A stretch of 39,764 bases of DNA from Bacteroidota bacterium. GTDB taxonomy: Bacteria > Bacteroidota > Ignavibacteria > Kapaibacteriales > NICIL-2. Both the position numbers and the translations under genes were made by a program. The first letter of the stretch is position 1. The number at the start of each line of letters is the position of its first letter. Below are positions 1 through 39,764 of the stretch, piece by piece. The DNA lies in the NCBI GenBank assembly GCA_019695345.1, contig JAIBAE010000004.1:1-39764 (forward strand), read 5' to 3'. Below the pieces are notes generated by a model. That model ran no database searches. It saw only the letters and a list, made by a program, of their open reading frames with translations, and was not told the DNA's origin.

Positions 1-561
1 TACACGGATGTTTTCTTTTGCCCATTCTACAGCAAGGTACTTTGTACCATGAATCATTGCAGCTTTGGTCATTGAATACGGCGACCCCGTGCGTGCAAAG
101 GTTAACCCGTTAGTAGAAGCAACATTAACAATTGCTGCATTACCGGATTCTTTTAACAGTGGATAAAACAATCTGCACATCTCAAAACACGATGTAAGAT
201 TTGTAGAAAACAACTTCTCGTATTCATCCTGGGTGTATTCCATTGTTTTCTTGCGGATGTTTGTACCAACGTTATTCACTAGGATATCCACTTTTCCCCA
301 TTGTTGTTCAATAGTTTTAAAAAGGTTAGCTCTTCCGGCTGAGTTACTCACATCGCACGGGACTCCGATAGCGCGAAATCCCTGAGTGTGGAAATCACTT
401 GTAACTCGCTCAACATTTTGCTCATTTCTTGCAACTATACAAACTTCCGCACCAAACTGTGCCAACTCTTGTGCAGTAGCTAAACCAATACCTTTTGTTG
501 CACCGGTAATGATTGCCTTCTTGCCTTGCAACTGCCAGCGTTTGGTAAAAGTGTTATCCAT
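1..561 (-). CDS. Short-chain dehydrogenase/reductase (SDR), 3' end outside window
   Basis: NAD(P)-dependent oxidoreductase of the classical SDR family, probably cytosolic. Translating the minus strand from the ATG at 559-561 gives 187 codons open to the window edge. The cofactor motif TGATKGIG lies at residues 19-26, NNVG at 96-99, and the catalytic set is Ser149, Tyr162 and Lys166 (YSMTK). The overall look resembles tropinone-reductase-like SDRs, but the substrate cannot be read from this. About 60-70 C-terminal residues are missing because the gene runs off the window. There is no Shine-Dalgarno (SD) sequence; a TACTTTTG box lies 48 bases upstream. Family assignment is secure, the exact reaction is not. 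Confidence 0.93.
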   Translation of the reverse strand, partial: MDNTFTKRWQLQGKKAIITGATKGIGLATAQELAQFGAEVCIVARNEQNVERVTSDFHTQGFRAIGVPCDVSNSAGRANLFKTIEQQWGKVDILVNNVGTNIRKKTMEYTQDEYEKLFSTNLTSCFEMCRLFYPLLKESGNAAIVNVASTNGLTFARTGSPYSMTKAAMIHGTKYLAVEWAKENIRV

Positions 562-608
562 AGTATAAACAGAAATCGGTTAACTTGTTATTTGTTTCAG
601 TATCAATA

Positions 609-616
609 CAAAAGTA
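609..616 (-). promoter_or_regulatory. Candidate Bacteroidota-type -7 box for the SDR gene
   Basis: On the minus strand the bases read TACTTTTG, an exact match to the TAnnTTTG -7 consensus of Bacteroidota sigma factors. It would give a leader of roughly 40 bases before the ATG at 561. No clear TTTG -33 element was found at the usual spacing, so this is a weak call. Confidence 0.35.
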
Positions 617-643
617 CTGATGTTCGGGAAATATAGGTTTTTC

Positions 644-706
644 TGCTATCGCCTGACCGCCCCCGCCCATACATTATTTGCCAACCTGTGCTCTTGCGGG
701 ATTTAC
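644..706 (-). repeat. R1 dispersed repeat, half copy (inverted)
   Basis: The segment starts with TGCTATCGC, followed by CTGACCGC, and contains TTGCGGG at 694-700. Reverse-complemented, this matches the right half of the R1 family: a GGTGCGGT-type block, then GCGATAGCA, with an internal CCCGCA block. No left half is visible. It sits between two divergently read genes. Confidence 0.7.
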
Positions 707-964
707 CCAAGTGCTATCATGCAAATTTGGGAGATTTGTAATAGTAAAACTTCCATTTTATATAGTAATACACTTTACAGAAGTTCTGTACTATAATAGC
801 TGATATTCTCATTTATAAGTAATCAATTTTTCCATAGGTAACGCAACGGTTATTGTGAAGGATAGTGTGTATATTGCAGAACATTCTTGGTGTTAGCTTT
901 ATAAAAGTTCAAATACCGGAACACAACTATTACACCATATTTAACATTATTATTAAGGAGCTAT
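707..964 (+). other. AT-rich leader of the next gene with a strong SD
   Basis: No gene is seen here. The stretch is AT-rich and ends in AAGGAG at 955-960, four bases before the ATG at 965, a strong Shine-Dalgarno site that fixes the start of the downstream T9SS gene. No exact TAnnTTTG box was found. Confidence 0.6.
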
Positions 965-3856
965 ATGCGTTCCTATTTGTACACTTTTGTGCTGTTGATG
1001 ATTGCTGTTATAGTAGCAACAACCACCAATGCACAAACACAAAAAATAGATATGCCAGATGGAGAAGCTGTAACTTGTGTTAGGCAGTACTCATTTTCCG
1101 GAGGTGAAAATTTCAGGTTTGTAGCAACACGCTCAACATTATACGCATCTAAAAGTACACTAAGCGTATGGGATAAGGCAGTTGAGCTATATCAAACCAA
1201 TCCACTACGTAGAATTGTAGATGTTACCGTTGTTCCCGACGGAACAGATAAAACTGTAAATGTTTTCATTTTACAAGACGATGGAATAGTGCTGTTTAAC
1301 AAGTACAACAAAACAACGCAATTGTTTGAGGGAAGTGCAACCATATTCCCGTCACCATTCCAGGCAACAAATCAGCAAACCTATAAGAAGATTGTTGTGA
1401 ACGGGAACTCTTTATATGTGCATTTCAGTAATTCAATGTTTCACACCACTATTCAAAATACCGGATGGATGTTGGATTCTGTTGGTTTGAACAGATACAC
1501 TATCTCCGATATTGTAAGAGTTTCTGGTACAAGCAAAATCGTTGCCTCAACAAATAAAGGTCTGATGGAGTTTGATTCAGTTGGCAATTACTGGAAAAGG
1601 TTCTCAAAATTTGATTCTACCGTTGCAGTAACCAGCGTCTTTTTTGCTCCCAGAAATAACATGTTTTGGGTTAGTACACAAACCAGAGGTGTGTATAAAT
1701 CTGATAATGGTGATACATGGACGGTTGATACAGTTGCAATAGGGACAGCAACAGTTTCGCGATGGACAGAAGATGCAACAAAAGATATAGTGGCATCTGC
1801 CGGCACAGCATTGTATAAAAAAGCACCTAATGCTGCTTCGTGGAATCGTGTTGATACCGCACTGCGTTCAGTAGTTGGTACCGGATATACAATAAATGAT
1901 ATAAATGGAGCAGTTGGACTATACACGGAAGTTGCTACAAACTTTGGTTGTTATTCCACCATGGACGGTAGTTTTTACAATGCAGGTAATACTAGTATTA
2001 AGGCTGAGAACATTACCGGGCTACATTTTCCTGATGCTTCTACCGTTGTAGTCAGCACTGGTTTAGGTATTTTTAAGAAGTATGCAGGAACTTGGAGTAA
2101 AGTGTTTCCGGTAAATGGATGTATTGCATCGCGTCCGTTGTATCGGGCAGATTTAGCAAACCGGCTGTACACTCAATTAGCAAGTTCAGGAACACAACAA
2201 GGGGCTATTTATTACAGTATAGATAATGGTAGTAACTGGATTATTGACACCGTTGGTTTAAGTGAAATTCCTAATACAGCTAACTTAACACCTGTTGTAT
2301 CAATAGACCGAAACGGCAATAAGCATATTGGTGTAGGTGGGTTGACCAGTACACCAATGAGATTATATAGTAATTATTCCTCATGGATGTTAGATACCGC
2401 AGGTTTCAACATCGCAACAAACACAAGATCAAACCTATGCTTATCATTCTATACCGATAATACATCCACAAGTGAGTATGTTTCCGGTGGAATTTATTCA
2501 GGTGGCGGAAATCTTCAGGATATAGTGTTGTTTAAGCGTCAGTATGGCTCGTCAATTTGGGCAGCAGATACGGCAGGATTAAATAGAACACCGGTATCTG
2601 CCTTTGCCAATAGTAAAACTTCGTTGTACAGTGGTTCCGGAACCGTAGGTGGTGTATCTTCCTTGTTTAAGAAGAGTGGAAACCAATGGAGTAAAATTAC
2701 ATCACCAACTGCCGCAACAACAGATGTACGTGCGATGGTGATTGATTCTACCGGGAAACTCTATGTTGCATACAGTCCTGTAACTGCAACAAACACAACC
2801 AACCGTGGAGTATATGCTACATCCGATGATGGAGCTACTTGGTTGTATGGTGGCTTGGATAGCATTAATGTACGTGGGTTAATTGCAAATTCCGACGGAG
2901 TTTATGCCTTTACAAACCGTGGTTCCTATAAGCTATCACTTCAAACAGTTCGTTCGGCTAAAGCTGTGTTTAGTATTCACCAAATCTATTTTGATACAGT
3001 TAAAGTTGGTAACTCAAAAGATACTACAATTCGTTTATCTAATACAGGCGATGATACGTTACGTGTAACCTCATTTAGAACTAACCCAAATTTCCCGAGT
3101 ATTACAGTAACTCCGCCTGTATTTAATCTGGCACCGGGTGAGTCCAGAGATGTTTCAATACGATATGCACCAGGACAATCAAATATTCTATCTACTACTT
3201 TACGTGTGGTGAGCAATACATTGCCCGATACGATTTATTTATCGGGAGTTAGTATTAAATCAAGCGGACAACTCCAATTATCAAGCAGGTCGCTAATCTT
3301 TGATAACACCGATATAGGTTCCCGTAGAGATACAATTACTAAGATTGTAAATATAGGAACGGACACGTTACATATTACGCGAGTAGTTTCAACAAATCCG
3401 GTGTTTAGTGCACTTGACTCAGTATTTACTTTGGCTGCAAACGACACTATTACACTGCGATTAAGATTCTCACCGGTTACCGATGGTATCCAGAATGGTA
3501 GAATCAGAATTGTTAGCGATGGTGGAAATGATTCTATTAACGTTTTTGGAAATGGGAATGTTGTTTCGGTTGAGGAAGATAAAATAGCTACTTCGATCGG
3601 GTTATCTATCACACCAAATCCTGCTTCGCAGCATTCTTTGGTGAAGTTTAAATTAGAGCAATCACAATCGATAGTACTGAAGGTTGTAAATATACTTGGG
3701 GAAACCATTCATACCTTAGAAAACGGTTTGGCGAGCAGTGGCGAACATGTTTATAGTATTCAACCCGCGCTTTTGCAAAGCCATTCCGGTGAGGTACTGT
3801 TTTTACGGTTAGAAATGGAACGTTCGGTTGGCACAATTAAATTTATTGTTCAGTAA
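965..3856 (+). CDS. T9SS-exported Asp-box propeller protein with two HYDIN-like Ig domains
   Basis: 963 residues. A signal peptide (residues 1 to about 23, ending NAQ) is followed by a long beta-propeller-like region with Asp-box turns (SDNGDTW, SDDGATW) of the BNR/Ycf48 type to about residue 660. Two ASPM/SPD-2/HYDIN (choice-of-anchor D) Ig-like domains follow at about 670-775 and 775-870, each with the pattern of a DxxVG strand and a late LRFSP/IRYAP strand. The last 80 residues (SITPNPAS onward) are a type A T9SS sorting domain. The protein should pass the outer membrane by T9SS and be cell-surface bound or released. The ligand is unknown. It stands alone and is followed directly by a strong terminator. 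Confidence 0.85.
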   Translation: MRSYLYTFVLLMIAVIVATTTNAQTQKIDMPDGEAVTCVRQYSFSGGENFRFVATRSTLYASKSTLSVWDKAVELYQTNPLRRIVDVTVVPDGTDKTVNVFILQDDGIVLFNKYNKTTQLFEGSATIFPSPFQATNQQTYKKIVVNGNSLYVHFSNSMFHTTIQNTGWMLDSVGLNRYTISDIVRVSGTSKIVASTNKGLMEFDSVGNYWKRFSKFDSTVAVTSVFFAPRNNMFWVSTQTRGVYKSDNGDTWTVDTVAIGTATVSRWTEDATKDIVASAGTALYKKAPNAASWNRVDTALRSVVGTGYTINDINGAVGLYTEVATNFGCYSTMDGSFYNAGNTSIKAENITGLHFPDASTVVVSTGLGIFKKYAGTWSKVFPVNGCIASRPLYRADLANRLYTQLASSGTQQGAIYYSIDNGSNWIIDTVGLSEIPNTANLTPVVSIDRNGNKHIGVGGLTSTPMRLYSNYSSWMLDTAGFNIATNTRSNLCLSFYTDNTSTSEYVSGGIYSGGGNLQDIVLFKRQYGSSIWAADTAGLNRTPVSAFANSKTSLYSGSGTVGGVSSLFKKSGNQWSKITSPTAATTDVRAMVIDSTGKLYVAYSPVTATNTTNRGVYATSDDGATWLYGGLDSINVRGLIANSDGVYAFTNRGSYKLSLQTVRSAKAVFSIHQIYFDTVKVGNSKDTTIRLSNTGDDTLRVTSFRTNPNFPSITVTPPVFNLAPGESRDVSIRYAPGQSNILSTTLRVVSNTLPDTIYLSGVSIKSSGQLQLSSRSLIFDNTDIGSRRDTITKIVNIGTDTLHITRVVSTNPVFSALDSVFTLAANDTITLRLRFSPVTDGIQNGRIRIVSDGGNDSINVFGNGNVVSVEEDKIATSIGLSITPNPASQHSLVKFKLEQSQSIVLKVVNILGETIHTLENGLASSGEHVYSIQPALLQSHSGEVLFLRLEMERSVGTIKFIVQ

Positions 3857-3875
3857 TTGTTAGCAATATTTCAAA

Positions 3876-3909
3876 TTAAAGGGTGTTTAGGGTTCTAAAC
3901 ACCCTTTAA
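3876..3909 (+). terminator. Perfect 15-bp hairpin after the T9SS gene
   Basis: Arms TTAAAGGGTGTTTAG (3876-3890) and its exact complement (3895-3909) enclose a GGTT loop, 19 bases after the stop codon. The stem ends in A/T-rich bases, so it could act in both directions. The U tract is only the CCCTTTAAT end of the stem. Confidence 0.75.
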
Positions 3910-3951
3910 TGTTAAGGGTTGGTTCGCACCGGGTTGGCGCGCTGAAGCGTG
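3908..3951 (+). repeat. R3 dispersed repeat, copy 1
   Basis: A 44-bp block starting AATGTTAAGGG and containing GGTTCGCAC and GCGCGCTGAA. It recurs inverted at 7022-7066 with only a few differences. Both copies lie just after a terminator hairpin. Confidence 0.75.
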
Positions 3952-4022
3952 TGTTTTTGCGTGAGAGAACCCAAAATCTTCTTTAAAGTCTTTAAAAAAG
4001 GCAGGTTTGGTGTAAAAAATCG

Positions 4023-4055
4023 TTTGGCTATGTGCCCGTCTCCTGTGTATTTTTG
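4023..4055 (+). promoter_or_regulatory. Promoter of the rplM-rpsI block
   Basis: TTTG at 4023-4026 and TATTTTTG at 4048-4055 are separated by 21 bases, fitting the Bacteroidota TTTG-N19-21-TAnnTTTG promoter. Transcription would start near 4061, so an ATG at 4061 would sit at the transcript end. This favours the GTG at 4109 as the rplM start. Confidence 0.65.
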
Positions 4056-4108
4056 CGTCCTTGTTTGAAAAACATGTCAGATATTTAACCATATACACAG
4101 GTACAACC

Positions 4109-4558
4109 GTGAAAACCTCCGGTGATATTACAAAATCAATTCGCCATGAAGATGTTCAGCGCAAGTGGTGGGTTGTTGATGCAAATGGAATGACTTTAGG
4201 TCGGTTAGCAACACAGGTTGCCGTTTTATTACGCGGTAAACATAAAGCTATTTATACCCCACACGTTGATTGCGGTGATTACGTAGTAGTTATCAATGCA
4301 GATAAAGTTCAGTTACAAGGTAAACGTGCTGAACAAAAAGAATATTTTCACTATACCGGTTACATGGGTGGCGAACGTTTCCGTTCGTTTAAGGACCTTA
4401 TTAAAACAAAACCGGATGAAGTTATTGAATTGGCCGTAAAAGGTATGTTGCCTAAAAATTCGTTGGGTAAGAAAATTGGTATGAAGTTAAAAGCTTATGC
4501 CGGTACAGAACACCCACACGGTGCGCAATCGCCAGAACCATTTCAATTACCTTACTAA
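4109..4558 (+). CDS. rplM: 50S ribosomal protein L13
   Basis: Large-subunit ribosomal protein that binds 23S rRNA early in assembly. Family blocks are clear: KWWVVDANGMTLGRLA near the start, LLRGKHKAIYTPHVDCGD, and the C-terminal GMLPKNSLG and KLKAYAGTEHPH. From the GTG at 4109 the product is 149 residues, the usual length. An in-frame ATG at 4061 would add 16 unmatched residues and lies at the predicted transcription start, so GTG is preferred. There is no SD. rpsI follows after 27 bases, the usual L13-S9 pair. Confidence 0.95.
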   Translation: MKTSGDITKSIRHEDVQRKWWVVDANGMTLGRLATQVAVLLRGKHKAIYTPHVDCGDYVVVINADKVQLQGKRAEQKEYFHYTGYMGGERFRSFKDLIKTKPDEVIELAVKGMLPKNSLGKKIGMKLKAYAGTEHPHGAQSPEPFQLPY

Positions 4559-4585
4559 AAACATTTTTGATTTGGAGTTTATTGA

Positions 4586-4972
4586 ATGAAAGCATTCCAA
4601 GGTACAGGTCGTAGAAAAACATCAGTAGCCCGCGTTCGTATAACACCGGGGTCAGGAAAAATCGTTGTAAACGCTATTCCGTTTAACGAATATTTCCCCG
4701 TTGTTACCATGCAACAGGCTGCTATCCGTGCTATTACCGCAACCAAAGCAGAAGGAAAATTTGATATTAATATTCTTGTTCATGGCGGTGGTAAAAACGG
4801 TCAGGCAGGAGCAATCAATTTAGGTATTGCCCGCGCTATGGTTGTTTTTGATGGCGAATTACGCCCAACATTACGCCAGGCAGACTGTTTAACACGCGAC
4901 CCACGTATGGTTGAGCGTAAGAAATACGGTCAGAAAAAAGCTCGTAAACGCTTCCAGTTCTCGAAACGTTAA
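4586..4972 (+). CDS. rpsI: 30S ribosomal protein S9
   Basis: 128 residues, full length. The start FQGTGRRKTSVARVRI, the GGGKNGQAGA block, the DPRMVERKKYGQKKARK segment and the C-terminal SKR, whose tail reaches the ribosomal P-site tRNA, are all present. It is co-transcribed with rplM. GGAG lies ten bases before the ATG, a distant and probably weak SD. Confidence 0.97.
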   Translation: MKAFQGTGRRKTSVARVRITPGSGKIVVNAIPFNEYFPVVTMQQAAIRAITATKAEGKFDINILVHGGGKNGQAGAINLGIARAMVVFDGELRPTLRQADCLTRDPRMVERKKYGQKKARKRFQFSKR

Positions 4973-4997
4973 TACGAATTTCAGTTTATTTTTCATG

Positions 4998-5065
4998 CGG
5001 GCAGTATTCTTACAAAGGATATTGCCCGTGTGTGTGAAAATGATAATCAACGCAGGATGTCCTGC
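4998..5065 (+). promoter_or_regulatory. Structured rpsB leader: two hairpins
   Basis: A 14-bp stem with two G-U pairs and an ACA loop spans 4998-5028 (CGGGCAGTATTCTT and its partner). A perfect GCAGGA-TG-TCCTGC hairpin follows at 5052-5065. The stems are not followed by a T tract, so they look less like a terminator than a leader or attenuator ahead of rpsB. S2 is known to autoregulate through leader RNA in other phyla; whether this leader does so is inference. Confidence 0.5.
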
Positions 5066-5167
5066 ATAATTAACCATGTTCCGATTTTGCCTGTAAGTGT
5101 GTTCCGGTAATGGAATGAAGCAGGAGAAACAAACGGAGCAGATGTTTAACACTAATTCTTAACCTAC

Positions 5168-6025
5168 ATGGCAAATGTATCAATTGAGCAATTGCTCGAA
5201 TCGGGTGCACACTTTGGTCACTTAACCCGCCGTTGGAATCCAAAAATGCGTAACTTTATTTTTACGCAGCGCAATGGAATTCACATCATTGATTTACGTA
5301 AAACTCACGCGTTAGTGAATATTGCTCGTGAAGCAGCTTTAGAAATTGCATCACAAGGAAAAATCATTTTGTTTGTTGGTACAAAACCTCAGGCAAAGGT
5401 TCCGGTTGAACAAGAAGCTAAACACAGTGGTACTAACTATGTTGTTGAACGTTGGCTTGGCGGTATGTTAACCAACTTTCCAACCATCCGTAAAAGTATC
5501 AAACGTTTAACAACCATCGACAAAATGGAAGTTGATGGAACATTTGAAAAAGTAACCAAAAAAGAACGCTTAATGTTAAACCGCGAGCGCGACCGCTTAC
5601 GTTTAATGTTTGGTGGTATTGAAGACATGCAACGTTTACCGGGTGCATTGTTTGTTGTTGATATCAAAAAAGAACATCTGGCTATTAAAGAAGCAAAAAT
5701 TCTTGGCATTCCTGTAATTGGTATTGTCGATACCAACAGCGACCCCGAAGAAGTAGATTTCCCAATACCAGCAAACGACGACTCAGTAAAAACTATTGAG
5801 TTGATAGCATCGGTAATTGGTTCGGCTGTTGTTGAAGGCCGTGAAGTTGCTAAAACACGTGCTGCAGAAATTGGCGCACAAGGCGACCGCGAAGCAAAAG
5901 AAACAGAACAAGGTTCCGATGACAAACCACGCCGCCGTATGCGCGAACGCCGTGGTGGTAGTGGCGGAACTGGCGGACGCAGAGAAAGAACAGCTGAACA
6001 AGCCGGCGAAACAGTTTCGGAATAA
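5168..6025 (+). CDS. rpsB: 30S ribosomal protein S2
   Basis: 285 residues, about 40 longer than a minimal S2. The core (LLESGAHFGHLTRRWNPKM, then LGGMLTNFPTIRKSI, then the DTNSDPEEVDFPIPANDD block) is intact. From about residue 230 the protein continues as a charged, low-complexity tail rich in Arg, Gly and Glu. S2 docks to the 30S back with S1. There is no SD; the ATG follows CCTAC. tsf lies 77 bases downstream, the usual rpsB-tsf order. Confidence 0.97.
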   Translation: MANVSIEQLLESGAHFGHLTRRWNPKMRNFIFTQRNGIHIIDLRKTHALVNIAREAALEIASQGKIILFVGTKPQAKVPVEQEAKHSGTNYVVERWLGGMLTNFPTIRKSIKRLTTIDKMEVDGTFEKVTKKERLMLNRERDRLRLMFGGIEDMQRLPGALFVVDIKKEHLAIKEAKILGIPVIGIVDTNSDPEEVDFPIPANDDSVKTIELIASVIGSAVVEGREVAKTRAAEIGAQGDREAKETEQGSDDKPRRRMRERRGGSGGTGGRRERTAEQAGETVSE

Positions 6026-6062
6026 TCCGAACGTTTTAAAAGTCTTACGCGGATTCTTTGAA

Positions 6063-6094
6063 TTGAAATATATATTCATATAACTATACTTTTG
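6063..6094 (+). promoter_or_regulatory. Promoter directly ahead of tsf
   Basis: TTG at 6063-6065 and TACTTTTG at 6087-6094, spaced 21 bases, fit the Bacteroidota promoter pattern. The expected transcription start is about 6100-6101, only two or three bases before the tsf ATG, predicting a near-leaderless tsf transcript besides read-through from rpsB. Confidence 0.5.
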
Positions 6095-6102
6095 AAAATA
6101 CA

Positions 6103-6942
6103 ATGATTACTCCTCAAATGGTAAAAGATCTGCGCGAAAAAACAGGCGCAGGTATGGCAGACTGTAAAAAGGCGTTGGATGAAACACAAGGCAACATGCA
6201 GGAAGCTATTGAGTACTTACGTAAAAAAGGTGCGGCAAGTATTGCTAAACGTGCAGACCGTTCTGCAAACGAAGGTTTAGTAATTGCTAAAACAACAGAA
6301 AATGGCAAACAAGGTTCATTAATCGAAGCAAATTGCGAAACAGACTTTGTTGCTCGTAACGAAGAGTTTGTTGCATTTGCTAACGCCATTGCCGATTGCG
6401 TATTATCATCCGGCTTAACAAACGATGACGTTTGGAACTGTAACATTGGCGATAAAACTCTCGGTAACTTACGCGATGAAATTCTTGCTAAGTTCAGCGA
6501 GCGTATCGAAGTTCGCCGTATGGAATTCTTTGTTACCGAAGGTTCGTTAACACCATACAACCACGCAGGTAACAAACTTGCTGTAATGCTTGAGATGAGT
6601 GTAGCTGCTTCCGATGACAAAGCACAAGGATTTATGCGCGATATCTCTATGCAAATTGCAGCTATGAATCCATTATATGTTGACCGTAATTTTGTATCGC
6701 AAGAAGCACTCAACAAGGAAATCGAAATCTACCGCGAGCAAGCTCTCAACGAAGGTAAAAAACCTGAAATTGCAGACCGCATTGCACAAGGTCGTGTTGA
6801 GAAATACTATCAGGAAACATGCTTAGTAGAGCAGTCCTTTGTTAAGGATGGCAACAAAACAGTTGCCGATGTTGTTAAAGAAATCGGCGCGGACGCAAAA
6901 GTTGTTAAGTTCCGCCGCTTCTTCCTCGGCGAGCAAATCTAA
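6103..6942 (+). CDS. tsf: Elongation factor Ts
   Basis: Guanine nucleotide exchange factor that recharges EF-Tu-GDP during translation. 279 residues, typical length. The N-terminal UBA-like module (VKDLREKTGAGMADCKKAL) and the EF-Tu-contact motif TDFVARNEEF, about residues 80-89, are clear. The second half keeps the dimerisation domain and ends in a GADAKVVKFRRFFLGEQ-type tail. There is no SD and a promoter box ends nine bases upstream. A strong terminator follows at 6947. Confidence 0.97.
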   Translation: MITPQMVKDLREKTGAGMADCKKALDETQGNMQEAIEYLRKKGAASIAKRADRSANEGLVIAKTTENGKQGSLIEANCETDFVARNEEFVAFANAIADCVLSSGLTNDDVWNCNIGDKTLGNLRDEILAKFSERIEVRRMEFFVTEGSLTPYNHAGNKLAVMLEMSVAASDDKAQGFMRDISMQIAAMNPLYVDRNFVSQEALNKEIEIYREQALNEGKKPEIADRIAQGRVEKYYQETCLVEQSFVKDGNKTVADVVKEIGADAKVVKFRRFFLGEQI

Positions 6943-6946
6943 ATTG

Positions 6947-6982
6947 AAAGACCTCAGAAAAAACTTCTGAGGTCTTTTTTTT
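6947..6982 (+). terminator. Rho-independent terminator after tsf
   Basis: Stem AAAGACCTCAGAA with a matching TTCTGAGGTCTTT arm (6965-6977) and an A/C loop, running into a T8 tract, five bases after the tsf stop. A textbook intrinsic terminator. Confidence 0.93.
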
Positions 6983-7021
6983 ATCTTGTTTAAAGAGTTA
7001 TAGTTACCCGTACAATATTTA

Positions 7022-7066
7022 ACAGCGTTCAGCGCGCAAACCCTGTGCGAACCGACCCTTAACATT
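7022..7066 (-). repeat. R3 dispersed repeat, copy 2 (inverted)
   Basis: The reverse complement matches 3908-3951 over AATGTTAAGGG, GGTTCGCAC and GCGCGCTGAA, with scattered mismatches. It lies between the tsf terminator and the pyrH promoter box. Confidence 0.75.
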
Positions 7067-7068
7067 CG

Positions 7069-7076
7069 TATTTTTG
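7069..7076 (+). promoter_or_regulatory. Candidate -7 box for pyrH-frr
   Basis: TATTTTTG matches TAnnTTTG exactly and the same octamer serves rplM. At the -33 position only TGTG is seen. The leader to the pyrH ATG would be about 157 bases and would include the hairpin at 7134-7153. Confidence 0.45.
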
Positions 7077-7129
7077 TAAGGGATATTATTACAACAATAC
7101 GATAACAATAAACATTGAAAATATCATTC

Positions 7130-7153
7130 GTAGAGACGCGATGCTTCGCGTCT
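7130..7153. repeat. GTAGAGACGCG hairpin repeat, copy 1
   Basis: After GTAG, the bases AGACGCGA-TGCT-TCGCGTCT (7134-7153) form a perfect 8-bp hairpin. The same 24-mer recurs at 8673-8696. Near-identical hairpins are scattered in many cyanobacterial and Bacteroidota genomes (general knowledge). It lies in the predicted pyrH leader. Confidence 0.85.
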
Positions 7154-7239
7154 TTTCAAATACATACCTCAATGAGATTACGTAAGTTTAACTGTTGTAT
7201 TCATTATCGAATAACATCAAATATTAAAAGGCAATCCGT

Positions 7240-7953
7240 ATGAGTACAAAGTATAAAAGAATACTTCTCAAGCTAAGCGGTGAATCGTTAATGGGAAATC
7301 AGAAGTACGGAATTGATGCCGACATGCTAAAACAATTTGCTGCAGATGTTGCAGAAGTATGTGCATTAGGAGTTCAGGTTGGATTAGTTATTGGCGGAGG
7401 TAATATCTTCCGAGGTGTGCAAGCCGCTGCTGCGGGTATCGATAAAGTATCCGGCGATTACATGGGAATGCTTGCCACAGTTATCAATTCAATCGGATTA
7501 CAAAATGCACTCGAAGCACACGGCGTACAAACCCGTTTGCAATCTGCCATTCACATGTCTCAAATAGCAGAGCCGTTTATTCGCAGGCGTGCATTGCGCC
7601 ACTTAGAAAAAGGGCGTGTTGTGTTATTTGGCGCAGGTACGGGAAATCCATATTTCACAACCGATACCGCAGCCGCACTCCGCGCTATTGAAATTGAAGC
7701 TGAATGTATTGTAAAGGGAACGCGCGTAGATGGTATCTATGATTCCGACCCCGAAAAAAATCCAAATGCAAAACGTTACAACACATTAAGCTACAAACAA
7801 GTGTTAGAGCAAAGTTTGGGAGTAATGGACTTAACCGCTATCACGTTATGCCAGGAAAACAAACTCCCTATTTTAGTGTTTGATATGAACACACCCGGTA
7901 ATTTGAAAAAGTTAGTACTCGGAGAACCCGTTGCCACAGTAGTATCCGAATAA
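7240..7953 (+). CDS. pyrH: UMP kinase (uridylate kinase)
   Basis: Phosphorylates UMP to UDP with ATP in pyrimidine nucleotide synthesis; cytosolic hexamer of the amino-acid-kinase fold. 237 residues, the family's length. [11 protein letters not shown] (residues 6-16) and [10 protein letters not shown] (about 51-60) form the phosphate-binding loops, and [13 protein letters not shown] is the UMP/ATP signature. The start is supported by AAGG eight bases upstream. frr follows 39 bases later, the standard tsf-pyrH-frr order. Confidence 0.97.
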
Positions 7954-7992
7954 ACATCTATAAAGAACCACAGAATAGAGAAAGGAAGTACA

Positions 7993-8553
7993 ATGCCAGT
8001 TCAAGACATTATCAATACAGCAAAAGCCGGAATGGCAAAAGCAGTGGAACATTTTCAACAACAATTAGTAAAAGTGCGCACAGGTCGCGCAAGTGCTACC
8101 ATGCTTGATAATCTTCGTATAGATTATTACGGTACACCAACACCAATATCGCAAGTTGGTAGCGTCTCGGTACCGGAACCGCGATTGATTATTGTTCAGC
8201 CGTGGGAGCGTAATATGCTTGGCCCAATTGAAAAAGCAATTCAGGCAAGCGATTTAAACGTAAACCCAAACAACGATGGAACAGTAATTCGTATCCCAAT
8301 TCCGCCGCTAACCGAAGAGCGCAGAAAAGACATTGTAAAGAACTGTTGGAAAATGGCAGAAGAAGCTAAAGTTGCTATTCGTTCCGTACGCCGCGATGAC
8401 ATGGAAGCATTAAAGCGTGCCGAGAAAGCTGAGGGCTTTTCGGAAGATGATAGAAAACGCGGTGAAGATGAATTGCAAAAACTTACAGATAAGTTTGTAA
8501 AAGATATCGACGCGTTAGCACAGAAAAAAGAAGCCGAAATATTAGAAGTATAA
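7993..8553 (+). CDS. frr: Ribosome recycling factor
   Basis: With EF-G, splits the post-termination ribosome. 186 residues, usual length. Recognised by KVRTGRASATMLDNLRIDYYG, the PWERNMLGPIEKAI block, the PIPPLTEERRKD hinge and the RRDDMEALKRAEK helix. AAAGGA lies a few bases before the ATG and is a workable SD. The stop codon TAA overlaps the first base of an R2 repeat. Confidence 0.97.
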   Translation: MPVQDIINTAKAGMAKAVEHFQQQLVKVRTGRASATMLDNLRIDYYGTPTPISQVGSVSVPEPRLIIVQPWERNMLGPIEKAIQASDLNVNPNNDGTVIRIPIPPLTEERRKDIVKNCWKMAEEAKVAIRSVRRDDMEALKRAEKAEGFSEDDRKRGEDELQKLTDKFVKDIDALAQKKEAEILEV

Positions 8554-8607
8554 TTTGGGTATTCCACATCTGCCGAAGCAACCATGCCTGCGCGGTAACG
8601 TGTCCGC
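8552..8607 (+). repeat. R2 dispersed repeat, copy 1
   Basis: Begins AATTTGGGTA inside the frr stop codon and continues with CTGCCGAAGCAACC, CTGCGCGG and GTCCGC. Two relatives lie inverted at 19915-19970 and 36646-36705. Two of the three start exactly at a stop codon. Confidence 0.7.
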
Positions 8608-8672
8608 TCCGGGCGTTGTGCGGCGCAGATTTAAAGCGGTAAATGAAGGTTTCCATACATTTTGTTTTTTTC

Positions 8673-8696
8673 GTAGAGACGCGATGCTTCGCGTCT
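8673..8696. repeat. GTAGAGACGCG hairpin repeat, copy 2
   Basis: Identical 24-mer to 7130-7153, with a perfect 8-bp stem (8677-8696) and TGCT loop. Here it lies between two other repeat pieces (R2 and an R1 half) in the frr-SRAP gap. Confidence 0.85.
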
Positions 8697-8789
8697 TGAC
8701 TCAAAATTAGATTTCTATTATATACTCGTGTTTCGAACATGATTATTGATAAAAATTTTATCGCGATAACCATTGTTTGGAACACGCAT

Positions 8790-8850
8790 GTTCTTTCCCG
8801 CAGTTGAAGGCAATTACATAAATGCCATTTGGTGCGGTTTGCGAAGCAGA
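8790..8850 (+). repeat. R1 dispersed repeat, degenerate right half
   Basis: GTTCTTTCCCGCA at 8790-8802 matches the inner R1 arm, and GGTGCGGTTTGCGAAGCA at 8831-8848 matches the outer right end with one change (GAAGCA for GATAGCA). The core-like ATAACCATTG lies just upstream at 8767. It ends 24 bases before the SRAP start codon. Confidence 0.6.
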
Positions 8851-8873
8851 AAACTAATTGAATCACCACAACT

Positions 8874-9563
8874 ATGTGCGGACGATATACATTTTTTACA
8901 CCACCGCAGATAATCGAGAAACGTTTTTCGGTAACGGTGAATGATGAAGTGAAGCCACGCTATAACGCGGCTCCTACGCAGTTGTTACCGGTGATACGAA
9001 ACACCGAGGCGAGAGAGATTACATATTTATCGTGGGGGTTGATTCCGCATTGGGCAACCGACGATAAGGGTGCAAGCAAACTGATTAATGCCCGAAGCGA
9101 GACATTAGTTGAGAAACCAAGTTTCCGTAATGCACTAAAGAAGCGCAGATGTTTAGTGCTAACCGATGGCTTTTACGAATGGGCGCACGATGAACATGGA
9201 AAGAAATATCCTGTTCGCGTCTCGTTAAAAAGTAAAGAACCATTTGCAATGGCAGGATTGTGGGAACATTGGGTTAACCCCAAAAGCGGTGAGATACAAG
9301 AAACGTTTACTATTGTTACAACTGCGGCAAACGAACGGATAAGACCAATACACGAACGTATGCCTGCTTTTTTAACAGAAGAAACTGAAAAGATTTGGCT
9401 TGATAATACTAAATCGGTTGAGGACTGGCTTGCAGTGTTAAAGCCATTTCCACAGGAGTTGATTGAGGTTCAGAAGGTTTCTAAACTGGTGAACAGTAAT
9501 AAAAACGAAGGCGAAGAATTACTGCAACCGGAAGAGGAGCAAGATGAATTGCGATTGTTTTAA
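8874..9563 (+). CDS. SRAP-domain protein (HMCES/YedK family)
   Basis: Covalent sensor of abasic sites in single-stranded DNA. Cys2, exposed after Met removal, forms a thiazolidine link with the abasic sugar. 229 residues, typical. MCGRYTF gives Cys2, NAAPT is at 31-35, ARSE at 73-76, Glu102 (GFYEW) and His160 (IHERMP) complete the active site, matching the family's Cys-Asn-Glu-His set. The start is fixed because Cys must be residue 2. The last 25 residues are acidic. No SD; a hairpin terminator follows. Confidence 0.95.
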   Translation: MCGRYTFFTPPQIIEKRFSVTVNDEVKPRYNAAPTQLLPVIRNTEAREITYLSWGLIPHWATDDKGASKLINARSETLVEKPSFRNALKKRRCLVLTDGFYEWAHDEHGKKYPVRVSLKSKEPFAMAGLWEHWVNPKSGEIQETFTIVTTAANERIRPIHERMPAFLTEETEKIWLDNTKSVEDWLAVLKPFPQELIEVQKVSKLVNSNKNEGEELLQPEEEQDELRLF

Positions 9564-9578
9564 TTACGTGTATATAAA

Positions 9579-9604
9579 CTACCTGAATTTAAAAATTCAG
9601 GTAG
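9579..9604 (+). terminator. 12-bp hairpin after the SRAP gene
   Basis: CTACCTGAATTT (9579-9590) and its exact complement (9593-9604) with an AA between, 15 bases after the stop. The T-rich inner stem and lack of a long T tract leave it a probable rather than certain terminator; it is symmetric and could be bidirectional. Confidence 0.65.
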
Positions 9605-9716
9605 AATAAAAAGTTATGATAAGAAATTCTAAATGTATTGAACGATTGTTACGCGAGAGAGTAAACTGTTCCACGCAAAACACACAAACTAATGTTCGTA
9701 TTGTAAATGAATTACA

Positions 9717-9724
9717 TAGGTTTG
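9717..9724 (+). promoter_or_regulatory. Weak -7 box candidate for the nucleotidyltransferase
   Basis: TAGGTTTG fits TAnnTTTG. The -33 region is poor. The rest of 9605-9802 shows nothing firm. Confidence 0.25.
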
Positions 9725-9802
9725 CGTGCCAGATGGGAATGTTCTCTGCAAACACTTCCACCGAATGCCCCATGCACATAACAATTGCAAAGGTGATAAA
9801 TA

Positions 9803-10363
9803 GTGTACATCGGATTCCTTGAAAGAATTGCCCGTTCGCTTGATGAACGAAACATCCGTTATATGGTTATAGGCGGACAAGCAGTTGTATTATATGGCGA
9901 ACCTCGCCTTACAAAAGATATTGATATAACGTTAGGCACAGACCCAAGTATGCTGCCTTACGTTATTGATGTTTGCAGCGAACTTGGCTTGCACGTTATT
10001 CCCACCAACCCTGATGAGTTTGTTCAGGAAACCTACGTCCTTCCAGCCGATGACCCCGTTACCGGCTTTAGTGTAAAATTCATTTTCTCCGATTCCCGTT
10101 ACGAGCAAGAAGCATTATCGCGTGCGGCATCGTTTGTAGTTAGAGATTACCACGTAAAGTATGCCACTGCCGAAGATGTTATTATCCATAAAGTAATTGC
10201 AAACCGTCCGCGCGATGAAGAAGATATCCGCTCTATTCTTAGGCGAACGCCAGGCATGAACCAAGAGTACATACTTGGATGGTTAAAGGAATTTGATACC
10301 GGGTTACATACCAACTATGTACGCAAATACGAAGACCTATGGGCGGATTCGGTGAATTTATAA
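9803..10363 (+). CDS. Nucleotidyltransferase-fold protein (MNT/AbiEii-like)
   Basis: 186 residues with the pol-beta nucleotidyltransferase signature: GGQAVVLYG at 24-32 followed by RLTKDIDI, where Asp39 and Asp41 would bind metal. The overall form is like AbiEii/MNT-type or DUF1814-like proteins that transfer nucleotides to RNA or protein, in some cases as toxins. The start is GTG at 9803, supported by AGGTGA six bases before it. No HEPN or AbiEi partner is seen beside it, so a toxin role is not supported here. It is a single gene, followed by the R4 repeat. Confidence 0.8.
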   Translation: MYIGFLERIARSLDERNIRYMVIGGQAVVLYGEPRLTKDIDITLGTDPSMLPYVIDVCSELGLHVIPTNPDEFVQETYVLPADDPVTGFSVKFIFSDSRYEQEALSRAASFVVRDYHVKYATAEDVIIHKVIANRPRDEEDIRSILRRTPGMNQEYILGWLKEFDTGLHTNYVRKYEDLWADSVNL

Positions 10364-10371
10364 ATTCATGT

Positions 10372-10436
10372 AATTCCCCCTTGCTTTGCTTTCCCCCTTT
10401 TGGGAAAGGGGGATGTCAGTTAGGACAGGGGGAATT
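10372..10436. repeat. R4 palindromic element with CCCCCTTT core
   Basis: Outer 10-bp inverted repeat AATTCCCCCT (10372-10381) / AGGGGGAATT (10427-10436) encloses an inner hairpin CCCCCTTT-TGGG-AAAGGGGG (10393-10412). It lies eight bases after the nucleotidyltransferase stop. Only one copy is in the window, but similar C5/G5 palindromes are dispersed in many bacterial genomes. Confidence 0.75.
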
Positions 10437-10518
10437 AAAAGTGTTTTGTCGTTCTCACTTTGAATCTAATTTGTAAACGAAGCATCAAACTGCACGTGTT
10501 ATTTATTATCTACATCCT

Positions 10519-11235
10519 ATGAAAAAGAATTTACCTCTGTTAGTACTGTTTATTGCATTAGCTGTATTTGGCGTTGGGTGCAGCAAAGCGCAAGGTGTAT
10601 CCAAACTTTCTGTTGATGAGTTTGAGACAAAGTTATCATCAACCGAGCAGGCACAGTTAGTTGATGTGCGCACTCCGGAAGAATTTAATGGCGGACACAT
10701 AAAGAACGCACAGAACATTAACATAAATAGCGATGAGTTTGAAACCTCGGTAAATAAACTCGATAAAAACAAACCTGTGTTTGTGTACTGTCTGGCAGGT
10801 GGGCGAAGTGCAAGCGCAGCAAAGTATTTAAGCAAACAAGGCTTTAAAACTGTGTACGATATGCAAGGCGGTATCACAAAATGGAATGCAGCTAATAAAC
10901 CGTTGGAAGGCGCAGAAAACGCTCCAAAAGGTATGAGTATGAACGACTACATTGCTCAAATTCAAACCGATAAACTAGTACTTGTTGACTTTAACGCAAA
11001 GTGGTGTTCGCCATGTAAAGTGATGGCTCCGATGTTGGATTCACTTGCTAACGAACAGCAAAGCACCGTTAAACTTCTTAAGATTGATGCTGATGCCAAC
11101 AAAGAACTTCTTAAAACACTCAATGTAACCGAACTGCCAACATTCTATCTTGTAAAAAAAGGTACTAATGTTTGGACTACCATCGGCTTAACCACCAAGC
11201 AACAATTTCTTGATGCAATACATAAGAATAAGTAG
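10519..11235 (+). CDS. Rhodanese-thioredoxin fusion lipoprotein
   Basis: 238 residues. An N-terminal signal ends in GVGC (Cys21), a loose lipobox, so the protein is probably a lipoprotein facing the periplasm. Residues 30-130 are a rhodanese domain with active Cys91 in CLAGGRSA. Residues 140-238 are a thioredoxin domain with WCSPC (Cys163, Cys166) and the cis-Pro in ELPTFYL. The fusion suggests sulfur or persulfide transfer coupled to dithiol reduction in the envelope; the partner is unknown. It is a single gene with no SD. An R1 repeat starts one base after the stop. Confidence 0.9.
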   Translation: MKKNLPLLVLFIALAVFGVGCSKAQGVSKLSVDEFETKLSSTEQAQLVDVRTPEEFNGGHIKNAQNININSDEFETSVNKLDKNKPVFVYCLAGGRSASAAKYLSKQGFKTVYDMQGGITKWNAANKPLEGAENAPKGMSMNDYIAQIQTDKLVLVDFNAKWCSPCKVMAPMLDSLANEQQSTVKLLKIDADANKELLKTLNVTELPTFYLVKKGTNVWTTIGLTTKQQFLDAIHKNK

Positions 11236-11236
11236 T

Positions 11237-11400
11237 TGCTATCGCAATCCGCACCGCGCCGTACAGCAAGCAACAACAATCCTATTGCGGGAAAGAACCG
11301 CAGTTGCTACAAAATGATAATCGTTGTATTGGTAATGTACGTTCTCTTCGGCACGCAGAGGATGTAGTGTTTATGCGGCTTGGAGCCGTCCTGCGATAGC
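11237..11400 (+). repeat. R1 dispersed repeat, full copy A
   Basis: TGCTATCGC (11237-11245) pairs with GCGATAGC (11393-11400). Nested inside are TGCGGGAAAGAAC (11286-11298) and GTTCTCTTCGGCA (11341-11353), which pair at 10 of 13 positions. It fills the whole gap between two convergent genes, one base after one stop and five bases after the other. Confidence 0.8.
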
Positions 11401-11405
11401 GCAAA

Positions 11406-12755
11406 CTATTTGTTCATAGCTGCCTGTGCTAACGCAGGTTCACCCTCAAGTTGTTCTAAAAGGATTTCTTTATCGGTACCAAATACTTGTGCTTTGCGAT
11501 AATCAAACACACCTTCCCAACGTGCAATTACAACAGTTGCCAAACAATTGCCAAGCAGGTTAACGCTTGTCCGCGCCATATCCATAAACTCGTCAACACC
11601 AAAAATGATAGATACAGCAATTGGTAAATAATGCACGTACTCGGCAGGTAAAAACGAGCCCGCCGTTGCAAGCAACACAACAAGCGAAGCACGTGGCACA
11701 GCAGCCACACCCTTAGAGGTAATCATCAGCGTTAGCATTAGTACAATCTGTTGCCCAAACGCAAACTGAAACGCACCATTTGTAGTACTGGTAATTGCCT
11801 GCATTACAAACACCGAAGCCATTGCAAGGTACAATGTAGTACCATCTAAGTTAAAGGTGTATCCGGTAGGCATTACAAAACCAACAATACGTTTAGGCAC
11901 ACCAAAACGCTCCATGTTCTCCATTGCTTTTGGTAAGGCACTCTCGCTTGAGGTAGTAACAAACGCCAACACAAACGGTTCGCGCACGGCTTGTATAAAC
12001 TGTTTTATGGGGAGTTTAATGAAATATGCTATTATGCCAAATACAGTAACAACAAATACAATTAATGCGGCATACAACGATAAAATTAACTTTGCTAGGT
12101 TCTCAAGTACTCCTAATCCCATATGTCCAAGCGCGTACGCCATTGCAGCGCCAACACCTATGGGCGCAAACTTCATAACGTACTCGGTAAAACGGAACAT
12201 TACGTTGGCAACACTTTCGCATACGTGTAAAATTGGTTTACCTTTCTCGCCTATAGCTGCAACACCAAACCCAAACAATATAGAGAAGGCAACAATTTGC
12301 AGAACATCGCCTTCTAACAACGATTTGAAAATGTTTGATGTAAAAATGTGCGTTATAGTTTGGTAAAAATCTTTGGGTTTATTCTCGGCTATTTTAGAGA
12401 TAGCAGTATTTACATCGCCCGATAAAACAATGCCATCGCCCGGGTGAACCATATTCACAACTAACAACCCAAGGAACAACGCAATAGTTGTTACAATCTC
12501 GAAGTATACGATAGACCTGAAGCCCATGCGCCCGACGTGTTTAGCTCCGCCGCTGGATGCAATCCCAACTACTATTGTAGAGAACACAAGTGGAGAGATT
12601 ATACTTTTAATCAGGTTCATAAAAATATCACGCAGGAAATAAAGATTGGTTGCCCACTCCTTTGCTCCGTATTCGTGACAATACCAACCCCACAAACCGC
12701 CAAGCAGCAGCCCCAAGAGTATTTGTACAGTTAGCGATACCTTAAATTTATTCAT
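11406..12755 (-). CDS. Dicarboxylate/amino acid:cation symporter (DAACS)
   Basis: 449 residues, the length of GltP/DctA/GltPh-type carriers that import glutamate, aspartate or C4-dicarboxylates with Na+ or H+ across the inner membrane. About eight hydrophobic segments are visible. The HP1 serine motif SSESALP and the GYTFNLDGTTLY transmembrane-7 block (NxDGT) are intact, as is the ARTSVNLLGNCLAT transmembrane-8 segment with the substrate-binding Asp/Arg region. Which substrate or ion cannot be set by eye. It is a single gene. Confidence 0.95.
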   Translation of the reverse strand: MNKFKVSLTVQILLGLLLGGLWGWYCHEYGAKEWATNLYFLRDIFMNLIKSIISPLVFSTIVVGIASSGGAKHVGRMGFRSIVYFEIVTTIALFLGLLVVNMVHPGDGIVLSGDVNTAISKIAENKPKDFYQTITHIFTSNIFKSLLEGDVLQIVAFSILFGFGVAAIGEKGKPILHVCESVANVMFRFTEYVMKFAPIGVGAAMAYALGHMGLGVLENLAKLILSLYAALIVFVVTVFGIIAYFIKLPIKQFIQAVREPFVLAFVTTSSESALPKAMENMERFGVPKRIVGFVMPTGYTFNLDGTTLYLAMASVFVMQAITSTTNGAFQFAFGQQIVLMLTLMITSKGVAAVPRASLVVLLATAGSFLPAEYVHYLPIAVSIIFGVDEFMDMARTSVNLLGNCLATVVIARWEGVFDYRKAQVFGTDKEILLEQLEGEPALAQAAMNK

Positions 12756-12810
12756 AGTAGTAATTCTTGATGGTAAAGAGTGTCTGTAAAATACGAACAG
12801 AATTGTAATA

Positions 12811-12976
12811 TGCTATCGCGTGACGGCACCAAGCCAAATTCTAAACATTGCCTATGGTGTGCCGGAGAGAACGACATTGTACGCATAAACGATAACCGTG
12901 ATTTTAGTGGTAGTGGTTCTGTTCCGCACTGCGAGGTGTTGGAATGATTAGACATTTGGTGCGGTTTGCGATAGCA
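12811..12976 (+). repeat. R1 dispersed repeat, full copy B
   Basis: Ends TGCTATCGC (12811) and GCGATAGCA (to 12976). Nested arms are TGCCGGAGAGAAC (12860-12872) and GTTCTGTTCCGCA (12916-12928), with ATAAACGATAACCG at the centre. It is nearly the same sequence as the copy at 17889-18053, so these two are recent relatives. Confidence 0.85.
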
Positions 12977-13151
12977 TAACTGTATGAATGTATTGATGTT
13001 GGAACGTTGTTAAATTTTAATGTAAAAGGGTGAAAAAGGTTGGCCATTAAATTTTTTATAGTCATTTTATAGTGTGGTAAATTACTCCACTCAACAATCT
13101 ATTCTTTCCATACAATAGTATGGATATTCACAAATCATTCGGGGAGGTACA
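12977..13151 (+). promoter_or_regulatory. AT-rich upstream region of the Asp-box pair
   Basis: It contains a small hairpin CCATAC-AATA-GTATGG (13108-13123) and, at 13141-13147, GGGGAGG four bases before the ATG, an unusually strong SD for this window. No exact TAnnTTTG box was found. Confidence 0.5.
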
Positions 13152-15497
13152 ATGCTTAATCGAATTCTCTTGTTTGTGTTTGTCGCTACATTAAGTAGCC
13201 ACTCGCTCTTTTCTCAGTGGTCTATCCGCCATGTTTATCCGGAATGCTATACACTTAATGATATTGATGTACACAGTACATCGAATCATGGTATTGCGGT
13301 AGGTGAATATGGTGCGTATAAGATTATTGCAGGAAGTGATACTACAGGTATGGATCACTTCACGTGGACAAGTAGTAGAATTCAAACTGATTTTAATTTA
13401 TATGCTGCTAAAATGATTAGCGCAGATGTAATCATTGTTGCGGGCGATAAAGGAACAATGTTTAAATCCAACGACTATGGCAAAACATGGAAATCTGTTT
13501 CTGTGCCAACAAAGGAACAAATACGTTCGGTGGACTTTTTAGGTCTGCAACGCGGTATCGCCGTAACAAATAATGGGACAGTACTTACAACGCAAGATGG
13601 TGGTGATACATGGCTTGCTAACAAACAAATCTTAGATGAAAAATTAGAGCGTGTGAGATGTGTGAACGATACAACGTGGATAGCTGTGGGTGAGTGTTCA
13701 TCGAACTATGCAACACTATTTCTCTCCCGTAATGGAATTGATTGGGTTAAATATATTGATAATAACCTCATGTCTCCACGGTTAAACGACATAGTTGTGG
13801 CGAAACCGATAGGGAATACTATTCCAGTAATTTATGCTGCCGGCGACCACTGGGCAGTTTTAAAATCAACTGATTTTGGTAAAACGTGGGAGCAAATGGT
13901 AATCTCTAACTTGGATGCACAGCAAAATAGTGAGTATTTAAGTTACGGTTTTTCGATGGGTGTAAACGGACAGTTTGGAGTTTTTCAGTCAGGTGACCCG
14001 GAAGGGTGGGGATACACAGTTGCATTATTTACCACTAATGGTGGAGTTACGTGGACTAATTACAGAAATGGTTTAATGGCAGCCCCAGCCGATGGTATGT
14101 ACAATTACCAGTTTTATTCCGATTCCGGATTTGTTGCATGTGGTTATTTTGGTGAAATTTCAGAGGTAAAATATGAGTATGTATCGTACTATAGCAGGTA
14201 TGATTATAATTATACATATAACATGGTGGCATCGCCGATAATACATACAATTCAGAAATTTGATGATGATAGATTTGGAATTATTGCAAGTTATAGTGGT
14301 AGAGTGTCATGTGCTATCAGTGAAGATAAAGGATTATCGTGGAAGAGATTCTTTCCGATTGGGGACAAGTTGCAATGGACAATCACTAATATTCAATCTC
14401 CCGATTTAAAAACTATTATAGTAACAGCCGACTCCACGAATACACAGCAAACAAGTTCTGATACGTGGGTTACTCGTGCATATGCTCATATAGCACGTTC
14501 GGTTGATGGGGGTAACACATGGGAATTAAAAAGGATGGACAGCACAAGTACATGGTTTAATCAAAAAACATTTTTCAAAATGTTTGATTCAAATAATGGT
14601 TTGTTAATACCCTTTGGACATTACATATATAGTACATCCGATGGTGGGGCAACATGGAATAAGAAACCGTACAGTATTCAAGGAGCCATATATAGTAACT
14701 GTGTCAGAGTTAATTCAATGAAGGAATATGAAGTTGTTATATATGATACTACTGCCAAGATAAATAGATACATTAAAACAACAGATGCCGGAGATACATG
14801 GACTAATTTGGATTACAATACAGATGCTCAGACTCGTGGAATAGTAACAAAAGGTATTGATGGTACTTTGTCTGTAGTTTCATCGTATAATGATAAACCT
14901 AATTCAATTGCAAATGATTCAATATGGATTTCGAGAGATAACGGAACAACTTGGAAGTTGCAATACGAACATAGCTATCCAATTACGGAAAAATTTTATT
15001 CTCCATATTTCAGACATACCGTTGGAATATCGGGCAAGTATGGGTTTTATGGCACAAGAGGAAAAGGACTTTTTACGATAGATAGCGGTAAAACATGGAC
15101 AGCCGATACAAACTTTTTGCATTTATGGTCGCGTTATTGTGGTCCTGTGGATATGGAGTGTTCTTCGCCTTCAACATTTTTAATGGCATCGGGCGATTAT
15201 ATAGTGTTTGAATACGATGCCTCAAAAATTGTTTCGGATGTTTATGAACCACCGGTTCATAAAGATTCTAAAATTTCATTACAAACCACCAATATTAATG
15301 ATGTTCTTACTGGTACATCCACAGTAGATATGAGTTTGATACTATATTCTTTGGATGGTAAAGAAGTATGGAATGGGAAAATTGATGCCGGAAATACATT
15401 CCAAATTTCAACTCGCAGTTTCCCAAGTGGCGTTTATGTATTAACTGCAACGCATAATTCTTCAACAAGTTCAACAACGATTAACATAGTTCATTAA
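13152..15497 (+). CDS. Asp-box (Ycf48/BNR-like) T9SS protein, paralog 1
   Basis: 781 residues. The signal peptide ends near residue 21 (LFSQ). At least ten Asp-box turns of the form SxDxGxTW (for example SNDYGKTWKS, TQDGGDTWLA, STDFGKTWEQ, SRDNGTTWKL) mark one or two beta-propellers over residues 30-700. The last 75 residues are a type A T9SS sorting domain (SLDGKEVW, then SGVYVL). Asp-boxes here are structural turns; the conserved sialidase arginine triad was not seen, so no hydrolase activity is claimed. It is likely surface exposed. Its paralog starts 13 bases downstream, forming a two-gene operon. Confidence 0.85.
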   Translation: MLNRILLFVFVATLSSHSLFSQWSIRHVYPECYTLNDIDVHSTSNHGIAVGEYGAYKIIAGSDTTGMDHFTWTSSRIQTDFNLYAAKMISADVIIVAGDKGTMFKSNDYGKTWKSVSVPTKEQIRSVDFLGLQRGIAVTNNGTVLTTQDGGDTWLANKQILDEKLERVRCVNDTTWIAVGECSSNYATLFLSRNGIDWVKYIDNNLMSPRLNDIVVAKPIGNTIPVIYAAGDHWAVLKSTDFGKTWEQMVISNLDAQQNSEYLSYGFSMGVNGQFGVFQSGDPEGWGYTVALFTTNGGVTWTNYRNGLMAAPADGMYNYQFYSDSGFVACGYFGEISEVKYEYVSYYSRYDYNYTYNMVASPIIHTIQKFDDDRFGIIASYSGRVSCAISEDKGLSWKRFFPIGDKLQWTITNIQSPDLKTIIVTADSTNTQQTSSDTWVTRAYAHIARSVDGGNTWELKRMDSTSTWFNQKTFFKMFDSNNGLLIPFGHYIYSTSDGGATWNKKPYSIQGAIYSNCVRVNSMKEYEVVIYDTTAKINRYIKTTDAGDTWTNLDYNTDAQTRGIVTKGIDGTLSVVSSYNDKPNSIANDSIWISRDNGTTWKLQYEHSYPITEKFYSPYFRHTVGISGKYGFYGTRGKGLFTIDSGKTWTADTNFLHLWSRYCGPVDMECSSPSTFLMASGDYIVFEYDASKIVSDVYEPPVHKDSKISLQTTNINDVLTGTSTVDMSLILYSLDGKEVWNGKIDAGNTFQISTRSFPSGVYVLTATHNSSTSSTTINIVH

Positions 15498-15510
15498 ACA
15501 GGAGTCTCCC

Positions 15511-17835
15511 ATGCTTTTAAGAATAAACATCCTTCTGGCGTTGCTGGTAGGTAGTACAGCATCGCTTTTTTCTCAGTGGTCGTTAGTTCACGTAAATCCT
15601 GATTCATACGCATTGAATGATATTCATGCAGTAGGTACGTTAAACCAAGGTTTTGCCGTTGGTGATTACGGCGCTGTTAAAAAGATAACGGGAACAGAAA
15701 ATACCAATGGCATGATACATTACACTTGGACTGTTAGTAGAATTAAAACCGAGCAGTCGTTAAAAGTAGTACGCATGCTAAAAGAAAACACTGCAGTTAC
15801 AGCAGGGGAATCCGGAGCGATGTACAAAACAACCAACTACGGAACAACATGGAATAGAATCCCAACTCCTACAAACGAAACTATCGTTGCACTTGAATTT
15901 GCTAATGGGAAACTTGGTGTAGCAATCACAGAACAAAACACAGTTCTCATTTCAAATGATGCCGGTGGTACATGGACTATAAATAACGAAAAACTACCTG
16001 AAAGTAAACTACGTGTAAAGTATGTTAATGATACAACTTGGATAGCGGCTGGAACCTGTTCGAACGGTAAAGCAACAGTGTTTGTATCAAAAGACAGAAT
16101 TACATGGAACGCAGTAGTAGTTAATAGCGTTGAAACACCACGCCTGCAAAGTATTCAGGTTACATATCCAAATAATGCAACTACCCCAACCATACTTGTT
16201 GCAGGTGACTACTGGGCGATGATGAAATCAACAGATTTTGGTGCAACGTGGGAAAAAGTTGTAGTCGATAATATGTTTGCCTACCAAACACCCGGATACG
16301 AAGGATATGGCTTTGGTATGTCGCCCGATGGGAAGGTAGGAATGTTTTTAAGCCGTGAACCGAACAGTGTTCGCACCCATGCAGTTTCGTTATACACAAC
16401 CAATGGCGGAGAATCGTGGACTGACTTTAGAATCCAAAGAACCTCATTTAATGGGGACCATTCCAATAACTACTGCTTTACCTCCGATTCCGGCTTTGTA
16501 GCGTGCGATATGTATGGCGGAGTATATGAGAATCAATATAGCACGTATGCTACATTTCTTAACTTCTATACTTACAGAGAAAGTAATTATGGAGGTTCGT
16601 TTGATAAGATATATAGATTTGATACTCAACGAATAGCTGTTTTTCCTAATTCAAATACCATTACTTTCTACCAATCACAAGATGAAGGAAATACTTGGCA
16701 ATCATACTATCCCTATGGAACAACAGGTACGTGGAATAGAGGCGAGTTATTCTCACCTGAGCCGGGTGTGTTTTATGTAACATCAGGTAAAGACACTTCG
16801 TATCACGTTGGCAATACATATTACACTGCACAGTCGGCGTACATTACAAGAAGTACTGATAACGGAATAACATGGAGTCGTCAAAAACTTGATGGCTCAA
16901 TTTCTGTGAGTGCATTTAAAATGTTTGATAAACAAAATGGAATGTTGTTAACTTCTGGTGACTATTATCAAGTAAGTACCAATGGCGGTGCTTCTTGGAT
17001 ACCCAAGGCATATAACAAACTTCCAAATTGCACGTATGTAATGGGTGTTAGAATTATGAACAGCTCAACATTCGAAGTAGTTATGTATGATACTTCTACA
17101 CGTACTAATCGTTACCTTTATACAGATAACGAAGGACAATCTTGGAAAGAACTGAATTATAACGACCACATTTTTGCAAGAAACAGTGCAATACGTAATC
17201 CCGATGGTGCGCTGACGTATGTAACTACAACCACAGGTTCTAATTATACTGGGCTGGATACTGTTTGGATTTCAAAAGATGATGGAACTACGTGGAATGT
17301 ATTACACACCGCAAAATTCGACTCCACCCAACGCTTTAATAAAACCTACAGTAAACTGTCTGCAGCATTAAATGGAAAGTATGGGTTTTACGGCGGGCTT
17401 TCTAAATGTCTGGTAACCAGTGATAGCGGTAAAACATGGGTAACTGATACAACCTTTTTATCATTGTGGCGTAATTATGCTTGCGGTCCCGTAGATGTTA
17501 TCTATACAAATAACAATGAGTTCCTCATGGCTTCGGGTTCTGGAGTATTGCTTAAGTACAATCCATTTAGCACAACATCCGATATCCACGAAGAACCATT
17601 AGCAAACGATAACACTGTTACACTAAAACAGGTGGGTAACACTGTAACTCTTCACTCTGCTTCAACAGTACCTGTAAGTATTTATAGCATAGATGGAAAA
17701 GTACTCTGGAGCGATACAATCGAACAATCAGCAACTAAAGAATTTTCGGTGCAAGAGTTTGCGTCGGGTGTTTATGTTGTGCAGTATATGCATAATGGCG
17801 TTGCGTATGCAAAAAAGTTTAGCATAGTTCGGTAA
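15511..17835 (+). CDS. Asp-box (Ycf48/BNR-like) T9SS protein, paralog 2
   Basis: 774 residues, collinear with the gene before it from the shared start (SLFSQWSLVHVNPDSYALND against SLFSQWSIRHVYPECYTLND) to the C-terminus; identity looks like 40-50% by eye. It has ten Asp-box turns (TTNYGTTWNR, STDFGATWEK, SKDDGTTWNV and others) and a T9SS type A sorting domain at the end (SIDGKVLW, SGVYVV). AGGAG at 15500-15504 sets the start. The pair arose by tandem duplication and then diverged, mostly in surface loops. A terminator follows at 17851. Confidence 0.85.
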   Translation: MLLRINILLALLVGSTASLFSQWSLVHVNPDSYALNDIHAVGTLNQGFAVGDYGAVKKITGTENTNGMIHYTWTVSRIKTEQSLKVVRMLKENTAVTAGESGAMYKTTNYGTTWNRIPTPTNETIVALEFANGKLGVAITEQNTVLISNDAGGTWTINNEKLPESKLRVKYVNDTTWIAAGTCSNGKATVFVSKDRITWNAVVVNSVETPRLQSIQVTYPNNATTPTILVAGDYWAMMKSTDFGATWEKVVVDNMFAYQTPGYEGYGFGMSPDGKVGMFLSREPNSVRTHAVSLYTTNGGESWTDFRIQRTSFNGDHSNNYCFTSDSGFVACDMYGGVYENQYSTYATFLNFYTYRESNYGGSFDKIYRFDTQRIAVFPNSNTITFYQSQDEGNTWQSYYPYGTTGTWNRGELFSPEPGVFYVTSGKDTSYHVGNTYYTAQSAYITRSTDNGITWSRQKLDGSISVSAFKMFDKQNGMLLTSGDYYQVSTNGGASWIPKAYNKLPNCTYVMGVRIMNSSTFEVVMYDTSTRTNRYLYTDNEGQSWKELNYNDHIFARNSAIRNPDGALTYVTTTTGSNYTGLDTVWISKDDGTTWNVLHTAKFDSTQRFNKTYSKLSAALNGKYGFYGGLSKCLVTSDSGKTWVTDTTFLSLWRNYACGPVDVIYTNNNEFLMASGSGVLLKYNPFSTTSDIHEEPLANDNTVTLKQVGNTVTLHSASTVPVSIYSIDGKVLWSDTIEQSATKEFSVQEFASGVYVVQYMHNGVAYAKKFSIVR

Positions 17836-17850
17836 GACATTTTGTTAGAT

Positions 17851-17888
17851 AAAAATCCGGTGGTTGGCAACAATCATCGGATTTTTTT
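17851..17888 (+). terminator. Rho-independent terminator after the Asp-box pair
   Basis: AAAATCCGGTGGTTG pairs with CAATCATCGGATTTT (two G-U pairs) around a GCAA loop and runs into a T8 tract, about 16 bases after the stop. The R1 repeat begins at the last T of the tract. Confidence 0.88.
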
Positions 17889-18053
17889 TGCTGGCGCATG
17901 ACGGCAGCAAGCCAAATTCTAAACAATGCCTTGGTGTGCCGGAGAGAACGACCATGCACACATAAACGATAGCCGTGATTTTAGTTGTAGTTGCTCTGTT
18001 CCGCACAGCGAGGTGTTGGAATGATTAGACATTTGGTGCGGTTTGCGATAGCA
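17889..18053 (+). repeat. R1 dispersed repeat, full copy C
   Basis: Begins TGCTGGCGC (two changes from TGCTATCGC) and ends GCGATAGCA at 18053. Inner arms lie at 17937-17949 and 17993-18005. It is almost identical to copy B through most of its length. It lies between the terminator and the lnt promoter box. Confidence 0.85.
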
Positions 18054-18070
18054 AAGTATAAATCTCTTCC

Positions 18071-18078
18071 TATCTTTG
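18071..18078 (+). promoter_or_regulatory. -7 box of the lnt gene
   Basis: TATCTTTG matches TAnnTTTG. A TTTG lies at 18042-18045, inside the end of the R1 repeat, but 25 bases away rather than 19-21. Transcription would start near 18085, so the in-frame TTG at 18076 cannot be the start codon. Confidence 0.5.
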
Positions 18079-18102
18079 CGCCGAATTACTAAGCGAGATA
18101 CT

Positions 18103-19689
18103 GTGAATACACGAACTATATATTTGATTGCCGCTGTTGCTGGAATGCTTGGCGGTTTTAGTTTTCCGCCGGTGCCAATTGGGGTACTTGCATTTATTGT
18201 GTTTGTGCCATTGCTTGTTCTTATGGAACAACATGCAGTTGAGAAAAAGACTGTACGGTTACTCTATGTGTTTTTCTTTTGTTTTCATGGTGCTGCAAAC
18301 TGGTGGGTAATGAGTTGGCAAAAGGAAACCGACCCGTTTTTAATGATTGCCGGTGCGGCGTTGTGGTTGGGACATGCCTACTTTTTAATGCCGGCATTTT
18401 TACTGTATAAATACATACGTAAACGTACATCGCTTACAATTGCATTGGCGGCATTACCATTTTTATGGACATCGGTAGAATGGTTGCATAGCTTGGGAGA
18501 TTTATCGTACCCGTGGCTTGCTGTGGGCTACACGCAAACCTACAGTACTAATCTAATCCAGATAGCAGATGTTACCGGTGTGTGGGGTGTTAGTTTTGTT
18601 GTAGTAGTAGTTAATTGCATTTTAGCACATTGGTGGCTTACACGAAAAAGAGTTACTGAGTATGTTGCCGCAATTGCTGGATTGTTTGTGTGCTTAATTG
18701 GGTATGGTGAGTATTCTAAATCGGTATATGGAAAAGAAAAAGGTAGCGTGACGTTTGGAGTTGTACAACCAAACATTGACCCTTGGAAGAAGTGGAAAGG
18801 GGAATCGTACGAGATGATGGATAAGCATCTCCGGTTGCAGGACTCGCTTAACAAGCAACGGCATTGTGATATTAGTGTATGGAGCGAGACGGCAATTCCA
18901 ATTGGTATTTTGTTACCACAAAACGAAGATGTACATACATATATGCAGCGGTGGGCTGATACATCACACACTGCAATTTTTACCGGCTTTGCCGATTGGA
19001 AGTTTTACCCCGAGGCAACTGCACCGGTTAATGCACGCCCATATCCACTACGTGATAATACAAAGTACAAAGTGTTTAACTCTGCCGGAATATTAATTCC
19101 AAACTCTACTAATGTTCCCATTCACCACAAATCTAAACTAACTCCGTTTGGCGAAGGATTCCCGTTCTCGGATGATATTACGTTTTTACAAAATGTATTA
19201 CAATGGGGCGTAGGTATATCGGGTTGGAATAAAGGCGAAGGAGCAAATGCATTACCAATTGTTGTACGTGGTGATACGGTGAAGGTTGGTCCGGTAATTT
19301 GTATCGAATCCATTTACCCGAATTACGTAGCCGATTATGCCCGCAACGGAGCAAATGTATTAGCTGTAATTACCAACGATGCCTGGTACGATGGCACGTT
19401 TGGTCCGGAGCAGCATTATTGTATTGCCCGAATGCGTGCAGTGGAATCGCGCAGGTATATTGTGCGGTGCGGAAACAGTGGTGTAAGTGGGTTTATCTCG
19501 GCTACGGGTGAATCGGTTGAACAGGCACAGACTCGAACGGCATTAGCATTACACGGAACTGTACCGTTACTGACAACGCAAACATTGTACATGAAATTTG
19601 GCGACTGGCTTCCTATTGGAAGTACATTGCTGATGTTGTGCTGTGTGTTGTGGGTTTGGTGGACGCACAAGAAGAAACGTACAGTTTGA
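18103..19689 (+). CDS. lnt: Apolipoprotein N-acyltransferase
   Basis: Adds the third acyl chain to the N-terminal Cys of lipoproteins, in the inner membrane. From the GTG at 18103 the product is 528 residues. About six hydrophobic segments come first, then a nitrilase-type domain with the catalytic triad: Glu262 (VWSETAIP), Lys343 (HHKSKLTPFGE) and Cys400 (PVICIES). An in-frame TTG at 18076 would be longer but overlaps the -7 box. The enzyme would serve lipoproteins such as the rhodanese-thioredoxin protein and the PD40-OmpA candidate in this window. Confidence 0.93.
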   Translation: MNTRTIYLIAAVAGMLGGFSFPPVPIGVLAFIVFVPLLVLMEQHAVEKKTVRLLYVFFFCFHGAANWWVMSWQKETDPFLMIAGAALWLGHAYFLMPAFLLYKYIRKRTSLTIALAALPFLWTSVEWLHSLGDLSYPWLAVGYTQTYSTNLIQIADVTGVWGVSFVVVVVNCILAHWWLTRKRVTEYVAAIAGLFVCLIGYGEYSKSVYGKEKGSVTFGVVQPNIDPWKKWKGESYEMMDKHLRLQDSLNKQRHCDISVWSETAIPIGILLPQNEDVHTYMQRWADTSHTAIFTGFADWKFYPEATAPVNARPYPLRDNTKYKVFNSAGILIPNSTNVPIHHKSKLTPFGEGFPFSDDITFLQNVLQWGVGISGWNKGEGANALPIVVRGDTVKVGPVICIESIYPNYVADYARNGANVLAVITNDAWYDGTFGPEQHYCIARMRAVESRRYIVRCGNSGVSGFISATGESVEQAQTRTALALHGTVPLLTTQTLYMKFGDWLPIGSTLLMLCCVLWVWWTHKKKRTV

Positions 19690-19720
19690 TGTAACAGGTA
19701 CAACGTTATACCTCAATGTC

Positions 19721-19740
19721 ATTCCCGTGAAAACGGGAAT
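19721..19740. repeat. ATTCCCGT-GAAA-ACGGGAAT hairpin (R5)
   Basis: Perfect 8-bp stem with a GAAA tetraloop, 32 bases after the lnt stop; CCACTCC follows. Hairpins of this type are common dispersed repeats in many bacteria. With no T tract after it, a terminator role is uncertain. The remainder of 19741-19914 shows no gene. Confidence 0.7.
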
Positions 19741-19914
19741 CCACTCCATGAAGTGTTGTAATAGATTTATGTTGGGAATGTTGCACGCAAAGGTCGCAAT
19801 GATTCGGAAATAGGTTCGCAAGGTTCTGCTACTGATTCATTTCTATTCGTACAGCATAAAGCAAACACCGTGACTCAAATGAATTTATATTATCGCGGTG
19901 CTGCAACGGGCGGA

Positions 19915-19970
19915 GCCGCCTGCGTGACGGCGCACTTCGGTTGCTGCGGCAGTTGTGGGTTACCCAAATT
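19915..19970 (-). repeat. R2 dispersed repeat, copy 2 (inverted)
   Basis: Read on the minus strand it begins AATTTGGGTA at the stop codon of the LytTR gene and continues with ACTGCCG and CAGCAACCG, matching the copies at 8552 and 36705. It then turns GC-rich and diverges. Confidence 0.65.
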
Positions 19971-20728
19971 TATTTTCCCATCCACTCTTTAAATGCGGTT
20001 GCGTTTTCCTGACTGATGATAACCTCTTCGGGTGGTTTGTGTAGTAGCTCAACTTGTATTTTGCCTTTGCCAAATGGTTTGAATTTGGTGACGGCTTCGT
20101 AGTGGAGTATATAGCTACGGTTTGCGCGGAAGAACAGTTTGGGGTCTAGGTCGGTTTCAAGCTCGCTGAGTGGTTTATCTACCAGATATTTTTGCCCAAG
20201 AGTTGACACGAGAAACGAGAGTTTGTTTTCGGTAAAGATGTAGGCAATATCTTCGGTGCGGATGGAAATGTATTCTATGCCTTTACGTACCAGCAAACGC
20301 CGCTTGTATTCTTGCGTTGGGGCAGATGTAAGTTGTTGCATGAGCGAAGTTAAATCGGCTGTGAAGTGTTGGCGCAATGCCATGTATTTACGTAATGCCG
20401 TTTCTAACTTTTCTTGGTTAATAGGTTTGAGTAAATAGTCTATGCCATTGCACTCGAACGCTTGCAGGATGTATTCATCGTACGCGGTGGTAAAGATTAC
20501 GGGGCATTGCACGGTTATCTGGCGGAAGATATCTAACGATACGCCATCGCTTAAACCAATATCGGCAATAATTACATCGGGGTGTGAGTTTGCCATTAGC
20601 CACGCTAACGAATCGCGCACACTGCCAACCTCGCCCACTATTACGGTACGGATATCCAATGCACCCAACAACGAGCGCAGTTTTGCGGTTGCAGGTTTTT
20701 CATCTTCTATTATCAACACTCTAATCAT
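19970..20728 (-). CDS. LytTR-family response regulator
   Basis: 252 residues from the ATG at 20728 (GTG at 20734 is a weaker alternative; AAAGAG lies five bases before the ATG). Residues 1-118 are a receiver domain with the acidic pair in IIEDEKP, phospho-acceptor Asp56 (IIADIGLSDG), the conserved Thr in FTTAYDEY and the Lys in LLKPI. Residues 145-250 are a LytTR DNA-binding domain (KGIEYISIRTEDIAYI through the FRANRSYILH segment). No histidine kinase lies beside it, so its signal is unknown. It sits 28 bases downstream of the ArfB stop, probably co-transcribed. Confidence 0.93.
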   Translation of the reverse strand: MIRVLIIEDEKPATAKLRSLLGALDIRTVIVGEVGSVRDSLAWLMANSHPDVIIADIGLSDGVSLDIFRQITVQCPVIFTTAYDEYILQAFECNGIDYLLKPINQEKLETALRKYMALRQHFTADLTSLMQQLTSAPTQEYKRRLLVRKGIEYISIRTEDIAYIFTENKLSFLVSTLGQKYLVDKPLSELETDLDPKLFFRANRSYILHYEAVTKFKPFGKGKIQVELLHKPPEEVIISQENATAFKEWMGK

Positions 20729-20756
20729 ACACACTCTTTGGAATATTTCTGACTAA

Positions 20757-21194
20757 CTATTCGTCATCCATATCGAACTTTTTGGAGCGTTCCTGCTTAA
20801 TGGCACTTCGGCGTTGTTTGCCTGCCTTGCGTTTTGCTTTTTGACCTGCACTTGGCGCAGTGGCAATACGTTTTTTTGGCGGTTGCAATGCACGTAACAA
20901 CAACTCCCGTAGTTTTTTACGGACGTTCTTTACATTCCCAAACTGACTGCGCGATTCCTGACTTGTAAGTATCAAAACATCATTAGCATCAACCTTCCGT
21001 TTTGCTAAATATTTCAGGCGCAGTTTACATTCTTCGCTTAACACAGCCGAGCGTTCAATATCAAAACGCAGTTCCACTTTTGTAGAAACCTTGTTTACGT
21101 TTTGTCCGCCCGGGCCGGAAGCGCGCACGGCAGAGAGTTGAATCTCGCCTGCGGGAATAGTAAGCGATTCGTTTATTTCGAGGTCGTCGTTCAT
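20757..21194 (-). CDS. arfB: Ribosome-rescue peptidyl-tRNA hydrolase
   Basis: Releases stalled peptides from ribosomes lacking a stop codon. From the ATG at 21194 the product is 145 residues, close to the usual 140; an in-frame ATG at 21242 adds 16 unmatched residues. The GGQ motif sits in VRASGPGGQNVNKVSTKVELRF and the C-terminal tail is rich in Lys and Arg (RIATAPSAGQKAKRKAGKQRR), the part that enters the mRNA channel. The codon-reading domain of RF1/RF2 is absent, as expected. It comes first in a pair with the LytTR gene. Confidence 0.93.
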   Translation of the reverse strand: MNDDLEINESLTIPAGEIQLSAVRASGPGGQNVNKVSTKVELRFDIERSAVLSEECKLRLKYLAKRKVDANDVLILTSQESRSQFGNVKNVRKKLRELLLRALQPPKKRIATAPSAGQKAKRKAGKQRRSAIKQERSKKFDMDDE

Positions 21195-21255
21195 AAAATG
21201 AAATAGTGTGCGATGCGCGAATATACCATTGTGCAAGGTCATTTTGAATTTGATA

Positions 21256-21432
21256 TGCTAACGCAAACGGCACCAAAAAGTTGCGCTACACATTTCCTCA
21301 TCTTGCCGGAAAGAACTGCCAACAAGTAATAACCACAATCGTGAGGTTAAAAGTTTGGAACAGGTATAGGTACCATTCCCGCAGAGCGAGGGTGTGAGAT
21401 TATAGAGTTTCAGGCGCGGTCAGGCGATAGCA
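21256..21432 (+). repeat. R1 dispersed repeat, full copy D
   Basis: TGCTAACGC (21256-21264) and GCGATAGCA (21424-21432) are the ends; the inner left arm TGCCGGAAAGAAC is at 21304-21316 and a weaker right arm at 21370-21382. The right end stops two bases from the stop codon of the 1433-residue gene. Confidence 0.75.
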
Positions 21433-21434
21433 AA

Positions 21435-24400
21435 TTATTTTTCTATAACTACTCGTTCCCGTTGAGTAATTCCTGAATTGTTTGTTGCGATAATAAAGTA
21501 TGTACCGGATGCCATATCCTCAGTTAAAAGTTGAATAGTAACATCTGAACCCGATATTTCCTTCTTATGTGTTGTTATTGTGTTTCCAAGTACATCTACT
21601 ACCGTGAATTCTATATGTTGCGGACTATTTGTAATGAGTGATATTGGAATGTAATCGGACGAAGGTTGTTTGGTTATAACCATGTGGAAACTTTCAGCAA
21701 GTTTTAGCTGTGCCCAACTGACGCAGGATTCAACATTAAACAATCCATCTTTTGTATCAATCTGATATGGTTTTACTTTAGGCATTGTTAATGTTACAGG
21801 TTTGCTGATATGAACATCGGTTGAGTTCGGTACGTTTTGCATTCCGCGTACAGTTGCATAAAATAATGTATCTGTTGCACCCAGTTGCGTAACAGACGTA
21901 TCTTGTATGGTAACCTGCACACCGCTGTTGGTATGAATAAATGGTTGGATAATTTTTTGTGTTGCTTTTAGAGTGTATAACTCTTGAATCTCCATTACAT
22001 GCGCATCGTACTCAAGGTTTACGGTGATTGCTGTTGGAGTTGTTTTCCAGAGTGCTGTGTTTGCAGTGTTGTTAGTTGTTAGATAAAAAGGGATAGTGGT
22101 TGTATCGTTTACATAAACAGAGTAGAGACCCGAGTTTTTATCGTTTCCAACTTGTAAGGCTCCGTTGTAAAACTCCGTAGGTACATTAGCCGAAAATTCC
22201 AGTACTGTTGTTTTTTCGCACACCGATTTTTCTTTGATGCTAACATGCGCAAGCGCTGCTCCTGTTTTTTGTGGTTTAAAGGTAACGGTAAATGTAACGG
22301 GCTTACCTTTCATAACAATTTGCGGAACGAAGTTTGTTGTAAATGCAGTTCCATCGCCATCAACTATATCTAACGAGATGAGTTCGCGTGGATATTGTGA
22401 TGTATCTGTAACGGTGAACGTAAGTGTTTTTATTGTGTCTTGCCATACATCACCAAATTGTAACGTTGTTGGCGAAATGATTAACTCCGGTGCTACTATC
22501 TCAGCTTGTACATCAATTGCCACAGTTGTTGAACAGATGCTTCCCGTCAAGATAAATTTCTCAAACACTTTACCAACCGTTGAGTTTTTTGGTGAAAATG
22601 TAATGATAGCAGTTGCAGTACTACCGGCCGGAACTGTAAGTGTTTGTGCATTGATTGAGAACTCTTTTGCAGATGTAAAACGAGCAACAGTTAAGGTTTC
22701 ATCAATGCTACCACTATTGGTAAAGCGAACTGTAAAGGTTGAATCGGGTGAACAAATTTCTGCTACACCAAAATCTTTGAGAGTATCTGTAGTTGTTATT
22801 TCTGTTTTGTGGAATTCTGCTGAGATTGGAATTTGTTGCTGTGTACCTGCAAACATTTTAGCAAACGAGAATGTGAGTTGCGCATTTTCGGTTCCTTCGG
22901 TTTGCTTAAATGCTCGAACAATAATCTGTACCGGACTTCCGGCTATTATGCTTACAGGGAATTGAGTTGGAGATATTATTGAGAATGAAGTTCCGTTTTG
23001 AATCAAGTTGGCAGAGAGCAATGTATCTACATCGCTACCTTTGTTAGTTATGGTTAGTGTATCAAAACTAACTTTAGGAACACACCGTACCAAGCCAAAG
23101 TTAAGAGACGTCTTATCCCAAACAATTTCTGAGTTAGTAGATTTTGCTGATACAGGTACACATAATGCCGTTGGACATTTTCCTGATACTTCAAAACACA
23201 ACTGACCATCAAATTGTTGATTGTCTTTGGTTGGTGTTAACTCTACGGTAACTGTTACTTTATTAGTTGGAGATAACGTAAATGGTAGTTGTGGGGATTT
23301 TGAAATTTTCCAATCCGGGTTTGCTGGTAAAAGGGTAATGTTACTAATGATTGCATCAGCACTTCCGGTTGACGTTACTTCAACATCAAACGTTTTTGTT
23401 GTGGCGGTTTTAACAACTGCAGAAATATTTGTTGGATTTGCAGTAATAGCTGTTGTTATTCCAACACCACGTACACGAATAAACTTCTCAACTCCACACG
23501 GCTGTAATTGTATTCTGATAGAGTCAATAACCTCACCCGATGTTTTAGGACTAAAAGAAATATTGAGTGGAGTTTTATCGCCTGCTGTTATAGTAACAGG
23601 TAATGAGGTAACTGTTGATACAGTGAACTCAGGCAGTGCATGGAGTACAGTGATGCCATCAATAGTAGATGCAACAATACCTTTGTTCAGAATATCGGTT
23701 GTCATTTCGCGCTTAGAGCCAACACATACTTCGCCAAAATCAATTACAGTATCTGCTTGTGTTATTACCGGTACTTCCGATAGTGCTTCTATACTAACAA
23801 ACCAAGGATTTTTTATACCTTGATGAGAAGTGGTTAAATCGTTATTATTAATCTGAAGACGAATATTCCTTGCTCCACCAAGCGTAGGTGCAAACTGTAC
23901 TTTAATGTATTTTGTTTCACCACGCTTAATGATAACAGGATACGGCTCATTGGTATTCCATCCTAAAATGCTAACATCATTACTTCCGGGATTAAATATC
24001 ACATTATCAATACGTAAGTCATCGTTCCCTGTGTTGGAAACCGGTATGGAGTCAACATCAATACTCTTACATTTTGATTGAAGTTGTAATCTATTGATGG
24101 AGTTGATAATAGGTGATATACCATAAACCTTAAACGTTATAAACGTATCTCGGTCGCACGGGGAAATTCTGAATAAATACCGTGAGGTTGTCCAACCTGT
24201 ATCAGTTGGTGTAGTTGTGAAGTCAACACGCACACCGCCAGGAGGAATATCTATAGGTAATGTTCGAAGGGTGTAGATATCATCACCCGATTGCTTTTGT
24301 ACTAAGGTTATCTGGTCGGTAAAAGTAGATGAATTATTCCATACAGTACTTAGCGTAACAGCATTTCCAACTTTAACATTATTTACAATTACCAATGTAT

Positions 24401-25736
24401 CATTAGGAACAACCACCGACGACCCGCGCAAACTACCTGTTAAAGAAACTGTAAAGATAGTTCCATCAGGAATCAACGTAACTTGTAACGATGCGTTCTT
24501 TGTACCACCGGTAGTTGGTTGAAACTTCACAATAAACCGTACCGAATCACACGAACCAATGTTCATGGAACTTGATGTAGGTTGTATTACGGAATAATGC
24601 GAGGCATCTGCACCAACTAATTGAAATGTTGCACCTACTCCGTACCACGATTTATTCTTCACCCACAATGTATCATACTTTTCTATTGGTGGGCATGCTG
24701 AACCAAAGTTCATTGATGTTTTTGTTATGGTACGTTGGTTAGGTCCTATTTTGTAAACGCCGCTACCAACTACAAACCCTACCGAATCATTTACAAACCA
24801 CAAATCATCAAAGTTTCCTTCCAAGCCACAATTCCGTAAAGCCCAGTTTGTTCCGCCATCCGATGTGTACCAAACGCTACGGTTATCACCACATATCCAA
24901 CCTGTGTTGCTGTTTAATAAAAATGTTCCGTACATAACAACGCCAGTGTTAAAGTAATTCCATGTGTTTCCATTATCCAAGGTAATACGTGCACCACCGC
25001 CACCACCTCCGCCGCCATTGCATAAAGTACCGGCTGTAGGGATAAGCATTGTGTTGCTATACCACGATAACTCCTCATTCCAAACATTTGGACCTGATGT
25101 ACACATCACCGTCCATATTTTTCCGCTGTCGTTTGTTTCCCATATTCTACCACTGCTTGCAGCACGTCCATACCCATTGTTCTGAAGTATCACATCTGTT
25201 AAACCACTATTAGCAACAGAGTCTTCGTAAATTATCCAGTTGGCGCCGGCATCGGTCGTTCGGAAAAAGTACTGATGGCTCGTGCAACCGCCAACTAAAA
25301 ACACACCATAATTCGGGTTCAAAAAGTAACAACCCCACGGCGATTGTCCTGCCGGAATCGTTGGCGTAATATTCGTCCACGATACACCACCATTGGTAGA
25401 TTTAAACACACCGCACGGACCTGAACAATAACCATTCTGAGTATCTAAAAATTGAACACTCTCTAAATGCCCGTCGCTTGGAGTAGTATAAGGTACTACC
25501 GAACCTTGCCATGTGGTACCACCATCGGTTGTTCTAACCACATAACCGGAAAAACCACATACCCAGCCATATTGTGGGTTGTTAGGTAAGAAGAAAGCAT
25601 CAAGATAATACGAAGTAGATGCGCCAAATACTCCCGGTAGGTTGCACTTATTCCACGACTGTGAAGTTGCAAAAGGCGAGTTCCAACAACTTATTGTTAG
25701 TAACAACAAAGCTATACTATAAAAGCGGTTCTTCAT
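21435..25736 (-). CDS. Giant T9SS protein: Asp-box propeller plus HYDIN-like Ig array
   Basis: 1433 residues. A signal peptide (1 to about 25) leads into a propeller to about residue 335 with Asp-box turns (TTDGGTTWQG, STNGGVSWTN, TSDGGTNWAL). A long array of HYDIN/choice-of-anchor-D Ig-like domains follows to about residue 1190, each with a DFGxVCxxS-like strand and a late FxPxxxG strand. A cohesin-like region precedes a final type A T9SS sorting domain. An eight-Gly run at about 240-247 lies in one propeller loop. AGGAG five bases before the ATG fixes the start. It is probably a surface adhesin or scaffold; no enzyme motif was seen. Confidence 0.85.
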   Translation of the reverse strand: MKNRFYSIALLLLTISCWNSPFATSQSWNKCNLPGVFGASTSYYLDAFFLPNNPQYGWVCGFSGYVVRTTDGGTTWQGSVVPYTTPSDGHLESVQFLDTQNGYCSGPCGVFKSTNGGVSWTNITPTIPAGQSPWGCYFLNPNYGVFLVGGCTSHQYFFRTTDAGANWIIYEDSVANSGLTDVILQNNGYGRAASSGRIWETNDSGKIWTVMCTSGPNVWNEELSWYSNTMLIPTAGTLCNGGGGGGGGARITLDNGNTWNYFNTGVVMYGTFLLNSNTGWICGDNRSVWYTSDGGTNWALRNCGLEGNFDDLWFVNDSVGFVVGSGVYKIGPNQRTITKTSMNFGSACPPIEKYDTLWVKNKSWYGVGATFQLVGADASHYSVIQPTSSSMNIGSCDSVRFIVKFQPTTGGTKNASLQVTLIPDGTIFTVSLTGSLRGSSVVVPNDTLVIVNNVKVGNAVTLSTVWNNSSTFTDQITLVQKQSGDDIYTLRTLPIDIPPGGVRVDFTTTPTDTGWTTSRYLFRISPCDRDTFITFKVYGISPIINSINRLQLQSKCKSIDVDSIPVSNTGNDDLRIDNVIFNPGSNDVSILGWNTNEPYPVIIKRGETKYIKVQFAPTLGGARNIRLQINNNDLTTSHQGIKNPWFVSIEALSEVPVITQADTVIDFGEVCVGSKREMTTDILNKGIVASTIDGITVLHALPEFTVSTVTSLPVTITAGDKTPLNISFSPKTSGEVIDSIRIQLQPCGVEKFIRVRGVGITTAITANPTNISAVVKTATTKTFDVEVTSTGSADAIISNITLLPANPDWKISKSPQLPFTLSPTNKVTVTVELTPTKDNQQFDGQLCFEVSGKCPTALCVPVSAKSTNSEIVWDKTSLNFGLVRCVPKVSFDTLTITNKGSDVDTLLSANLIQNGTSFSIISPTQFPVSIIAGSPVQIIVRAFKQTEGTENAQLTFSFAKMFAGTQQQIPISAEFHKTEITTTDTLKDFGVAEICSPDSTFTVRFTNSGSIDETLTVARFTSAKEFSINAQTLTVPAGSTATAIITFSPKNSTVGKVFEKFILTGSICSTTVAIDVQAEIVAPELIISPTTLQFGDVWQDTIKTLTFTVTDTSQYPRELISLDIVDGDGTAFTTNFVPQIVMKGKPVTFTVTFKPQKTGAALAHVSIKEKSVCEKTTVLEFSANVPTEFYNGALQVGNDKNSGLYSVYVNDTTTIPFYLTTNNTANTALWKTTPTAITVNLEYDAHVMEIQELYTLKATQKIIQPFIHTNSGVQVTIQDTSVTQLGATDTLFYATVRGMQNVPNSTDVHISKPVTLTMPKVKPYQIDTKDGLFNVESCVSWAQLKLAESFHMVITKQPSSDYIPISLITNSPQHIEFTVVDVLGNTITTHKKEISGSDVTIQLLTEDMASGTYFIIATNNSGITQRERVVIEK

Positions 25737-25823
25737 GGCAACTCCTGGTAAACAATAAACGCAAGGCGTGTATGTGTCTTCAACTTAGCTCACAACAACT
25801 CAATGAGCAAGGAAAAGTTTTTC

Positions 25824-25886
25824 TGCTATCGCAACAACCGCACCACACCGCCAAAAACATCAAAATCTTACACTGCGGGAGAGTTC
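25824..25886 (-). repeat. R1 dispersed repeat, half copy (inverted)
   Basis: TGCTATCGC (25824-25832) is followed by ACCGCACC and, at 25874-25886, TGCGGGAGAGTTC. Together they are the right half of R1 in inverted orientation. The other half is not seen. It lies between two divergent genes. Confidence 0.7.
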
Positions 25887-25922
25887 CTTCTGCAATATTA
25901 TTGGCAGTATACATGATGTTGA

Positions 25923-27770
25923 GTGCGTATATTGCATGTGGATGTGATTCGAATTATTGCAATGGATATGCCTTCGGTTTTCCGCACCCACATAACACAG
26001 CTATTACAATCGTATCTTCAATTCGTATTTGTTACCGGAATTGTTGCTACGGTTGTATATCAACAAGGGTGTACCGTTCCGCAACAGTGCTCAACCCAAC
26101 CCGCCGAAGGAAATCTTGGTTCCGTAGCAAACTCAGCCGAGGACGAGTTCTCTCCAACACAAATCAGTCACACAATGTTGTACACAACTTCTCGCCCTCG
26201 CGATGAGGACCAACTTCTTGTAGTGAACGATAAAATCAAAAACGCGGTGTTCGAGATGCACCACAACCTCGATGGCTCATTCTCCGCACCCGATATAAAC
26301 CGCTCGCTTCCGGTTAACATGAACTTTGGCGGCACACCGGCGTATGCTCAGTTCACCGATACCACGGCTATTATCGTCTTTGCTAAAACTATTGGCAGCG
26401 GAAAAACTGCAAACGTTGAGCTATATCAAAGTACAGAAGTCAATAATATATGGTCAACACCGCAACCAATTACTTTTCTTAATACAACAGCTTGGGAATC
26501 ACAACCATGTCTGGCTCCCGATGGCTCGTATCTTATCTTTGCTTCCGATAGAAAAGGCGGAAATGGCGGAATTGATTTGTACATCTCCTTACGCGAAGGC
26601 ACTTCGTGGTCTGCTCCGCAAAACTTAGGACCCAACATAAATTCCGACGATGATGATATAACCCCATCTATTGGCAGAAAAAGTCAGTTATTGTATGCCT
26701 CTAAAGGATTTACCAAAAACGAAAACTCCAACTTCGAGTTATACATTGCTGAACGCAACGAAACTGGCATGTGGAATAAATCTCGTTTATTGCCTGAACC
26801 TTTTAACTCTGCGTACGATGACATCTCACCATTAATGTGGGGCGATAGCTTGATATTTGCATCCAAACGCCCGGGTGGATGCGGTGGTTTTGATTTGTAC
26901 GCATTAGGTCTTTGCGGACCTGTGTTTTTACGAGGTGAAGTAAAAGCATCGCCAACGTTAACACGCCGCGGTGGAGTTGTTACTATCCTTGATAGCACAG
27001 GAAAGTTTGCACAAAGTTCTGTAAACGAAGCAGGAACGTTTGAGGTTAAGTTAATACCAAACAGGCATTACATTTTGCGCTACGTTAATATGTGTTCGCC
27101 ACAAATTATAGAACAAGAATTTGATGCACCATGTAACGAGCTAAAAACAGTTGTGCTTACAACGGTTATTCAACTACCCGATATCAATCCAACATTCACG
27201 TTCGAAGAATACAATGTACCGTTCTTTGCAACCGGATACTATCAACCTAATTCATCCGAAGAACTCAATGCGTTGCGTTTGAAGTTTGATTACAACCTTA
27301 TGGGTACTGCCGATAGTACTATGTATATACGCAACCCCGAAGGACAAGAGTATGATGACTTTGCGCCGGTAATAGATACAGCGCTTAATAATGCCGCACA
27401 GTTTATAGAACGTGCTTTACAATATCGCGCTGCGGGTTGCATAACCAACAATTCTAAAATCCGAGTGGAACTTGAGGGCTTTGTAGATACACGTCCGTTT
27501 GCAGCAACTGCCCGCTATGCCGGCGAGACAATCAACGATGCCACGTTTGATATGTTTGTTGAACGAGGTGCAAAGATGACCAACAATCTTCTCTCGCAGC
27601 TACGTGCATATTACACAGCAAAAGCAATCGAACGTAATCTGATGAAGTCAACGTTATATCAACTAAACAAACGTTGGGTTTCTTGGCACATTGCCGGAAA
27701 AGGTACCGATGAATCAGATGCACCCGATGGTCTTAAACGCAGAGTAGAACTTACCATTCGTATTCAATAA
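25923..27770 (+). CDS. PD40-repeat/OmpA-like envelope protein
   Basis: 615 residues from a GTG at 25923; the ATGs at 25962 and 25968 are good alternatives and give a cleaner signal (hydrophobic stretch, then QQGC, a possible lipoprotein Cys). Residues 100-335 hold WD40-like/PD40 motifs (PDGSYLIFASDRKGGNGGIDLYIS and a second SLIFASKRPGGCGGFDLYAL). A carboxypeptidase-regulatory-like segment follows at about 340-410. The C-terminal 150 residues resemble an OmpA peptidoglycan-binding fold but with a weak core. The PD40, regulatory and OmpA order resembles PorE-type T9SS-associated lipoproteins; the TPR part is missing. That role is an inference. Confidence 0.75.
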   Translation: MRILHVDVIRIIAMDMPSVFRTHITQLLQSYLQFVFVTGIVATVVYQQGCTVPQQCSTQPAEGNLGSVANSAEDEFSPTQISHTMLYTTSRPRDEDQLLVVNDKIKNAVFEMHHNLDGSFSAPDINRSLPVNMNFGGTPAYAQFTDTTAIIVFAKTIGSGKTANVELYQSTEVNNIWSTPQPITFLNTTAWESQPCLAPDGSYLIFASDRKGGNGGIDLYISLREGTSWSAPQNLGPNINSDDDDITPSIGRKSQLLYASKGFTKNENSNFELYIAERNETGMWNKSRLLPEPFNSAYDDISPLMWGDSLIFASKRPGGCGGFDLYALGLCGPVFLRGEVKASPTLTRRGGVVTILDSTGKFAQSSVNEAGTFEVKLIPNRHYILRYVNMCSPQIIEQEFDAPCNELKTVVLTTVIQLPDINPTFTFEEYNVPFFATGYYQPNSSEELNALRLKFDYNLMGTADSTMYIRNPEGQEYDDFAPVIDTALNNAAQFIERALQYRAAGCITNNSKIRVELEGFVDTRPFAATARYAGETINDATFDMFVERGAKMTNNLLSQLRAYYTAKAIERNLMKSTLYQLNKRWVSWHIAGKGTDESDAPDGLKRRVELTIRIQ

Positions 27771-27772
27771 TC

Positions 27773-27942
27773 TGCTATCGCCGGACGGCTCCGATTGTTA
27801 TTCATATCACACCCTCAACCTGCCGGATTAAAACTCTCCTTTATCATAACATAAACGATAACCATTGTCATTAGCTAACAGTTCTGTCCCGCAAAAAAAA
27901 GGATATGGTTTGCTGTTCATTTAGTGCGGTTAGGCGATAGCA
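27773..27942 (+). repeat. R1 dispersed repeat, full copy E
   Basis: Starts TGCTATCGC two bases after the stop of the PD40-OmpA gene and ends GCGATAGCA at 27942, followed by an A9 run. The inner right arm GTTCTGTCCCGCA is at 27881-27893, the left arm TGCCGG at 27821, and ATAAACGATAACC at the centre. Confidence 0.85.
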
Positions 27943-28024
27943 AAAAAAAAGAAAAAAAATCTTTAATAAGGTAATAAGACAAAAATATATTAATAAATGT
28001 TTGGAGTTTTTATATTGCAAGAAA

Positions 28025-28059
28025 ATGAAATCAATTTTATGCGTTTATCCTGATTTCAT
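28025..28059. promoter_or_regulatory. Perfect 9-bp inverted repeat ahead of the oxidase operon
   Basis: ATGAAATCA (28025-28033) and TGATTTCAT (28051-28059) are separated by 17 bases, 82 bases before the first cox gene. It could be a regulator site or an RNA hairpin; no binding protein is known. The surrounding 27943-28141 is very AT-rich and has no gene. Confidence 0.45.
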
Positions 28060-28141
28060 GTGTTTGTTTATATGCAGCAAAACGGGGTAGCCTACATTTC
28101 TGTTGCTGCTTACATTCAGTTAAAAACTACAAGGGATTACA

Positions 28142-28702
28142 ATGACGAAACACCTAATAGGCGGGATACTGCTATTACTTGGTTTAACCTGTAGCTCGTT
28201 TGCAAGCGAAGGCGAGTCGTTATTTAAGGCAAATTGCTCTGCATGCCACAGTGTTGGTAAAGGGAAAGTAGTTGGTCCGGATTTACTTGGGGCAACAAAA
28301 CGCCACAACGATGCATGGTTGCAAAAATGGATAGCATCGTCAACCACTTTAATCAATTCCGGCGATCCGGTTGCAGTAAAACTCTTTAAGGATAATAACG
28401 AGTTTCCTATGCCCGATGCCCCAATAAGTGCCGATGACATTAAGAAAGTAATTGAGTATTTGCACTCAACGCAAGATGGCGTTAAACCTACCGTTGCTTT
28501 ACATACCGGAATGGGGGAACATGGGCATATAGTTGCAAACCCTGTTACACATTTTACACTTCAGCAAACGCATGGAAACATGGTAGAGAACTTTGGTTTT
28601 ACAGGGTTCATTTTGCTGTTCATTTCCCTGCTTGCAACTATGATTGTATTTGCATTTTTTATGTGGGCAAGAACAAAAGCCGAAGCACGCAGATTTCAAT
28701 AG
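28142..28702 (+). CDS. Membrane-anchored monohaem cytochrome c of the oxidase operon
   Basis: 186 residues. A signal peptide to about residue 21 is followed by a class I cytochrome c domain with CSACH (Cys32, Cys35, His36) and a probable axial Met90 in FPMPDAP. A C-terminal transmembrane segment lies at about 155-177. It should donate electrons to the CuA centre of the oxidase encoded next, on the periplasmic face. AAGGGA is the SD. It is the first gene of a seven-gene operon with gaps of 9-45 bases. Confidence 0.92.
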   Translation: MTKHLIGGILLLLGLTCSSFASEGESLFKANCSACHSVGKGKVVGPDLLGATKRHNDAWLQKWIASSTTLINSGDPVAVKLFKDNNEFPMPDAPISADDIKKVIEYLHSTQDGVKPTVALHTGMGEHGHIVANPVTHFTLQQTHGNMVENFGFTGFILLFISLLATMIVFAFFMWARTKAEARRFQ

Positions 28703-28747
28703 TTACTAATAGTTCTTATCATATAGGTTTCATTAACAGAATCTACA

Positions 28748-29446
28748 ATGAATATTTTTCCGGAAAATGTGAGTACGTATGGTCAGGATATCGACCAACT
28801 ATTTTGGTTGGTACTTGTGTTTGCAGGTACTGCTTTTGTAATAAGCGTTTTTATTTTGTTGTATCCATTATTTAAGAATCATCATTCACGGATACAACGC
28901 GCTAAGTATATAACTGGCGAAGGCAAGGCGCATTTTAAGTGGGTTATAATTGCGCTTTGTGTTCTTACCATGAGCGATTTTATCATCCTCTTTGCGGAAC
29001 ACCATACGTGGGAAGAGTTTGAAACTCTGCCGCAGCAAAAAGATGCGGAGTACATTGTTACTGGCCGCCAATGGAATTGGGCGTTTACGTATCCGGGTTT
29101 AGATGGCAATTTAGGTACAGCCGATGATGTAGTGATTGATGAACCCAACAGCGAGCTTCACGTCCCACTAAGTAAGAATGTGTTCTTTCAGTTAAAGGCA
29201 AAAGATGTGTTACACAGTTTCTTTGTGGTTAACTCTCGCTTAAAACAAGATTGCATTCCGGGGAGAACTATTACACGCTGGATTAACTTTACTAAAGAAG
29301 GGAAGTACGATATTTCCTGTGCAGAAATCTGCGGTATAGCTCACTCGCAAATGCGCAATTTTATTGTTGTGGAATCGCAAGAAAAGTATAACACATATAT
29401 AGACAGTCTTTATAAACAACATTCGGCAACAGCCGGTGGTAATTAA
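28748..29446 (+). CDS. ctaC: Cytochrome c oxidase subunit II (CuA)
   Basis: 232 residues. Two transmembrane helices (about 18-42 and 62-84) anchor a periplasmic cupredoxin domain. All CuA ligands are present: His156 (LHSFFV), Cys191, Glu193 (backbone), Cys195, His199 and Met202 (CAEICGIAHSQM). RQWNWAFTYPG is the electron-entry Trp motif. The Glu that guards the K-channel mouth (E101 in Rhodobacter numbering, before the W of helix 2) aligns to His62 here. No cytochrome c fusion; the cytochrome is a separate gene upstream. Confidence 0.96.
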   Translation: MNIFPENVSTYGQDIDQLFWLVLVFAGTAFVISVFILLYPLFKNHHSRIQRAKYITGEGKAHFKWVIIALCVLTMSDFIILFAEHHTWEEFETLPQQKDAEYIVTGRQWNWAFTYPGLDGNLGTADDVVIDEPNSELHVPLSKNVFFQLKAKDVLHSFFVVNSRLKQDCIPGRTITRWINFTKEGKYDISCAEICGIAHSQMRNFIVVESQEKYNTYIDSLYKQHSATAGGN

Positions 29447-29469
29447 TATCAATTTCTATAACACTTGAT

Positions 29470-31164
29470 ATGGCACATACAGAACATAAACAAAGTTTTT
29501 TGAGTAAATACGTTTTCTCGACGGACCACAAAACTATAGGTGCTCAGTACACAATTACCGGTCTGTTTATGGCGGCGTTAGGTGGGTTCTTAGCGTACGT
29601 GTTTCGGTATAATCTGGCATTCCCCGGAGAGAATATTCCAATCTTTGGTCAGTTGGCAGCAAATCAATACAATACCTTTGTAACATGCCACGGTATGATA
29701 ATGGTGTTTTGGGTTGCAATGCCAATTTTGTTGGCTGGCTTTGGTAACTTTCTGATACCGTTAATGATAGGTACCGATGATATGGCTTTTCCAAAGTTAA
29801 ATATGCTATCGTACTGGACTTTTTTGATTAGCGCAATTGTATTAGTAGCATCATTCTTTGTTCCCACTGGTGCGTTTGGCGGTGCGTGGACGATGTATCC
29901 GCCGCTTTCGGTAAATGGATATGTTGACCCCAATCCATCATTCTTTAAAGCACTCTTTTACGGAAGTAGTTTGATGATACTTGCAGTTGCTTTAGAGTTT
30001 ACATCAATCTTAATGGGTGGTATCAACTTTGTTGTAACAACTATCAATCGCCGTGCACCGGGTATGACCCCATGGCGCATTCCGTTAGCGGTTTGGTTTA
30101 TTAATATTGCGACAGTCATCTTTATGTTTTCGGTAGGACCCTTAGTTGCCGGAGCGTTTATGTTGTTGTTTGATATTACACTTGGTACCGGATTTTACGA
30201 CCCTGCTCGCGGAGGCGACCCAATTTTATTCCAACACTTGTTTTGGTTTTTCGGTCATCCGGAGGTATATGTATTGCTATTACCATCGCTTGGTGTGTTA
30301 GGTGAGATTATCCCTGTGTTTTCACGTAAACCTCTGTTTGGATATAAGAAGATTATCTACTTAGCGTTGCTATCGGCAGTATTATCGGTAGTAGTGTGGG
30401 CGCACCACCAGTTTATTGCAGGTATTGACCCACGTATGGCAACATTCTTTAGTATTGGTACTATTCTCATTTCCATTCCATTTGCAGGGATATTCTTGGC
30501 ATTTATGGCAACGCTTTGGGGTGGTAAAATTAAGATAACCTTACCTATGGCTTGGGCACTTGGATTTATCGGCTTGTTCCTAATTGGTGGATTAACCGGA
30601 TTGTTCTTGGGGTCTAATGCGTTTGATATTTATGCGCACGATACATACTTTGTTGTAGCACACTTTCACTATACTCTGTTCCCGGATATTTTCTTTGGCT
30701 TCTTTGCAGCTTTCTACTTCTGGTTCCCAAAGTTTACAGGCAAAGAGCTAAAGAAAGGTTTAGGATACCTCCACTTCTGGTTAACGTTTATCTTTTTTAA
30801 CAGTACATTCTTCTTACTGTTCTTTAATGGTTTAGGCGGTCAGCACCGTCGTATCAATAACTACGATTTGTTTAGCAACATTAATATCGAACCATATATC
30901 ACATTTGAGAAAATTGCTACCATAAGTGCTATTTGTTTAATACTATCGCAAACATTGTTCATCTATAATTTTATTGTTAGTTGGAGAGCCGGTAAAAAAG
31001 CTGAGAAAAATCCTTGGCAGGCAAACACTTTGGAGTGGGTTGCAGATTCACCTCCACCTCACGGTAATTTTGAGACTGTTCCAACAGTGTATCATGGTGC
31101 ATACGAGTACAGTTTGCCTAATATGGAAGCAGACTTCTTACCACAAAATGTTCAAGCAGAGTAA
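29470..31164 (+). CDS. ctaD: Cytochrome c oxidase subunit I, A-type without the K-channel lysine
   Basis: 564 residues, about 12 transmembrane helices. Reduces O2 to water at haem a3/CuB and pumps protons. Ligands: His74 and His400 (low-spin haem), His398 (a3), His263, His312 and His313 (CuB), and Tyr267 of the His-Tyr crosslink. D-channel Asp104 (GTDDM), Asn93, Asn111 and Glu265 (GHPEVY) are kept. At the K-channel, Rhodobacter K362, T359, S365 and S299 align to Ile341, Phe338, Ala344 and Gly278, with a constant offset of 21 from His263 to His398. The family is certain; the K-channel reading rests on manual alignment. Confidence 0.97.
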   Translation: MAHTEHKQSFLSKYVFSTDHKTIGAQYTITGLFMAALGGFLAYVFRYNLAFPGENIPIFGQLAANQYNTFVTCHGMIMVFWVAMPILLAGFGNFLIPLMIGTDDMAFPKLNMLSYWTFLISAIVLVASFFVPTGAFGGAWTMYPPLSVNGYVDPNPSFFKALFYGSSLMILAVALEFTSILMGGINFVVTTINRRAPGMTPWRIPLAVWFINIATVIFMFSVGPLVAGAFMLLFDITLGTGFYDPARGGDPILFQHLFWFFGHPEVYVLLLPSLGVLGEIIPVFSRKPLFGYKKIIYLALLSAVLSVVVWAHHQFIAGIDPRMATFFSIGTILISIPFAGIFLAFMATLWGGKIKITLPMAWALGFIGLFLIGGLTGLFLGSNAFDIYAHDTYFVVAHFHYTLFPDIFFGFFAAFYFWFPKFTGKELKKGLGYLHFWLTFIFFNSTFFLLFFNGLGGQHRRINNYDLFSNINIEPYITFEKIATISAICLILSQTLFIYNFIVSWRAGKKAEKNPWQANTLEWVADSPPPHGNFETVPTVYHGAYEYSLPNMEADFLPQNVQAE

Positions 31165-31192
31165 TTATTCACGTAACGATTAACGTAAACAC

Positions 31193-31798
31193 ATGGAAAA
31201 TCAAAGATCACTTTCTGTTCCCATTATCAGAGTACCGCAAGGCAGGTTGGCAATGTGGGTACTTATTGCTGGTGAGTTAATGATATTTGGCGGACTCATT
31301 GCATGTTATCTGTTGTACAGATTGCGCTACCCAGAGTGGGCAGACCAAGCTGCACATACTTCTACCTTAATTGGTGCGTTGAATACAATTGTTCTGTTAA
31401 CAAGTAGCTTCACCGTTGTTAAAGCACACGAAGCTGCAAACAAAATGGATCTGAAAAAAGTTGTGCTTTGGCTTAGTGTTTCAATTGGTGGTGGTTTGTT
31501 ATTTCTAGTGAATAAAGGAATAGAGTACACAACCGAAATCAGTCATGGCTTTACATTCTCTAGTCCGCACTTACAAGCAGGTGGCGATACCATTGGTTCG
31601 TTGTTTTGGTCGTTTTATTTTTTCATGACCGGTTTACACGGTGCACACGTTATTGCCGGAATGGTAGTTATGTTCCTTGCGTTATTGAATGCACGCAAGG
31701 GCAAAAACTTACATCGTGTTGAATTAGCCGGTATGTATTGGCACATGGTTGATTTAATCTGGATATTCCTCTTCCCATTATTGTACATTGCTAAGTAA
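31193..31798 (+). CDS. ctaE: Cytochrome c oxidase subunit III
   Basis: 201 residues with five transmembrane helices, the short bacterial COX3 form. The signature region SLFWSFYFFMTGLHGAHVIAG and the C-terminal VELAGMYWHMVDLIWIFLF block are clear, with the Glu in helix 1 (LIAGELMIFGG). Subunit III stabilises the D-channel uptake side. It is the fourth gene of the operon; a second COX3 follows two genes later. Confidence 0.95.
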   Translation: MENQRSLSVPIIRVPQGRLAMWVLIAGELMIFGGLIACYLLYRLRYPEWADQAAHTSTLIGALNTIVLLTSSFTVVKAHEAANKMDLKKVVLWLSVSIGGGLLFLVNKGIEYTTEISHGFTFSSPHLQAGGDTIGSLFWSFYFFMTGLHGAHVIAGMVVMFLALLNARKGKNLHRVELAGMYWHMVDLIWIFLFPLLYIAK

Positions 31799-31828
31799 TA
31801 TCACATCAGAAACTAACATTATAGAATT

Positions 31829-32173
31829 ATGGATACACAACACATTTCCCAAAACGATGCAGTTCATTTTCCTGAACCGGCAACTGATTACCACGGACAT
31901 CCCAATTATCTAAAAGTACTGATTTTCTTATTCGGATTTTTTGCACTCAGTTTGGTTGTTGGATACTTCCCATTATCACTTGTAACGGTAATTGTGATTT
32001 TTGGAACTGCGCTATACAAAGCCACGTTGGTAGTTAAAAACTTTATGCACTTAAAGTACGAACCCGTTCTTATTTGGATAGCTGTAATCGCTGTATTCTT
32101 TTGCCTAATTGCATTTTTCTTTGGTGTATATCCTGATATCACCGCTGCAAAATTAGATGTTGTACCAAGATAA
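31829..32173 (+). CDS. Cytochrome c oxidase subunit IV (prokaryotic type)
   Basis: 114 residues, three transmembrane helices. KNFMHLKYEPVL is the conserved block of the COX4-pro family. It helps assembly or stability of the oxidase core. It lies between the two subunit III genes. Confidence 0.88.
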   Translation: MDTQHISQNDAVHFPEPATDYHGHPNYLKVLIFLFGFFALSLVVGYFPLSLVTVIVIFGTALYKATLVVKNFMHLKYEPVLIWIAVIAVFFCLIAFFFGVYPDITAAKLDVVPR

Positions 32174-32182
32174 TTTCACTAT

Positions 32183-32776
32183 ATGGATAGCACAGTAACA
32201 TTAGCAATCGAACAACCCAAACGAGCAATTACAAGTGGAGTGTTAGGGATGGTATTTCTGCTTGCAACTGAAACAATGTTGTTTGCTGGGTTCATCAGTT
32301 CATTTATTGTCAATCGCTCAACAGTATCGGTGTGGCCACCGGTTGGGCAGCCGCGTTTACCAATCGAGATAACGTTTATCAATACGCTTATACTATTAGC
32401 AAGCGGCGTACTCTATACTTTGTATGCTCGTACATACAAGGCGGGCAAGGGCAGTGTTACCGGCATTACACACTTACTTGGTGCAATAGCATTAGGTGCT
32501 ACATTTGTTTCCATTCAAGGATACGAGTGGGTACAACTCCTTAGTTTTGGGCTTACCTCAAAATCAAATTTATATGGTGCATACTTCTACATGATAATAG
32601 GAGCACATGCAGTACACGTTATGGTAGGATTAACGTTACTAGTATATCTCTTCTTCTTTGTAAAAAGCAACAAAACATTCGAACGAATCAGCGATAAAAT
32701 TACTATAACCGGATTGTACTGGTTCTTTGTTGTTGGTATTTGGCCTTTACTGTATTACCTTGTTTATATTTCATAG
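32183..32776 (+). CDS. Second cytochrome c oxidase subunit III-like protein
   Basis: 197 residues with five transmembrane helices. It keeps the COX3 features ATETMLFAGFISSF (helix-1 Glu), YFYMIIGAHAVHVMVG and ITGLYWFFVVGIWPLLYYL, but is only distantly similar to the first COX3, so it is an old paralog, not a recent copy. Two COX3 genes in one operon are known in some Bacteroidota, Chlorobiota and myxobacterial A-type clusters. The start follows the previous stop by nine bases; there is no SD. Confidence 0.92.
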   Translation: MDSTVTLAIEQPKRAITSGVLGMVFLLATETMLFAGFISSFIVNRSTVSVWPPVGQPRLPIEITFINTLILLASGVLYTLYARTYKAGKGSVTGITHLLGAIALGATFVSIQGYEWVQLLSFGLTSKSNLYGAYFYMIIGAHAVHVMVGLTLLVYLFFFVKSNKTFERISDKITITGLYWFFVVGIWPLLYYLVYIS

Positions 32777-32785
32777 TCACGTTGT

Positions 32786-33001
32786 ATGAAAAACATTCCC
32801 GTCCTGATTCTCGTAATGGCATTTGTACTTCACCCCGAGGTATTAACGGCATGTCCATTATGCCAGGGCGGGCAAGGTGTTTCGCAGCAAACTATAGCTG
32901 CATATAAAGGAATCACACTGTTACTTGCGCTACTTCCAGTTGTTGGTGCCGGTGGTATCTTTTACTGGATATACAACAAGTACAAACGCTTTGAACAATA
33001 G
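32786..33001 (+). CDS. Small Cys-rich membrane protein ending the oxidase operon
   Basis: 71 residues. An N-terminal signal ends in LTAC, a good lipobox, directly followed by PLCQGGQG, giving Cys23 and Cys26 as a CPLC pair. A transmembrane helix at about 42-63 follows, then a short basic tail. I do not recognise a named family. Either Cys23 is lipidated or the two Cys form a metal or redox site; both cannot hold. Nine bases from the second COX3, it is clearly in the operon, so a role in oxidase assembly (copper or haem) is a fair guess. Confidence 0.75.
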   Translation: MKNIPVLILVMAFVLHPEVLTACPLCQGGQGVSQQTIAAYKGITLLLALLPVVGAGGIFYWIYNKYKRFEQ

Positions 33002-33007
33002 TTTTTT

Positions 33008-33069
33008 TGCTAACGCCGGATGGCTCCACACAACACACACATTCCTCATCGCCACTTGCCGGAAAATAC
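33008..33069 (+). repeat. R1 repeat, left half, before the VOC gene
   Basis: TGCTAACGC (33008-33016), then GGATGGCTCC, and TGCCGGAAAATAC (33057-33069) are the left end and inner left arm of R1. It starts after a T7 run, seven bases past the oxidase operon's last stop. Its matching right half lies beyond the VOC gene. Confidence 0.75.
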
Positions 33070-33114
33070 CTTCAACATCTATACAACCTTCAACCACTTT
33101 GTAATCTTTATCGT

Positions 33115-33510
33115 TTAGATGTTGCTACGTTTGGCAAATGCAATGATGTGCCCATCAGGGTCGGCAATGTACCCAACGTCATCGCCCCAGTTCCGAGGTT
33201 GTACATCACTTACTAACGTAGCACCTGCCAGAAGCGAGCGTTGCATATCCAGTATGGGATCAGTACTATCCACATACAACTCACACCGAGGAATCCCTGT
33301 GCCTGTTGCCGGATGTGGAGTGTTACCTTTGAGTATTGTTGCAATTCCACTCTCAGGCATCAATCCCAAAATCAGGTTGGGCTGTAGTGTAAACTCCGTC
33401 ATACCTTCTACATAAAGTGTGGGTTGTTGTTCTAACATTGTAGAATAAAATTCGGTACTGCGTTGCTGATGCGCAACATATAAAATGATTTCAAAGCGTG
33501 AGATGTTCAT
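33115..33510 (-). CDS. VOC-superfamily (glyoxalase-like) protein
   Basis: 131 residues with the paired beta-alpha-beta-beta-beta modules of the vicinal oxygen chelate fold. FEIILYVAHQQRSTEFYSTML starts module 1, CELYVDS starts module 2, and WGDDVGYIADPDGHIIAFAKR is the typical C-terminal end. Substrate cannot be told; members include glyoxalases, dioxygenases and resistance proteins. It is a single gene with no SD, bracketed by the two halves of an R1 repeat. Confidence 0.88.
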   Translation of the reverse strand: MNISRFEIILYVAHQQRSTEFYSTMLEQQPTLYVEGMTEFTLQPNLILGLMPESGIATILKGNTPHPATGTGIPRCELYVDSTDPILDMQRSLLAGATLVSDVQPRNWGDDVGYIADPDGHIIAFAKRSNI

Positions 33511-33567
33511 ACATCAATTATAAATCAAGTAACAGTAATAATCGGTATTAACGCTCAGTGTGCGTGT

Positions 33568-33629
33568 GTACTCTCCCGCAAAAGTACGGATATATTGTTA
33601 ACAGCCTTTGGTGCGGTCAGGCGATAGCA
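33568..33629 (+). repeat. R1 repeat, right half, after the VOC gene
   Basis: GTACTCTCCCGCA (33568-33580) and GGTGCGGTCAGGCGATAGCA (33610-33629) form the inner and outer right arms. It stops five bases from the stop codon of the double-OmpA gene. With 33008-33069 it brackets the VOC gene. Confidence 0.78.
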
Positions 33630-33634
33630 AAAAA

Positions 33635-35644
33635 TTATTCTACCGGAGTCTCTATGGTAATTTGTACAGTTCGTGAATAGAAGCGTCCTTCGGGAGTTGC
33701 GTTATCGTACAGTGGCTCGGCACCACCCACGCCCTGCGCCGAAGTATCTGGAAGTTTAAGCAAACGGGAAATCTCCTTTGCACGCCGCTCGGAGAGTTTT
33801 TGGTTGTACTCTTCTAAACCATACTTATCGGTGTAACCACGCACTGTAACTGTTGATGTTGGTTGTATCTGAGTTTTGATAACATCCAGTATGCGTTGGT
33901 TACTTGAGTTTACATCGCTCTCGTTGAACTTGAATACAATAAGCGAATATTTTTTAAGCACAAATTTTTGAACGGTGTTTTGCTGAACCGTAACTGGTTG
34001 TGATTCTGTGGTTACCTCGGTTCCTTTGTTGTCGCGTATGGTGAGCTTGCAAACCAATGGCGTTCCAACATCTGGGATTGGTATTGAGCGTTCATCCCAT
34101 TTTTGATTGATGACATGCGGAAGCGAATCTTTGCCGGTTATGGAAGCGAGTTTCTTTGCGCCTTGTGTTAACGCTAACTCCCATGATTTTACGCCTGCTT
34201 CTGTGGCAACATCGGCAGTAAATCCCATGCTAATATTGTTGAGTGTTTTAGATGTATCCTGAAACACAAGTGGTTCGTAGAGAGTTAAATCGTTGAACTG
34301 AACTTCTACTCGTCGGTTTTCCTCTTCACCTTCTTTGGTTGTAACATTTGATTGCACTTCCGGTAAGTTGCGGGCAACTATGCCAATACGTTTGGTATCA
34401 ATCTTCCAAATGTTTACAAGGTAGTCGCGTATTGTTTCTGCTCGCTTGCGCGAAAGTTCAAGGTTTCCTTTTTCGGTGCCTGAATTTGAGTTACAACCAA
34501 TTAATGTGATTTTAGATTTTGATTGTCGCAACCTGAAACCAAGTGTGTTAAGTGAGTTGTAATAAATGCCAAGTGTTCCTTTCCCTTCAAGTTGTGCAGG
34601 GCGGTACGATGCCGCTTGCGTCTCATCTAATTGTGTATAGCGTTCTGCAATTGCAGCCGATGAACTATCAAAGAAAATGTAGTTCATCATTGCAAACATA
34701 GTTGTTGCTACAACGTTTGTTACAACTACTGTATCAATTGGTTTTCCGTTTTGACCTGTAAGTTTTATCTCTAATGGTTTAACAACCTCAAGTTTTGCAG
34801 GTGGCGGTGGTGGTGGCGGTGTTTTAACTGCGATAATTACCTTTGGTGTATCAATTACAGGTGGCGGTGGTGGCGGAAGTTCCGGAAGTTTATCTACTGA
34901 GTAATATGAGTATTCAATTGCAATACCGGCACGGTAACTTTGTACCGTCCACGGTGCAGATGATATGATGTTTCCAAGAGTTGGAGAGTATGATACAGAT
35001 GGAACCAAATGCCATTTGTTTGATGTACTAACGGAAATTCTGTATGATACACCAAGTTGTAACGATGGCAATAGTGAATTTGCTAACGGTAAACTACCAC
35101 TGCGTTGGTTACGTAACTTACTGCCATTAATAAACACGGCCGATGATGGCGAAAGTATTTGTTCCTTTTGTATAAACGTTGGTGATAGCACAAAGCCAAA
35201 GCCAAAACCAACATTTGCTTGTAGTTCGTTCCAAACCCGCATGCGTGCAATTGCTGAGATATTCAATACAGGAATAGATGCTGCAATAGTATGTTCAAAG
35301 CTCCCTTGCAATACCGAACCATCGTCATCCATTGTTTCCGGTTCGAGTGTTTTTAGCGTTCCGTTGCGTTGGTTAAAAGCCGATTCAACACCTATACACA
35401 AATCATCGTGTAAAGCAATTGGTAATAACCACTGCGCTTGTAAATTAATACCGGTACCTGTTCCATTTTCGTAACCGGGGCAACACGAAGGCACGCCTTC
35501 TAAACCATTTAGTTGTGTTGAGTGATTGTTAATACCAAACGCCCCGCCACCGTTTACATGCCAACGCAAGTGGGGAAGTGTATCTTGTGCAACAGATGGC
35601 AAATACAAGCAAACAATACACGCTATGGTTAAGAGTACTCTCAT
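33635..35644 (-). CDS. Outer-membrane protein with two OmpA-like domains
   Basis: 669 residues. Signal peptide to about residue 19, then a beta-rich region to about 245 that looks like a small outer-membrane barrel. A Pro-rich linker (two runs of six or seven Pro) spans about 251-284. The first OmpA-like domain is at about 325-450 (LELSRKRAETIRDYLV, then EEENRRVEVQF), the second at about 555-665 (VTVRGYTDKYGLEEYNQKLSERRAKEI). A double peptidoglycan-binding C-terminus is uncommon. The start ATG overlaps the previous stop by one base (TAATG), so it is translationally coupled to the T9SS gene before it. Confidence 0.88.
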   Translation of the reverse strand: MRVLLTIACIVCLYLPSVAQDTLPHLRWHVNGGGAFGINNHSTQLNGLEGVPSCCPGYENGTGTGINLQAQWLLPIALHDDLCIGVESAFNQRNGTLKTLEPETMDDDGSVLQGSFEHTIAASIPVLNISAIARMRVWNELQANVGFGFGFVLSPTFIQKEQILSPSSAVFINGSKLRNQRSGSLPLANSLLPSLQLGVSYRISVSTSNKWHLVPSVSYSPTLGNIISSAPWTVQSYRAGIAIEYSYYSVDKLPELPPPPPPVIDTPKVIIAVKTPPPPPPPAKLEVVKPLEIKLTGQNGKPIDTVVVTNVVATTMFAMMNYIFFDSSSAAIAERYTQLDETQAASYRPAQLEGKGTLGIYYNSLNTLGFRLRQSKSKITLIGCNSNSGTEKGNLELSRKRAETIRDYLVNIWKIDTKRIGIVARNLPEVQSNVTTKEGEEENRRVEVQFNDLTLYEPLVFQDTSKTLNNISMGFTADVATEAGVKSWELALTQGAKKLASITGKDSLPHVINQKWDERSIPIPDVGTPLVCKLTIRDNKGTEVTTESQPVTVQQNTVQKFVLKKYSLIVFKFNESDVNSSNQRILDVIKTQIQPTSTVTVRGYTDKYGLEEYNQKLSERRAKEISRLLKLPDTSAQGVGGAEPLYDNATPEGRFYSRTVQITIETPVE

Positions 35645-36723
35645 TATTTTTTGACGATAAACTGATGTGAGAGAATTTGCGTTGGCGTGCGAAGAATCAA
35701 AAAATATTCACCGCTTGCAACATTGCTTACATCTGCCTGAATAACGTGTTCACCAATTCTGGCATTCTGTTCGGAATATAGTTGCGTTGCAACCCTGCCA
35801 TGTAAGTCAACTAACGCCAATGTGGTTTCGCCAACTTCACCAAGTTGAATATTTACTGTTGTAGAACTTACTGCCGGGTTAGGAAACGCATTAAGAAATG
35901 CTGTTGGCTTAACTGTGTACACTAATCGTGTTGTATCACCTTCGTGGCATATTCCGGTAAAATCTATTCTTCCATGTTGTACGCTTATATCTGCTTTGGG
36001 TGCTTCAATCCAACGGAATGATTCTATTACTAACGGCGAATACACATCATTCCCCAGTTTGGTTAAAAAGGGAAGTGTTATGAGTGTATCGTTTGTTCCA
36101 AGTTTGCCAGTCACAGTTATTCTGCAAGAATCGTTTGAGCGATTACACTGATATTGCGTTGATGATAACACGTGTGGATTATAGCGTATTACTGCTTCAA
36201 AAGTTTTTGCCTTGACGCGTTGCAAATCTTTCGATTGAAGTAAGATGAGCGGGATGTGTACATTTACGCCAATATCTGCAACAACACTTGGAATCATAAC
36301 AAGCGATGAACCATTAGGTAAACCAAACAGCGATTTTACCCCATACCAAAATCCAATGTTATGGAGTTGTTGCGCATTACTAACTCTTCCAATGGCACTT
36401 TGCCCAACGGTAGAATTCATCTTCATCGAGTCGGATTGCGCGTAACGTCCGGCATTACTTATTACCGAGCGTTTAAGTGTTTGTGCCTTCAACTGCGTTG
36501 TGGTAACAACCAAACACAAAACAAACACAACACAACATAGAGTAAGTAGCACATTTGTTTTTGCTACCGCAGAGCGCACCAATCCTTGTGTGTTGGCAGT
36601 GCCATACATCGGCGCAACAGGTCCGCAGTGCGTCGCAAAACGCTTGGCGCGGACTGAGTTGCCGCGCAGTTGCGGTTGCTTCGGCAGTGGAGGGGTACCC
36701 ATATTTATATTCTGATTATTCAT
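35644..36723 (-). CDS. T9SS sorting-domain protein with a repeat-derived N-terminus
   Basis: 359 residues from the ATG at 36723, with AAGGG five bases before it. The first 50 residues, however, are encoded by R2/R1 repeat DNA, and a conventional signal peptide starts only near residue 49 (V/MRSAVAKTNVLLTLCC, hydrophobic core, then LKAQ). GTG at 36579 or ATG at 36609 are alternative starts. Next comes the STVGQ-IG-GFWYG motif common in T9SS cargo, then a cohesin-like domain at about 145-230, then a type A sorting domain from about 280 (NAFPNPAVSS). It is the middle gene of a three-gene operon. Confidence 0.75.
   Translation of the reverse strand: MNNQNINMGTPPLPKQPQLRGNSVRAKRFATHCGPVAPMYGTANTQGLVRSAVAKTNVLLTLCCVVFVLCLVVTTTQLKAQTLKRSVISNAGRYAQSDSMKMNSTVGQSAIGRVSNAQQLHNIGFWYGVKSLFGLPNGSSLVMIPSVVADIGVNVHIPLILLQSKDLQRVKAKTFEAVIRYNPHVLSSTQYQCNRSNDSCRITVTGKLGTNDTLITLPFLTKLGNDVYSPLVIESFRWIEAPKADISVQHGRIDFTGICHEGDTTRLVYTVKPTAFLNAFPNPAVSSTTVNIQLGEVGETTLALVDLHGRVATQLYSEQNARIGEHVIQADVSNVASGEYFLILRTPTQILSHQFIVKK
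36562..36705 (-). repeat. R2 copy 3 plus R1 end inside the T9SS gene
   Basis: On the minus strand, R2 starts at 36705 (AATATGGGTA, then CTGCCGAAGCAACC, CTGCGCGGCAAC and GTCCGC to about 36646). An R1-like end follows, GGTGCGCTCTGCGGTAGCA, at 36562-36580. Elsewhere both elements are intergenic and follow stop codons; here the block follows the adhesin's stop and overlaps the N-terminal codons of the next gene. Confidence 0.65.
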
Positions 36724-36731
36724 GGTAACCC

Positions 36732-39700
36732 TTAGTGCAATACTCTGAATAAACGTTGTGCTGTTGTGTTGCTACATTGTAAGTTGGCAACGTACCAACC
36801 GCTGTTGAAATCTTGTACGCCAACTTCTACTTCGTAATCGCCTTTGTTCATTGGTACGTTTTGCAACGCTGTGTGAATTGTTTCGCCCGATGATGTTACG
36901 ATGGTTAGAGTGATGTCGGTTTTGAGTTCTGTGTGGAACTTAATAACAACCGTTGATGAAGCCGGGTCGGGCACGATTGCCACAATGCGTGCAAGTGCAT
37001 CGTTAACTTTTGTTGTTGTTGCAGGTTGTTCCTGTTGTACGGTGTTGCTTTCCAACCGTTGCAGACGAGATTCTAATTGAGCATTTTTGTTTTCGAGTTC
37101 TTTAATGCGCGATTCTTGCTGCTCGTTTTGTTTGATAAGTTGTTGCGATGAATACAATGCAACACCTGCTACATCGAGCGCGGCAAGATACTTGTGGCTT
37201 TCTGCATTATCTAAAACACCAGTGCCAAATGCCTCGCGGAAGTCTTCGGCAAAAGGTGATATGTGATACTCTTGTGTTTTTTTGTAGAACCAACCACGTA
37301 AATCTAACCCTTTTACTTTTTGTAACATCGATGCGCTATCGAGCGTTGCAAATCTATCTTTAAATGTTCGTGAAGAACCATCCGTCCAAACCCCACCAGT
37401 TGTAAGGCGCGCACCATTTCCGTTTGTTGTATTTGTACCCACGTGAATAGGGAAGTCTAGGTCCTCACGGTTTACACCAAAGAATCCATCGTTAGTTGGC
37501 TCGAAGAAATAGACTCGATAATTTTCGGTAACAGTTGGGTCAACCGAATTACCAAAAGTAAAGTTGTACAAACCGTTTGCTGTGCTACCAAACCCGCCAA
37601 CTATTGAGTATGAGGCGGAAGCTGTGTTCCCATTTCCGCCAAGTACTGTTGAATAGGTTGCGCTAGCAGTATTGGAACCTCCACCTATTATACTAGCATA
37701 TGATGTACTAGACAAATTACCGTTACCACCCAACACAGTAGAATAGCTACCAGAGGCAGTGTTGCTATACCCTCCGGTAACAACTGAATACAAACCGCTT
37801 GCCGTATCTATATACCCGCCTGCAACTACACTGGCAAATCCACTTGCATAATTTCTATAACCGCCACCCACAGTTGCATCGCTATTTGCAGTTGAGTTCT
37901 GGTATCCTCCGGCAATGGTGTTATAAATTGCTGAAGTTGAATTACCAGTTCCACCACCAATAACACTGTACGTACCACTAATAGTATTATCAGCCCCACC
38001 TCCTATGAAACCGTGGATGCTTGAAATAGTATTACGATTACCACCGGCAATAACTGATGTATCTGCCGATATTGTATTGGTATTACCACCGCCAACAAAT
38101 GAATAATCACCACCGATAGTATGATTGTAACCACTTACAATTCCGGAGTAGGTTACAGTGTTGATTGAAGAGAACCGTGAGTTTACAATAGTATTGTAAT
38201 CTCCTATAATTGTATCTGCATACCCCGCGCCCATAAAGCCGTAATGGCCTTGTAACAAGTTAAGTTCGCCTGCACCAATCATTGAGTAGTGTGCAAAGCT
38301 ACCGCCAGTTTGGAACTTAATGCGGTTGGCGTAACCCGTACCTATTATCGAGTACCCAACACTATCCATAACATTGGATTGTCCGTTGGTAATAGTACTA
38401 TAAATGCCTTTAAGCGAATTACCATATCCAGTACCAATGATGTTGAAGTCGTTTGTGGTTTCATTACCTGAAACAAACGTGAAACCATTAGCTGCAATTG
38501 AATTAAAATATCCACTTGTAATTGTACTGTAGGTCACATCGTTGTCAATATTATTGCCTTGTCCATTTGCAATAAAACCGAAGTGGGAAAGCGAGTCGAT
38601 GGTATTAGAATTGCCATTCAAAATCGTTGCATTAAAGGCTCTGCCTTTATTTCCAGCACCGGAGGCAATAAAGCCGCCCGACATAGAAAGATAGTTCTCG
38701 TGTCCGGCAAGGATTGCAGAATGCTGACCTACAAGTGTATCGTTATAGCCACTGCCTATGGTAGAAAAATCAACGGTAATAAGGTGGTTGTATCCATTAA
38801 GGATATTGGAATAGGAGGCATTGCTAATCTTATTATTGTAACCATTACCTATGTAGTCATACTGGTCATTGACCGCATCAATTTTATTTAAGTTGCCACT
38901 AAGAATAGTGCTATAGCCGATTGTGCTAATGGTGTCTGTCCAGCCTGCCCCAATAAAATTAAGCCAGCCATATGTCCTATTTCCATAACCTGTTATAATT
39001 GCGCTGTAATTCCAGTTTTGACTATATCCAGTATTTTTAGTTCGGGCAATTGTGTTCTGATAGCCACCAACAATCACTGCACCTTCGGCTGTTGTATCTA
39101 TAGTATTACTATACCCGCTTCCAATAAAAGAGTATGGCGAAGATTTTTTTATACTATGAAGAGCACCTGCACCTATGAATGAGTAGGTTGAAGTGTTGCC
39201 TATGCTTTGAGTAATACCTGATCCAATAAATGAATAACTGGAACCGATACCTATGCTTAGAGTATTTCCTGCACCGATAAAGGAGTTACCGGAACCATTA
39301 CCTATGCTTAGAGTATTTCCTGCACCGATAAAGGAGTTACCGGAATTGAAACCTATGTTCATGCCACCACCAGCACCAATAAAAGCAGCATTAGATAGAG
39401 TATCTATTTTTTGCAAGATTCCACTACCAATGAATGTTTGAGATGACCTTGTGCTGTCAAACTGACCTGTCCCAATAAAAGCATCATATAGTCCAGATAC
39501 ATAACAAGAAGTTCCCGTAAGTATAACGCCATAGAAGTCGTTATAAATTTGGTTAGCAATACCACTTCCAATTAAACTTCCATATGAGCGAAGTTGATTA
39601 TTAACCCCATTTAGTATTGTAGAATAGTTGTCAGGTAAAACTCCAAGGGATGCACTATAAGTATAAATGGAAGGATTTATAGGCTTCAAAATAGCATTAC

Positions 39701-39764
39701 CCGTTCCACTAGTAATTAAATCATGCCTGATATTCTGGTTAATGGTGTTACCGTAACCATTTAC
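36732..39764 (-). CDS. Giant beta-roll adhesin with S74-like chaperone, coiled coil and T9SS domain (5' end outside window)
   Basis: At least 1010 residues; the frame is open to the window edge and the 25 codons before the first internal TTG already fit the repeat, so the true start lies outside. About 775 residues are beta-roll repeats of 15-17 residues with G-G-x-x-N and Y-S-x-V/I positions, like YadA-type trimeric heads. An S74-like intramolecular chaperone region follows, with the Ser-x4-Lys pair conserved (Ser at 37374-37376, Lys at 37359-37361). A heptad coiled coil lies at about 37040-37150 and a type A T9SS sorting domain ends the protein. Probably a trimeric surface fibre. It heads an operon with the next two genes. 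Confidence 0.85.
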   Translation of the reverse strand, partial: VNGYGNTINQNIRHDLITSGTGNAILKPINPSIYTYSASLGVLPDNYSTILNGVNNQLRSYGSLIGSGIANQIYNDFYGVILTGTSCYVSGLYDAFIGTGQFDSTRSSQTFIGSGILQKIDTLSNAAFIGAGGGMNIGFNSGNSFIGAGNTLSIGNGSGNSFIGAGNTLSIGIGSSYSFIGSGITQSIGNTSTYSFIGAGALHSIKKSSPYSFIGSGYSNTIDTTAEGAVIVGGYQNTIARTKNTGYSQNWNYSAIITGYGNRTYGWLNFIGAGWTDTISTIGYSTILSGNLNKIDAVNDQYDYIGNGYNNKISNASYSNILNGYNHLITVDFSTIGSGYNDTLVGQHSAILAGHENYLSMSGGFIASGAGNKGRAFNATILNGNSNTIDSLSHFGFIANGQGNNIDNDVTYSTITSGYFNSIAANGFTFVSGNETTNDFNIIGTGYGNSLKGIYSTITNGQSNVMDSVGYSIIGTGYANRIKFQTGGSFAHYSMIGAGELNLLQGHYGFMGAGYADTIIGDYNTIVNSRFSSINTVTYSGIVSGYNHTIGGDYSFVGGGNTNTISADTSVIAGGNRNTISSIHGFIGGGADNTISGTYSVIGGGTGNSTSAIYNTIAGGYQNSTANSDATVGGGYRNYASGFASVVAGGYIDTASGLYSVVTGGYSNTASGSYSTVLGGNGNLSSTSYASIIGGGSNTASATYSTVLGGNGNTASASYSIVGGFGSTANGLYNFTFGNSVDPTVTENYRVYFFEPTNDGFFGVNREDLDFPIHVGTNTTNGNGARLTTGGVWTDGSSRTFKDRFATLDSASMLQKVKGLDLRGWFYKKTQEYHISPFAEDFREAFGTGVLDNAESHKYLAALDVAGVALYSSQQLIKQNEQQESRIKELENKNAQLESRLQRLESNTVQQEQPATTTKVNDALARIVAIVPDPASSTVVIKFHTELKTDITLTIVTSSGETIHTALQNVPMNKGDYEVEVGVQDFNSGWYVANLQCSNTTAQRLFRVLH
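39250..39345 (-). repeat. Near-perfect 51-bp tandem repeat within the adhesin
   Basis: A 45-bp identical core occurs at 39250-39294 and again at 39301-39345, a period of 51 bp or 17 codons. It encodes the FIGAGNTLSIG unit of the beta-roll. The two units are identical at DNA level while neighbours differ, a sign of recent slippage or unequal exchange. Confidence 0.9.

Follow-up and report, generated by a model that had tools for sequence, protein, structure and literature searches.

We identified, in the genome of a Kapabacteria-like Bacteroidota, a gene for a giant fibre protein in which a strictly conserved and putatively self-cutting S74 chaperone sits between the fibre and its supposed type IX secretion system (T9SS) sorting tag. 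The arrangement is common in one bacterial order, being found in 39 of the 84 S74 proteins surveyed, and it raises the question of how a tag can direct sorting when the protein's own chaperone is made to remove it. We give even chances to the combined reading that this chromosomal gene yields a giant adhesive fibre on the cell surface, of the mosaic adhesive trimer (MAT) type, exported by T9SS through its tag, cut by S74 in a trimer-dependent manner and anchored by its N-terminus.

The window analysed comprises the first 39,764 bases of a contig (C55) of 122,754 bases, and the nearest named relatives of the organism are Candidatus Kapabacteria. A sequence-only reading had placed the gene at 36732-39764; the minus-strand frame there is indeed open across 1,010 aa and leaves the window at its edge, but this part, the last 1,010 aa (3' end) of a larger gene truncated by the window edge, makes up less than a third of the whole. 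The whole open reading frame comprises 3,584 codons (L028:736-11487; approximately 3,574 aa counted from the first Met) and extends beyond the window to about C55:47456. From the N-terminus to the C-terminus, the protein contains a signal peptide (recognised by eye in the full-length fibre), a YQG-type N-terminal domain (with IPKTINYQGALA...), phage-tail-like repeats that include GDLTGTYPNPT..., beta-roll stretches, a connector, S74, a coiled coil and a type A T9SS sorting domain. The full protein has three beta-roll stretches, the last and longest of which occupies most of the window part. The features in the window are as follows.

36732..39764, minus strand: fibre gene, 3' part, open to the window edge
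37545..39764, minus strand: left-handed beta-roll head repeats of the UspA1/YadA type, period about 15 aa
37377..37544, minus strand: connector between head and chaperone (NLVFGxxVxPTVTExxRVYFF...NGNGAxLTTGGVWTNG), conserved in alignment A2 and a low-confidence part of the model
37374..37376, minus strand: predicted nucleophile Ser, from codons, conservation and aligned positions; predicted cleavage directly in front of it, after the Gly codon 37377-37379
37359..37361, minus strand: predicted catalytic Lys (Ser+5)
37182..37376, minus strand: S74 (intramolecular chaperone auto-processing) domain
37032..37181, minus strand: long helix (222-271 of the model), predicted trimeric coiled coil closing the S74 unit
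36735..36992, minus strand: type A T9SS C-terminal sorting domain, a seven-stranded beta-sandwich

An 84-aa phage-tail-like unit (DGSITTAKLATNAVTTAKITDANVTTPKLADGSVTSAKLNQMSAT...) was present in approximately a dozen near-identical copies at about residues 600-1550 of the full open reading frame, suggesting recent growth in stalk length. Matches to DUF6087, MobC, pectate lyase and polymerase over the repeats were taken as repeat or composition matches.

The head matched the UspA1 head of Moraxella (3pr7) in a phmmer search of the PDB (E=2.7e-17), and the predicted model that includes the head (pLDDT 87.4) matched 3pr7_A by fold (Z=19.1). On the basis of these sequence and fold matches, the repeat period of 15 aa and the Pfam UspA1_rep match of one paralogue's repeats, we assign the head to the UspA1 kind of YadA-family beta-roll, which refines the YadA-like beta-roll proposed earlier. 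The Pfam match of the fibre repeats is LbR_Ice_bind, and the model superposes on 3ult, a grass ice-binding protein, with an rmsd of 1.5 over 109 residues, as would be expected if the repeats were a monomeric beta-solenoid of the grass type, in a chain exported and working as a monomer. We consider this very improbable, because trimeric UspA1 matched better both by sequence (E of 0.4 for 3ult) and by fold (Z of 16.7 for 3ult), and a trimeric chaperone and coiled coil directly follow the repeats. A trimer is well supported by relatedness to the UspA1 head, phi29 gp12 and the S74 chaperones, all of which are trimeric. The neck appendage gp12 of Bacillus phage phi29 resembles the fibre in having a beta-roll followed by a self-cleaving C-terminal chaperone (head Z=17.6), although it is a phage structural protein. 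Part of the connector aligns with the gp12 region preceding the cleavage site (3gq7 552-691), the alignment reaching residue 691, beside that site. The phi29 chaperone fold differs more from other S74 chaperones (PMC4690869).

The Moraxella UspA1 and YadA trimeric autotransporter adhesins resemble the fibre in their head repeats, by sequence and by fold, and carry a 12-strand type V membrane anchor at their C-terminus. The fibre has these YadA-type repeats, a type Vc feature, but no type V anchor, and ends in S74, a coil and a T9SS domain. No match to YadA_anchor (PF03895) was found in the genome, and the fibre C-terminus is a beta-sandwich sorting domain rather than a YadA_anchor barrel.

For the S74 domain, no Pfam match to PF13884 was reported in the window protein; the cut-off of that family (22 bits) was passed by the paralogues on C5 (30.8 bits) and C128 (25.7 bits). 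The S74 region, which was barely covered in the structure-match list for the full model, was predicted alone (37005-37418; pLDDT 91.7). Fold comparison of this model revealed endosialidase NF 3gw6 and MYRF 7dc3 (Z of 6.7 each), T5 pb1 4uw8 (Z of 6.3) and GA-1 3gud (Z of 6.1), after which the next structure entry had a Z of only 2.4. These values are moderate, and their weight comes from the fact that all four best entries belong to one family. Searching the PDB with a profile of the S74 alignment A2 returned nothing up to E=10. Since only S74 chaperones matched above a Z of 6 and paralogues exceeded the PF13884 cut-off, the earlier assignment of an S74-type chaperone holds; the fold is of the CIMCD type and is followed by the predicted trimeric coiled coil. 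The Pithovirus and Solivirus YadA-head/S74 proteins in BFVD share the S74 subtype, and one is named for a YadA-like head; they are viral, however, and the likeness covers the S74 part alone.

MYRF (ICA domain, 7dc3) was the first structure match by Foldseek and is in this sense the nearest solved S74 fold, and the helix after S74 resembles the helical end of its ICA domain. In MYRF, too, S74 and a coil lie between a trimer and the portion that keeps it at the membrane, and the ICA domain cuts only as a trimer, freeing the N-terminal trimer from its membrane tether (PMC8326128). MYRF differs from the fibre in being a eukaryotic transcription factor anchored by a transmembrane helix instead of a sorting domain.

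The Ser/Lys motif at the start of the domain is SSRTFK (S-x4-K), and the codons lie where the sequence-only reading had described the pair. Assuming ungapped starts of the aligned ranges, the Ser aligns with S911 of endosialidase NF, S587 of MYRF and S1264 of T5 pb1, and the Lys with K916, K592 and K1269; for S911/K916 and S587/K592, a requirement or a catalytic role in cutting has been reported, and for S1264 a requirement. Among 87 in-frame relatives from many phyla, the Lys was present in all and the Ser in 86, the sole exception being a Cys (TNGCSRTFK) in L070 of Desulfuromonas sp. SDB. Four sequences (L095, L109, L122 and L127) were left out of this count, a wrong reading frame or frameshifts being behind their seeming loss of the pair. 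This strict conservation strengthens the prediction of S74 cleavage, and the alignment of the pair with three structures whose Ser is needed for cutting favours the adhesive-fibre reading. In T5 pb1, the neighbouring chain contributes an arginine, located 14 residues ahead of the Ser, that completes the site. An arginine of this type was not conserved at the matching place in the aligned relatives, which weakens the reading; nevertheless, MYRF cuts even though its structure paper mentions no stalk residue close to the reaction centre (PMC8326128).

The C-terminal 86 aa lie within a stretch that scored 64.2 bits against a profile of the other T9SS sorting domains of this genome, whereas the best of 2,000 shuffles scored 10.7 bits. 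The fold matched the PorU C-terminal domain (CTD; 6za2, Z=9.8) and the RgpB CTD (7pq4), and Por_Secre_tail matched with E=6.3e-5 and 23.6 bits, below its curated cut-off of 27; an NCBIfam search of the window protein yielded no sorting-domain match. The sorting domain named by the sequence-only reading was thus recovered by profile and by fold, and profile or fold comparison bore out all four of its parts (beta-roll head, S74, coiled coil and sorting domain) and their order. SprA, PorU and PorV are encoded in the genome and the fibre carries a signal peptide; judging from its sorting domain, the fibre is probably exported by T9SS. The presence of the T9SS core and the failure to find a YadA anchor in the genome also favour the adhesive-fibre reading.

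The same complete type A route (SprA, PorU and PorV) is consistent with a different outcome, in which S74 acts as a trimerisation chaperone without cutting, and PorU, acting once export is complete, takes off the sorting domain and joins the coil end to surface LPS, so that the fibre is held C-terminally in the manner of other type A cargo. Two further observations fit this explanation: all five subfamily paralogues retain an intact sorting domain, and the position of the oxyanion arginine is not conserved. We nevertheless consider it rather unlikely, because Ser and Lys persist, with hardly an exception, in very distant relatives, which folding alone would not require, and the relatives closest in fold do cut.

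The five subfamily members in the genome, including the window fibre and one truncated by a contig end, share 57-65% identity over the C-terminal 289 aa, and four more proteins combine a different, canonical S74 with a sorting domain. We surveyed the order and found S74 proteins in 44 of 123 genomes; with the sorting-domain profile built from the present genome, a sorting domain was detected in 39 of the 84 S74 proteins with a complete end. The layout of head, S74, coil and T9SS domain, for which a survey had been proposed, is therefore not unique to this fibre, given the five paralogues here and the 39 of 84 in the order. The S-x4-K pair was kept in all 84 complete proteins, including the 39 with a sorting domain, a conservation partly favoured by the search profile itself. 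With the pair kept in the fused proteins as in the rest, there is no sign that fusion to the sorting domain relaxes the protease, and a link between the fusion and a dead protease was not supported.

In the named collection, 5 of 80 relatives had a sorting domain, all of them Bacteroidota or Kapabacteria. Most of the others have nothing beyond the coil; some, belonging to Planctomycetota and Chloroflexota, finish with a hydrophobic stretch and basic residues. In L069, L102, L107 and L125 of these two phyla, a hydrophobic stretch with arginines after the coil is apparently a different surface anchor replacing the T9SS domain. On a tree built from 78 S74 units, no fewer than four changes in the sorting-domain label were needed, and well-supported branches force two of these. 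Because the ends vary across relatives and the label changes at least four times, the chaperone is the constant element and the end after the S74 unit is exchangeable, swapping with lineage while the chaperone stays. Moreover, T9SS cannot be the general exporter of the fibre family, because most relatives, many of them in Bacteroidota, lack a sorting domain.

The closest described relatives of the fibre are the MAT fibres of Bdellovibrio, which self-cleave at the equivalent Ser. MATs of the S74 subgroup (Bd3182; PMC10769870) are likewise cell-surface fibres of a free-living bacterium, with a signal peptide followed by a conserved N-terminal domain, a long phage-like stalk and a C-terminal S74 with S-x4-K, and they similarly carry alternative tips on one fibre plan. 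The superfamily layout (signal peptide, N-terminal domain of approximately 130 aa, long stalk, and S74 or another tip) matches that of the fibre, the likeness being one of layout alone. Unlike the fibre, MATs end at S74 or an adhesive tip, with no T9SS tag described, and the tip upstream of S74 is a triple beta-helix instead of a beta-roll. Bd3182 self-cleaves, and replacement of its Ser (S782A) leaves it uncut and mislocalised (PMC10769870); the existence of this self-cleaving bacterial S74 surface fibre favours the adhesive-fibre reading, which would mean that phage-like MAT-type fibres occur in Kapabacteria as well as in a predatory bacterium. The combination of S74 with T9SS was found in none of the open-access papers searched.

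Tail-fibre PHROG matches over the stalk could also point to a phage tail-fibre gene or a prophage remnant with a chance T9SS-like end. This explanation is barely credible, since no phage genes were found among the window genes tested, the protein has a signal peptide, five paralogues share the same operon and the sorting domain scores far above shuffles. A prophage tail-fibre origin was thus rejected, the tested genes being housekeeping and T9SS-related. The gene content of the window, including ribosomal S2, EF-Ts and cytochrome oxidase, indicates a core chromosomal setting.

Two further genes follow the fibre as a cassette.

35644..36723, minus strand: gene 2, a 359-aa T9SS-tagged protein (TIGR04183, 32.2 bits, over cut-off), 8 bp past the fibre stop
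33635..35644, minus strand: gene 3, a 669-aa outer-membrane protein with two OmpA-type stretches (PF00691, E=7.1e-25)

The ATG of gene 3 overlaps the stop of gene 2, and the order of the trio is kept after all five subfamily fibres in the genome and one in a second genome (G002). Both partner genes also follow two beta-roll fibres (L282 and L283) that have a different tip and no sorting domain. The tip of these fibres (L282:5067-9680 and L283:3-3335) is VSPRGDMEDGIIVASARVSAADNVRIKFVNSTNGAINPAAVNFDITVIQP.

According to the adhesive-fibre reading, the signal peptide would take the chain into the periplasm and the C-terminal sorting domain would recruit it to T9SS (SprA, PorV and PorU), while the coiled coil and S74 would gather three chains and set the register of the beta-roll head. 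A correctly formed S74 trimer would then trigger the Ser/Lys cut between Gly and Ser (WTDG|SSRTFK), removing the chaperone, the coil and the sorting domain and leaving a mature fibre that still has its head and N-terminal domain. It is this N-terminal domain that would hold the fibre, possibly by way of the two operon proteins, in place of a C-terminal link made by PorU; the constant N-terminal domain of MATs is thought to sit at the cell (PMC10769870). The T9SS tag would thereby play the tether role that the membrane anchor plays in MYRF. The order that we favour is export by the tag followed by trimer-dependent cutting. We propose, tentatively and at somewhat less than even chances, that this order amounts to a secretion-coupled folding checkpoint, in which T9SS exports the chain or nascent trimer and only a correct trimer triggers the S74 cut that frees the fibre from its sorting signal. 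With such a checkpoint, T9SS tags would have, in addition to PorU, a second means of removal that is encoded in the substrate, and the fibre would be a trimeric T9SS cargo.

T9SS cargo is believed to acquire its fold in the periplasm before passing through SprA (PMC10202324; PMC7463736). The SprA barrel has an interior of about 7 nm (PMC7463736) and the comparable MAT trimer is 4 nm across (PMC10769870), so that width alone would allow a trimer to pass; the sequence-only argument that trimer folding must follow export is therefore not forced. An S74 trimer that cut in the periplasm would lose its tag before export, which weakens the adhesive-fibre reading, and its chief weakness is that the many relatives without a tag must cross the outer membrane otherwise. 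In a rival account, S74 would cut in the periplasm before or during export, with the sorting domain only bringing the chaperone trimer to the secretion ring or remaining non-covalently bound, and the fibre leaving by a common route, perhaps aided by the OmpA-type protein. In favour of this account, most relatives lack a sorting domain, as do the L282 and L283 fibres in the same kind of operon, and the OmpA-type gene is constant. We regard this as improbable, because a T9SS tag has been described as necessary and sufficient for secretion in Bacteroidota (PMC10202324) and no fibre exporter was identified. The arrangement of S74 between fibre and tag makes testable the handling of trimers by T9SS, the timing of cargo folding and the PorU-free removal of a protein's own sorting domain.

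The OmpA-type family (about 670-740 aa) was found in 28 of the 31 genomes searched (own and relatives), with 13 strong matches in the present genome (G000; contigs C55, C148, C128, C5, C156, C141, C10 and C126). The gene often lies directly 3' of one for a T9SS-tagged protein with an end like that of gene 2, a pairing of cargo and outer-membrane protein. Further large, probable surface proteins are encoded nearby in the window, at 13152-15497, 15511-17835 and 21435-25736, with BNR/Sortilin-type and ASH/HYDIN Ig-type repeats, and at least one of them carries a T9SS domain.
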